From positions 1-46,641 of the forward strand of contig JAANXA010000032.1 of NCBI GenBank assembly GCA_018263505.1: a DNA stretch of 46,641 nt. The letters run 5' to 3'. The position numbers were made by a program, and so were the translations under genes. The stretch is from Candidatus Nitrosopumilus sp. GTDB lineage: Archaea; Thermoproteota; Nitrososphaeria; Nitrososphaerales; Nitrosopumilaceae. The notes beneath the pieces were generated by a model. That model did not search any database and had not been told where the DNA came from. It was given only the letters and a program-made list of their open reading frames with translations. Below, piece after piece: positions 1 through 46,641 of this stretch; the first letter of the stretch is position 1; every line of letters begins with the position of its first letter.

Positions 1-103
1 TGGTTCAACTGTTGGTTCAACTGTTGGTTCAACTGTTGGTTCAACTGTTGGTTCAACTGTTGGTTCAACTGTTGGTTCAACTGTTGGTTCAACTGTTGGT
101 TCA
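1..103. repeat. 12-bp perfect tandem repeat (TVEP-coding)
   Basis: The unit TGGTTCAACTGT is repeated eight times without a mismatch, followed by a partial ninth copy (TGGTTCA), and the array reaches the left edge. On the minus strand it encodes Thr-Val-Glu-Pro. Identity at every third position implies recent expansion or homogenisation, and copy number may vary between strains. Confidence 0.95.
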
Positions 104-576
104 GAGACTAAATTATTAAAAGAAGAGCCAATAATTTCTACCTCCTCAGTTCCAGAAGGTAGTTCAACACTTAGAGTTCTACTTTGTAAAGTTGTTAAAG
201 TCTCAGTGGAGTTTGGTTCATCGCCATCAGCTAAAACAATAAAGTCATCATCCTCACCATTAAAAGTAGAATCAAAAAAGGTTCTATCCAAAGTGATATT
301 TAAGATTCCAGGAGAATCAGTAACATCAACAGAAATTATCATTGAAATAAAATCCAAATCCAATTCCACATTTGAAATAGATAGTCCAGTTGCAGTATAA
401 TCCACATCAAAAGAAGTACCATTAATATCTACAGAAAATGTTTCAGCATATACAAGAGTAGATGAAAGTACTGTTAAAAAGATCAAACCTAGAGAAATTT
501 TCAATAGCGTATTAACATTAGGAAAATGATTAAGTTTTTTATCATGAATTTTATTCATTACAAATTCATTTGACAT
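1..576 (-). CDS. exported protein with TVEP tandem repeats (partial, runs off left edge)
   Basis: The reading frame begins at ATG 576 on the minus strand and stays open to base 1, so only the first 192 residues are visible. Residues about 20-45 form a hydrophobic stretch ending in VYA-ET, a signal peptide or N-terminal anchor. An acidic, Thr/Ser-rich beta-type region follows (about residues 46-155). From about residue 158 the protein becomes a Thr-Val-Glu-Pro repeat that continues out of the window. This looks like an exported surface or cell-envelope protein with a Pro-rich stalk. I do not recognise a named family. Function is inferred only from the signal sequence and repeat. The left part and the stop are missing. 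Confidence 0.7.
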   Translation of the reverse strand, partial: MSNEFVMNKIHDKKLNHFPNVNTLLKISLGLIFLTVLSSTLVYAETFSVDINGTSFDVDYTATGLSISNVELDLDFISMIISVDVTDSPGILNITLDRTFFDSTFNGEDDDFIVLADGDEPNSTETLTTLQSRTLSVELPSGTEEVEIIGSSFNNLVSEPTVEPTVEPTVEPTVEPTVEPTVEPTVEPTVEP

Positions 577-684
577 GTTAGATTTCCTCAAAAAGGGTGT
601 TAAAAACAAAGAGACGATAATTAATCACGTATGTGTCAAATTTTTTAATTATCTTTAAAATTCAGGCAGCAAATATTTGTTAAT

Positions 685-1617
685 TTAGATGACACCACGA
701 AGTATCTGAATGATTTTCTCAGCAATCACGTTAGCAGCTAGAGATTGAGCCTCTTTTGTTTGAGCACCAATATGAGGTGTCAAAATAACATTATCTAATT
801 CTGCAAGTTTGGTTCCAATTGCAGGTTCTTTTTCAAATACATCTAAAGCCGCACCACCTAATGTTCCAGATTTTAATGCATCATACAATGCATCTTCATC
901 AACTACACCACCTCGTGAAGTATTGATAATCTTAGCAGTATTTTTCATCGTAGACATTTTTTGTGCATCTAAAAGATGATACGTTGAATCCAACAATGGA
1001 ACATGTATTGATATATAATCAGAACTTTGTAAAAGAGTATTCAAATCAGCTTTCATTAATCCTACTTCTTTTGAGAATTCTTCATCTATTGGAACGACAT
1101 CATAACCAATAATATTCATGTTAAGTGCATGTGCAAGTCTTCCCAATCTCTTTCCAATATTTCCTAACCCTATAATTCCAAGATATTTTCCTCTTAATTC
1201 AGTACCCTTTAGTTCTTTTTTGAGCCATTGTTCATTTCTAATTGCTCTATCACCACGTGTTGTTTGTCTTGCTAGAGATAGCATTAAACCTAAAACTAAT
1301 TCAGCTACTGCATTCATTGCACCTTCTACGGCATTAATTACACGAATGTTTTTTGTTTTTGCAGCTTCTTGATCAACATTATCTAGCCCTACTCCAACTC
1401 GTGCAATTATTTTACAATTATCAGCTTTTTCAATTATTTCCTTAGTAATGGTAGTTCTACTTCTAACAATAACTATATTGAAACTCGAAATTTTTTCTAA
1501 AATTTCTTCAGGAGTGATTGTAGGTTCATAAGAAACCTTCAGGCCATTATCTTCTAAAATTTTATTCAAAATCGGATCTACTTCATCACAAATTAAAACT
1601 GAATCTTCAAAACTCAT
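685..1617 (-). CDS. serA: D-3-phosphoglycerate dehydrogenase
   Basis: This enzyme oxidises 3-phosphoglycerate to 3-phosphohydroxypyruvate with NAD, the first step of serine synthesis in the cytosol. The 310 residues follow the D-isomer 2-hydroxyacid dehydrogenase plan. The NAD motif GLGNIG lies at residues 150-155. The catalytic triad fits Arg235 (NTSRGG), Glu264 (FEKEP) and His282 (TPHIG). The protein is short, without the C-terminal ACT regulatory domain of many bacterial SerA proteins, so serine feedback through ACT is not expected. Start ATG at 1617. It lies downstream of nirK on the same strand with 67 bp between and is probably a separate gene. Another 2-hydroxyacid dehydrogenase specificity cannot be excluded. 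Confidence 0.88.
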   Translation of the reverse strand: MSFEDSVLICDEVDPILNKILEDNGLKVSYEPTITPEEILEKISSFNIVIVRSRTTITKEIIEKADNCKIIARVGVGLDNVDQEAAKTKNIRVINAVEGAMNAVAELVLGLMLSLARQTTRGDRAIRNEQWLKKELKGTELRGKYLGIIGLGNIGKRLGRLAHALNMNIIGYDVVPIDEEFSKEVGLMKADLNTLLQSSDYISIHVPLLDSTYHLLDAQKMSTMKNTAKIINTSRGGVVDEDALYDALKSGTLGGAALDVFEKEPAIGTKLAELDNVILTPHIGAQTKEAQSLAANVIAEKIIQILRGVI

Positions 1618-1684
1618 GTATTAATAAAAAAATGTGCAGAATATAATTCATTAAAAAAACAAAAAAATGAAAAATGAAGATTGA

Positions 1685-3094
1685 TTAGCCTAAGATCTTT
1701 TCAGCTACTACAGGAATTACTTCCCATAGAGGAATTGCACCTTCTGCTTTCAATTCAGAAACGACATCATCAGTGTATAGACCATGTATGTTTATTGCTG
1801 GGTGTGCAATACTGTTTGCTCCCATTGGTGGGACAGCGTCACTAGGATTACCTAGGACATATGCATATGATGCTACGGGTTCAGGAATGACTTCTGCATC
1901 AACGAAAACTGGGTTTAAGTTGAATGGGTCACCTGCAACAAATAGACCAATACCGCCAGTATAAATTGCTGCATAGTCATGGTTTACAAGAGCATAAACT
2001 CCTGGTTCGTCAAATACCAAATCTGCAATCATGTTTTGTGAACCTCCGAGTAACCATGTTTCAGTTGCTCCGGATTGTACTCTATTGCCTTGGACAACTC
2101 TATCCAAAATTTCTCCAACAATGTGGAAGTATAATGGTTCGTTACCATGGTTTTCAATAAAGAGTCTTACGTGTTGATCATTTTCAACATACATAAGTTG
2201 TGATTGCATATGTTCTAGTTCAAGACCATTCCATGGTTGTGCAACAAAGATGTTTTTGTTTGTATCACCTTTGATAAGCAAGTTGTGTGCCATGTTTGGT
2301 ACATAACCAAATTGGATACCGTTAACTACTGTTGCAGAGTTATGATGTTTGAACATTGCTCCTGCATCATAATTGCCATCGTCGTTAAGATACAATTGGT
2401 TGAACTGAAGTTGGAACTCTAATGCGTCTGCATCGTAGAATACTCTGTCGAGTTCACCGCTACCACTGGTCTTCTCTACCATTAATTTCTTGTATCCGTT
2501 TGCAGGATCAACAATTGCAATTCCGTACATGCCGGAAAATACGTGTTGGTCCATACCAACTAAGTGGACACCAGAGCAATGGTATTTGAATACACCAGCA
2601 GATTCTGCGATGTAACAGTATTGGCTAGTCTCTCCAGGATTAACTGCATCAAATGCTAATGCTGTAATTTGTGATGCGTGCATGTCGTTACCGTGACCAG
2701 TAACTTCATCCTCTGGAATTGTTAGTGTCATTTGTACAACGTCACCTTGTGTAACTCTAAGTGTTGGTCCTGGGACTTGTCCACTAAAAGTCATGGCGTT
2801 GAAGGTTTTTCCTCCCATGATTGGAAGTTCGACACTTTCACCAGTGAGATTGAACTCAACTACGTTGCGTCCAGTATCTGCTAATGCACCACAATCAGTT
2901 TCTGCAAATGCTTGAGGCATTACAAGTTGTAAACCGCCCATTTGATGGATTTGTTCAATTACATTGACATCCATTTCTGCAATATCAACTGATTGTCCAG
3001 CAATCTGGGTTTGTGTGTATGTGCTTCCGAATAAGGTTGCTCCCATTACAGCTACTGCTGCAACTGTAAAGAGCATACTCATACGCTTATTCAT
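1685..3094 (-). CDS. nirK: copper-containing nitrite reductase / NirK-type multicopper oxidase
   Basis: This is an exported two-cupredoxin-domain enzyme; NirK reduces nitrite to NO, and in ammonia-oxidizing archaea it is highly expressed with a debated role in ammonia oxidation. There is a signal peptide (residues 1 to about 25). Type 1 copper ligands fit His134, Cys173, His184 and Met189. Type 2 ligands fit His139, His172 and His324. The catalytic Asp equivalent (Asp98 in bacterial NirK) is Asp137, in the HGNDMH motif. The C-terminal cupredoxin domain contains VNHDYAAIYTGG, matching the NirK VNHN region. At 469 residues it is longer than bacterial NirK (about 340-380), with extra N-terminal sequence around residues 30-70. 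The gene is divergent from fumarase and has a TATA box suited to a leaderless mRNA. Confidence 0.9.
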   Translation of the reverse strand: MNKRMSMLFTVAAVAVMGATLFGSTYTQTQIAGQSVDIAEMDVNVIEQIHQMGGLQLVMPQAFAETDCGALADTGRNVVEFNLTGESVELPIMGGKTFNAMTFSGQVPGPTLRVTQGDVVQMTLTIPEDEVTGHGNDMHASQITALAFDAVNPGETSQYCYIAESAGVFKYHCSGVHLVGMDQHVFSGMYGIAIVDPANGYKKLMVEKTSGSGELDRVFYDADALEFQLQFNQLYLNDDGNYDAGAMFKHHNSATVVNGIQFGYVPNMAHNLLIKGDTNKNIFVAQPWNGLELEHMQSQLMYVENDQHVRLFIENHGNEPLYFHIVGEILDRVVQGNRVQSGATETWLLGGSQNMIADLVFDEPGVYALVNHDYAAIYTGGIGLFVAGDPFNLNPVFVDAEVIPEPVASYAYVLGNPSDAVPPMGANSIAHPAINIHGLYTDDVVSELKAEGAIPLWEVIPVVAEKILG

Positions 3095-3113
3095 GAATTA
3101 GATGAATTTTCTT

Positions 3114-3123
3114 TATTATATAA
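3114..3123 (-). promoter_or_regulatory. TATA box of nirK
   Basis: On the minus strand the sequence reads TTATATAATA, centred about 24 bp upstream of the nirK ATG (3094). With archaeal TATA-to-start spacing this puts transcription start at or next to the ATG, a leaderless mRNA. The near-symmetric box could also serve the divergent fumarase gene. Confidence 0.6.
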
Positions 3124-3185
3124 TGTTTAAGCCAGATCTCACCATACTGAAAAGAATGAATAGGGACAAAGACATCAATTCACAT

Positions 3186-4547
3186 ATGAAATTTAGAATT
3201 GATGAAGATTCTCTAGGTAAAGTTAAAATTCCAGCAGATGCATACTATGGGGCATTTACAGGAAGAGCAATTAAACAATATCATGTTACAGGAAACAAAA
3301 GCCATGAAAATTTGATAAAATCTTTTGTGATGATTAAGCGATCTGCAGCTATTGCAAATATGAAAACTAAGGCTATCGATTCAAAACGTGGAAAAGCAAT
3401 AGTTTCTGCATGTGATAAAATTCTGTCAGGAAAACATGTAGATCAATTCGTAGTAGATATGATAAACTCAGGAGCTGGTACTGCATTTAATATGAATTCA
3501 AATGAGGTAATTGCAAATGTTGCATTAGAAGTTCTCCATAAAAAGAAAGGACAGCATCAATTCTTACATCCAAATGATCATGTCAACATGTCACAGTCAA
3601 GTAATGATACCTATCCAACAGCCATGCATGTTGCAATTTTGATGAACCTCAAAGAAACAATTCCTGCAATTGACATTTTAATAAAATCATTATCTAAAAA
3701 AACAAAACAATTCTCATCATTTAAAAAAATTGGTAGAACACATCTAATGGATGCATTACCAGTAACACTTGGAAGTGAATTTGCAGCTTATGTGACATCA
3801 ATCAGTAAAGCACGAAATGAGATTGTTTCATCACAAAAAGAATTACAAAATGTTGCACTTGGAGGAACTGCAGTAGGTTCTGGGGCAAACACACCAAAAG
3901 GGTATAGAAAAATTGCAATTTCAGAACTTGGAAAAATTTCTAAACTTTCACTAAAACCGGAAAAAGATATGCAACATAGTTTACAAAGTAAATTTGCAGT
4001 TGTAAATGCGTCAAGTGCATTACGAAACTTGGTATTAGAAATTGGCAAATTATCAAATGATATTAGATTAATGGCATCAGGTCCTATTGCAGGGTTGGCA
4101 GAATTAGGAATTCCAGCAGTACATGCAGGTTCATCAATTATGCCAGGAAAAGTAAATCCATCATTAGCTGAATGTATGAATATGATTTGTTTTAATGTGA
4201 TTGGAAATGATACTGCAGTATCTTATGCAGCACAAAGTGGACAGTTTGAGTTAAACGTAATGTTACCGGGGATGTTAAAATGCATGTTAGAGTCAACAGA
4301 TATGCTCAAAAATTTCTTACCAATTTTTTCTGCAAATCTAATCGATGGCCTTACTGCAAATAAAGACAAATTACGTGCAGATATAGAAAATAGCCCAGTC
4401 ATAGTTACATTGCTGACTCCAAAAATAGGATATCTAAAATCAGCACAATTATTCAAAGAGTCATTAAAAACAGGGAAAACAATCAGAGAATTGGTAGTGT
4501 CCAAGAAATTAATGAGTAACAAAGAAATCGATTCATTATTTGGATAA
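3186..4547 (+). CDS. fumC: class II fumarate hydratase (fumarase/aspartase superfamily)
   Basis: It is predicted to interconvert fumarate and malate. The superfamily signature GSSIMPGKVNP is at about residues 315-325 and includes the mobile SS-loop catalytic serine. GRTHLMDA (about 184-191) has the His typical of fumarase, where aspartase has Gln. Other stretches (DAYYG near the N terminus, HVNMSQSSNDT) are shared with aspartase, so fumarase is preferred but not certain. I chose ATG 3186 (MKFRIDEDSLG), which fits the family N terminus; ATGs at 3102 and 3156 would add a poorly conserved extension. Only 3 bp separate its stop from the next gene, suggesting co-transcription. Confidence 0.85.
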   Translation: MKFRIDEDSLGKVKIPADAYYGAFTGRAIKQYHVTGNKSHENLIKSFVMIKRSAAIANMKTKAIDSKRGKAIVSACDKILSGKHVDQFVVDMINSGAGTAFNMNSNEVIANVALEVLHKKKGQHQFLHPNDHVNMSQSSNDTYPTAMHVAILMNLKETIPAIDILIKSLSKKTKQFSSFKKIGRTHLMDALPVTLGSEFAAYVTSISKARNEIVSSQKELQNVALGGTAVGSGANTPKGYRKIAISELGKISKLSLKPEKDMQHSLQSKFAVVNASSALRNLVLEIGKLSNDIRLMASGPIAGLAELGIPAVHAGSSIMPGKVNPSLAECMNMICFNVIGNDTAVSYAAQSGQFELNVMLPGMLKCMLESTDMLKNFLPIFSANLIDGLTANKDKLRADIENSPVIVTLLTPKIGYLKSAQLFKESLKTGKTIRELVVSKKLMSNKEIDSLFG

Positions 4548-4550
4548 ATA

Positions 4551-5819
4551 ATGGCAAAGATTTTTGTAGAATCTTACGGATGCTCTGCAAGTTTTGCAGA
4601 TGGAGAAATGATATCAGGATTAGTTTTAAACGGGGGCCATACATTGGTTGAAAATTCTGAAGAATCAGATTTGAACATTGTTGTGACATGTTCAGTTAAA
4701 GATGCTACTGCAAACAAAATGATTCACAGAATAAAATCATTAAAATCAAAACCACTTGTTGTTGCAGGATGCCTACCAAAAGCAGAACAAGTTACAGTAG
4801 AAAAATTTACAGAAAATGCAAGTTTACTTGGTCCTAATTCACTTGGAAAGACACTTCAAATAATTGACTCCACATTAAAAGGTGAAAAACAAATTGCGTT
4901 AGACGATACGGATCTATCAAAAGTTGGACTTCCAAAAGTTAGACTTAATCCAGTAGTAGGAATTGTAGAAATTGCAAGTGGATGTATGAGTGAATGTACA
5001 TTTTGTCAAACGAAATTATCAAAAGGTGATCTTACAAGTTACAGATTAGGCGATATTGTAAGGCAAGTTCAAACTGAAATTAAAGAAGGGTGTAAAGAAG
5101 TGTGGTTAACATCTACAGATAATGGGTGTTATGGATTTGATATTGGTACTGACTTACCAACATTAGTAAATTCAGTTTCAGAAATTCCAGGGGATTTTAT
5201 GATTAGAGTAGGAATGATGAATCCAATGTATATGCCAAGAATAAAAGAGAATTTGATAAAATCTTTTCATAATGACAAAGTCTTCAAATTTCTTCACATT
5301 CCAGTACAATGTGGAAGTGATAAAGTACTAAATGATATGAAGAGAGGCCACACATCTGAAACGTTCAGAAATATTATAAAAAAAGTAAATAGTGAATTTG
5401 ATAGATTTACAATTTCAACTGATATCATAGTAGGATTCCCTACAGAAACTGAGGATGACTTTCAAAAAACAATTGATTTGCTAAATGATGTCAAACCAGA
5501 TGTAGTAAATTTGTCAAAATATAGTTCTAGACCAGGAACTGATGCAGCAGAGATGAAACAAATTGATGTTGCAGAAGTTAAAAGAAGAAGTAAGATAATT
5601 TTTGAACAGATCAACAAAATATCAATAGAGAACAACAAAAAGTGGATCGGTTGGAAAGGAAAAGTTTTGTTTGATGAAAAAACAGATGAGGGAATCAAAG
5701 GGAGAAATTACGCATACAAACCTATTTTTGTTCAAGATGATGTGAGTATTGGTCAGTATCATACAGTTAAGATTACTGATGTAGCAGTAAATACACTACT
5801 TGGAAAGATCGCAAGCTAA
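4551..5819 (+). CDS. tRNA threonylcarbamoyladenosine methylthiotransferase (MiaB/CDKAL1-like)
   Basis: This is a radical-SAM enzyme expected to methylthiolate t6A37 in tRNA, as archaeal/eukaryal CDKAL1-type proteins do. The N-terminal domain carries three cysteines (Cys11, Cys47, Cys74) for one iron-sulfur cluster. The radical-SAM CxxxCxxC motif is Cys145, Cys149 and Cys152. The last 60 or so residues fit a TRAM RNA-binding domain. The 422-residue length is normal for the family. ATG 4551 lies 3 bp after the fumarase stop, so it is probably in the same transcript, although the functions are unrelated. Confidence 0.87.
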   Translation: MAKIFVESYGCSASFADGEMISGLVLNGGHTLVENSEESDLNIVVTCSVKDATANKMIHRIKSLKSKPLVVAGCLPKAEQVTVEKFTENASLLGPNSLGKTLQIIDSTLKGEKQIALDDTDLSKVGLPKVRLNPVVGIVEIASGCMSECTFCQTKLSKGDLTSYRLGDIVRQVQTEIKEGCKEVWLTSTDNGCYGFDIGTDLPTLVNSVSEIPGDFMIRVGMMNPMYMPRIKENLIKSFHNDKVFKFLHIPVQCGSDKVLNDMKRGHTSETFRNIIKKVNSEFDRFTISTDIIVGFPTETEDDFQKTIDLLNDVKPDVVNLSKYSSRPGTDAAEMKQIDVAEVKRRSKIIFEQINKISIENNKKWIGWKGKVLFDEKTDEGIKGRNYAYKPIFVQDDVSIGQYHTVKITDVAVNTLLGKIAS

Positions 5820-5892
5820 ATTTTTTAGATCTAGAATTTGATTAAAAAAACGTAAGAAGGTTTTTTATCTAAATCATAAAACAAGATCAGAA

Positions 5893-6840
5893 ATGAGTTA
5901 TCAAGTCAAAGAACCAATTTTAGTCATAGGCTTAGGAGGAGCAGGCTCAAAGTTAGCAATCAAAGCCAAAGATACACTCAATTCAGATTATTTACTAATT
6001 AGTAATGATCAAAAAGATTTTTCATCAAATAATTCTTCTATTCATATTTCAACTGAATCAATCATCAATCCATCTGTTCAATTGATCAGAGGTTCAACAT
6101 ACAAAGAATTTGATGAAATTAAATCAAAAATTTCAAAGTATTCTACAATTATAATGATGAGCAATCTTGCAGGAAAAGCAGGAGCGGCAATGGCACCAAT
6201 AGTTTCTGAGATATGTAAAGAAGCAGATAAAGGATTAATTTCATTTGCCATCATGCCTTTCAAATATGAAAAAGACAGAATTTTCAATTCAGGAGTGTCC
6301 TTGAAGAGAATTAGAGAAAATTCAAAATGCACCATTGTGTTAGATAATGACTCATTGTTAGATAGTAATCCAGATTTAACTCCAAAATCATGTTACAATA
6401 TTGCAAATTCAGCAATAATGCACGTTATCAAATCATTAGAATCATCTGAAGTATCAACTGAAACAAGTATTCTTTCAACAGGTAAAGAAGGTCAAGATAT
6501 TGAAGATTCACTTAGAGATTCACTAAAAATGCTTTATGATAACGCACCACCAAATGCAATTAAACGTTCAATGTTGTATGTTGTAGGAGGAAGCGATATT
6601 CCAATAGGAGTATTAAACTCAATTACAAATCTAACTAATGGGATCATCAATGAAAGTAATTCACAAATTGATATGACAATTGCTGAGGAATCAAAAGTAG
6701 TAATGTTGTCATCAATTCAAGGAATGACTAAATTTGACAAGTATGACCCTCTAGGAATGATTCCACAAGAAAATACACTTGATTGGTCAACACCTGATTG
6801 CAGTATTGATTGTAAATTAGATTTGTATCAACTAGAATAA
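5893..6840 (+). CDS. divergent FtsZ/tubulin-like protein, GTP motif degenerate
   Basis: The N terminus GLGGAGSK (residues 13-20) matches the nucleotide-binding start of FtsZ. Residues about 85-130 align with the FtsZ region around its tubulin signature, but GGGTGTGAAP is replaced by AGKAGAAMAP (93-102). The downstream MPFKYEKDRI matches the FtsZ PFxFEGxxR segment. I see no NxDxxD T7 loop. The 315-residue protein therefore keeps the fold but probably not GTP hydrolysis. Established knowledge: Nitrosopumilus divides with Cdv/ESCRT proteins and carries a divergent FtsZ homologue (Nmar_1262 from memory). It stands alone between the methylthiotransferase and the convergent L31e gene. Confidence 0.75.
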   Translation: MSYQVKEPILVIGLGGAGSKLAIKAKDTLNSDYLLISNDQKDFSSNNSSIHISTESIINPSVQLIRGSTYKEFDEIKSKISKYSTIIMMSNLAGKAGAAMAPIVSEICKEADKGLISFAIMPFKYEKDRIFNSGVSLKRIRENSKCTIVLDNDSLLDSNPDLTPKSCYNIANSAIMHVIKSLESSEVSTETSILSTGKEGQDIEDSLRDSLKMLYDNAPPNAIKRSMLYVVGGSDIPIGVLNSITNLTNGIINESNSQIDMTIAEESKVVMLSSIQGMTKFDKYDPLGMIPQENTLDWSTPDCSIDCKLDLYQLE

Positions 6841-6880
6841 AATAATTTTTTAAAATTAAATTTTTAAAATGTAAACTTAG

Positions 6881-7336
6881 TTATTCTGTTTTTGTTTCTT
6901 TAGCTGGCTCTTCTGTTTTTGTTTCTTTAGCTGGCTCTTCTGTTTTTGTTTCTTTAGCTGGCTCTTCTGTTTTTGTTTCTTTAGCTGGCTCTTCTGTTTT
7001 TGTTTCTTTAGTTGGCTCTTCTACTTTATCTTCAATTTTTTTGGTTTCTTTTTCAGGAGTTACTACAGTATCTGTATCTTCATTGTATGGAGACACAAGA
7101 ACATAACCTTCATCAGTTTTACTCATTCTAACTCTAATTTTTCGTGGAGGATTTCTAATACCTTTTGACCAAATTTGTTGAGATAATTCTTCTTCAATTT
7201 TTATTTCTTCAACTTTCATATGATGACGAGCAAATTCTTTAATCATGTTAATTGCTCTAACTGCTCTATGTTGAGATTGTGAAAGTTTTACTTTGCCTAA
7301 AGGAATTGTATAAACTCGTTCTAATTCTTGAGACAT
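6881..7336 (-). CDS. rpl31e: 50S ribosomal protein L31e with repeated C-terminal tail
   Basis: Residues 1 to about 85 are a standard archaeal L31e (YTIPLGKVKLS, PPRKIRVRM). L31e sits near the peptide exit tunnel. The protein has 151 residues where the family usually has about 80-100. The extra part is charged, ending in one EEPTKETKT and four EEPAKETKT units. The gene begins directly after the L39e stop, with a GGAGGT ribosome site inside the end of L39e, so the two are translationally coupled. The core assignment is secure; the role of the tail is unknown. Confidence 0.93.
   Translation of the reverse strand: MSQELERVYTIPLGKVKLSQSQHRAVRAINMIKEFARHHMKVEEIKIEEELSQQIWSKGIRNPPRKIRVRMSKTDEGYVLVSPYNEDTDTVVTPEKETKKIEDKVEEPTKETKTEEPAKETKTEEPAKETKTEEPAKETKTEEPAKETKTE
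6887..7021. repeat. 27-bp tandem repeat coding the L31e tail
   Basis: Five consecutive 27-bp units encode EEPTKETKT (first) and EEPAKETKT (next four). The four later units are almost identical at DNA level, including codon choice, which points to recent duplication rather than ancient divergence. Confidence 0.93.
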
Positions 7337-7495
7337 CTATCCTACCTCCACATCAGTTGATCTCCAAGCCCTACGTTTAGGATTTGTTCTGACACCTCTT
7401 TTTGTTTTGAGGATAATCCAAGCTGGCACAGGCGAAGTCTGTTTTGTTTTCTTTAACAAACGAATCTTTCGTGGTGAGGACTTGCGAGCAGCCAT
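7337..7495 (-). CDS. rpl39e: 50S ribosomal protein L39e
   Basis: This 52-residue, very basic protein starts MAARKSSPRKIRLLKK and ends with the L39e pattern RTNPKRRAWRSTDVEV. L39e lines the peptide exit tunnel. ATG at 7495, TAG at 7337-7339, immediately followed by the L31e start. The L39e-L31e pair is a conserved archaeal ribosomal operon. In many archaea eIF6 follows, but here the next gene downstream is the convergent FtsZ-like gene. Confidence 0.95.
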   Translation of the reverse strand: MAARKSSPRKIRLLKKTKQTSPVPAWIILKTKRGVRTNPKRRAWRSTDVEVG

Positions 7496-7532
7496 AAGTT
7501 TTCAGGCACGAAGAGCTCTTTTTAAATGAATC

Positions 7533-8078
7533 TCAGGATTTTACGCAATCATGAATCTGTTTTAAGATTCTAGCAGAAGCACCCCAAACAATTTGATTTT
7601 GATACTCAAATGTGAACATTTCTTGGATTTTATTATGCTCAGGATCAGGATCTCTTGCAATTGTTTGTAAAAATGCCTTCAAAGGAATATGTAAAATTTT
7701 TTCAACTTCAGCATTTGCCAAAAGTGTTGGAATTGTATCAAGAACAGTAACAAATGGGAATATCAAAAAACCAGAATTCAAAGTAATTACCGGATCTAGT
7801 TTGCCAATCACTTGTTCCCTAGTAATAGTTAATCCTATCTCCTCATATGTCTCACGTAATGCAGTTTCTAAAAAATCAGAATCATTATCAAATTTTCCAC
7901 CAGGAAATGAAATTTCACCAGCATGTATTTTCAAATGTTTTGGTTTTTTTGTCATTAAAAGGTTGGGAGTATCTCCGTAAATTATTACAAGAATGGAAGC
8001 TAGCCTAAATTTTCCATCAATGGGTGTTTCAAAAATCACATCATTGGATAATCTTGATTTTAATTCAAACAGATTCAT
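7533..8078 (-). CDS. NUDIX hydrolase, CoA pyrophosphatase (NudL)-like
   Basis: The 181-residue protein has a complete NUDIX box: GGKFDNDSDFLETALRETYEEIGL pattern, with the REXXEE core at residues about 77-82. It is preceded by the HAGEISFPGGK motif typical of the CoA-pyrophosphatase subfamily (NudL/Nudt7). It is predicted to cleave CoA or related nucleotides into 4'-phosphopantetheine and ADP, but other NUDIX substrates are possible. It is divergent from the MetF-like gene, with 71 bp between starts. Confidence 0.8.
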   Translation of the reverse strand: MNLFELKSRLSNDVIFETPIDGKFRLASILVIIYGDTPNLLMTKKPKHLKIHAGEISFPGGKFDNDSDFLETALRETYEEIGLTITREQVIGKLDPVITLNSGFLIFPFVTVLDTIPTLLANAEVEKILHIPLKAFLQTIARDPDPEHNKIQEMFTFEYQNQIVWGASARILKQIHDCVKS

Positions 8079-8149
8079 TTCATTTTCCTACTTTTACACG
8101 TCTGTTTTGGTATTCAAAGGTTTTAACCAAGGTTACAAGAAATGAAAAT

Positions 8150-8887
8150 ATGACAATCAGGTATGAAGCAAATCCTCCAAAAATTTTACCAGATGTAAAT
8201 ACAGAGGAATCAATTATAAAATTTATTGATAGAATAAAAGAGATTTCAAAAAAATGTGATGCAATACATTTAACTGAAAATGTGTTAGGATTTCAAAGAG
8301 TATCTCCAATTGAGATTGGAAAAATCATTAAAAAAGAAATTCCAAATTTTCCAATTACAGTAAGCCTAAGAGTTAGAGACAAAACAGAAAAAGAAATTTG
8401 TTCGTTTGTAGAAGAATGTATCAAAATAGGGTTTTCAGGAATTTTAATTTTAATGGGAGATCCATCACAAACAGGTAAAGAAGACACAGGTCAAATTCCA
8501 AGTCAAGTAGTACAAGAATTAAGAAAAAGAGGGATAGACTCAAAAATTGACTTGTATCTTTCGATATCAAATAAACCAAATTTTTCTAAAATAGAAAAAA
8601 AACTACAAGCAAAACCCAAAGGATTCATGACACAAGTAATTCAGAATATAGAACAAGCTCAAAATTTATCAGATAATCTTGAAGGATTTACAATTATTCC
8701 AATCATTTTGTTTCCTTCAGGAAAAAATGAGAAATCTGCAAAATTTCTGCAGTTGGATTTGACATCATATAGTCAAACATTTGAAGAATTTGTGAAAAAA
8801 ATACATAGTGTTACAGGGGATGTATTGATTACATCGCCTAACGATTTTAATGGATTAAGTGAATTTTTGGAAAAATCAATTAGTTAA
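8150..8887 (+). CDS. methylenetetrahydrofolate reductase (MetF)-like protein
   Basis: The N terminus RYEANPPKILPD fits the EFFPPK start of MetF, and ILMGDPSQTG fits the conserved GDP loop of the TIM barrel. The expected role is reducing methylene-tetrahydrofolate (or a pterin analogue) to the methyl form used by methionine synthase. The protein has 245 residues against about 290 in bacteria, so it is compact. ATG 8150 (MTIRYEANPP) was chosen since upstream residues are not MetF-like. It is convergent with metH, overlapping its end by 3 bases, which supports a shared methionine role. Confidence 0.78.
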   Translation: MTIRYEANPPKILPDVNTEESIIKFIDRIKEISKKCDAIHLTENVLGFQRVSPIEIGKIIKKEIPNFPITVSLRVRDKTEKEICSFVEECIKIGFSGILILMGDPSQTGKEDTGQIPSQVVQELRKRGIDSKIDLYLSISNKPNFSKIEKKLQAKPKGFMTQVIQNIEQAQNLSDNLEGFTIIPIILFPSGKNEKSAKFLQLDLTSYSQTFEEFVKKIHSVTGDVLITSPNDFNGLSEFLEKSIS

Positions 8888-11385
8888 AGAACAAAGTATT
8901 TCGCTTCAGGATGATGAACAACAATTGCAGCAGTTGATTGTTCTGGAATTATCTGACCAGATTCAGTCAACGTCATGCCAGATTTTTCAGGATGCAAAAG
9001 TTTCCAAACCAGATGGTGTTGAGATACATCAGGGCAACTAGGAAACCCCCAACTGTAACGAAGGCCGCCTTGCTGTATATTTAGTTCGGATTTAATTTTT
9101 TGATTAGTCCATTGAGCTAATGCTTCAGCAACTTCAACTGCTAATCCATGTAGATAATAAGCATCAGTATACTTGTCTTCAGAATTCCATTGTTCGATTA
9201 TTTCTGCAACTTTATTTCCAACAGTTACAGATTGAAATGCAACAATATCATTTTCACCAAAATAATCGGTCAAACACAAATGTTCAGATTTTGTAGAACG
9301 TGGAAATTCCAATTCAACATCATCACCAGAAATATTTTCTACTAGTAATTTTCCGTCATAATTGTGACATCTAAAGAATCCATAAACAATTTCAGGTTCA
9401 AATAATTTTTCTCGAATTATTCGAATCTTCCATTCAGTTAACAATTGCTCATGTTCATCTTCAGATTCAGAACCGGCCTTACCTCTTAATCCCCAAGATA
9501 GTTTGAAAAGAGATTTTTTGTCAATCATAGACCAAACTTCATCCATATTAATTTGATCTAATTTTAATCGAATTGGTTCTCCGATTATTTTAGCTGTAGG
9601 AGGGGCAATAGGTTTGATGTCACTTTTGGGAAGAGGGTTAGCATCTACAATATCAGTAGATTTATCTTTCCAGTTTTGTAATTTTTCTTTCCAATCAGTT
9701 AAAAGATGAGGTTTTTCATCAGAGATTAACGCATCCATTATTTTGAGACCTTCAAACATGGTATTACAATAAAACACACCAGGCTCATAAATTCCATCTT
9801 CTTTTGCAATTCTGTTAATGTAATTACTGTTAATGGCAGCACCACCACAAAGAAGTGGAATAGTTAAATTATTTTTTCTTGCATGTTCAACAAAGAATTT
9901 CATTTGTTTTGAAGTAGATACAAGTAATGCAGATAATCCAACTGCATCAGGTTTTACCTCATCAATTTTTTCAAGGAATTTTTGTAATGGAACTTGTTTT
10001 CCTAAATCATGTACAGTGTATCCATTATTTTGAAAAATCGTTTTTACAAGATTTTTACCAATGTCATGTACATCTCCATAGACAGTACCTAAAACAAGTA
10101 CACCTTTGCTTGTTCCTTCATCTTTGACTAAATATTTCTCCAATTCTCCAACTGCTGCCTTCATACATTCAGCAGATTTGAGAACAAATGGAAGAATTAA
10201 TTCACCCGAGCCAAACTTGTCTCCGACCTCCTTCATTGCAGGAAGTAAATCCTCATTGAGTGTTTTTATTGCACTTTCATGAGTGACATCTTTTGATAAA
10301 TTAAGAGATAAAACACCTTCTTCAAGTTCACTGATACTTTCATTATTTCCAAGTTTTTCTGCAATTGCAGAAACAACATCATTTTGAATTCCATCTTTTA
10401 ATCTATTTACAATTCTAAAATGGGCTCGTTTTCCAGCAGGCCACAAAGGATCAACATCTATTTTTTTTGTAGTGTTGTTATTTTGAGGTCCTGCATTTTC
10501 AAAATAAGTAATCAAATTAGAAAGGGCATTTGAATTAACATTAAAAATTAGATCTTCTGCAAGTTTTTTCTCTTTCTCATCAATTTCACCATAGGGGACG
10601 ATTTCTTTTGCATTAACAATTGCAGTGTCAAGACCAGATTTAACAGCATGGTACAAAAATACAGAATTTAAAATTTTTCTAGCATAAGGTGCTAAACCAA
10701 AACTAATGTTGCTTAAACCTAAAGTAGTAAAGGAATTAGGGAATTTTTCTTTAACTAGTCGAATTCCTTCAAGAGTATTTTGTCCTGCATCAAGAAATTC
10801 ATCCTCACCAGTTGCCAAAGTAAATGTAAGTACATCAAAAATGAATTGTTCAATTTTTAATCCATATTTTTTTCCTGTTTCATAAAGCAATTCTGCAGTG
10901 TCGACTTTTTGCTGAGGTGTTTTTGCCATACCTTCTGGACCAATGCATAAAGCAACTGCAGGTAAACCATACTTTGCCATTAATGGAGCTAATTTTTTAA
11001 ATCGACTTCCATCGCCTTCAAGATTTATCGAATTGATAATAGGTCTTCCAGGAATTTGGATTACAGATGCTTCAATCACTTCTGGATCTGTTGAATCAAT
11101 TACAAGAGGAGCATCAATTTCTAAGCTTAGTCGTTTAACTAAATTCAACATGAATTCACGTTCATCTGCACGTTCAGTTGTGGCAACACAGACATCTAGA
11201 CAATGAGCACCATCTTCAACTTGAAGTCTTCCCAAATCAACTAGACCATCAAAATCATCATCAAGAACTAGCTTCTTTGCTTTACGAGAACCTTGGGTGT
11301 TGATTCGTTCTCCAATAATCAAAGGTGCAGGGATTTGTTTTAGATCAACTGCTTTCAATGCAGAACTTACTCTAGGAATTGTCAA
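8884..11385 (-). CDS. metH: cobalamin-dependent methionine synthase, pterin/B12/activation part
   Basis: This 833-residue protein carries three of the four MetH modules. A DHPS-like pterin-binding barrel spans about residues 18-290. The cobalamin cap and Rossmann domains span about 320-560, with DVHDIG at 438-443 (His440 is the cobalt ligand). A C-terminal AdoMet reactivation domain spans about 600-833, with the RYSWGFPSCPD loop. The homocysteine-binding module is absent and is supplied by the gene just upstream (11417-12376). The start is TTG at 11385: an in-frame TGA lies five codons upstream, so no earlier start is possible. It transfers methyl groups from a pterin via B12 to homocysteine. 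Confidence 0.92.
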   Translation of the reverse strand: MTIPRVSSALKAVDLKQIPAPLIIGERINTQGSRKAKKLVLDDDFDGLVDLGRLQVEDGAHCLDVCVATTERADEREFMLNLVKRLSLEIDAPLVIDSTDPEVIEASVIQIPGRPIINSINLEGDGSRFKKLAPLMAKYGLPAVALCIGPEGMAKTPQQKVDTAELLYETGKKYGLKIEQFIFDVLTFTLATGEDEFLDAGQNTLEGIRLVKEKFPNSFTTLGLSNISFGLAPYARKILNSVFLYHAVKSGLDTAIVNAKEIVPYGEIDEKEKKLAEDLIFNVNSNALSNLITYFENAGPQNNNTTKKIDVDPLWPAGKRAHFRIVNRLKDGIQNDVVSAIAEKLGNNESISELEEGVLSLNLSKDVTHESAIKTLNEDLLPAMKEVGDKFGSGELILPFVLKSAECMKAAVGELEKYLVKDEGTSKGVLVLGTVYGDVHDIGKNLVKTIFQNNGYTVHDLGKQVPLQKFLEKIDEVKPDAVGLSALLVSTSKQMKFFVEHARKNNLTIPLLCGGAAINSNYINRIAKEDGIYEPGVFYCNTMFEGLKIMDALISDEKPHLLTDWKEKLQNWKDKSTDIVDANPLPKSDIKPIAPPTAKIIGEPIRLKLDQINMDEVWSMIDKKSLFKLSWGLRGKAGSESEDEHEQLLTEWKIRIIREKLFEPEIVYGFFRCHNYDGKLLVENISGDDVELEFPRSTKSEHLCLTDYFGENDIVAFQSVTVGNKVAEIIEQWNSEDKYTDAYYLHGLAVEVAEALAQWTNQKIKSELNIQQGGLRYSWGFPSCPDVSQHHLVWKLLHPEKSGMTLTESGQIIPEQSTAAIVVHHPEAKYFVL

Positions 11386-11416
11386 TATGTAAAATCACAT
11401 CCATTTTTGTAAAAAC

Positions 11417-12376
11417 TTAACCCTTGAAAGAATTAGCTTTTTCGTTAATTACTTTTCTTAGTGCCTTGATGTGTTCAGGATTAGTACCACAACAACCCCC
11501 AATTATTCTGACTTTTTTGTATTCATTAAGAAAATCATCTAATGCATCACTCATTTTTTCAGGAGTCATTTTGTAAACTGCTTGACCACCATCATTTTCA
11601 GGCATGCCAGCATTTGGGACTACCAACACATTATGTTCATTTTGTTCATTTAACCATTGAACACTGGGAGTCATTTCGATTGGGCCAGTTGAACAATTCA
11701 ATCCAAACACATCAATTCCCATATCAGATACAGTAGTATATGCTGCTTGGATATTTGTACCAAGCAACATTTTGCCATATTGATCCAAAGTGGTATTTGC
11801 AATTATAGGGACTTTTTTCTCTATTTTTTTCATTGCATTATGACATGCTTCAATAACCAATTTTACTTCTAGAATATCTTGACTAGTTTCAATCAATAAA
11901 GCGTCAACACCTCCAAGAATCAAACCTTCAGCTTGTAATTCAAATGCCTCACGTATTTCATCAAGAGGTTTTTGACCCAAGTCAGGATCATTTGAACTTG
12001 GTAAATAACCAGTTGGACCCATAGAGCCTATTACATATTTAGAATCAGAATATTCATTACAAACTTCAGATGCAAGTGTTGCAATTTTTTTATTAAATTC
12101 AATTGTTTGATCACCAAAACCATATTCATCAAGTTTAATTTTATTTGATCCAAATGAATTTGTTTCAATACAATCAGAACCAGCATCCAAATAATTTCTA
12201 TGAATTTGTTTAATCCATTCAGGATGAGTTAAAACTAAACCATCATTAAAACCATCTTGATTATTTGGAAAATCTTCAGGTTTTGGATCATATCTTTGAA
12301 TTTCAGTCCCCATTGCACCATCAAATAATAAAATTTTATTTTCCATTGCATTAAGAAATGGTTCTTTTTCTATCAT
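11417..12376 (-). CDS. homocysteine methyltransferase subunit (MetH N-terminal module)
   Basis: A 319-residue betaine/homocysteine S-methyltransferase barrel. LFDGAMGTEIQ is at residues about 17-27. The zinc ligands are Cys228 (GLNCS) plus Cys295 and Cys296 (GGCCGT). It binds and activates homocysteine thiolate for methylation by the B12 subunit encoded 31 bp downstream on the same strand. Together they make a full methionine synthase from two polypeptides. ATG 12376 is used; an internal ATG at 12346 (MENKILLFDG) is an equally plausible start. Confidence 0.9.
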   Translation of the reverse strand: MIEKEPFLNAMENKILLFDGAMGTEIQRYDPKPEDFPNNQDGFNDGLVLTHPEWIKQIHRNYLDAGSDCIETNSFGSNKIKLDEYGFGDQTIEFNKKIATLASEVCNEYSDSKYVIGSMGPTGYLPSSNDPDLGQKPLDEIREAFELQAEGLILGGVDALLIETSQDILEVKLVIEACHNAMKKIEKKVPIIANTTLDQYGKMLLGTNIQAAYTTVSDMGIDVFGLNCSTGPIEMTPSVQWLNEQNEHNVLVVPNAGMPENDGGQAVYKMTPEKMSDALDDFLNEYKKVRIIGGCCGTNPEHIKALRKVINEKANSFKG

Positions 12377-12488
12377 GACAATTTGAAAATGTTTTAGGAT
12401 GGTTTAACTCTTTTCAGAAAAAACAGCAAAAAATAATGTATTTTAGACGTATGTTGAAATTAGGTAAAAAATAATTTTTAATACATTT

Positions 12489-13589
12489 ATGCAGAAAACA
12501 CAAGTAAACAATTTAGTTCGTAGTGCAACTTTTTTTCAACATGCAGGAATCTCGATAATTTTTGTTTTTATGCCCATAATTGCGAAAGATGTTACAGATT
12601 CAGTATTTGAAATTGGGTTGTTAGTAGCATCATTTAGTTTTGCTCAAATTTTATCTGAAATGTATTTTGGAAGACATTCAGATAAGAAAGGAACTAGGCT
12701 CAAATTCATTAGAATTGGGTTTATTGGATGTGCCATTGCATTTGGAATGCATTATTTTGCAACAGATTTATCCATGTTTTTCATAGTTAGAATTGCTGCA
12801 GGTGTGGCAAGTGGCATAATGATTCCTGCAATGATTGCATATACGTATGAAGCAAATATAGATAAAAAAAGAGCAGCTACAGTAATATCATTTCATGCAT
12901 TAGGATGGCTTGCAGGAATTGCTGCTGCAGGAATTGCAAATGATTTAAAATTAATTTTCTTAATTAGTGCAGCATCATTTATCATCGGATTAATGTTTAC
13001 AATAAAACTTCCAAATCCAGTACAAGAAAAAGAGACTAAACCGGGAACCACAAAAACAGTCATTTTAAAAAATAAATTTCTTTTCTTATCATTACTTCTA
13101 AGACACATTGGAGCTGCTGCAGTATGGACTATTCTTCCAATAATGATTATGGAGAGATTAGGAGGTGAATTATATCATATTTCAGTAGTATATGTTGCAA
13201 ACACGTTGACTGCATTTATCTTGATGAATGTCATGGCAAGTAAAATTCATCTTTCAAATGTTACTAAATTCAAAATAGGTATTGGATGTACAACATTTGT
13301 TTTTGTTGGGTTATCAGTTGTCACCGAATGGTGGATGGCAATGCCATTTATGTCATTAGTGGGGGCAACATGGGCATTTTTGTTTATTGGAGGGAATTTT
13401 CATTTAATGGAAAATAATCCTCGTTCTACATCAACTGGAATATTTAGTTCTACATTATCAATTGCTACAGTAATTGGACCAGTAATTGCAGGAAGTATTG
13501 CATTTTTGTTTGATTATGTTGCAGTAACATATTTTGCAATTATGATAATTATTGTAGCATTTGTAATATCATTAAAAATCAAAAAATAA
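12489..13589 (+). CDS. major facilitator superfamily transporter
   Basis: The 366 residues consist of repeated hydrophobic helices consistent with about 12 membrane segments. The loop after the second helix reads FGRHSDKKGTRLKFI, the MFS signature A (GxxxDRxGRR-like). A polar linker around residues 178-190 splits two six-helix halves. The protein is shorter than most MFS carriers. The substrate cannot be read from sequence. The gene is monocistronic and convergent with the ABC importer (11 bp between stops). ATG 12489 follows an AT-rich promoter region. Confidence 0.85.
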   Translation: MQKTQVNNLVRSATFFQHAGISIIFVFMPIIAKDVTDSVFEIGLLVASFSFAQILSEMYFGRHSDKKGTRLKFIRIGFIGCAIAFGMHYFATDLSMFFIVRIAAGVASGIMIPAMIAYTYEANIDKKRAATVISFHALGWLAGIAAAGIANDLKLIFLISAASFIIGLMFTIKLPNPVQEKETKPGTTKTVILKNKFLFLSLLLRHIGAAAVWTILPIMIMERLGGELYHISVVYVANTLTAFILMNVMASKIHLSNVTKFKIGIGCTTFVFVGLSVVTEWWMAMPFMSLVGATWAFLFIGGNFHLMENNPRSTSTGIFSSTLSIATVIGPVIAGSIAFLFDYVAVTYFAIMIIIVAFVISLKIKK

Positions 13590-13600
13590 TTTTTGAATTT

Positions 13601-14368
13601 TTATCTTAGGCCCCAACGAGACATCACTTTGTTTTCTAATTTTTGGAAAACTACACCATCAACTGCAAGACCAATACCCATGATAACAAGCATCATAGCA
13701 ATTACTTGAGATACATCATTTAGCGAACGTCCAGCATTAAGTAAGAATCCTAAACCTAGAAAAGAGAATAAAATTTCAGCACCGATTACTCCTCTCCATG
13801 CAAATGCCCAACCTTGTTTAAACCCAGAAATCATGTATGGGAATGCTGCAGGGATTAGAACTGAAGTAATTAATTGACTTCCTTTTGCGCCCATATTTCG
13901 TGCAGCCTCAATAAAGTGAGGATCAATGTTTTTGACACCAGTATAGGTGTTAATGGTAACAGCAAATATGGCTCCAATTGCAGTGACAAAAATTATTCCA
14001 CCATCAGTTAATCCAAACCAAAGTATTGCAAGAGGAACCCATGCAATAGAAGGAATAGATTGTAATCCTAAAACCAACGAACCTACGGTTTGATTAATCA
14101 CCTCAATTCTTGCCATAAAAATTCCTAAAACAATTCCTCCAGAAATTGCAATTGCCAATCCAATAGATAATCTCCACAAGCTAGTTGCAATACCATAAAA
14201 CAAACTCCCATCAGATGCACCATAAGCTAAATCTTCTGCAACTTCAAATGGAGAAGGAAAAATGTTTTCAGGCCAAACTCCAGACATTGCAATAATTTGC
14301 CAAACAACAACAATCCCAATGTAAAATGCTATCCTATAAGGCGTAAAATTTTTTTTCATAATTATCAC
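13601..14368 (-). CDS. ABC importer permease, NitT/TauT (SsuC) type
   Basis: This inner-membrane permease has 255 residues and about six helices. The EAA loop, EAARNMGAKGSQLITSVLIPAA (about residues 157-178), contacts the ATPase. GTG 14368 overlaps the ATPase stop (GTGA), and ATG 14359 is an alternative three codons in. It is the last gene of a substrate-binding protein-ATPase-permease operon. The family imports nitrate, taurine, sulfonates or thiamine precursors; the substrate here is unknown. Confidence 0.87.
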   Translation of the reverse strand: MIIMKKNFTPYRIAFYIGIVVVWQIIAMSGVWPENIFPSPFEVAEDLAYGASDGSLFYGIATSLWRLSIGLAIAISGGIVLGIFMARIEVINQTVGSLVLGLQSIPSIAWVPLAILWFGLTDGGIIFVTAIGAIFAVTINTYTGVKNIDPHFIEAARNMGAKGSQLITSVLIPAAFPYMISGFKQGWAFAWRGVIGAEILFSFLGLGFLLNAGRSLNDVSQVIAMMLVIMGIGLAVDGVVFQKLENKVMSRWGLR

Positions 14369-15129
14369 TCTCTACTTTTTTTTACCTCAGGTCTAAGTTC
14401 GGCTAAAAGATCTTGTTGAAATTTTAACAAAAATTCATCTTCAGTTACTCGAGGTCTAGGAAAATCATTATCAATTTCTTTTTTAATTAATGATGGCCGA
14501 TTACTAAATACTGCAACTTTGGTTCCCAACACTGCAGCTTCTGCAACATTATGTGTAACAAACAAAATTGTTTTCTTTGTTTTTTCCCAAATAAGTTGCA
14601 TCTCAACCAACAATAAATCACGAGTTTGTGCATCAAGTGCAGCAAAAGGTTCATCCATTAACAACACATCAGGATCCATTACAAGAGCTCTTGCAATAGC
14701 TACACGTTGTTTCATTCCAGTTGAAAGTTGATATGTATAAGAATCTGCAAATTTTGTTAACTGCATCATATCCAAATATCTATGTGATATCTTTGCACGT
14801 TCTTCTTTTGGAATTCCAGCCATTTTTAATCCAAATTCTACATTGTCTTGAACTTTTAGCCATGGAAATAATGCACCTTCTTGAAAAACCATTATTCTTT
14901 CAGGACCAGTTTCATGTACAGGATGGCCATCAAATAATATTTGACCATCATCTGGTTTTTCCAAACCTGCAACTATACGTAAGAATGTGGATTTTCCACA
15001 TCCAGAAGGTCCAATTAAACAAACAAAGTCACCAGCCTCAACCTTGAGATTTACTCCACCTAATGCTTTGAGTTTATGAGAATCATGACTGAAATATTTT
15101 ACAATATTTTTAGCCTCAAGTTTAGTCAT
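14365..15129 (-). CDS. ABC importer ATP-binding protein, NitT/TauT (SsuB) type
   Basis: The nucleotide-binding subunit has 254 residues. Walker A GPSGCGKST is at 40-48 and Walker B VLLMDEP at 155-161. The signature motif is LSTGM (135-139) where LSGGM is usual; Ser is retained but the first Gly is Thr. The switch His lies in FVTHN (about 195). The ATG starts directly next to the substrate-binding protein stop, and its own stop overlaps the permease start, so the three genes form one translationally coupled operon. Confidence 0.9.
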   Translation of the reverse strand: MTKLEAKNIVKYFSHDSHKLKALGGVNLKVEAGDFVCLIGPSGCGKSTFLRIVAGLEKPDDGQILFDGHPVHETGPERIMVFQEGALFPWLKVQDNVEFGLKMAGIPKEERAKISHRYLDMMQLTKFADSYTYQLSTGMKQRVAIARALVMDPDVLLMDEPFAALDAQTRDLLLVEMQLIWEKTKKTILFVTHNVAEAAVLGTKVAVFSNRPSLIKKEIDNDFPRPRVTEDEFLLKFQQDLLAELRPEVKKSRE

Positions 15130-16155
15130 CTAAGTTCTAGCATCCTCCAGTGAATTTGTATCAAAGTAGTAAAAAATACCAGACAAATCATATCCATTTC
15201 TTCCAAGATATCCAAGTGCATTTGCTTGTTCAGCAAATGAGAAAATTGAATCAGATTTAGGATCATCAGTTATTCTAAGATTAGACAATGCAACATCAAC
15301 GACATCATCAGAAAGAGATTGTCCCAAATGAGAGTCAAGAAAAGTGTTGAAAACAATTCTAGTATCTTCAGGGTGTTCATTAATCCAAATTATTGTTTCA
15401 CGGTGTGCAGATAAGAAATTTTGAATTAATTCTTTATTGTTTTCAACATAATTAGTATTTCCAATTAGGACAACAGATGCAAATTCATTTTCAGGCCATA
15501 ATTCTTCTTCATAAAATAATCGTGTTCCATCTAATTCATTCTCCAAAATTGTTGCCCAAGGTTCTGCAACCCATGCACCATCAATATCACCTTTAACAAA
15601 CAGTGTATAAATATCTGGATTCGAAATATTGTAAACAATTACACTACCACCTTTTTCAGCAGGTTTAAGATTATTTTCAGATAAATAATTACGTAATGAA
15701 ACATCTTGAGTATTTCCAATTTGAGGTGCAGCAATTTTTTTTCCTTTAAAATCAGAAGCAATATTTATTTCAGAATCAGGATGAACAATGAAACTTGCAC
15801 CACCACTTGCAGCACCAGTTAAAATTTTTACATTGTTATTTTCTGAATTTAAAAATCCGTTAATGGCAGGACCAGGTCCAACATATGCAATATCAACAGA
15901 ATTTGCAAATAGTGATTCTATTGCCTGAGGGCCACTGTCAAAAACTCTTGTTTCAATCTTTATCTGATCTCCAAGACTATTTCGAAAGAAATCATTTTCC
16001 ATACCTACAATAGGGACAGCATGTCCAATATTTGGAAAATAAGCTATGCGAAGTTTAGAGTCATGAAGAGTTTCACTGCCATTCAAAGAAATTCCCAATA
16101 CAGATAAAATTGCAATTCCTACAATTCCTGCAAAAATTACTGAACGAATTTTCAT
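15130..16155 (-). CDS. ABC importer substrate-binding protein (NMT1/SsuA-like)
   Basis: This 341-residue protein has an N-terminal hydrophobic segment (residues about 5-25) without a clear lipobox Cys, so it is probably membrane-anchored by an uncleaved helix. The start of the fold, LRIAYFPNIGHAVPIVGMEN, and VDIAYVGPGPAI are typical of periplasmic proteins for nitrate, sulfonate or pyrimidine precursors. It is the first gene of the operon with ATPase and permease. The ligand cannot be assigned. Confidence 0.86.
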   Translation of the reverse strand: MKIRSVIFAGIVGIAILSVLGISLNGSETLHDSKLRIAYFPNIGHAVPIVGMENDFFRNSLGDQIKIETRVFDSGPQAIESLFANSVDIAYVGPGPAINGFLNSENNNVKILTGAASGGASFIVHPDSEINIASDFKGKKIAAPQIGNTQDVSLRNYLSENNLKPAEKGGSVIVYNISNPDIYTLFVKGDIDGAWVAEPWATILENELDGTRLFYEEELWPENEFASVVLIGNTNYVENNKELIQNFLSAHRETIIWINEHPEDTRIVFNTFLDSHLGQSLSDDVVDVALSNLRITDDPKSDSIFSFAEQANALGYLGRNGYDLSGIFYYFDTNSLEDART

Positions 16156-16287
16156 AAAACAGCGTTATATTTGGCGGTTAAATAATCATCGAATTTTAGC
16201 TCAAGCTATTCAAAAAAATCTTGAAAAAAAAGTAATTTAGATACAGCATAAGAGATAAATTCGAAAATACAACCCAAAAAATGTTTT

Positions 16288-17487
16288 ATGACTCAAAAAG
16301 GAATTCTCGCATTTTCAGGAGGATTGGATACATCAGTAGTTGTGAAATATTTACAAGATGAACATGACATGGATGTAATTACAGTCACCGTAGATGTTGG
16401 ACAATGTGATGACACTAAAAAAATTGCAGCAAAAGCAAAATCATTAGGAGTAAAAAAACATTATAACATAGATGCAAGAAAAGAATTTGTTAAAAATTAC
16501 ATTTTTCCATCAATTAAAGCAAATGCACTTTATCAAAAAAAATATTGTTTGGCAACAGCTCTTGCCAGACCACTGATTGCAGAAAAAGTATTAGAAGTTG
16601 CTAAAAAAGAAAAAGTAACAGCATTAGCACATGGGTGTTCAGGAAAAGGAAATGATCAAGTTCGTTTTGATATTACATTAAGAGCAGGTTCTGATTTACC
16701 AATAATCGCACCAATTCGAGATAAAAATTTAGACAGAGTTACCGAGTTAAAATTTGCAGAAAAACATGGAATCGAAATCGACTCTGTAGCAAAAAAATTC
16801 AGTATTGATCAAAATTTATGGGGACGTGCAATTGAAGGAGGAGTATTAGAAGATCCATACAATGAACCACCAGAAGATGCATTCATTTGGGTAAAGACAA
16901 AAGATTTACCAGATAAACCAACATATTTAGAAATAGAATTTCAAAAAGGAATTCCAATTAAAGTAGATGGGAAAACAATGGATCCTCAAAAATTAATTGA
17001 GTACATTAACAAAAAAGCAGGAAATGCAGGAGTTGGAATTGTTGATCATATTGAAGATAGAGTGGTTGGAATCAAATCTCGTGAAGTGTATGAAACACCA
17101 GCTGCAACATGTCTAATTGAAGCACATTCAGATTTAGAAAAAATGGTTCATACAAAACATGAAAACAAATTCAAATCCATCATAGATGATGAATGGGCAT
17201 ATTTAGTATATTCAGGACTTTGGCAGGATCCATTAAAAACAGATTTGGACGGATTTGTCGAAGCATCACAAAAACAAGTAACAGGAACAGTGAAACTCAA
17301 AATGTTCAAAGGAAGTCTAAGAGTAGTAGGAAGGAGATCAAAGAACTCATTGTACAGTCATGAAATTGCCACTTATGGAACAGAATCCACATTTGATCAA
17401 AGATTAGCAAAAGGTTTCGTGGAATTATGGGGAATTCAGTCAACAGAAGCTAATAAATTACAAAAGAAGAGGTTTTCAAAAACATGA
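16288..17487 (+). CDS. argG: argininosuccinate synthase
   Basis: The enzyme joins citrulline and aspartate with ATP to form argininosuccinate, the penultimate step of arginine synthesis. The PP-loop SGGLDTS is at residues 10-16, and the 399-residue length and RFDITLRAGSDL-type motifs match ArgG. Its TGA overlaps the ATG of lysW by four bases, making it the first gene of the arginine/lysine operon. This placement ties the first carrier/ligase pair to arginine. Confidence 0.95.
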   Translation: MTQKGILAFSGGLDTSVVVKYLQDEHDMDVITVTVDVGQCDDTKKIAAKAKSLGVKKHYNIDARKEFVKNYIFPSIKANALYQKKYCLATALARPLIAEKVLEVAKKEKVTALAHGCSGKGNDQVRFDITLRAGSDLPIIAPIRDKNLDRVTELKFAEKHGIEIDSVAKKFSIDQNLWGRAIEGGVLEDPYNEPPEDAFIWVKTKDLPDKPTYLEIEFQKGIPIKVDGKTMDPQKLIEYINKKAGNAGVGIVDHIEDRVVGIKSREVYETPAATCLIEAHSDLEKMVHTKHENKFKSIIDDEWAYLVYSGLWQDPLKTDLDGFVEASQKQVTGTVKLKMFKGSLRVVGRRSKNSLYSHEIATYGTESTFDQRLAKGFVELWGIQSTEANKLQKKRFSKT

Positions 17488-17651
17488 ACTGTCCAGAATG
17501 TGATGCAACTCTAAACATCCCAGACGATGCCTCTGTTGGAGAAATAGTCTCCTGTCCTGATTGTGGAGCAGACTTTGAAATATCAAAAAAAGATGGATCA
17601 AATATTGAGCTTAAACAAGCAGAAAGCGTAGGCGAAGATTGGGGAGAGTAA
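17484..17651 (+). CDS. lysW: amino-group carrier protein LysW (arginine-side copy)
   Basis: This 55-residue zinc protein has Cys3, Cys6, Cys24 and Cys27 in two CxxC pairs, an acidic body, and the terminal motif EDWGE. In LysW systems the side-chain carboxyl of the final Glu is joined to the amino group of glutamate or alpha-aminoadipate, protecting it during chain modification. ATG overlaps the argG stop, and the TAA overlaps the next ATG by one base (TAATG). A second copy is at 23275-23442. Confidence 0.95.
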   Translation: MNCPECDATLNIPDDASVGEIVSCPDCGADFEISKKDGSNIELKQAESVGEDWGE

Positions 17652-18508
17652 TGTCAAAAGTCTGTATTGTGTTTGACCGTTTGCGAACGGAAGAAAAGAT
17701 GCTTAAAAAAGAAGCATTAGATTTAGGACACAATGCATTGATGTTAGATGCAAAAATTACCCAAATTAACACAGATAGTAAAAAAGAAGATTTTGAACTA
17801 GGCGATGTTGTTCTAGAAAGATGTGTTAGTTATTTTAGAGGTCTTCATTTTACTTCTAGTTTAGAATTTTTAGATATTCCTGTCTTGAATAAATTTGAGG
17901 TTGCAAATATTTGTGGAAATAAGATGTTCATGACTTTACTTTTGAAAAAGAATAATATTCCAACTCCAAAAACATATTTTTCATTTTCAAGTGAAAGTGC
18001 AGCAGAAAATTTAGAAAAAGTTGGATTTCCACTAGTAATTAAACCAGTAATAGGTAGTTGGGGACGAGGAGTTATGCCAATTAAAGACAAAGATACAATG
18101 GAAGCAGTTTTTGAAGTTAGAGATATTACAGATAGTCCACATGATAGAATCTACTATTTACAAGAATTAATCAATAGACCTCCAAGAGATATCAGAGTTA
18201 TTACAGTTGGAGATGAGCCAATTGCTGCAATGTATAGAAAATCATCAGGAGGTTTTAAAACAAATATTGCATTAGGAGCAGATCCAGAAATTTGTGAGAT
18301 CACAAAAGAAATGGAGGATTTAGCAGTAAAAGCTTCCAAAGCCATGGGAGGAGGTATTTTAGGAGTTGACATAATGGAAGATGAAGAACATGGTTTAGTG
18401 GTTCACGAAGTCAACAATACTGTAGAATTCAAAGGATTGGCAAGAGTTGCAAAACGAAATATTCCAAAAGAAATGATAGAATTTGCTCTAAATTACGTTA
18501 GGAAATAA
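17651..18508 (+). CDS. argX: LysW-glutamate ligase (ArgX), RimK-type ATP-grasp
   Basis: An ATP-grasp ligase that attaches glutamate to the LysW C terminus, opening the arginine branch. The metal/ATP motif VHEVNNTVEFKG lies near residues 255-266, and a GGFKTN substrate loop near 200-205 differs from the HWKTN of the second copy. The adjacent argG and the GGFKTN/EFKGLARV features favour the ArgX role (family recollection, not tested). ATG 17651 is chosen; a TTG 12 bases upstream would run into the lysW end. 285 residues, normal length. Confidence 0.85.
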   Translation: MSKVCIVFDRLRTEEKMLKKEALDLGHNALMLDAKITQINTDSKKEDFELGDVVLERCVSYFRGLHFTSSLEFLDIPVLNKFEVANICGNKMFMTLLLKKNNIPTPKTYFSFSSESAAENLEKVGFPLVIKPVIGSWGRGVMPIKDKDTMEAVFEVRDITDSPHDRIYYLQELINRPPRDIRVITVGDEPIAAMYRKSSGGFKTNIALGADPEICEITKEMEDLAVKASKAMGGGILGVDIMEDEEHGLVVHEVNNTVEFKGLARVAKRNIPKEMIEFALNYVRK

Positions 18509-18519
18509 ATTATACTTCC

Positions 18520-18530
18520 TTAGGAGGAGA
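18520..18530 (+). promoter_or_regulatory. strong Shine-Dalgarno of argC/lysY
   Basis: TTAGGAGGAGA stands about 8 bases before ATG 18537. This is a full anti-16S match, useful since it fixes the start of an internal operon gene in a genome where first genes are mostly leaderless. Confidence 0.75.
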
Positions 18531-18536
18531 TTTATC

Positions 18537-19583
18537 ATGAAAGTAGGTGTTGTAGGTGCATCAGGTTATGTAGGGGGAGAAACACTTCGTCTTCTTGTAA
18601 ATCATCCAGATGTTGAAATTTCAATGGTTACATCAAGACAACATGTAGGTGAATATCTTCATAGAGTACAACCTAGTTTGAAAGGTTTTACCGATCTAAC
18701 ATTTTCTGAGATGGATTATGATAAATTAACTGATAAATGTGATTTAGTTTTTACAGCAGTACCACATGGAACTGCAACAGAAATTGTAAAGGCATTGTAT
18801 GATAGAGGAATCAAAATTATTGATTTGAGCGCAGATTACAGATTACATAATCAAGAAGCATATGATAAGTGGTATGGATGGGAGCATCCACATCCAGATT
18901 ATTTGAAAAAATCAGTATTTGGAGTACCAGAATTACATAGAGAAGAGATTAAAAAATCACAACTGGTTTCTTGCCCAGGGTGTATGGCAGTAACATCAAT
19001 GTTAGCAATTGCGCCATTAATTAGAAATGATATAATTGATACAGACCACATTGTTGTTGATTCAAAGATTGGTTCATCAGGTGCAGGATCAGGTTCTGGA
19101 ACTGCACATGCAATGAGAGCTGGAGTTATCAGACCATACAAACCAGCAAAACACAGACACACTGGTGAAATTGAACAAGAGCTTAGTGAGATTGCTGGAA
19201 AGAAAATTAATGTTTCAATGAGTCCACATGCAGTCGATGTTGTTCGTGGAATTTTATGTACCAATCACACATTCATGAAAAAAGATATCGATGAAAAAGA
19301 GTTATGGAAATTATACAGACAAACTTATGGTGATGAGAAATTTGTGAGATTAATCAGAGATAAAAAAGGATTATACAAATTCCCTGATCCAAAATTCTTG
19401 GTTGGTTCAAACTTTTGTGACATTGGATTTGATTTAGATGAAGATAACAACAGATTGATTGCATTATCTGCATCAGATAATTTGATGAAAGGTGCAGCAG
19501 GTTCTGCTATTCAAAACATGAACGTAATGTGCGGTTTTGATGAAATGAACGGATTAAGATATACTCCATTGACTCCGGTTTAG
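18537..19583 (+). CDS. lysY: LysW-aminoadipate/glutamate semialdehyde dehydrogenase
   Basis: Homologue of ArgC: it reduces the acyl-phosphate on the LysW-bound amino acid to a semialdehyde with NADPH. The dinucleotide fold starts GVVGASGYVGGETLR (3-17). The catalytic cysteine is Cys149 in SCPGCMAV. The C-terminal part has HRHTGEIEQEL, as in ArgC. 348 residues is the usual length. There is one copy for two carrier systems in the window, so it is probably bifunctional for lysine and arginine. It is followed by lysZ after 2 bp. Confidence 0.92.
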   Translation: MKVGVVGASGYVGGETLRLLVNHPDVEISMVTSRQHVGEYLHRVQPSLKGFTDLTFSEMDYDKLTDKCDLVFTAVPHGTATEIVKALYDRGIKIIDLSADYRLHNQEAYDKWYGWEHPHPDYLKKSVFGVPELHREEIKKSQLVSCPGCMAVTSMLAIAPLIRNDIIDTDHIVVDSKIGSSGAGSGSGTAHAMRAGVIRPYKPAKHRHTGEIEQELSEIAGKKINVSMSPHAVDVVRGILCTNHTFMKKDIDEKELWKLYRQTYGDEKFVRLIRDKKGLYKFPDPKFLVGSNFCDIGFDLDEDNNRLIALSASDNLMKGAAGSAIQNMNVMCGFDEMNGLRYTPLTPV

Positions 19584-19585
19584 AA

Positions 19586-20389
19586 ATGATTACAATCAAG
19601 ATTGGTGGAAGTGTAGTAGATGATTTACATCCATCAACAATTTTAGATATTAAAAAAGTAGCAGAATCAGAAGGTGTTATTCTAGTACATGGAGGAGGAA
19701 AAGAAGTCACCAAAGTTTGTAAACAATTAGGTAAAGAACCAAAATTTGTAACATCACCAAGTGGAATTAAAAGTAGATACACCGACAAAGAAACTGCAGA
19801 AATTTTTACAATGGTAATGTCAGGTAGAATCAATAAAACAATTGTTCAAATGCTTCAAAAAAATGGCATCAATGCAATTGGACTTTCAGGAGTAGATGCC
19901 AAAGTAATTGAGGCAGATAGAAAAAAGAAACTACTCATAGTTAATGAAAAAGGAAGAAAACAAGCAATTGATGGTGGATATACTGGGAAAATCAAAGCAA
20001 TAAACTCAGAATTTATCAATTCTCTCTTAGAAAAAGGATTAACACCTGTTATCTCACCTATTGCAATCAGTGAAGAATCAGAATTTCTTAATGTAGATGG
20101 AGACAGAGCAGCAGCATATGTTGCAGGAAAAGTTGGAAGTGACAAAGTATTATTCATAACAAATGTTGATGGGCTTTTAATGGATGACAAAGTGGTTTCT
20201 AAACTCACACTTGCAGAAGCAAAAGAAATTAGACCAAAAATAGGTCCAGGAATGGAAAAGAAAATTTTAGCATCAACTGAAGCATTAGATATGGGAGTCA
20301 AAAAAGCATTAATTGCAAATGGTCAAAAAGAAAATCCAATTTCTTGTGCTATTGCACATGATAATTGTACGGTGATTGAACATGAGTGA
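19586..20389 (+). CDS. lysZ: LysW-aminoadipate/glutamate kinase
   Basis: An amino-acid kinase of the ArgB family (267 residues) phosphorylating the side-chain carboxyl of the LysW-bound substrate. IKIGGSVVDD at the N terminus, HGGGKEVTK at about 35-43, and NVDGLLMDD in the C-terminal half are the phosphate- and ATP-binding segments. ATG 19586 is 2 bp after the lysY stop. The 3' end overlaps the lysJ start by eight bases. It is presumably shared by both pathways. Confidence 0.92.
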   Translation: MITIKIGGSVVDDLHPSTILDIKKVAESEGVILVHGGGKEVTKVCKQLGKEPKFVTSPSGIKSRYTDKETAEIFTMVMSGRINKTIVQMLQKNGINAIGLSGVDAKVIEADRKKKLLIVNEKGRKQAIDGGYTGKIKAINSEFINSLLEKGLTPVISPIAISEESEFLNVDGDRAAAYVAGKVGSDKVLFITNVDGLLMDDKVVSKLTLAEAKEIRPKIGPGMEKKILASTEALDMGVKKALIANGQKENPISCAIAHDNCTVIEHE

Positions 20390-21557
20390 AGATCAATTTA
20401 TGGGAAATCTCTATCAGAGATTTCCAGTAACTGTTGAAAAAGGAGTAGGAGCTCATGTATGGGATACAGATGGGAAAGAATACATCGATTGTATGGGAGG
20501 ATATGGAGTTGCATTAGTTGGTCATCAAAATAAAAGAGTTAATGATGCAATAAAAAATCAAATTGATAAGATCATTACAGTACACAGTTCTCTTTACAAT
20601 AAAACAAGAGAGGAGTTTTTGAAAACATTAATTGGTTTAGCTCCAAAAGAACTAACACAAGTTCATCTAAACAATAGTGGAGCAGAAGCAATTGAAGCTG
20701 CAATGAAATTTGCAAGAAAGTTTACAGGTAAGAAAGGGATGGTGGCAATGAAAGGATCATATCATGGAAAATCATTTGGATCTTTATCACTAACATTTAA
20801 TCCAAAATATAGAAAATCATTTGCACCACTTGTGGAAAAAGTTTCTTTTGCATCATATGGAGATATGGAATCATTACGTTCAGTTGTAGATGAAGATACA
20901 GCATTTATCATTTTAGAACCAATTCAAGGAGAAAGTGGAATCATTGTTGCACCAGATGGATTCTTACAAGAAGTTAGAAAGTTATGTGATGAGAAAGGAA
21001 TTCTGTTAATCTTTGACGAAATTCAAGCAGGATTAGGTAGAACAGGGCGATTATGGGCATGTGATCATTGGAATACTGCACCAGATATTTTGTGTCTTGC
21101 AAAAGGTATTGCAGGAGGAGTTCCAATGGGAGCTACACTTGTTCGTCCAGATATTTTAGCATCAATTAGTAAAGGGGAGCATTCATCCACATTTGGAGGA
21201 AATCCAATATCTTGTGCAGCAGGAACTGCAGCACTCAAAGCGTTAACAGAAGATGGATTAATTGAAAATTCAGAAAAAATGGGAAAAATGTTCAAAGCAG
21301 GATTGGAAAAACTAAAAGAGAAACATTCCATCATCAGAGAAATTCGTGGAAAAGGTCTCATGATCGGTATTGAGATGAAATTTGAAGTGAGAGATATCTT
21401 AATGGGGTTAATTAGAGAAGGTGTTTTGATGCTATATTCTGGAAGAAACATTTTAAGAATACTTCCTCCACTAGTAATTTCTGAAGAAGACGTAACAAAA
21501 GTTTTACATGCTTTAGATATCATACTAACTGAAGAGGAAGTAAAAAGAAATGCATAA
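20382..21557 (+). CDS. lysJ: LysW-semialdehyde aminotransferase
   Basis: A class III PLP aminotransferase of the ArgD family, 391 residues. The PLP lysine is Lys241 in LCLAKGIAGG, and the cofactor Asp is in IFDEIQAGLGRTG (about 210-222). It converts the LysW-bound semialdehyde to the amine (LysW-lysine or LysW-ornithine) with glutamate. ATG 20382 is preferred over an in-frame TTG six bases upstream. It overlaps lysZ before and lysM after, each by eight bases. Confidence 0.92.
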   Translation: MSEDQFMGNLYQRFPVTVEKGVGAHVWDTDGKEYIDCMGGYGVALVGHQNKRVNDAIKNQIDKIITVHSSLYNKTREEFLKTLIGLAPKELTQVHLNNSGAEAIEAAMKFARKFTGKKGMVAMKGSYHGKSFGSLSLTFNPKYRKSFAPLVEKVSFASYGDMESLRSVVDEDTAFIILEPIQGESGIIVAPDGFLQEVRKLCDEKGILLIFDEIQAGLGRTGRLWACDHWNTAPDILCLAKGIAGGVPMGATLVRPDILASISKGEHSSTFGGNPISCAAGTAALKALTEDGLIENSEKMGKMFKAGLEKLKEKHSIIREIRGKGLMIGIEMKFEVRDILMGLIREGVLMLYSGRNILRILPPLVISEEDVTKVLHALDIILTEEEVKRNA

Positions 21558-21969
21558 GGACAATACAGATCAAAAAATTATAGAATATCTAAAAGAAAAT
21601 TCTAGAGAATCATTTGTAGATATTGGAAAAAAACTAAAACTTTCTGAATCAGCAATAAGACGACGAGTAAAAAATTTAGTTGGAAGTGGAACAATCAAAA
21701 AATTCACTTTAGAAATGGGTGAAGAAAACAATACAAGTGCAATTGTTTTAGTTTCAGTAGATTCTGCAACAGATACATCAAAAGTTTCACTAAAACTTGC
21801 AAAATTAAAAGGTGTGAAAACAGTATACGAGATAACAGGACAATATGACATCACCACAATAATTAGTGCACCAAACATTGCAGATATCAATAATAGTATT
21901 GATGCATTAAGAAAAATTACAGGAGTTGTTGATACAAACACTGTAATCATTTTAAGAAAAATAATCTAA
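21550..21969 (+). CDS. lysM: Lrp/AsnC-family regulator, LysM-like
   Basis: 139 residues: an N-terminal winged helix-turn-helix (about 5-52, SESAIRRRVKNL recognition helix) and a C-terminal RAM ligand-binding domain (about 65-139). It overlaps the end of lysJ by eight bases and closes the operon. In Sulfolobus the Lrp-type LysM regulates the lysW cluster in response to lysine; the same role is inferred from position. It is full-length, unlike the two RAM-only proteins at 44675 and 45600. Confidence 0.88.
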   Translation: MHKDNTDQKIIEYLKENSRESFVDIGKKLKLSESAIRRRVKNLVGSGTIKKFTLEMGEENNTSAIVLVSVDSATDTSKVSLKLAKLKGVKTVYEITGQYDITTIISAPNIADINNSIDALRKITGVVDTNTVIILRKII

Positions 21970-22051
21970 AGCGACATTCGTTTAATTATTAAAATTGAAA
22001 ACTAGTTTAGGATCAAATTTTTTCATTTGTAACGATGTTAGTACGAATATG

Positions 22052-22059
22052 TTTATATC
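22052..22059 (+). promoter_or_regulatory. TATA box of homocitrate synthase operon
   Basis: TTTATATC lies about 30 bp before ATG 22086, giving a very short or no leader. It marks a second transcription unit separate from the argG-lysM operon. Confidence 0.5.
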
Positions 22060-22085
22060 ATCTATTTAGGTCAACGATTTTAGTA

Positions 22086-23252
22086 ATGAAGGATCCGAAT
22101 CACTATGCAAATGAGTATAACGCATATGACAAAAACCCAAAAAAAATTAGGGTGTTAGATAGTACACTTAGAGAAGGAGAGCAGCATCCAGGTGTATCAT
22201 TTACAAACAAACAAAGAATTCAGATTGCATGGATGTTGGATTACTTTGGTGTAGATCAAATTGAAATTTCACCAGTAGTATCAAATGACCATAAAGAAGC
22301 AACAAAGACAATCATCAAACAAGGATTAAAGGCAGATATTGTTTCTCATGGACGTGCCCTTAAACAAGACATAGATATTTCATTAGAATGTGATGCAAAA
22401 TGGTGTGCAGCATATTTAGGAGTATCAGATGTTCATCTCAAAGACAAGTTACGTATTTCAAGAGAAGAAGCTCTTGAGAGAGCAGTAGAAACTGTAGAGT
22501 ATGCAAAGTCACATGGATTAAAAATTAGATTTACAGTTGAAGATGGAAGCAGAGCAGAACCAGAATTCCTTCTCAAGGTTTGTAAAGCAATCGAAGAAGC
22601 AGGAGTGGACAGAATTAGTCTTCCAGATACAGTTGGGATTATGCGACCAATTGGAATGTATAATTTTGTAAAAAAAGTTAGTAATATTATTGATGTTCCA
22701 TTAGATGCACATGTTCACAATGATATTGGATTTGCAGTTGCAAATGCATTTTCAGCATGTGAAGCAGGAGTTGATCAAATTCATACAACCATTGATGGGA
22801 TTGGTGAGAGAACAGGAATTCCATCACTTGCAGAAGTTGCAGTGGCATTAACATATTTGTACAAATCACCAAATGATTTTAGATTAGATATGTTACAAGA
22901 TCTTTCTAGATTAATTGAAGAATATACAATAATCAAACCATATGACTCAAAACCGATTGTAGGATCTTCAGCATACAAACACAAAGCAGGTACACACCTT
23001 GCAGCAATTCTCAAAAATCCTGCAGCATATGAGCCAATTCCACCAAGAGAAGTAGGAAATAGAAGGAAAATAGTATTTGGAGAATTGGCAGGAAAAACAG
23101 GTGCAGGGTACTTGATGTCACTATTAGGCCTCGAAAAGAATGAAGAAAGTGCAAAGGCAGTAGCAGCAGGGCTAAAAAATCTAAGAATGGGAGATCTTAT
23201 AGAAATCCCACTAGAAGATAGGCTAGAAAAAAAGATAATTAATGATAAATAA
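22086..23252 (+). CDS. homocitrate synthase (LeuA-like family)
   Basis: The 388-residue HMGL-like TIM barrel enzyme has the signature DSTLREGEQHPG (25-36) and the metal-binding HVHND motif (about 210-214). The lysine context (followed by lysW, lysX and lysK) indicates condensation of acetyl-CoA with 2-oxoglutarate to homocitrate, the first step of the aminoadipate route. Isopropylmalate or citramalate synthase would be alternatives, but the long C-terminal LeuA regulatory domain is absent. ATG 22086 (MKDPNHYANEY) fits the TATA spacing; earlier starts add non-conserved residues. Confidence 0.85.
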   Translation: MKDPNHYANEYNAYDKNPKKIRVLDSTLREGEQHPGVSFTNKQRIQIAWMLDYFGVDQIEISPVVSNDHKEATKTIIKQGLKADIVSHGRALKQDIDISLECDAKWCAAYLGVSDVHLKDKLRISREEALERAVETVEYAKSHGLKIRFTVEDGSRAEPEFLLKVCKAIEEAGVDRISLPDTVGIMRPIGMYNFVKKVSNIIDVPLDAHVHNDIGFAVANAFSACEAGVDQIHTTIDGIGERTGIPSLAEVAVALTYLYKSPNDFRLDMLQDLSRLIEEYTIIKPYDSKPIVGSSAYKHKAGTHLAAILKNPAAYEPIPPREVGNRRKIVFGELAGKTGAGYLMSLLGLEKNEESAKAVAAGLKNLRMGDLIEIPLEDRLEKKIINDK

Positions 23253-23274
23253 AGAGGGGAATTAGGAAACAGAT

Positions 23275-23442
23275 ATGGCAAAATGTGATGAATGTGATGC
23301 AACTATTTCAATTCCAAGTGATGCACTTGAAGGTGAAATTGTGACATGTCCAGAATGTGGTGCAAGTTTTGAATTAGCAAAAGGTTCAGACGGTTTCGAT
23401 CTAAAGCCTGCCCAAACGGTTGGCGAGGATTGGGGACAGTGA
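23275..23442 (+). CDS. lysW: second amino-group carrier protein LysW, ends in Gln
   Basis: 55 residues, clearly paralogous to the copy at 17484: Cys4, Cys7, Cys25 and Cys28 in two CxxC pairs and the conserved terminal block VGEDWG. The last codon is CAG, so the protein ends EDWGQ instead of EDWGE. The missing Glu is the residue whose side chain is conjugated to the amino acid in characterised LysW systems. The frame is otherwise intact and the stop overlaps the lysX GTG start by three bases, as expected for a working operon. It is predicted to serve lysine, from the neighbours homocitrate synthase and lysX. Confidence 0.92.
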   Translation: MAKCDECDATISIPSDALEGEIVTCPECGASFELAKGSDGFDLKPAQTVGEDWGQ

Positions 23443-24281
23443 ATCCTGACGTTACAATTCTTTACGATACCATACGTTGGGAAGAAAAGGCACTGCTAGA
23501 AGCAGGTAAAAAAAAGAATATCAACATACAGATGGTTGATTGTAAAAAATTAGCATTAAATCTAGAAAAAAAACCTGATGAATATGGTGCTGTAATTCAA
23601 AGATGTGTAAGTTATTACAGAAATTTACATTCAACTGCAGCTCTTGAAGGATTAGGAGTCAAAGTTATCAATTGTTTGAATACAGGAGTGTTTGCAGGAA
23701 ATAAATTATTTACACACATGTTGTTAAAAAAGTATAATGTACCAACACCTGATGCAACTGTTGCTTTTTCAAAAGATGCAGCATTAGAAGCATTACAAAC
23801 AGAAGGGTTTCCAAAAGTGATTAAACCAACAGTTGGTAGTTGGGGAAGATTAATTTCAAAATTAAACGATAAAGATGCAGCTGAAGGGATTATTGAAAGT
23901 AGAGAAAGCATGTATCCAATTTATCAAATTCATTATCTTGAAGAATTTGTAAAAAGACCACCAAGAGACATTAGAGCAATTATGGTAGGAGACAAAATTG
24001 TTGCAGCAATTTATAGAATTTCTAAACATTGGAAAACAAACATGGCACTTGGAGGAACAGCAGAACAATGTGAAGTTACTTCAGAGATGGAAGAGATGTG
24101 TATTAAAGCAAAAAATGCAGTTCAAGGGGATATTGTAGGGGTAGATTTGATGGAGAGTGATGAGAAAGGACTTGTAGTACATGAAGTTAACAATACAACA
24201 GAATACAAAAATACAGTTAGAGTGTGTGATGTAGATATTCCTTCACTTATGCTTGATTATGCATTAAAGGTAGACAAGTAA
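23439..24281 (+). CDS. lysX: LysW-alpha-aminoadipate ligase (LysX), RimK-type ATP-grasp
   Basis: 280 residues, a paralogue of argX at 17651. The substrate loop KHWKTNMALGG and the C-terminal EYKNTVRVCDVDIP resemble the Thermus LysX pattern (HWxTN, EFKN...GVDIP, recalled), favouring aminoadipate. The VHEVNNT metal/ATP motif is present near residue 250. GTG 23439 is chosen: it overlaps the lysW stop and matches the start of the paralogue; a TTG nine bases upstream is an alternative. Confidence 0.87.
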   Translation: MNPDVTILYDTIRWEEKALLEAGKKKNINIQMVDCKKLALNLEKKPDEYGAVIQRCVSYYRNLHSTAALEGLGVKVINCLNTGVFAGNKLFTHMLLKKYNVPTPDATVAFSKDAALEALQTEGFPKVIKPTVGSWGRLISKLNDKDAAEGIIESRESMYPIYQIHYLEEFVKRPPRDIRAIMVGDKIVAAIYRISKHWKTNMALGGTAEQCEVTSEMEEMCIKAKNAVQGDIVGVDLMESDEKGLVVHEVNNTTEYKNTVRVCDVDIPSLMLDYALKVDK

Positions 24282-24284
24282 GAA

Positions 24285-25412
24285 TTGGACACACATTTTA
24301 CAGTAACTCCAAAATTTGCAACTAAAATGTTGGAAAAAGCACTAAAGTTGTACACACCATCATTAAGTGAAAAACCAATGGCCGAATTTTTAGCTGATAA
24401 ATGTGATGATTTAGGATTTGAAGATATTCAAATTGATGAAGTTGGAAATATGATTGCAAGAAAAGGTTCAGGATCACCTACAATCATGCTATGTGGTCAC
24501 ATGGATGTAGTTCCAGGAAAAGTCAAAGTGAGAAGAGAGGGAGATTCACTATATGGCAGAGGTGCGTCAGATGCAAAAGCACCACTAATGGCAATGTTAT
24601 TTGCTGCAGCGTCAATTCAAAATAATAATGGAACAATAATTTTTGTCGGTGCAGTAGATGAAGAAGGAAACGCAATAGGAATTAAAAATATTGTAAAAAA
24701 TGAATGGGGTGTAGATTATGCAGTTTTTGGAGAACCAAGTGGAATCAAACAAGTCACAATTGCATACAAAGGAAGATTGGCAATTAATCTAAAAATTAGT
24801 GTAGAAGATAGTTCACATGCAAGTGCACCATGGCTTTCAAAAAATGCAATTCAAGAATCAGCTATTTTTGCAAGTGAACTTAAAGAGAAATTAGAAAAAG
24901 GACAAGAAGATAGAACCAAAGGAATGCTTCTCACTGTAACAATGACTGAAATTAAAGGGGGAACAAGTCACAATGTTACCCCAAAGGAATGTGAAACAAC
25001 TTTTGACATTAGAATTCCAGTAGATATGAATTGTAAATCTATTGAACAAAAAATTGCAGTACTGGTAAAAGAAATTTCTAAAAAGAGACAGGTGGATGCA
25101 TTTTATTCAATTCTTGATGAAACAGAGCCATTTGAGGCAGCACATAATTCTCCACTAGTCAGAGCATTTACTCTGGGAGTAATGGAAGCTGAGAAATCAA
25201 GACCCACATTAATCAGAAAAACAGGAACTGGAGACATGAATGTTTTAGGAAATCAATGGAGTATACCAGTAGTTACTTATGGTCCAGGAGATCCACATGA
25301 AGCCCACACAATTGACGAAAAAGTATCAATTGATGAGTATTTGAGAGGCATTGAAATTCTCAAAAAAACATTACAGCATTTAAAAAGACTTCATGATAAA
25401 AAAATGCAATAA
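24285..25412 (+). CDS. lysK: LysW-lysine/ornithine hydrolase (M20 peptidase)
   Basis: 375-residue metallo-amidohydrolase that releases lysine or ornithine from LysW. M20 metal ligands and catalytic residues: His72 and Asp74 (CGHMDVV), Asp97 (GASDAKAP), and Glu126/Glu127 (DEEG). The start is TTG at 24285, 3 bp after the lysX stop, and the stop overlaps the dph5 ATG (TAATG). Being single-copy, it probably serves both pathways. The adjacent lysX and lysW exclude an unrelated dipeptidase role with good confidence. Confidence 0.9.
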   Translation: MDTHFTVTPKFATKMLEKALKLYTPSLSEKPMAEFLADKCDDLGFEDIQIDEVGNMIARKGSGSPTIMLCGHMDVVPGKVKVRREGDSLYGRGASDAKAPLMAMLFAAASIQNNNGTIIFVGAVDEEGNAIGIKNIVKNEWGVDYAVFGEPSGIKQVTIAYKGRLAINLKISVEDSSHASAPWLSKNAIQESAIFASELKEKLEKGQEDRTKGMLLTVTMTEIKGGTSHNVTPKECETTFDIRIPVDMNCKSIEQKIAVLVKEISKKRQVDAFYSILDETEPFEAAHNSPLVRAFTLGVMEAEKSRPTLIRKTGTGDMNVLGNQWSIPVVTYGPGDPHEAHTIDEKVSIDEYLRGIEILKKTLQHLKRLHDKKMQ

Positions 25413-26449
25413 TGCTCTGGTTTGTAGGTTTAGGAATTTCAGGATTCAAATCTATTCCTAATGAGGCATTAGAAGTATTATCAAAAGCAGATATTGTGTA
25501 TCTGGAACAATTTACCAGTCCAATTGGAAGATCAGATTTAACAAAAATTAGAAAGACCACAAAAGGAGAATTCATTCAAGCAAAAAGATGGTTAGTAGAA
25601 GATGGAAAAGAAATTTTAAAAAATTCAAAGAAAAAAAGAGTAGTTCTTTTGTCATATGGAGATCCATACATTGCAACAACACACATTGAATTAAGGGTAA
25701 GAGCAATGGAGGAGAAAATTAAGACATTCTCAATTCATGCAGCATCATCACTTACTTCAATGATTGGAGAGTGTGGACTACATTTCTACAAAGTTGGAAG
25801 AATTGCAACAATAATGAGTGAAATGAAATCACTTACTACACCATACTATGTAATTTACAAAAATATCATTGAAGGAAATCACACAGTACTTCTTTTAGAG
25901 TATAACCAAGACAAAGATTTTTTCTTAGATCCAAATGATGCATTAAATGGATTAATTGAGACAGAAAAAGGTCAAAAACGAAATGTCATAAGTGTATCAA
26001 CTTTTGTTATTGTTGCATCAAGAATTGGATATAAAGATCAAACAATCATTTCAGGTAAAATATCCAGTTTAAAAAAGAAGGATTTTGGAAAACCACCACA
26101 CACTGTAATTATTCCAGGCAGAATGCATTTTACAGAATCAGATGCATTGAAGATGTTTGGTCAATGTATTGATGAACCATTAGATAATTCTGAAAAAACA
26201 AAAAAGATTTCAAAACAAATGATGGAGAAATATGTTCCAATGGTTAGAGACGCATTAGAAGAAGTAAAACCGCTTTACAATGATCAAAAAGAGTATCAAA
26301 TAATTTTAGAAAACGCAGAATTGTACGTACAAGATGCAGAAAAATTTCTAGAAGACGGACAAGAAGAAGTTGCAATATTGAGTATTGGGTATGCAGATGG
26401 ATTAGTTGATGCATTGAGATTGGCAAAAGGCCTTGATCCAAAAATGTAA
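25412..26449 (+). CDS. dph5: diphthine synthase fused to a DUF357-like domain
   Basis: Residues 1 to about 260 are a tetrapyrrole-methylase-fold diphthine synthase (start MLWFVGLGISGFKSIP) that methylates the modified histidine of elongation factor 2. Archaeal Dph5 usually ends near 260 residues. Here a helical segment of about 80 residues follows (about 265-345) containing LYVQDAEKFLEDGQEEVAILSIGYADGLVDALRLA-type pattern, which I recognise as DUF357. DUF357 proteins are often encoded near archaeal FAD synthase, which is the next gene here. The start overlaps the lysK stop. Confidence 0.87.
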   Translation: MLWFVGLGISGFKSIPNEALEVLSKADIVYLEQFTSPIGRSDLTKIRKTTKGEFIQAKRWLVEDGKEILKNSKKKRVVLLSYGDPYIATTHIELRVRAMEEKIKTFSIHAASSLTSMIGECGLHFYKVGRIATIMSEMKSLTTPYYVIYKNIIEGNHTVLLLEYNQDKDFFLDPNDALNGLIETEKGQKRNVISVSTFVIVASRIGYKDQTIISGKISSLKKKDFGKPPHTVIIPGRMHFTESDALKMFGQCIDEPLDNSEKTKKISKQMMEKYVPMVRDALEEVKPLYNDQKEYQIILENAELYVQDAEKFLEDGQEEVAILSIGYADGLVDALRLAKGLDPKM

Positions 26450-26493
26450 AATTCAGCGATGATTTAAAGAGTGGGAATTAAAATAGAAAAATA

Positions 26494-27111
26494 TTGAAAT
26501 CCATTGAGAAAATTATTCTTTCAAGTATTTTTATTTGTCAAATTAGCAAGGAGTCTGCAATTGAATTAATCAAAGAAAAAAGTACTTTATCAGAAGATGA
26601 AGTTAACTTGAAGATAGATGAAATGGTTAAAAATCAATTAATCAATAATGATAGATGTACACTTTCAGACAAAGGAAGAGAATCATTACATGTAGTTTTA
26701 GCAGGAGGGGTTTTCGATATTATTCATCCAGGCCACATATCTACATTAAATGCTGCAAAAGTATTAGGAGATATCTTAGTGGTAGTAGTGGCTACAGACA
26801 ATACAGCAATAAAAATGAAGAAGAAAAATCCACTACATTCTCAAGAACAAAGAAAAGAATTAGTAAAATCACTTGTAATGGTAGATCTTTGTCTAATTGG
26901 ACAAGAAGAAGATATTTTCAAAACAGTAAATCGTGTAAAGCCACAAACTATAGTGTTAGGATATGATCAAGTGCATCAAGAAGGATTCATAATTGAAGGA
27001 TGCAAAAGAATCAATCTTAATGCCAAAGTTGCAAGAGTACAATCTCCAATTCCCAAAAGTTCAAGCTCAATCATCAAAGAGGAATATGGAGATTCAATAC
27101 ATGGAATTTAG
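26494..27111 (+). CDS. ribL: FAD synthase with N-terminal winged-helix-like domain
   Basis: Residues about 66-205 form a cytidylyltransferase domain with GGVFDIIHPGH (71-81; HxGH nucleotide-binding motif) that adenylates FMN to FAD in archaea. The first 65 residues look like a small winged-helix segment (LSDKGRESL at its end). The start is TTG 26494, the only good candidate before the conserved part. The gene is convergent with the riboflavin kinase gene, overlapping its end by 3-4 bases. Glycerol-3-phosphate cytidylyltransferase is the alternative, but the ribK neighbour favours RibL. Confidence 0.85.
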   Translation: MKSIEKIILSSIFICQISKESAIELIKEKSTLSEDEVNLKIDEMVKNQLINNDRCTLSDKGRESLHVVLAGGVFDIIHPGHISTLNAAKVLGDILVVVVATDNTAIKMKKKNPLHSQEQRKELVKSLVMVDLCLIGQEEDIFKTVNRVKPQTIVLGYDQVHQEGFIIEGCKRINLNAKVARVQSPIPKSSSSIIKEEYGDSIHGI

Positions 27112-27794
27112 AAATTTACAGGTATAGTAATTGAAACTTTAGAACCTTCCTTTATCTTAGCACTTTTTCTCAAAGAAGATTTTGAAATTAATTCAATTAC
27201 AGAATTGTCATGATGTGTTCGTTCAAGTAAAATCAAAGTACAGTTTGTAGAATTGTTTAGTTTTGCTGGAAAACATTTTACCCAACCATAAGTTCGCTTT
27301 CCATCAGAAAAACTCTTTATTTTAATTCCATTCAAAGTTGCAAATTGTTTTATTGCTTCTTGATGAATTTTTTGATCTATTCGGATATTTAGAGTTCCAG
27401 GAAATGGAATGTATCCAATTTTGGATTTGAATTGTTTTGTGTATCCTTTTAGTCCCATATAATATGCACCTTCACCCATTCCAGATACCAAAGTTCCTTT
27501 TATCTGAACATGTGATGGAAAAGAATCCAAACTTTTCTGTAAGATTGTTGAGAGTTTTATCATTTCAGAAAAGCCTTTGTTAGTTAATTTAATAGAAATT
27601 TTTCTTCCGTTAATTATTCGTTCAATGAAATGATTTTGTTCTAATTCAAGGAGGTGTTTAGATGCTGCTTGTTGAGATTTTTTAATACTCTTCCCTAGCG
27701 ATGTAGTAGTAATTGTAACATAGTTGTGTTTTGCGCCTTTAGATAATAAATAAGAAAGAGTTAGGATGTGCTGAATTTTTAGTTCAGTCATCAA
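27108..27794 (-). CDS. ribK: CTP-dependent riboflavin kinase with HTH domain
   Basis: Residues about 1-90 are a MarR-like winged helix (KKSQQAASKHLLELEQ recognition region), and residues about 95-228 the archaeal DUF120 riboflavin kinase. SGMGEGAYYMGLKGY and FPGTLNIR are kinase motifs. It makes FMN from riboflavin with CTP, which the convergent ribL product can turn into FAD. The fused HTH suggests that it may also regulate flavin genes (RbkR-type), inference only. It lies 5 bp downstream of dnaG on the same strand and may be co-transcribed with it. Confidence 0.9.
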   Translation of the reverse strand: MMTELKIQHILTLSYLLSKGAKHNYVTITTTSLGKSIKKSQQAASKHLLELEQNHFIERIINGRKISIKLTNKGFSEMIKLSTILQKSLDSFPSHVQIKGTLVSGMGEGAYYMGLKGYTKQFKSKIGYIPFPGTLNIRIDQKIHQEAIKQFATLNGIKIKSFSDGKRTYGWVKCFPAKLNNSTNCTLILLERTHHDNSVIELISKSSLRKSAKIKEGSKVSITIPVNF

Positions 27795-27799
27795 AAATC

Positions 27800-28942
27800 T
27801 TAAGATACACCCAAGTCACTAAATGTTTTCAAGGTCAAACCACTGTCACTGGATATTTTAGCAACTCTGTGTCCAATTACACATTCAATACCTGCATTTT
27901 TAGCACCTTCTAGCAATCTTTGAGTAATAATCCCATCTAACAAGAGATATTTTATTCCAGATTGGGAAGATAGTTTGCTTACAACTTCACTAATTGGAAC
28001 CTTGAAAATTTCAGTTTTTTCATCATCTAATGCAACTGCTTCAAGAGTTTCGTTGAGATTTGGAAAAATATCTGATGCTAGTTCTGCAAGTGGTTTGTCA
28101 TCTTCACTTTTCAATGCTGGTGCGGGTTTACCATTTTTGATTTCATCAGCAATTGGACTAAGAATTTCATCAATTCTTTGAGGAGTTAGTTCTTCAACTT
28201 CAACTCCTACATCTGCCTGTAATTCATAGTCTAGAGGTACAACAGATTTTAATTCTTTTAGAATAAATCCACCGGCTCTATCACCGTCAAGGAATGCAAC
28301 AACTGTATCTTTTTCATTACATAGTTCTTTTATAGACTCATCAATTTTAGCACCTTCAATTGCCAGTACATTGTCATATCCTGCTCTTTGAAGATTGATA
28401 ACATCTGCTCTTCCTTCAACTAAAATTATCCATTTGGAATCATACACTCCAGAACTACAAGTTAGTTTTGAGGGTCCATAAGTAGATAGTTTTTTTGAAT
28501 CACCTTGATGAACATCATTTAACATACTTTCACCTTCACTTACAGTTTTTGTTGCCCATTTTTGCTTGATTTCTTTTGCACGTTTTACAATATCATCTTT
28601 CTTTGAAGCTCGTACATCATCAATTGCTTCTAATGTGAATGAACAATCAAATGGACCTACTTTATCAATACTCTCAATACCTGCAGCAATTAATGCACAA
28701 GTATCAATATCAGTACTCATTGGAATTAATGCATCACCAGATGTAGTGTTAGATGTAGATTTTGCATTAACTTCAATTCTACCTACCTTAGAAACTCGTT
28801 GTAGTTCATTCAGATTCATCTCAGGGCCTAACAATCCTTCTGTTTGACCAAAAATAGCACCGATAATATCTGCTCTTTCAACAAGTCCATCAACCTCATA
28901 GGAAAGTTTAACGTGATATTTTACAATTCCTGATTGAGGCAT
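27800..28942 (-). CDS. dnaG: archaeal DnaG-type primase
   Basis: 380 residues with the archaeal DnaG N-terminal domain (MPQSGIVKYHVKLSYEVDGLVERADIIGAIF region) and a TOPRIM domain at about 170-260: Glu176 in VEGRAD, and Asp219 and Asp221 in FLDGDRAG. Archaeal DnaG is associated with the exosome and has primase activity in vitro. There is no zinc finger, as usual for archaea. Length is slightly below many homologues (about 400-450). Start ATG at 28942. Confidence 0.93.
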   Translation of the reverse strand: MPQSGIVKYHVKLSYEVDGLVERADIIGAIFGQTEGLLGPEMNLNELQRVSKVGRIEVNAKSTSNTTSGDALIPMSTDIDTCALIAAGIESIDKVGPFDCSFTLEAIDDVRASKKDDIVKRAKEIKQKWATKTVSEGESMLNDVHQGDSKKLSTYGPSKLTCSSGVYDSKWIILVEGRADVINLQRAGYDNVLAIEGAKIDESIKELCNEKDTVVAFLDGDRAGGFILKELKSVVPLDYELQADVGVEVEELTPQRIDEILSPIADEIKNGKPAPALKSEDDKPLAELASDIFPNLNETLEAVALDDEKTEIFKVPISEVVSKLSSQSGIKYLLLDGIITQRLLEGAKNAGIECVIGHRVAKISSDSGLTLKTFSDLGVS

Positions 28943-29081
28943 AATTAATTATCTCCTTTTATAATCATAAATTTCGACTTTTATTTAGACATATGAGGGT
29001 ATCGCCAAAATATGGTTTCAAAAAATAATATCTAAAAATTAGATTTAAAAATATATGAAAAATGAAAAATTTTACAGTTGA

Positions 29082-29432
29082 TTATTCTGTGTTAAAAGAG
29101 TGACCACATGAACAGGATTTGGTTACATTTGGATTATTAATTTTAAATCCAGAACCCATTAAACTTTCAATATAGTCAACATTTGCACCTTGTAGATGAT
29201 CAACACTATAACTATCAACTAAGAGTTTTACTCCATTTTCCTCCATAACAAGATCGTCTTCTTCTGGTGCTTTTTCAAAGCCCATACCATAAGACAAACC
29301 AGAACAACCTCCGCCTTGAACATATACTCTAAGGTATTCAGGAGATTCTGCTTCTTCTTTCATGAATTCTTGGATTTTTTCAGCTGCTTTTGCAGTAACT
29401 GTAATCATCTTTTGTGTTTGTTCAGTTGCCAT
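29082..29432 (-). CDS. iron-sulfur cluster assembly protein (IscA/ErpA/HesB family)
   Basis: 116-residue A-type carrier. The three cluster ligands are Cys43 (GGGCSGL) and Cys107 plus Cys109 (SCSCGHSF). It accepts Fe-S clusters and passes them to client enzymes such as the many Fe-S proteins of this cell. ATG 29432 (MATEQTQKMI) is used; a TTG three codons upstream is less likely. Monocistronic. Confidence 0.92.
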   Translation of the reverse strand: MATEQTQKMITVTAKAAEKIQEFMKEEAESPEYLRVYVQGGGCSGLSYGMGFEKAPEEDDLVMEENGVKLLVDSYSVDHLQGANVDYIESLMGSGFKINNPNVTKSCSCGHSFNTE

Positions 29433-29513
29433 TATGAACAAAAAAGCCGTTTCAAATTATAATAAGCTTTTCACACTCGACACACTAGTAATGTAGAATC
29501 AAATATGGGATTT

Positions 29514-29915
29514 TTAATGATCTGCGATATATTTGACAATGTCACTAGAAGTGATAATTCCAACAACTTTGTCATCATCAATAACAGGTAATTTTCTCAC
29601 ATTTCTGGCAGACATCAAATCAGATGCCTCCCAAATATCAGAAGAAGAATCAACTGAGATCAAAGGAGCAGACATTATACGTCTTACAGGGGTATCAATA
29701 GGATAAGAATGAGCTGTAATTTTTATTGCAAAATCTCTATCAGTTACAATTCCAATTGGAGAGCCATTTTCTAAAATTATTACTGCCCCAACATCAGTAT
29801 CCTCCATCATCTTTGCAGCATCAGTTGCTGAAACAGAAGAATCAACTGAGACAACAGAATTATTCATAATTTTCCCAACAACAATTTTTTGCATTGGAGA
29901 CTCAGGTAAATTCAT
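29514..29915 (-). CDS. two-CBS-domain protein
   Basis: 133 residues consisting almost wholly of a pair of CBS domains: the first at about 11-65 (ending GIVTDRDFAIKI), the second at about 75-132 (ending GIITSSDIVKYI). CBS pairs bind adenine nucleotides and sense energy state. No catalytic domain is attached, so a partner protein is expected. The target is unknown. Confidence 0.87.
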   Translation of the reverse strand: MNLPESPMQKIVVGKIMNNSVVSVDSSVSATDAAKMMEDTDVGAVIILENGSPIGIVTDRDFAIKITAHSYPIDTPVRRIMSAPLISVDSSSDIWEASDLMSARNVRKLPVIDDDKVVGIITSSDIVKYIADH

Positions 29916-29958
29916 ACATTATTTTATCAGCAGTGATATTTCAAAGGATTTTTGAATT

Positions 29959-30555
29959 TCAATTATGGTAATCATGTTCATCAAAATCAGAACCTAGTGG
30001 TGCTGTTAGAATTACAGTGTTGTCAGTAGTTTGAAACTTTAATTCCATTTCAGGTAAAAAGTTTCTAAAAACTTGAGTCAATAATTGTTCTGTAAATACA
30101 GACCACTTCATTCCCAAATCATGTTGAATCAAAAATGTGTGTAAATCACCTTCAATTCTATGATCAGATATCATTCCAGATGCTCGCATATAATCCTCTA
30201 ATGTTTCAATACATCGTTTGATGTCATAACCGCCTTTGATGAACATTACAGTATCTTTGATCATTGGGAAAATCAAATTGATAATTTCATCAATATCTTT
30301 ACCATCTAATTCATCACCCAAAGAAAGCAAGATTCCTTTAGGAACAGGGATCATTCCTATTTTATCAGAAAATCTATCCCATTCAACATATTTTTCTAGA
30401 ATTTGTTTTACTAGAACATTTTGTGAGATACTTTTTTGTGCAGCTTCAGTTTCCAATTCATTGATTAACTTTTCTGGAAGTCGATAAGTAATGCTTCTAG
30501 TAGGGTCTTTTTTTTGAGTGTGCATCTGTCTTTTTGTAGTCAAGTTCTCACTCAT
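29959..30555 (-). CDS. ribbon-helix-helix-type DNA-binding protein, unknown role
   Basis: 198 residues. Residues about 18-55 (SITYRLPEKLINELETEAAQ pattern) have the beta-helix-helix layout of RHH/CopG repressors. The remaining 140 residues are mixed helical with no family I recognise; acidic and hydrophobic patterning suggests a folded sensing or oligomerisation domain. It lies 27 bp downstream of another small regulator gene on the same strand, so the two probably form an operon. Function as a transcription factor is inference. Confidence 0.7.
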   Translation of the reverse strand: MSENLTTKRQMHTQKKDPTRSITYRLPEKLINELETEAAQKSISQNVLVKQILEKYVEWDRFSDKIGMIPVPKGILLSLGDELDGKDIDEIINLIFPMIKDTVMFIKGGYDIKRCIETLEDYMRASGMISDHRIEGDLHTFLIQHDLGMKWSVFTEQLLTQVFRNFLPEMELKFQTTDNTVILTAPLGSDFDEHDYHN

Positions 30556-30582
30556 GATTATAACCCCAGTAGATATAACTGA

Positions 30583-30927
30583 TTATGAACTCAAGCGTGA
30601 ATTATTAGGTTCAATTTCTATTGTGGTCTCATTTAGATCACATTTGATGGAAATAGATCTCATTTTACTTTTGTACAAAAAGTATTTTTTTCCATCATCA
30701 TTAATTGAGCCAGAAATTGCAAGTAATTTTGCATCATAGAGAGTTTGCAATCTTCTATACACGGTACTAATGGGAATTTTTTCATCACTAGAAATTTCCA
30801 TAGCTGATTTTGGGGTATCAATTGTACTGTGGAGAATATGTTTACAATATTTGTCAGCAAGTACTTGTAAAATAATTTGCTTTCTTTCATCCTCCATTAT
30901 TTTTCTTGTCTGAATTAACTCTTGCAT
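30583..30927 (-). CDS. winged-helix transcriptional regulator
   Basis: 114 residues with an ArsR/HTH-like winged helix at about 14-90: ILQVLADKYCKHIL, then MEISSDEKIPISTVYRRLQTLYDAKLL as the helix-turn-helix. No metal-binding Cys pattern. Divergent from the blue-copper gene at 31023 (about 95 bp between), so it may control that gene. ATG 30927 is used; ATG 30897 is an alternative. The ligand is unknown. Confidence 0.75.
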   Translation of the reverse strand: MQELIQTRKIMEDERKQIILQVLADKYCKHILHSTIDTPKSAMEISSDEKIPISTVYRRLQTLYDAKLLAISGSINDDGKKYFLYKSKMRSISIKCDLNETTIEIEPNNSRLSS

Positions 30928-31022
30928 GATGAAAATTATTAAAAAATCAGATATAATAGATTAGTATACAATGCAAGACAAAGCAACCAGATTTGATATA
31001 TTCGTCAAAAATAACAAAAATC

Positions 31023-31544
31023 ATGAAAGAAATTTCTTTGAGAAAAATTATCCCAATAACGATATTCTCAATATTATTAATTTCATTTTCAATAGATTTT
31101 GCAAGTGCAGAATCAGTTCCAGAATGGGTGAAAAACACTGCATTATGGTATGGAGAAGAAAAAGTTTCAGAAACAGAATTTCTAAACATGATAAAATTTT
31201 TGGTTGAAAATGATATAATTACAATTGAAAAAAAATTACAAGTAACAGCAAATATGAATCCAGGAATTTTGATACCTAATGGAAATTTTGATATCTCAGG
31301 TTCATCATTTTATTCACCATTGAATTTAGAAACAGTGGCAGGAGCTACAGTCACATGGGTAAATGAAGATTCAGTTCCACATACAGTTCAAAGTCAAGAT
31401 GAATCAGGGAAAGTAAATGACTTGTTTAATAGCATTCCACTAAACACAGGAGATAGATTTGAATTTACATTTGAAGAACCAGGTGTTTACAATTACTTTT
31501 GTTCATTTCATCCTTGGAGAGTTGGAGTAGTTACAGTAAAATAA
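31023..31544 (+). CDS. exported plastocyanin-like blue copper protein
   Basis: Signal peptide at residues 1 to about 30 (ending FASAES). Residues about 31-70 are a WVKNTALWYGEEKVSETEFL module common in exported thaumarchaeal proteins (recollection). A cupredoxin domain spans about 85-173. Type 1 copper ligands His120, Cys160 and His163 are present, but the position of the axial Met (CxxHPxM in amicyanin-type proteins) is Arg166 (CSFHPWR). It may be an electron carrier of the copper-based respiratory chain, or a non-redox copper protein. ATG 31023 is preferred; ATG 30993 gives ten more residues. Confidence 0.85.
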   Translation: MKEISLRKIIPITIFSILLISFSIDFASAESVPEWVKNTALWYGEEKVSETEFLNMIKFLVENDIITIEKKLQVTANMNPGILIPNGNFDISGSSFYSPLNLETVAGATVTWVNEDSVPHTVQSQDESGKVNDLFNSIPLNTGDRFEFTFEEPGVYNYFCSFHPWRVGVVTVK

Positions 31545-31591
31545 TAACATCAAATTTTTAAAATAATAAAATAAATAGGAATTGGAAATAG

Positions 31592-32389
<798 letters not shown>

Positions 32390-34507
32390 CTATTTTCCGC
32401 GAGTCTTGCCCCATTGAGCTAATGCAGATGCAGCAGCTACCCAGGTTCGCAGATCACTATAAACTGGGACATTATGCTTCTCAATTAATTTAGTCATTTT
32501 TTCAGTATATGGACCGCCATTACCACCAGCCAAAATTGGTTTGGTTCCTTTTTTAGATAATTCATCTAAATGACCAACAATTGTTTCTTCAAGTGGATCA
32601 TCTTGGAAAACAAACCATGGCATTGCAATATCAATATTCTTTTCAGATACAAATTGTTCAATTACAAATTTGTAGTCATCTGCAGTTGCACCACCACCAA
32701 CATCTGCAGGATTTCCATTATGAATAGGAACAGTTGGAGGAAAATGAGCCTTGATTTTTTTAATAGTGTTTGGAGATAATTTTCCTATTGTAAGACCAGA
32801 TTTTTCTAATTGATCAATTCCACCAATCATAGGTCCTGCACCATTACTAGTCATAGCAACACGATTACCCTTAGCATGAGGTTGCCATGCTAGTGCTTTT
32901 AGAACTCCAACTAATTCTTGATAACTATCAACTGAAATAATTCCTGCTTGTTTGAATGCACCCATAATCATTGCATTTGAACCTCCAAGGGAACCAGTAT
33001 GAGATGCAGCTTGTTTTGCACCAGCTGCTGTTCTTCCACTCTTCCAAATTACAATAGGTTTCTTTGTTTGTTTCATTACTCGTTTAGCAGTATTGATGAA
33101 TTTTCTTCCATCACCAAAGCCTTCAACATATAGTCCAATTACTTTAGTTTGAGGATCATTTGCAGCATACCAAATCATATCTGCTTCATCAACATCAGAA
33201 CGATTTCCAAAACTAATCATTTTTGATAATCCAAATACATCAGCAGATTCTAACATACTAATTCCCATTGTTCCACTTTGTGAGAAGAATGCAACAGGGC
33301 CTAATTTTGAACGAACCATTCTTTCTTGTCCTTGGAAGGCACAATCAAGACGATTTGCGGCATTAAACATTCCAATACAATTAGGACCAACAACGCGAAT
33401 CTTATGTTTTAATGATAATTCTTTAACCTCAGCTTCCATAGCTGCTCTATCTCCTCCTAGTTCTTTTCCTCCACCAGAAACGATTACAACATTATGAATT
33501 CCTTTCTCAGCACATGTTTTCATAATTGGGCCACAAAATGCAAGATCGATACAGACAACAACTAGATCAACTTTTTCATCAATTGCTTCTAGTGATGGAT
33601 AACATTTGATTCCAAGAATTTCTTTTTGTTTAGGATTAATTGGAAATACCTTGCCTTTGTAATCTTGTTTTCCAAGTGCATCTAGTACAGAATTACCAAT
33701 TTTTCCAGGAGTAGCTGATGCACCAACTAACGCAACAGACTTTGGAGTAAAGAAGGATTCCATTGATTCAATGTTTGGTTTTGCTTTTGAGATAGAGTTA
33801 TTTTTTAATTCGTTATTTAGAATAATTTTTGCATCAACTACATAGTGTGATTTTGGATAAACAATTACAGGGTTAAAATCAATACTGTTAATGTAATCAG
33901 CATTCTCTACACCTAATTTTCCAATATCTACCAACATTTTTGCAGCCATGTTAAGATCAATAGGCTCACTTCCTCGGAATCCTTTAAGAAGTGCAGAGCC
34001 CTTTAATTCATTTAACATTGATTTTGCATCAGATGTGGTTATTGGAAGCATTCTAAATGCAACATCTTTGAAAACTTCAGTCATTACACCTCCCATTCCA
34101 GCCATAATCATTGGACCGAATTGAGGATCATTTTGAATACCTACAATTAGTTCAACACCTTTTGGAACCATCTTTTCAAGAAGAATTCCTTTAACATCAA
34201 CTCCTTTCTTTTTAGAAAGTCTACCATACATGTCATTGAATGTCTTTTTAACATCAGCAACATTGTCAATTCCAACCTTAACTCCACCAACATCAGTTTT
34301 GTGTAAAATCTGAGGAGATACAACTTTCATAACAAGTGGAAAACCAATTTTCTTTGCTTGTTTTACTGCATCAGCAGCTGATGTGGCTAATGCATAAGGA
34401 GGAACTTTAACACCATAACTTTTGAGAATAGATTTTGATGATTCTTCAGTGATGACTTTATGATCGGTTTGAATTGTTTCTTCAAAAATTTTCTTTACAG
34501 CAGTCAT
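32390..34507 (-). CDS. 3-hydroxypropionyl-CoA synthetase (ADP-forming)
   Basis: 705 residues of the NDP-forming acyl-CoA synthetase family in beta-alpha order: an ATP-grasp domain (about 10-235), then a CoA-binding Rossmann domain (about 250-370) and ligase domains. The phospho-accepting His is His503 in [11 protein letters not shown]. Established knowledge: in N. maritimus the homologue (Nmar_1309, from memory) makes 3HP-CoA using ATP to ADP, saving one phosphate bond over AMP-forming versions. ATG 34507 (MTAVKKIF) is chosen to fit the TATA box; a TTG 27 bases upstream lies inside the promoter spacing. Confidence 0.9.
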
Positions 34508-34533
34508 CGTTCGATCGATAAAATCAAATCTCA

Positions 34534-34543
34534 ATATATTAAA
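34534..34543 (-). promoter_or_regulatory. TATA box of the 3HP-CoA synthetase operon
   Basis: Reads TTTAATATAT on the minus strand, 27-36 bp before ATG 34507, predicting transcription start within a few bases of the ATG. It lies just downstream of the amidotransferase stop, so the operon has its own promoter. Confidence 0.55.
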
Positions 34544-34549
34544 CTTTGG

Positions 34550-35233
34550 TCAAAGTCCAAATGATGATTTGAAGTTGTTGTAAAAGATTTCCATATTTGA
34601 TTTTACAATTGAAATATTTTCATTTATTTCAGATCGAATTTTATGTGGATTAATGTATGGGATTTTTTGTAACTTTTCTTCAGTATTATCAAGCCATGAA
34701 TTTACCATTTCTTCATTTACCTCCAAATGAAATTGTAAACCAATTGCACTTTTGTATTGAAATGCTTGGTTCGGATAATATTCAGAGAATGCCAATCTGA
34801 TTGAACCTGCAGGTAAATCAAAGGTGTCACCATGCCAATGAAAGACAGTAAAAGGGTCAGTCATGCCTGAAAATAATTTAGAATTATTATCAATTTTCAA
34901 ATCGTGATAAAAACCAATTTCGGTTTTTGGTCCACGATACACAGAAGCACCAAAAGTTTTGGCAATCAATTGAGAACCTAAACAAATTCCTAAAACAGGA
35001 ATATTTTTGTCAACAGAATCTTTGATTAATTTTTGTTCTTCTATAAGATATGGCAAATCATCATTTGCACTTTCAGGAGCTCCCAAAATAACAATCATTG
35101 AAAAATCAGTTTTTGGTAGAGATTCATGTTTTGCATTTACTGAAGTTATTTCAAATCTATCATTTTTTAATAATTCACCCAAATATCCAGAGCCTTCAAT
35201 TCTAGTATTTTGAATTAATAGTACATTAGACAT
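34550..35233 (-). CDS. class I glutamine amidotransferase-like protein
   Basis: 227 residues with the full GATase triad: nucleophile Cys84 (GICLGSQ), and His169 with Glu171 (LQFHLEV). The family (GMP-synthase-like GATases) releases ammonia from glutamine or hydrolyses gamma-glutamyl compounds. No synthase domain is attached or encoded next door, so the acceptor is unknown. It precedes the 3HP-CoA synthetase by a separate promoter. Confidence 0.83.
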   Translation of the reverse strand: MSNVLLIQNTRIEGSGYLGELLKNDRFEITSVNAKHESLPKTDFSMIVILGAPESANDDLPYLIEEQKLIKDSVDKNIPVLGICLGSQLIAKTFGASVYRGPKTEIGFYHDLKIDNNSKLFSGMTDPFTVFHWHGDTFDLPAGSIRLAFSEYYPNQAFQYKSAIGLQFHLEVNEEMVNSWLDNTEEKLQKIPYINPHKIRSEINENISIVKSNMEIFYNNFKSSFGL

Positions 35234-35462
35234 TAAGAAATATCAAAAGCAGTGTTTAATATATTAAAAATTTTTCAATGTTGGGATTAAATTTTGTGAT
35301 TAGAAATGAGATTTGAAAGATCATAAAATATATGAAAATATTACACAATTAGGATTAAAAAACAGTTTTTGAATTTTAAGATATTGTCGGTAGTTAATGC
35401 CATTTGTTGACAATGAGTAATCATTAAACAAGTTAATATTGCAAATTAGATTTCATCATTTC

Positions 35463-35666
35463 ATGGCAGAAAATTGTTTTGAGTGTAAAAACAAAATTGA
35501 AGAGCATTCTATAGAACAATCAAAACAGTGTCTTTCAAAATTATCAGATTCTCTAGTTACGGTGTCTGATGTTCAAACAAAGCTAAGAGAGATTACTGAA
35601 GAAGAGGCACTAGACCAATTTGTAAATACAAAGACTGGGGAGCCTAGCAGAATGGGTTCTAAATAA
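35463..35666 (+). CDS. small Cys-containing hypothetical protein
   Basis: 67 residues from ATG 35463 (MAENCFECKNKIEEH). One N-terminal CxxC (Cys5, Cys8) followed by His14 and Cys21 could bind a metal, and the rest is helical and acidic. I recognise no family. An upstream ATG at 35439 would add eight residues. The good hydrophilic pattern and clean gap to the next gene support coding, but function is unknown. Confidence 0.6.
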   Translation: MAENCFECKNKIEEHSIEQSKQCLSKLSDSLVTVSDVQTKLREITEEEALDQFVNTKTGEPSRMGSK

Positions 35667-35668
35667 AA

Positions 35669-35678
35669 TTAAATATTA
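35669..35678 (+). promoter_or_regulatory. TATA box for the phasin-like gene
   Basis: TTAAATATTA is centred about 24 bp before ATG 35697, so transcription should begin at that ATG (leaderless) and not near the later ATG at 35803. Confidence 0.5.
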
Positions 35679-35696
35679 TCTCATACTAGTACCAAC

Positions 35697-36144
35697 ATGA
35701 GCAAGTCAGAAAAAGAAACTAAAGAAAAAGAAACTAAAGATAAAGAAACTAAAGATAAATACACAAAATACAGATTCAGTTTCGCAAATTACAAAAGACA
35801 ATATGCACAAAATTACTTCAAAATTAGAATCCCAATTACCAGTAAAGACACAACAGTTCTCTGAAATTTACACAGCATATCTTCATGCAATGAATAACAC
35901 ATTTGATTCATGCATCACATGTGAAAAAGAATTCATGGACAAACTTGGAGTGGATAAAGCAGTATTACAAGCATTTGTCAAATTGTCACAATCACAAACT
36001 GATTCAGTATTACAGCAGATGGATTTCTATGCACAGTGGAGAAAGTATTCAAATGATATGCAATTATCAGCAGTAAAGAGTTGGGATAATTTTATGCAGG
36101 TAATGAGTCAGTCAAATCTCAAAATGTTTAATCCATCTAAATGA
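35697..36144 (+). pseudogene. phasin-like helical protein gene with apparent -1 base frameshift
   Basis: Two overlapping frames share this stretch. From ATG 35697 a 55-codon frame encodes 5-residue repeats EKETK/EKETK/DKETK/DKYTK, then poor sequence and a stop at 35864. The frame one base later is open from 35701 to 36144 and encodes NTDSVSQITKDN, then the helical body beginning at Met 35803 (113 residues, similar in length and style to 38076-38507). One extra A in the run at 35765-35768 would join them smoothly. The promoter fits ATG 35697, and ATG 35803 has no ribosome site. If the sequence is right, only the shorter product is made, or expression is lost. Function unknown. Confidence 0.6.
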
Positions 36145-36240
36145 TTAATGTTAAATAATTAAAAAATACAAGTTGTTTTCAATAGTTTTATTTTATGGTG
36201 TTTTCACAATGTATAAATTTTGAAAGATTCAAAAACAAAT

Positions 36241-37605
36241 ATGAAAATTACAACAATTAATCCGGCAACTGAAGAAATTCTGGCAGAATATGATGCCATT
36301 CCAGCTGAACAAGTAAAAGATGAAGTAAAAGATTCAAGAATGGTTTTTGAATCAATTTGGAAAAAATTTGATGTTTCTGAAAGATCTAAATTATTGAGAT
36401 CATTGGGACACATTTTACATGCAAGAAAAACAGAATTTGCAACTATCATTACAAATGAGATGGGAAAGCCAATTAGAGAGTCTCTTGCAGAGATTGAAAA
36501 ATGTAGTTGGGTATGTGAATATTTTGCAGATAATGGTCCCAAATTTTTAGAACCTGAAGAGTTAAACACGGATGCTAAAAGTAGTTACGTTCGTTTTGAT
36601 CCTCTAGGAGTTATTGGGTGTATTATGCCATGGAACTTTCCGTTTTGGCAGGCACTTAGATTTTGTCTACCTGCAATGTTAGCAGGAAATACTGTTGTTC
36701 TAAAACATTCTAGCGTATGTCCACTTTCTGGAAATACATTACAACATGTAATTGAAGAAGCAGGATTTCCCAAAGGAGTGTTTAGACATCTTGTTGGAAA
36801 TTATACAGTAGGCGAAGCATTAGCACAGTCACCAGTTGATGCAGTATCCATTACAGGCAGTACAAAAGCAGGAAAACGAGTAGCGGAAATTGCCAGTCAA
36901 AATTTGCACAAATTTATTTTAGAATTAGGTGGAAGTGATCCCTTTGTTGTACTAAAAGATGCAGATATTGATAAAGCAGCAGAAGTTGGAGTTGCATCAA
37001 GATTTCTAAATAACGGTCAAAGCTGTATTGCTGCAAAAAGATTCATTGTACAAGAAGAAATTATTGAAGAATTTACCAAAAAATTCCAAGAACATGTGGA
37101 AAAACAAATTGTCGGAGATCCACTTGATCCAAAAACCACTATTGGTCCACTAGTAAGAGGAGACTCTAGAGAAGTGATTGCAAAACAGATTAGTGATTCT
37201 ACTAAACATGGTGCAAAAATCCTAACAGGTGGAAATTCACCTGAAGGTACGGGATTTTTCTTCAACCCAACTGTACTAACTGAAGTTCAACCAGAAATGT
37301 CAGTATCTCGTGAAGAGGTATTTGGACCTGTTGCCCCAATAATTTCTGTAAAAAATCCAATTCAAGCAATCAAAATTGCCAATGATACAGAATTTGGGCT
37401 AGGTTCAAGTATTTGGTCTGAAAAATATGCAGTTGAAAACAATCTAGCAAAAGATGTTGATGCGGGAATGGTGTTTATCAATTCCATGGTAATCTCAGAT
37501 CCACGTGTTCCTTTTGGCGGTGTTAAAAATTCAGGGATTGGCAGAGAATTGTCAGACTATGGAATCAAAGAATTTGTAAATGTAAAATCAGTCATTGCAA
37601 ATTAA
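36241..37605 (+). CDS. aldehyde dehydrogenase, succinate-semialdehyde dehydrogenase-like
   Basis: 454-residue NAD(P)-dependent aldehyde dehydrogenase. Catalytic Glu228 (FILELGGSDP) and Cys262 (NNGQSCIAAKRF), the cofactor Asn in MPWNFPFW (about 132), and Lys155 (VLKHS) are all in place. GQSCIAAKRF is typical of succinate-semialdehyde dehydrogenases. A role with C4 semialdehydes of the 3HP/4HB cycle is possible but not shown by sequence. ATG 36241 is used; a TTG 21 bases upstream is an alternative. Confidence 0.88.
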   Translation: MKITTINPATEEILAEYDAIPAEQVKDEVKDSRMVFESIWKKFDVSERSKLLRSLGHILHARKTEFATIITNEMGKPIRESLAEIEKCSWVCEYFADNGPKFLEPEELNTDAKSSYVRFDPLGVIGCIMPWNFPFWQALRFCLPAMLAGNTVVLKHSSVCPLSGNTLQHVIEEAGFPKGVFRHLVGNYTVGEALAQSPVDAVSITGSTKAGKRVAEIASQNLHKFILELGGSDPFVVLKDADIDKAAEVGVASRFLNNGQSCIAAKRFIVQEEIIEEFTKKFQEHVEKQIVGDPLDPKTTIGPLVRGDSREVIAKQISDSTKHGAKILTGGNSPEGTGFFFNPTVLTEVQPEMSVSREEVFGPVAPIISVKNPIQAIKIANDTEFGLGSSIWSEKYAVENNLAKDVDAGMVFINSMVISDPRVPFGGVKNSGIGRELSDYGIKEFVNVKSVIAN

Positions 37606-37654
37606 AATTATTATAAATAAAATCAATTTATAGTAGAACGGAGTAGGTTTTTTC

Positions 37655-38059
37655 ATGGTAACTGATGAAGTTAAAAAATTAGCAGAACATATTTTCCAAA
37701 TTCATTCAGGTATTGAGCATCTAGGATTAATCGATTTGGAAGGGCATGTTGTTTTAGACCAATCATCAAAAGCTTCAGTTCCAAACGAGCCAGATACGAA
37801 CAGAGTGTTATTTTATTCTCAGGTCAGTTCAAGAAGAAGTAGACGTGAGCATTTTGATGATGTATATGGAAAAACTACATACATCCACATTATGAGAGAA
37901 AAGATGCAACAACTAATGATTTACATTCCAATGTTTACAGTGTATCTTACTCTAGACCATGCAATTAATCAAGATGAAGTGGCAATAATTGCACAAAGTG
38001 TTCACAATACAGATAGTGAAATTATAGATAGAGCTGCAAAGAGTCTATTTTACAAATAA
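37655..38059 (+). CDS. conserved hypothetical protein, possible sensor-like fold
   Basis: 134 residues. LGLIDLEGHVVLDQSS and YGKTTYIHIMREKMQQLMIYIPMFTVYLTLD show alternating beta/alpha patterning reminiscent of roadblock/PAS-like sensor folds, but I do not recognise the family. No signal peptide or Cys motif. ATG 37655 follows a GGAG-containing leader (ACGGAGTAGG). Convergent with the phasin-like gene, 16 bp between stops. Confidence 0.65.
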   Translation: MVTDEVKKLAEHIFQIHSGIEHLGLIDLEGHVVLDQSSKASVPNEPDTNRVLFYSQVSSRRSRREHFDDVYGKTTYIHIMREKMQQLMIYIPMFTVYLTLDHAINQDEVAIIAQSVHNTDSEIIDRAAKSLFYK

Positions 38060-38075
38060 AAAAGAAAAAACTCTC

Positions 38076-38507
38076 CTAGTTTCTAGTAGGAGTAAAAGTG
38101 CTTATCCAAGATTGGATAATATTTTTGTTCAAATCAGTAAATGCTGAAACATTATCATTGAATGCTTTAACGTTTTGAGTGGTTGCATCCATTGCAGTTT
38201 TTACAATTTGGTTTTGAATTGAACCTGCTTGAACGATTTGTTTGTTAGAATCTACAATTACAGTTTTTGCAGCATCAGGAATTTCTGTGATCATTCCAGA
38301 TTTTTGTGCAAATTCTTGTTGTATTGAGATTGCAGCATCAAATGATTTTTCAGCAGCTTTCATACATTCTTCTTGAAAATGAGTTGTTGCTTGGAAATAC
38401 TGTGGAGTGTTTTTGGTGACACTTTCAAAGTATTTTTGCACATTTTGCTTGTAAATTGCATAAATACTACTGCCTGTTTGATTTGATTTTTGAGATTGTG
38501 TACTCAT
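38076..38507 (-). CDS. phasin-like helical protein
   Basis: 143 residues, almost wholly amphipathic helix, rich in Gln, Ala, Ser and Thr. Features such as FEECMKAAEKSFDAAISIQQEFA-type heptads and QNVKAFNDNVSAFTDLN resemble phasins (granule-associated proteins) in composition and pattern. No signal peptide. Similar in layout to the protein at 35803-36144. No polyhydroxyalkanoate synthase is in the window, so a granule role is speculative. Confidence 0.6.
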   Translation of the reverse strand: MSTQSQKSNQTGSSIYAIYKQNVQKYFESVTKNTPQYFQATTHFQEECMKAAEKSFDAAISIQQEFAQKSGMITEIPDAAKTVIVDSNKQIVQAGSIQNQIVKTAMDATTQNVKAFNDNVSAFTDLNKNIIQSWISTFTPTRN

Positions 38508-38637
38508 ATTGCGGTATTCCTGTAATCAGTATATATAGTATTGGTTTTAAGTGGTAATGAATGGTATTAGTAGGAGATCAAACTGTTTTTGAGATAAATG
38601 GATACCATTACAAAAGAATCAAGAAAATACAATACGT

Positions 38638-40089
38638 ATGAAAAATTTAGTTTTAAAAAAATTAGAGTCAATAATTCAAGGAGAGGTACTTTACAAAAAA
38701 GAGGTCAGAAATTTCTATTCAGTAGATGCAAGTTCGTATCAAATAATTCCTAAAATCATAGTGATTCCAAAAAATGAAAATGATGTAATCAATACAATAA
38801 AGATTGCAAAAAAATTTGGAATATCAGTAACTGCACGTGGTTCTGGGACAGGACTTGTAGGAAGTGCATTAAATGACGGAATAGTTTTGGATTTGAAAAA
38901 ATTTGAGTTGATTAAATTTGGAGAAGATCATGTAACAGTAGGAGTAGGAATTCCAAAAGGAAGATTAGATAAAGAATTAGAAAAAGTGGGAAAATATTTT
39001 CCACCAAATCCATCTATTGGGAATTTTTGCTCCATTGGAGGAATGCTTGGAAGTAATTCCAGTGGTAGTCGCAGTCTGAAATATGGAAGTATGATAGACA
39101 ATGTTTCTGAAATTACATTAATTGATGGGAATGGAGAAAAGATCACACTTCCAAAAAATAAAAAGTATGGAGAAAAAATTAGAGAAATTATTAAAATTGA
39201 TGAATCAAATATTCCAAAAACATCAAAAAATTCTTCAGGATATAGAATTGACAAAATAAAGAGGGTTCAAGATACTCATAAAATTCTCATAGGTTCTGAA
39301 AGTACTTTAGGAATAATAATATCAGCTAAATTAAAAATTAAAGACAACCCAAAAAAAAGACTGCTCTTCATAATAGAATATGCATCAATATTTGATGCAG
39401 CAAGAAATAGTATTCAAATCAATGATACTACACCTTCTGCAATAGAATTTGTAGATGAAAATACACTAAAACAGATCAAATTTAATTTTTTTAAAAAAAC
39501 AAAGTGTTTACTGTTTGTCGAATATGATAAAAATATCAAAAATAGTGAAATAAAATTGAAATCAATTATTTCTGGAAAAATCATTTTGAGAACAGACAAA
39601 AAATCAGAGATGAATAGATGGTGGAGATATAGAGATTCAGCATTACATTATAGTTTGAAGTCAATTCCAAAAGAAAAGAGAGTTCCTCATGTTATCGAAG
39701 ATGCAGCAGTTCCGCTAGAAAAAATTCCAAAACTATTCTCACTTTTAAATAAAATTGAGAAAAAATTCAAGGTAAAATCAATCATGTATGGGCATATGGG
39801 AAATGCAAATATTCACATCAGACTAGTCTCAAATAGGAAAAAAATCAAATCCATCAAAAATATTGCAAATGAATTCTTTGATGAAATAATCAAGATGAAT
39901 GGAACGATTTCTGCAGAACACGGCGATGGACTTGCACGTTCAGAATTTGTCAAACAGCAGTATGGTGTAAAAAATTATCAAACGTTTAAAAAAATTAAGA
40001 AACTCATGGATCCAAAAAATATTCTTAATCCTGGAAAAATCATTACAAAGAAGAGCCAAATAATAGAGAATTTGGAAAAATTAGACTAG
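38638..40089 (+). CDS. FAD-linked oxidase, glycolate oxidase GlcD / D-lactate dehydrogenase type
   Basis: 483 residues. The N-terminal PCMH-type FAD-binding domain has RGSGTGLVGSALNDG (about 62-76) and GNFCSIGGMLGSNSSGSRSLKYGS (about 125-150). The C-terminal FAD oxidase domain contains MYGHMGNANIHIRL and SAEHGDGLARSEF, with the catalytic His motifs. It oxidises a 2-hydroxyacid such as glycolate or D-lactate, passing electrons to a carrier. GlcE/GlcF-like subunits are not adjacent. Start ATG 38638. Confidence 0.87.
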   Translation: MKNLVLKKLESIIQGEVLYKKEVRNFYSVDASSYQIIPKIIVIPKNENDVINTIKIAKKFGISVTARGSGTGLVGSALNDGIVLDLKKFELIKFGEDHVTVGVGIPKGRLDKELEKVGKYFPPNPSIGNFCSIGGMLGSNSSGSRSLKYGSMIDNVSEITLIDGNGEKITLPKNKKYGEKIREIIKIDESNIPKTSKNSSGYRIDKIKRVQDTHKILIGSESTLGIIISAKLKIKDNPKKRLLFIIEYASIFDAARNSIQINDTTPSAIEFVDENTLKQIKFNFFKKTKCLLFVEYDKNIKNSEIKLKSIISGKIILRTDKKSEMNRWWRYRDSALHYSLKSIPKEKRVPHVIEDAAVPLEKIPKLFSLLNKIEKKFKVKSIMYGHMGNANIHIRLVSNRKKIKSIKNIANEFFDEIIKMNGTISAEHGDGLARSEFVKQQYGVKNYQTFKKIKKLMDPKNILNPGKIITKKSQIIENLEKLD

Positions 40090-40147
40090 AGATTTTAATG
40101 AAAATATTGTATAAAAAAATCAAACTAGAGTATTTTAAGAAAAATGA

Positions 40148-40489
40148 TTAGAGGGCATCTGACCCAGTCTTTTTTGATGCAATATTTACAACATTTTCTA
40201 CATCAGATAGAACAATAATTCCATCTCCACCATCACCAGTAGATGCAGCATCAGAAATTGCAAACATTACTTCATCTGCTTTAGAATCATCAACTATTGT
40301 AACTACTACTGCAATTTTGTTGTATTCTGCAACATAAGACCCAGTTCCTCTGCCTGCACGAATGGTTTGTCGATCACCAGAACCTCTCCCATTTCCTTCA
40401 AGAATTGAGAATCCGCCAACTAAATCATTGATTGCATCAGAGACTACACCAATCTTTGTGGCACGAATTGTTGCCTCGATTTTCTTCAT
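40148..40489 (-). CDS. PII family nitrogen-regulatory protein
   Basis: 113 residues with the PII ferredoxin-like fold: MKKIEATIRATKIGVV start, B-loop TGDGGDGIIVL (about 84-94) and C-terminal IASKKTGSDAL. PII proteins bind ATP/ADP and 2-oxoglutarate and control ammonium transport or assimilation. The T-loop (about 34-57) has the unusual Gly/Arg-rich sequence GRGSGDRQTIRAGRGTG, unlike GlnB or GlnK. No amtB is next to it. ATG 40489 is used; a TTG one codon upstream is possible. Confidence 0.88.
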   Translation of the reverse strand: MKKIEATIRATKIGVVSDAINDLVGGFSILEGNGRGSGDRQTIRAGRGTGSYVAEYNKIAVVVTIVDDSKADEVMFAISDAASTGDGGDGIIVLSDVENVVNIASKKTGSDAL

Positions 40490-40720
40490 CAAAAATTTTG
40501 AATTTTTGGGAGGTTAAAAGAGATAGTATGTTTTTATTTTGATTTTATGATACATGTCAATTTGTAATTATTAATAATTACAGTCATCATTTATACAACA
40601 AATGTACCAAGATTAAAATCAGTTAGAGTGATTAGTAGAAGTTAAAAAAATTTTAATTTCTTTTAATGTAACCTGTTCAAAATTTTGATATAGACATTCA
40701 GTCCATCAAATAATGAGATC

Positions 40721-41038
40721 ATGTCAATGATAATAAATTCTAAATTTAAATTTCTTTTAATCATACCCATACTTTTAGGAATTATATATTTTGGAACCAG
40801 CTTATCTGATTTTGATATATTAGAAAGTATGGATACTAAAAAATGGTTATTAGAACAATTTGCAATAAATTATGAAGCAATGATGATTGCATGTAGTGAA
40901 GATAATCTCAATCCTGAAGAATTACAATCATGTCTTGATGCATTTGTGGAAGTAAGAGAGTTTTGTGCCATTGAAGATGCAGAACAATGTGGAGATGAAC
41001 AAATGGTTCAATTGGAACAAAAATTATTAGATATGTGA
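40721..41038 (+). CDS. small membrane-anchored or exported Cys-containing protein
   Basis: 105 residues. One hydrophobic segment (about 9-27) after a short Lys-containing N terminus acts as signal or anchor. The outside part is acidic with four cysteines (Cys58, Cys71, Cys82, Cys90) spaced for two disulfides or a metal site. No family recognised. Stands alone between a 230-bp upstream gap and the convergent hypothetical gene. Confidence 0.6.
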   Translation: MSMIINSKFKFLLIIPILLGIIYFGTSLSDFDILESMDTKKWLLEQFAINYEAMMIACSEDNLNPEELQSCLDAFVEVREFCAIEDAEQCGDEQMVQLEQKLLDM

Positions 41039-41103
41039 TTATTTCCAATCTGTAATTACGCACATTCGGCATAATCACTATCAAAATTATTTCATTTTGA
41101 GCA

Positions 41104-41805
41104 CTATTCAATATTAGAAGGTGTAAGAAATTCTAAAAATATTGGGTCAACTAAAGGATTATCTGATAGATACCCATACATTCCAATTCCCATAGTGTTA
41201 AACATACTAGTCAATGCATTGCCATTTGCAATACCCATAACAAGCATCATAGGAATTGATTCTGCAAATTCATCCATAGATTTTTTTAGATTAGTTTTAT
41301 CTTTTGCCTCATTATAATCAAATAATGTTTTCCAGTGTTTAGATAATTCGGATTTTTTTGCATCAAGTAATTCTATTCCTTTTTCAGTTAATTCAGATAA
41401 ATCATGTGAGTTTAGTTGTAATTTTGCATAGATTTGTCTTATCTTTTCTTTTTGTTCTACAGTAAGTAATCTGTTGATATTTTTTGTATATTGAGAGTAT
41501 TCAACAGAGTTTAGCCAGTTTTGTACCTTGATTCCTAATTGTAAAGGGGGATCTCTATCCATTTTTTGCATCAATCCACAATCAAATAATTTCTCACAAG
41601 ACTCTACTAATTCAAGTGGATGAATTTTTGTCATAATTTTCAAATAAGTATGATGCATAGATGCCAAAATAATGTAATCTTGTGAGGTTAGATTTCGAAT
41701 TTTTTCATGAAGGATTGCTTTTTTAGGATCGTTGTGCTTCAAATCTAATTTATCTAAACAATCTTTTTTATAATTTAGCAAGTCATTTTTCTTATCAGAA
41801 TCCAA
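41104..41805 (-). CDS. hypothetical protein, helical, 233 residues
   Basis: A long clean frame with typical codon use. Mostly charged helix, with two cysteines near residues 69 and 75, and a hydrophobic Met/Gly-rich stretch at about 187-215 (MMLVMGIANGNALTSMFNTMGIGMYGYL) that might be a membrane helix or buried hairpin. The start is TTG 41805; an in-frame stop lies 14 codons upstream and no ATG intervenes. I do not recognise a family. Confidence 0.6.
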   Translation of the reverse strand: MDSDKKNDLLNYKKDCLDKLDLKHNDPKKAILHEKIRNLTSQDYIILASMHHTYLKIMTKIHPLELVESCEKLFDCGLMQKMDRDPPLQLGIKVQNWLNSVEYSQYTKNINRLLTVEQKEKIRQIYAKLQLNSHDLSELTEKGIELLDAKKSELSKHWKTLFDYNEAKDKTNLKKSMDEFAESIPMMLVMGIANGNALTSMFNTMGIGMYGYLSDNPLVDPIFLEFLTPSNIE

Positions 41806-41902
41806 TATTCTGGATAATCTGTTTTTGACAATTAATATTTTCTAAAATTCTAAGACATACACATTAATCAAAATTAAAATAGTGATAAAAAATAATTTTT
41901 TC

Positions 41903-42118
41903 ATGAAGAGTGTTTTTGTTGTAGGGATTTTGTTATCTTTGATATTTGTTGTAGGTGTACCATTGGATGTTGATGCCCATCCTCACGCATCATTTACACT
42001 AATGGATTCACATTCTCACGAACTACATGATGAACGATATCAAGGTCATTTTATCATACATACATTTGAAGAAGTTGTGTTTAAGACAATTTCATTTTTT
42101 GAATCATTTCTAAAATGA
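41903..42118 (+). CDS. small secreted His-rich protein
   Basis: 71 residues from ATG 41903. A signal peptide spans residues 1 to about 25 (ends VDAHPHA). The mature part is only about 46 residues and has seven histidines, clustered as HPH, HSHELH, GH and IH, with acidic residues between. Such spacing suits Zn, Cu or Ni binding outside the membrane. It lies beside the Fur/PerR-like gene, convergent. GTG 41882 is an alternative start. The metal-binding role is inference. Confidence 0.6.
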   Translation: MKSVFVVGILLSLIFVVGVPLDVDAHPHASFTLMDSHSHELHDERYQGHFIIHTFEEVVFKTISFFESFLK

Positions 42119-42249
42119 TTTTAAAATAGATATGGTTTGAAATATTTTTTTTACAAACTCAAATAGCAAGTAGTTCATAAATTACAGTAAACTATCAATA
42201 GAGTGATTTGATCATTCCCTTAAGACCGATTGGTGATTGTAAAATGTAT

Positions 42250-42675
42250 CTAATTTCTTTTTGATTTACAAATTTCACAGTAACCAAATAATTCAAAACT
42301 TCCTTTCAAAATAAAATATTTTGATTTTTTAGCAGCTTTGTTTCGAATCTCTTTAAGCATGTCATCATCGACATCATCAATTTTTCCACATTTCATACAT
42401 ACAAGATTGATATGTTCATCAGTGTGTGCATCAAATCTTGCTTCACCACCAACATCAATCTCATTGACAAGTTTTCTTTCTTTGAGTAAATCTAATGTTT
42501 TGTAAATTGTAGATAAACTAACCATTGGATATTTTCTTTTAATCGTTTTATGAATACGTTCAGCATTTGGATGTTCCTTGGTTTTTAGCAAGTAATCGAC
42601 TATTGCGATTCTTTGGGGAGTAATTCTAAACCCTTCATTTCTTAATGATGTGACGACTTGTTCTAATTGTTGCAC
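42250..42675 (-). CDS. Fur/PerR-family metalloregulator
   Basis: 141 residues. Winged helix at about 1-82 (RITPQRIAIVDYLL, SLSTIYKTLDLL) and a dimerisation domain with structural zinc Cys93/Cys96 (CMKC) and Cys133/Cys136 (CEIC). RFDAHTDEHINLVC resembles Bacillus PerR (RFDFVTSDHYHAIC, recalled): His35, Asp82, His88 and Asp101 fit its regulatory metal site, but the second His of DHYH is Asn90. It may sense iron, manganese, zinc or peroxide. GTG 42675 is the start; an in-frame TGA is seven codons upstream. Confidence 0.88.
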   Translation of the reverse strand: MQQLEQVVTSLRNEGFRITPQRIAIVDYLLKTKEHPNAERIHKTIKRKYPMVSLSTIYKTLDLLKERKLVNEIDVGGEARFDAHTDEHINLVCMKCGKIDDVDDDMLKEIRNKAAKKSKYFILKGSFELFGYCEICKSKRN

Positions 42676-42700
42676 TATATCATTAGAAGATAATCATACT

Positions 42701-42712
42701 TAATATTTATTA
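42701..42712 (-). promoter_or_regulatory. TATA box of the Fur/PerR-like gene
   Basis: On the minus strand ATAAATATTAAG lies about 27-37 bp before the GTG start, fitting a leaderless transcript. An imperfect inverted repeat, TCATTA-5nt-TAATCA (42680-42696), sits between this box and the start and could be an autoregulatory operator. Confidence 0.4.
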
Positions 42713-42762
42713 TCTAATAGGAATAATTACTAATTAATAACAATACTTAATAGATATACATT

Positions 42763-42936
42763 ATGAATAAGAATGTGCAGATACAAAATGAACCAATTGA
42801 ATTAAATAAGAAAATTGTAAATGATTCTATCAAAATTTGCGTTAGTTGTGGCAACACGACAGTTTTGATACAAAATAACCAGATATTTTGTAAAAAATGT
42901 GACCATATTTTTGAGGTAAAGAAAAGAAATGGATGA
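42763..42936 (+). CDS. 57-residue zinc-ribbon-like protein
   Basis: Two CxxC pairs, Cys26/Cys29 (ICVSCG) and Cys43/Cys46 (IFCKKCDHIF), make a small zinc ribbon. First gene of a three-gene cassette: its TGA at 42934-42936 lies past the ATG of the next gene at 42929, an 8-base overlap. Divergent from the Fur-like gene. Zinc-ribbon proteins of this size are usually nucleic-acid or protein-binding accessory factors; no specific family is recognised. Confidence 0.7.
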   Translation: MNKNVQIQNEPIELNKKIVNDSIKICVSCGNTTVLIQNNQIFCKKCDHIFEVKKRNG

Positions 42937-43105
42937 AAATTCTTGTCGTGGAATATGTAGATATTATGATATAAATTCAAAACATCGAAATCAAGAAAAT
43001 TCTACATTTAGAAAACATTGTTCTTTTTGTAATCTTGATTTAATTTCAAAATATTCTACATGTCCTTGTTGTCACAAATCATTTGGGGAGGACAATACAA
43101 AATGA
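42929..43105 (+). CDS. 58-residue Cys-rich protein (three-motif family, copy 1)
   Basis: Three cysteine motifs in order: SCRGIC (Cys6, Cys10), HCSFC (Cys31, Cys34) and CPCC (Cys45, Cys47, Cys48). The same order recurs in the next gene and in the minus-strand gene at 43619. It overlaps both neighbours (8 bases before, ATGA after). Probably binds two zinc ions. Not a recognised named family. Confidence 0.68.
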   Translation: MDENSCRGICRYYDINSKHRNQENSTFRKHCSFCNLDLISKYSTCPCCHKSFGEDNTK

Positions 43106-43296
43106 GTTATTCTTGTAAAGGAATTTGTGGACGATTTAAAGGAGAATCGATTCCAAATGGTTCTAAATACGAATTTGGGCAAAAAAGATGTACATTATGT
43201 AGTATTTTTTTACATGTTCCTCAAATTCGGTGTCCTTGTTGTAATGCAAAATTAAGAACGAATCCAAGAAACAAGAAAAAGATCACAATATCATAG
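43102..43296 (+). CDS. 64-residue Cys-rich protein (three-motif family, copy 2)
   Basis: Motifs SCKGIC, GQKRCTLC and RCPCC followed by a basic tail (KLRTNPRNKKKI). A strong GGGGAGGA ribosome site lies 10-18 bases before ATG 43102, inside the previous gene, which fixes this start. The basic tail suggests nucleic-acid contact. It shares NGSKYEFGQKRCT with NGSRYESGQKRCT in the gene at 43619, so the two are paralogues. Confidence 0.75.
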   Translation: MSYSCKGICGRFKGESIPNGSKYEFGQKRCTLCSIFLHVPQIRCPCCNAKLRTNPRNKKKITIS

Positions 43297-43618
43297 GAAG
43301 ATTTTAAAAATAATTTTTATTTTCATTGCTTGAACTGGTTCAAATGTGAAATGTACCAATTTTATTTTATACTTTTTCCATCTAATGAAAATTACATCGT
43401 TTACCGACCATAGATGTATGTGTTATTCATAGTTGCTCATGTGTAGGCAACATTTTTTTTAAATATTTTGTTACTTCTGATGTGCAGTTTTTCTTTTGGT
43501 GAGTCGTTAATTGGACTAATGAATTGTACTGCCAAACCTTACGCAAAAAGGAAATGATTTTATTTGGATAAATAGTGAGAGTTGAAATGATATAAAGACA
43601 ATTACTTGTGAATGATTT
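43297..43618. other. gene-free gap between convergent Cys-rich genes
   Basis: 322 bases of AT-rich sequence between the tails of two paralogous genes. No frame longer than about 16 codons with a start looks coding, and no tRNA or clear hairpin is seen. T-rich runs at 43449-43462 and 43490-43496 on the plus strand may act in termination of the cassette. Nothing else found. Confidence 0.5.
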
Positions 43619-43837
43619 TTAAATTCGTTTTATGTTTTTGTTTTGCAACATGTAGTTTTTTGACTTTGAAGTCTTGGGTTTTGTTCGAAGCAATAGTCCA
43701 CAGCAAGGACAAAAATGATTATCGCATATCATAAACACCGCACAATGAGTACATCTTTTTTGACCTGATTCGTACCTTGAACCATTTTTATCAGGCTTTC
43801 TTGCTTTGTGTTTTTTACAGATTTCAGTGCAAACCAT
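43619..43837 (-). CDS. 72-residue Cys-rich protein (three-motif family, copy 3)
   Basis: Begins MVCTEICKKHKARKPD, with Cys3 and Cys7; GQKRCTHC (Cys30, Cys33) and HFCPCC (Cys43, Cys45, Cys46) follow, then a basic tail (LLRTKPKTSKSKNY). This is the same order as copies 1 and 2. Encoded on the opposite strand 322 bp away, so not a simple tandem copy. Predicted zinc binder; function unknown. Confidence 0.75.
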   Translation of the reverse strand: MVCTEICKKHKARKPDKNGSRYESGQKRCTHCAVFMICDNHFCPCCGLLLRTKPKTSKSKNYMLQNKNIKRI

Positions 43838-44233
43838 ATTTTAAAAAAAATTGTTCAACATAATAAAAATTAAAAGACATTTCGAATTATTCGCTATATG
43901 ACAAATGTTCATAATTTTCTTCTATAGTGTGAAAATGAGAGATGGTACATCGATTTTTAAAAAAAAGATTATTTTAAAAACTCCAATAATAATGATTGAA
44001 ATTTTCAAAACAAATGTAGAAATGTGAAAGAACAACCAGGTAGTAAAAAAGAATACATGTAGCGGGGCAAAGAGATTTTCTGAAATGTCAAGGATTAACT
44101 AGTGATGCAGAATTGACATATCTAAAAATAGATAAAATAGTAACATTGTACTAAGAATAAGAGAGTAACCAAATTTTTTGATATTAAGTATATTGATGAA
44201 TGTATGATCTATTACAATAATGTAAAACAAAAA
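43838..44233. other. gap with no supported gene, possible coding remnant
   Basis: 396 bases with no clear gene. A 30-codon plus frame (ATG 43934) and the open stretch around 44053-44153 (encoding LKCQGLTSDAELTYLKIDKI) look protein-like in part but are broken by stops and lack a start. No ribosome site or homology is recognised. Probably intergenic or decayed sequence. Confidence 0.35.
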
Positions 44234-44404
44234 TTATTTTGTTAATTCAAAAAAATCATTGGAGTTTTCGGCACCATTTCTAATAACGTCAATAGCGATA
44301 CATCCAGAGTCAGATGGGACAAATAATTCGCATAGATGGCAACATCTCCAATGATTTTGTCTGTGCAGACTTGTACATGTGTGTAAGATTAGAATGCAAG
44401 ACAT
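44234..44404 (-). CDS. 56-residue Cys/His-rich protein
   Basis: ATG 44404 to TAA 44234. A good ribosome site (AAAAGGAGA) lies about 8 bases before the start. Sequence MSCILILHTCTSLHR contains Cys3 and Cys10; HWRCCHLCELF has Cys21, Cys22 and Cys25. The C-terminal half (DSGCIAIDVIRNGAENSNDF) looks folded and not like random translation. It is not one of the three-motif family, but is again a tiny likely metal-binding protein. Family unknown. Confidence 0.6.
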   Translation of the reverse strand: MSCILILHTCTSLHRQNHWRCCHLCELFVPSDSGCIAIDVIRNGAENSNDFFELTK

Positions 44405-44534
44405 GTATGTCTCCTTTTACAAATTAATTATATCTGTCTAAAGTTCCATAAATTTATTTCAAAAATTTAAAACACATTTGTAAAATTTGGAATATCTTTA
44501 ACCACTCATGAAACACAATATTAATTGGTTTATT

Positions 44535-44678
44535 ATGTCATGTCTATTATCTCCCGATTTAGACATACCAGACCATACGCAGTATTTGGAGAGATTGAAT
44601 TACTCATTTCCGATTATAGTTGATGGGAGTCAGCTGACAATCTCTTCAAATATTGTTTTTGGAGTAAATGAGTTTTGA
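44535..44678 (+). CDS. possible 47-residue small protein upstream of the RAM-domain gene
   Basis: ATG 44535 to TGA 44678; the stop overlaps the TTG start of the next gene (TTGA), suggesting coupling. Sequence features: SPDLDIPDHTQYLERLNYSFPIIVDGS. No family recognised and no strong ribosome site; it could be a leader peptide or the start of a small operon. Low confidence as a real gene. Confidence 0.4.
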   Translation: MSCLLSPDLDIPDHTQYLERLNYSFPIIVDGSQLTISSNIVFGVNEF

Positions 44679-44947
44679 AGGTAGGCTATGTTTTAATTAC
44701 ATGTGAGAATGATCTTGAAGATAATATTATTGGAAAATTAAAATCCATAAAACAAGTAACTGCAGTACACAAAGTTTTGGGAATGTACAATGTTATTGTA
44801 GATATAAGAACTGATGATATTGAGTCATTGCGAGATGTAATAGTGTGGAAAATTAAAAAAATTGATGGGATCACATCGACTATAAGTTTAATATCACATA
44901 CTAGTGATGCGTCAATTAGAGAAAATATTTTACAACATGCTAATTGA
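44675..44947 (+). CDS. stand-alone AsnC/Lrp RAM-domain protein
   Basis: 90 residues made only of a RAM (AsnC ligand-binding) domain: beta-alpha-beta-beta-alpha-beta, with LGMYNVIVDIRTDD at the centre. No DNA-binding helix. Stand-alone RAM proteins bind amino acids and may pair with full Lrp regulators. TTG 44675 overlaps the upstream small frame. About 40% identical by eye to the protein at 45600-45839. Confidence 0.72.
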   Translation: MKVGYVLITCENDLEDNIIGKLKSIKQVTAVHKVLGMYNVIVDIRTDDIESLRDVIVWKIKKIDGITSTISLISHTSDASIRENILQHAN

Positions 44948-45315
44948 GATAACAATCAAAAAATCAATTTATTTGTATTTTTTTAACAAATTTGGATAAA
45001 TGATTCATTTTCATTAGAGGTATCCCCAACTAATCATTAAATGAAATTCTTGCAGTGTACACTAGTCATTTAATATAGAAATATCATCAAACTAAAATCA
45101 TAAAGACTGCCAAAGTTGACAAGTTTAATTAGAGTAAAACATCTGATGTTAATTTAGGTCATACATCAAAAGAGTGGGAATTTAGAAAAAAGAAATCAAA
45201 TGTAATTATTTCATATGATGTCAAATGGAATATCTAGTATGACCAAATTATCTTTTTCCAAAACATGTATAAAATTTTTCTAAAAATTATCAAGTGTTCT
45301 TTTTGTTCTCTTTTT
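44948..45315. other. gap with no supported gene
   Basis: 368 bases. An open stretch at 45133-45237 (ending SNVIISYDVKWNI) has coding-like composition but follows a stop directly and has no start codon, so it may be a decayed remnant. No RNA gene or repeat seen. Confidence 0.4.
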
Positions 45316-45468
45316 CTAAAGTATGGTTAATCTCTCAAATCTGTTTTTATGTTCATGAGGGATTCCACATCTAAGACAAATTACCACATTTGATATTATT
45401 TCTTGAGAGGAATTTGTACTCTGAATGTTCATTTTTGGTAACAATTGAATGAATTTCTCATTGATCAT
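45316..45468 (-). CDS. 50-residue Cys/His protein under a DtxR-type operator
   Basis: ATG 45468 to TAG 45316. The C-terminal part contains VICLRCGIPHEHKNRF: Cys31 and Cys34 with His38 and His40 form a compact possible metal site. The N-terminal 20 residues are polar helix. The promoter holds a near-consensus DtxR/IdeR operator between TATA and start, and a DtxR-family gene is 370 bp away on the same strand. A metal-responsive small protein is inferred. The function is unknown. Confidence 0.6.
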   Translation of the reverse strand: MINEKFIQLLPKMNIQSTNSSQEIISNVVICLRCGIPHEHKNRFERLTIL

Positions 45469-45477
45469 GTTAAAGCG

Positions 45478-45491
45478 TTAGGTTAGCCTAA
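45478..45491. promoter_or_regulatory. DtxR/IdeR-type operator
   Basis: TTAGGTTAGCCTAA is identical to the first 14 bases of the 19-bp bacterial DtxR/IdeR consensus (recalled) and contains a perfect TTAGG-4nt-CCTAA inverted repeat. It lies 10-23 bp upstream of ATG 45468, between the TATA-like ATTAAATATT (45487-45497, minus) and the expected start, where binding would block transcription. The DtxR-family protein at 45839-46273 is the natural candidate ligand. Confidence 0.6.
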
Positions 45492-45599
45492 TATTTAATA
45501 GAACAGATTATTCCAAAATTCAAAAACAAAAGTAAAGAATTTGGAGAAATTGTTTTCAAATGATTTTCATGATTCTTAATGCAAAACAGATGTGATGGT

Positions 45600-45839
45600 T
45601 CAATTCAATGCGGGTTTGTCCATCAGAGATACAATTGATCTAATTTTTTCAATTTTATGGAATTTCCAAGATATTATCTCTCGAAATTTCTGAGGAGAAT
45701 CACATTTGATTTCAGCGATAATATCATACATTCCAATTATTTGATATACATAAGTTACTTCGCTAAATGATGAAAGTTTTCTCAAAATTTCTCTTTCAGA
45801 GCCTGCATCACAGGATACCAAAACAAATCCCCTACGCAT
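45600..45839 (-). CDS. stand-alone AsnC/Lrp RAM-domain protein
   Basis: 79 residues, RAM domain only, with IIGMYDIIAEIKCDS in the centre and no HTH. Paralogous to the protein at 44675-44947. Its ATG overlaps the stop of the DtxR-like gene by one base (TAATG), so the two are co-translated. An effector-sensing partner of a regulator is plausible but unproven. Confidence 0.75.
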   Translation of the reverse strand: MRRGFVLVSCDAGSEREILRKLSSFSEVTYVYQIIGMYDIIAEIKCDSPQKFREIISWKFHKIEKIRSIVSLMDKPALN

Positions 45840-46273
45840 TATTTACAACAAATTCCAGCAGGAATGGTTTTATCATGTGGACATTTTCTTGGATGATTCA
45901 GCATTGTACATAATGCATCTGCGAATTGCTTATTCATGTGGTGCTCAATTCCACATACAATCTCTTTGTTGATTTTGATTTTTAGTGTGTCCCTCATTAG
46001 CACTTCTATTAATCGACTATTTCTCATCATGGATTTGGCAATGACTCTACCTGATTCTGTAAAGGATACTTGATGTCTGTTGTAAATGATTAATTTTTTT
46101 TCTCGTAATTTTTTTAGCATTTGAACTACGCTTGGTTCTCTAATTCGTAATAATTTTGCAATGGAAGTTACTTTGACTAAATTATGTTGTTCTTGTATAT
46201 GCCAAATTGCTTTAAGATACATTTCTGTATGTTCAGCATCTGCTGTTCCCACAAACAAAGTTTCGCTACTCAT
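45839..46273 (-). CDS. DtxR/MntR-family metal-dependent repressor
   Basis: 144 residues. Winged helix at about 15-75 (EMYLKAIWHIQEQ, VTSIAKLLRIREPSVVQMLKKLREKKLI), then the dimerisation and metal-binding domain with CGIEHHMNKQFADAL (107-121) and the final CPHDKTIPAGICC. No SH3/FeoA domain, as in MntR. His111 and His112 with nearby Glu/Cys are likely metal ligands. ATG 46273 (MSSETLFVGT) fits the family; an earlier frame to 46339 adds unconserved residues. Probably senses Mn or Fe. Confidence 0.87.
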   Translation of the reverse strand: MSSETLFVGTADAEHTEMYLKAIWHIQEQHNLVKVTSIAKLLRIREPSVVQMLKKLREKKLIIYNRHQVSFTESGRVIAKSMMRNSRLIEVLMRDTLKIKINKEIVCGIEHHMNKQFADALCTMLNHPRKCPHDKTIPAGICCK

Positions 46274-46587
46274 AAGATGTGCTCCATAAAAGAGATTTGT
46301 CGAAGAAAGGTATTGACCGTGAAATGCCAATAGCAACACCCTTGGATGTATTTTGAGTCATCAAGATATTTTGTACTTTCTCCAACAAATCTCTGGCCTG
46401 TACAAATTCGAATCTGTCAGAACGCACATACAAGACCAAAGGTTAATTATTTTTTCAAACTATTATTGGTGGCGATAATTTCATCATATTATTTCAAAAT
46501 GATATTACCCAAGTATATTATTAAAAAATGAAATATCATTATACAATCATCCTAATTTTTAATTAGAAAAATAATATTCACTTTACC

Positions 46588-46641
46588 ATGAGTCAACAAG
46601 AAACTAATCCTTGGGTAATCATAACTGTAATCAAAGAGAAT
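46588..46641 (+). CDS. start of a gene, truncated by right edge
   Basis: ATG 46588 opens a frame to the end of the window (18 codons, MSQQETNPWVIITVIKEN). The upstream AT-rich stretch carries a CTAAT-5nt-ATTAG inverted repeat (46555-46569). Too little is visible to identify the product. Confidence 0.45.
   Translation, partial: MSQQETNPWVIITVIKEN

Follow-up and report, generated by a model that had tools for sequence, protein, structure and literature searches.

The closest described systems are those in which a small carrier protein, LysW or ArgW, is loaded by a dedicated ligase, LysX or ArgX, during the synthesis of lysine and arginine. In the characterised systems the carrier ends in Glu, the substrate is attached through its amino group to the gamma-carboxyl of this residue, and the GSWGR motif of the ligase is said to recognise the carrier tail (PMC10433800). 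The alpha-aminoadipate carrier of Thermus thermophilus is a Zn-ribbon protein with an EDWG end that works with a RimK-like ligase, its last residue is Glu54 and attachment to the gamma-carboxyl has been reported. In Sulfolobus a LysW is found together with LysX and ArgX (3vpb/3vpc), one carrier being used for lysine and arginine with one LysZ/Y/J/K set. The ArgW/ArgX pair of Natrinema gari J7-2 belongs to the same carrier and ligase families, has the EDWG and GSWGR motifs, and replacing the last Glu of the carrier (E54A) led to arginine auxotrophy (PMC10433800). The carriers in the structures 3vpb, 3wwl and 5k2m end in Glu too. The EDWGQ end described here is not mentioned in the open-access text that we searched.

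We have analyzed a stretch of 46,641 nucleotides from a Candidatus Nitrosopumilus sp. (the window) that contains two LysW genes, the only ones in the genome. The gene on the lysine side (23275-23442, + strand) codes for a protein of 55 amino acids, MAKCDECDATISIPSDALEGEIVTCPECGASFELAKGSDGFDLKPAQTVGEDWGQ*, that matched the carrier profiles NF041070 (88.2 bits, cut-off 75) and Zn_ribbon_LysW PF21344 (46.8 bits, cut-off 27). It has the EDWG C-terminal stem of the LysW/ArgW carriers and stands beside a LysX/ArgX ligase and the conversion enzymes, so that the Zn ribbon, the EDWG end, the RimK-like ligase and the pathway logic are those of Thermus. However, where one would expect the Glu that receives the substrate on its gamma-carboxyl, the final codon is CAG (Gln55, 23437-23439, + strand), followed by the stop TGA (23440-23442). 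Judged by sequence and context, this gene is a LysW homologue that deviates in its encoded terminal residue, and the Gln that is natural here occupies the end at which Natrinema ArgW has its essential Glu. The second carrier, on the arginine side (17484-17651, + strand; NF041070 92.6 bits), is adjacent to argG and ends EDWGE, whereas the one adjacent to lysX ends EDWGQ. Reading and translating the window confirmed what the original prediction had said about these two ends.

Both carriers are found in one cluster on the + strand. The Gln-ending gene is followed by a lysX-type ATP-grasp ligase of 280 amino acids (23439-24281; TIGR02144 323 bits, cut-off 275.6; RimK and LysX_preATP_grasp) whose relatives in the PDB are 3vpd, 1uc8, 5k2m and 3vpb. 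Its GTG start overlaps lysW, the first base at 23439 being the G of the CAG codon. Further downstream, a lysK-type M20 hydrolase (24285-25412; TIGR01902 275 bits, cut-off 163.1; Peptidase_M20) is predicted to free the product from the carrier. Upstream of lysW there is a homocitrate synthase-like gene (22086-23252) for which the name is less certain, with a LysS_fung_arch score of 381 bits that falls under the equivalog cut-off of 413.55 and matches to isopropylmalate synthase models as well; its position beside lysW and lysX is conserved. Next to it are a LysM-type Lrp regulator (21550-21969; NF040947 190.6 bits, cut-off 180), a lysJ/argD aminotransferase (20376-21557; TIGR00707 430.6 bits, cut-off 410), a lysZ/argB kinase (19586-20389; NF010662, [LysW]-aminoadipate/[LysW]-glutamate kinase, 308 bits, cut-off 194) and a lysY/argC reductase (18537-19583; TIGR01850 417 bits, cut-off 233.6). 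The enzymes located between the two carriers are single-copy in the cluster and therefore presumably serve both. Beside the Glu carrier stands an argX-type ligase (17654-18508; TIGR02144 293 bits, RimK family) that the ligase tree places in the argX clade, and on its other side argG (16288-17487), a name taken from the original prediction, in a conserved gene order. The cluster thus brings together the homocitrate synthase-like gene, lysW, lysX, lysY, lysZ, lysJ and lysK. The ligases of the window are of the RimK-like ATP-grasp type and have the GSWGR motif, and their predicted function is to load aminoadipate (LysX) or glutamate (ArgX) on the carrier. In column 204 of the ligase alignment the ArgX of the Nitrosopumilaceae, that of the window included, reads ALGA, in contrast to the ARGG of many other ArgX. 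This change from Arg to Leu tracks lineage and not the last residue of the carrier.

We have scanned 250 genomes of the same family, the Nitrosopumilaceae. With a C-terminal pattern, two carriers were found in most of them, typically about 5.8 kb apart when on one contig, and among the matches listed the argG-side carrier was almost always Glu-ending and the lysX-side carrier Gln-ending. A scan for the Gln end only found it in 219 of the 250 genomes, in 126 of the 131 of high quality and in all 22 genera. Most of the family genomes without a Gln-ending match had no second match of any kind either. Five genomes (G114, G147, G148, G161 and G169) had two carriers and none with Gln; we read their genes and found Glu carriers standing before lysX, so natural reversions exist. 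In 79 lysW genes of the window's own clade the first base of the last codon was C in 76 and G in three, and the third base of the preceding codon varied. Over the end of the gene (23425-23439 in the window) there was nearly no synonymous change in these 79 genes, as would be expected if the GAGG at 23425-23428 doubles as the ribosome-binding site of lysX. Such a constraint on the DNA, acting on the upstream region of lysX, may explain part of the steady Gln, although not all of it.

In another family of the same order (f3, Nitrososphaeraceae-like) we found genomes with Gln on both carriers, some with a Gln-ending carrier for arginine and a Glu-ending one for lysine, and others with the opposite arrangement; many Nitrososphaeraceae-like genomes have a Gln-ending arginine-side carrier as well. 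The gene order was identical in Gln/Gln, Gln/Glu, Glu/Gln and Glu/Glu genomes. One genus (g24) is almost certainly Nitrosocosmicus, a genus that includes pure cultures. Here argX is kept and the carrier between argG and argX is missing (G276, G281, G284 and eight further genomes; loci L153, L154, L156, L157 and L158). A profile search found a single LysW in the whole genome, Gln-ending, in 11 of 11 cases, among them three single-contig genomes of 2.84, 2.99 and 3.43 Mb, and the five clusters that we read all had argX, lysX and the common enzymes. The other EDWGQ-like match in G276 (C1:1952672) is not a LysW. Since the arginine-side lysW has been lost with argX retained, one carrier must serve two ligases. 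Sulfolobus also has one carrier and two ligases, but there the carrier ends in Glu and here in Gln. The classical by-pass of the carrier was not seen in the genomes tested: there was no ArgJ and no convincing match to DapB, the weak ones lying in Rossmann stretches of larger, other proteins (open frames with 291-406 amino acids, one of them the lysY at 18537 itself). For N. arcticus, a Nitrosocosmicus in pure culture, the listed medium has no amino acids and contains salts, ammonium, bicarbonate, pyruvate and trace elements (PMC13006922). With a sole Gln carrier, no ArgJ, no convincing DapB and growth without listed amino acids, the Gln carrier must serve both pathways in this genus, barring an unknown route.

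Scanning 397 genomes of the phylum, we detected Gln ends in further families outside the class. Reading of the genes confirmed a Gln-ending LysW in four of them (f28, f33, f49 and f52), mostly as the sole LysW and adjoining lysX; sole Gln-ending carriers were present in genomes of f28, f33 and f49. Even within genera both ends are found, some species of g105 having Glu and some Gln, and g120 having one of each. Other arrangements were also seen in the phylum. In G388 (L236) a LysW-like carrier ending VEDYGE lies beside argG with no ligase directly downstream within 3 kb. The genus g21 (L269, L270 and L272; G246, G245 and G244) has a second carrier, Gln-ending in two genomes and Glu-ending in one, with no ligase in the fetched flank, and in family f27 (L213, L214 and L250; G407 and G386) a carrier without adjoining ligase is located between argG and a lysZ-type kinase. 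The EDWGQ-like match at C35:44093 of G407 did not score as a LysW in the profile search. Outside the phylum the comparison covers the solved and published carriers and four plasmid-borne bacterial ones (Deinococcus, Pseudalkalibacillus and two Streptomyces), these four all Glu-ending. The one on the Pseudalkalibacillus plasmid (L277, 1489-1662) ends ESWGE and lies with two DegT/DnrJ aminotransferases and a ligase of the RimK type in what may be a carrier-based cluster for a secondary metabolite.

We have compared the ligases that stand beside Glu and Gln carriers. On a tree of 122 ligases the last residue of the carrier changes at least 16 times, an approximate figure, this being a quick tree with many open forks. 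Over 11 sister pairs, no ligase column shifted in one direction with Glu or Gln beyond the usual variable ones. The columns conserved in all ligases, GSWGR included, were identical beside both types of carrier. Two LysX from Nitrosopumilus, one with a Glu partner and the other with a Gln partner, are 94.6% identical, and none of their 16 differences falls in a conserved column. The lysX alignment gave no good column following the Glu/Gln state. The best state-tracking candidates in argX (columns 11, 140 and 150) turned out to be clade markers: in the Nitrososphaeraceae-like clade the only ligase with a Glu carrier (L172) shows the Gln-type letters, and in the other clade the only one with a Gln carrier (L020) shows the Glu-type ones. 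The last residue itself is strictly constrained. Among 328 complete carriers from the fetched loci, a partly redundant set in which the same genomes can occur twice, it was Gln in 177, Glu in 151 and nothing else (the one odd-ending count, L273, is a gene cut by the contig end and was excluded). The Gln is coded by CAA or CAG, and TAA, TAG and TGA all occur as stops after it, which places the selection at the level of the amino acid. The three different stops in use rule out a recoded last codon or a product of read-through. A constraint on the DNA only is ruled out as well, by the use of both Gln codons and by Glu revertants with GAGTGA that keep the overlapping GTG. Gln is therefore a real and recurrent alternative to Glu as the last LysW residue in this phylum, sole carriers included.

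A Gln has no gamma-carboxyl, and as it is found also on sole carriers, the textbook attachment step cannot work exactly as described. The puzzle over how a Gln-ending carrier is charged, raised in the original prediction, is a real one. Biochemistry must decide, but the reading that we favour, with a confidence that falls slightly short of even, is that the substrate is still attached at the gamma-carbon of the last residue and that the amide is lost once, after which the carrier cycles normally. In an unchanged pocket the gamma-carbon of Gln should take the place that the gamma-carboxyl of Glu has, and we therefore think that the amide is replaced or hydrolysed there. Each protein molecule would need this step a single time: the amide would be hydrolysed or exchanged for the substrate's amino group, most probably within the LysX or ArgX that is bound to the carrier. 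Hydrolysis of the finished product off the gamma-position by LysK would leave a Glu, so that the Gln would need handling only once in the life of a carrier. From the second round onward the carrier would be of the normal EDWGE type with ATP-dependent charging, and the Gln would be a pro-form of the active residue. This would explain the swap of Glu and Gln without change in the ligase, the strict choice between the two, and the handling of both carriers in one cell by a single LysZ/LysY/LysJ/LysK set. Against the pro-form stand three points: we found no biochemical evidence for amide exchange or deamidation, there is no deamidase gene in the cluster, and a simple conversion of Gln into Glu predicts free drift, whereas the split in the window's own family (nearly always Gln for lysine and Glu for arginine) asks for a selective difference. 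Glutamine synthetase, in its gamma-glutamyltransferase reaction, exchanges the amide of Gln for another amine in the presence of ADP and phosphate or arsenate. Its fold is unrelated, and it is put forward only as a chemical precedent for an amide exchange by LysX. That LysX charges the Gln carrier directly, either by such an ATP-sparing exchange in which ammonia leaves or by loading of the alpha-carboxyl, seems to us an evenly balanced proposition.

The serious rival to the pro-form, which we consider possible although with somewhat less confidence, is that the substrate is held by an ordinary peptide bond at the alpha-carboxyl of the terminal Gln (or Glu), which the LysX and ArgX of these lineages would activate, the side chain of Glu or Gln being only a recognition element. 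The alpha-carboxyl is the sole carboxyl that a terminal Gln has, and Glu and Gln would be interchangeable without change in the ligase, as is seen. Moreover, LysX is one of the RimK-like ATP-grasp ligases, and several of these owe their names to the addition of glutamate to an alpha-carboxyl; RimK, MptN and CofF are related to it in sequence and make such an addition feasible in the family, but they have other substrates and are a precedent for this explanation only. Yet use of the gamma-carboxyl has been reported for the characterised relatives, Sulfolobus included (PMC10433800), and ligases that have not changed would need to act on the gamma-carboxyl of Glu in one species and on the alpha-carboxyl of Gln in its sister, or else on the alpha-carboxyl in all. 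Where a cell has a Glu carrier as well as a Gln carrier, one LysZ/Y/J/K set would need to accept two geometries, and a side chain outside the chemistry should vary more than between Glu and Gln. A separate deamidase that turns the Gln into Glu after translation, before any charging, would make the two ends equivalent for LysX and the common enzymes; we regard it as unlikely, since the conserved cluster has no candidate gene, the enzyme must exist in every lineage that gained Gln independently, and there would be no reason to keep the Gln.

The two remaining options of the original prediction have fallen. An arrangement in which the Gln carrier takes no part in charging and both pathways rely on the Glu carrier would suit the window's genome, which has one Glu carrier, and Sulfolobus, which has one LysW for both (PMC10433800). 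The genomes with two Gln carriers or with a sole Gln carrier, single-contig assemblies included, refute it for the lineage as a whole, and the culture from the presumed genus of g24, grown in a medium listed without amino acids, speaks against it too (PMC13006922); its probability is very low. Lower still, to the point of being negligible, is that of a sequencing error, an assembly error or a private mutation of GAG to CAG. The two codons differ by one base, but the same CAG is found in the orthologous gene of hundreds of independently assembled genomes. Comparison of the last codon in relatives had been proposed as the check, with GAG in all of them pointing to an artefact, and nearly all close relatives have CAG. 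The prediction thus stands for the puzzle itself, and loses two of its four explanations. The Nitrosopumilaceae steadily assign Glu to arginine and Gln to lysine, which hints at an extra advantage that neither gamma nor alpha attachment explains.

The terminal Glu has been treated as the defining catalytic residue of the amino-group carriers, and nature has swapped in Gln many times, also in organisms that have no other LysW. Either the accepted loading chemistry has to be revised, or the Gln end reveals a maturation step that takes place one time. Pathway calls demanding EDWGE would miss most lysine carriers of the ammonia-oxidising archaea. The charging question is directly testable, as strains of Nitrososphaera and Nitrosocosmicus are in culture. 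If true, amide exchange or alpha loading would be a way of charging amino-group carriers that is so far undocumented, in one of the most abundant groups of archaea.
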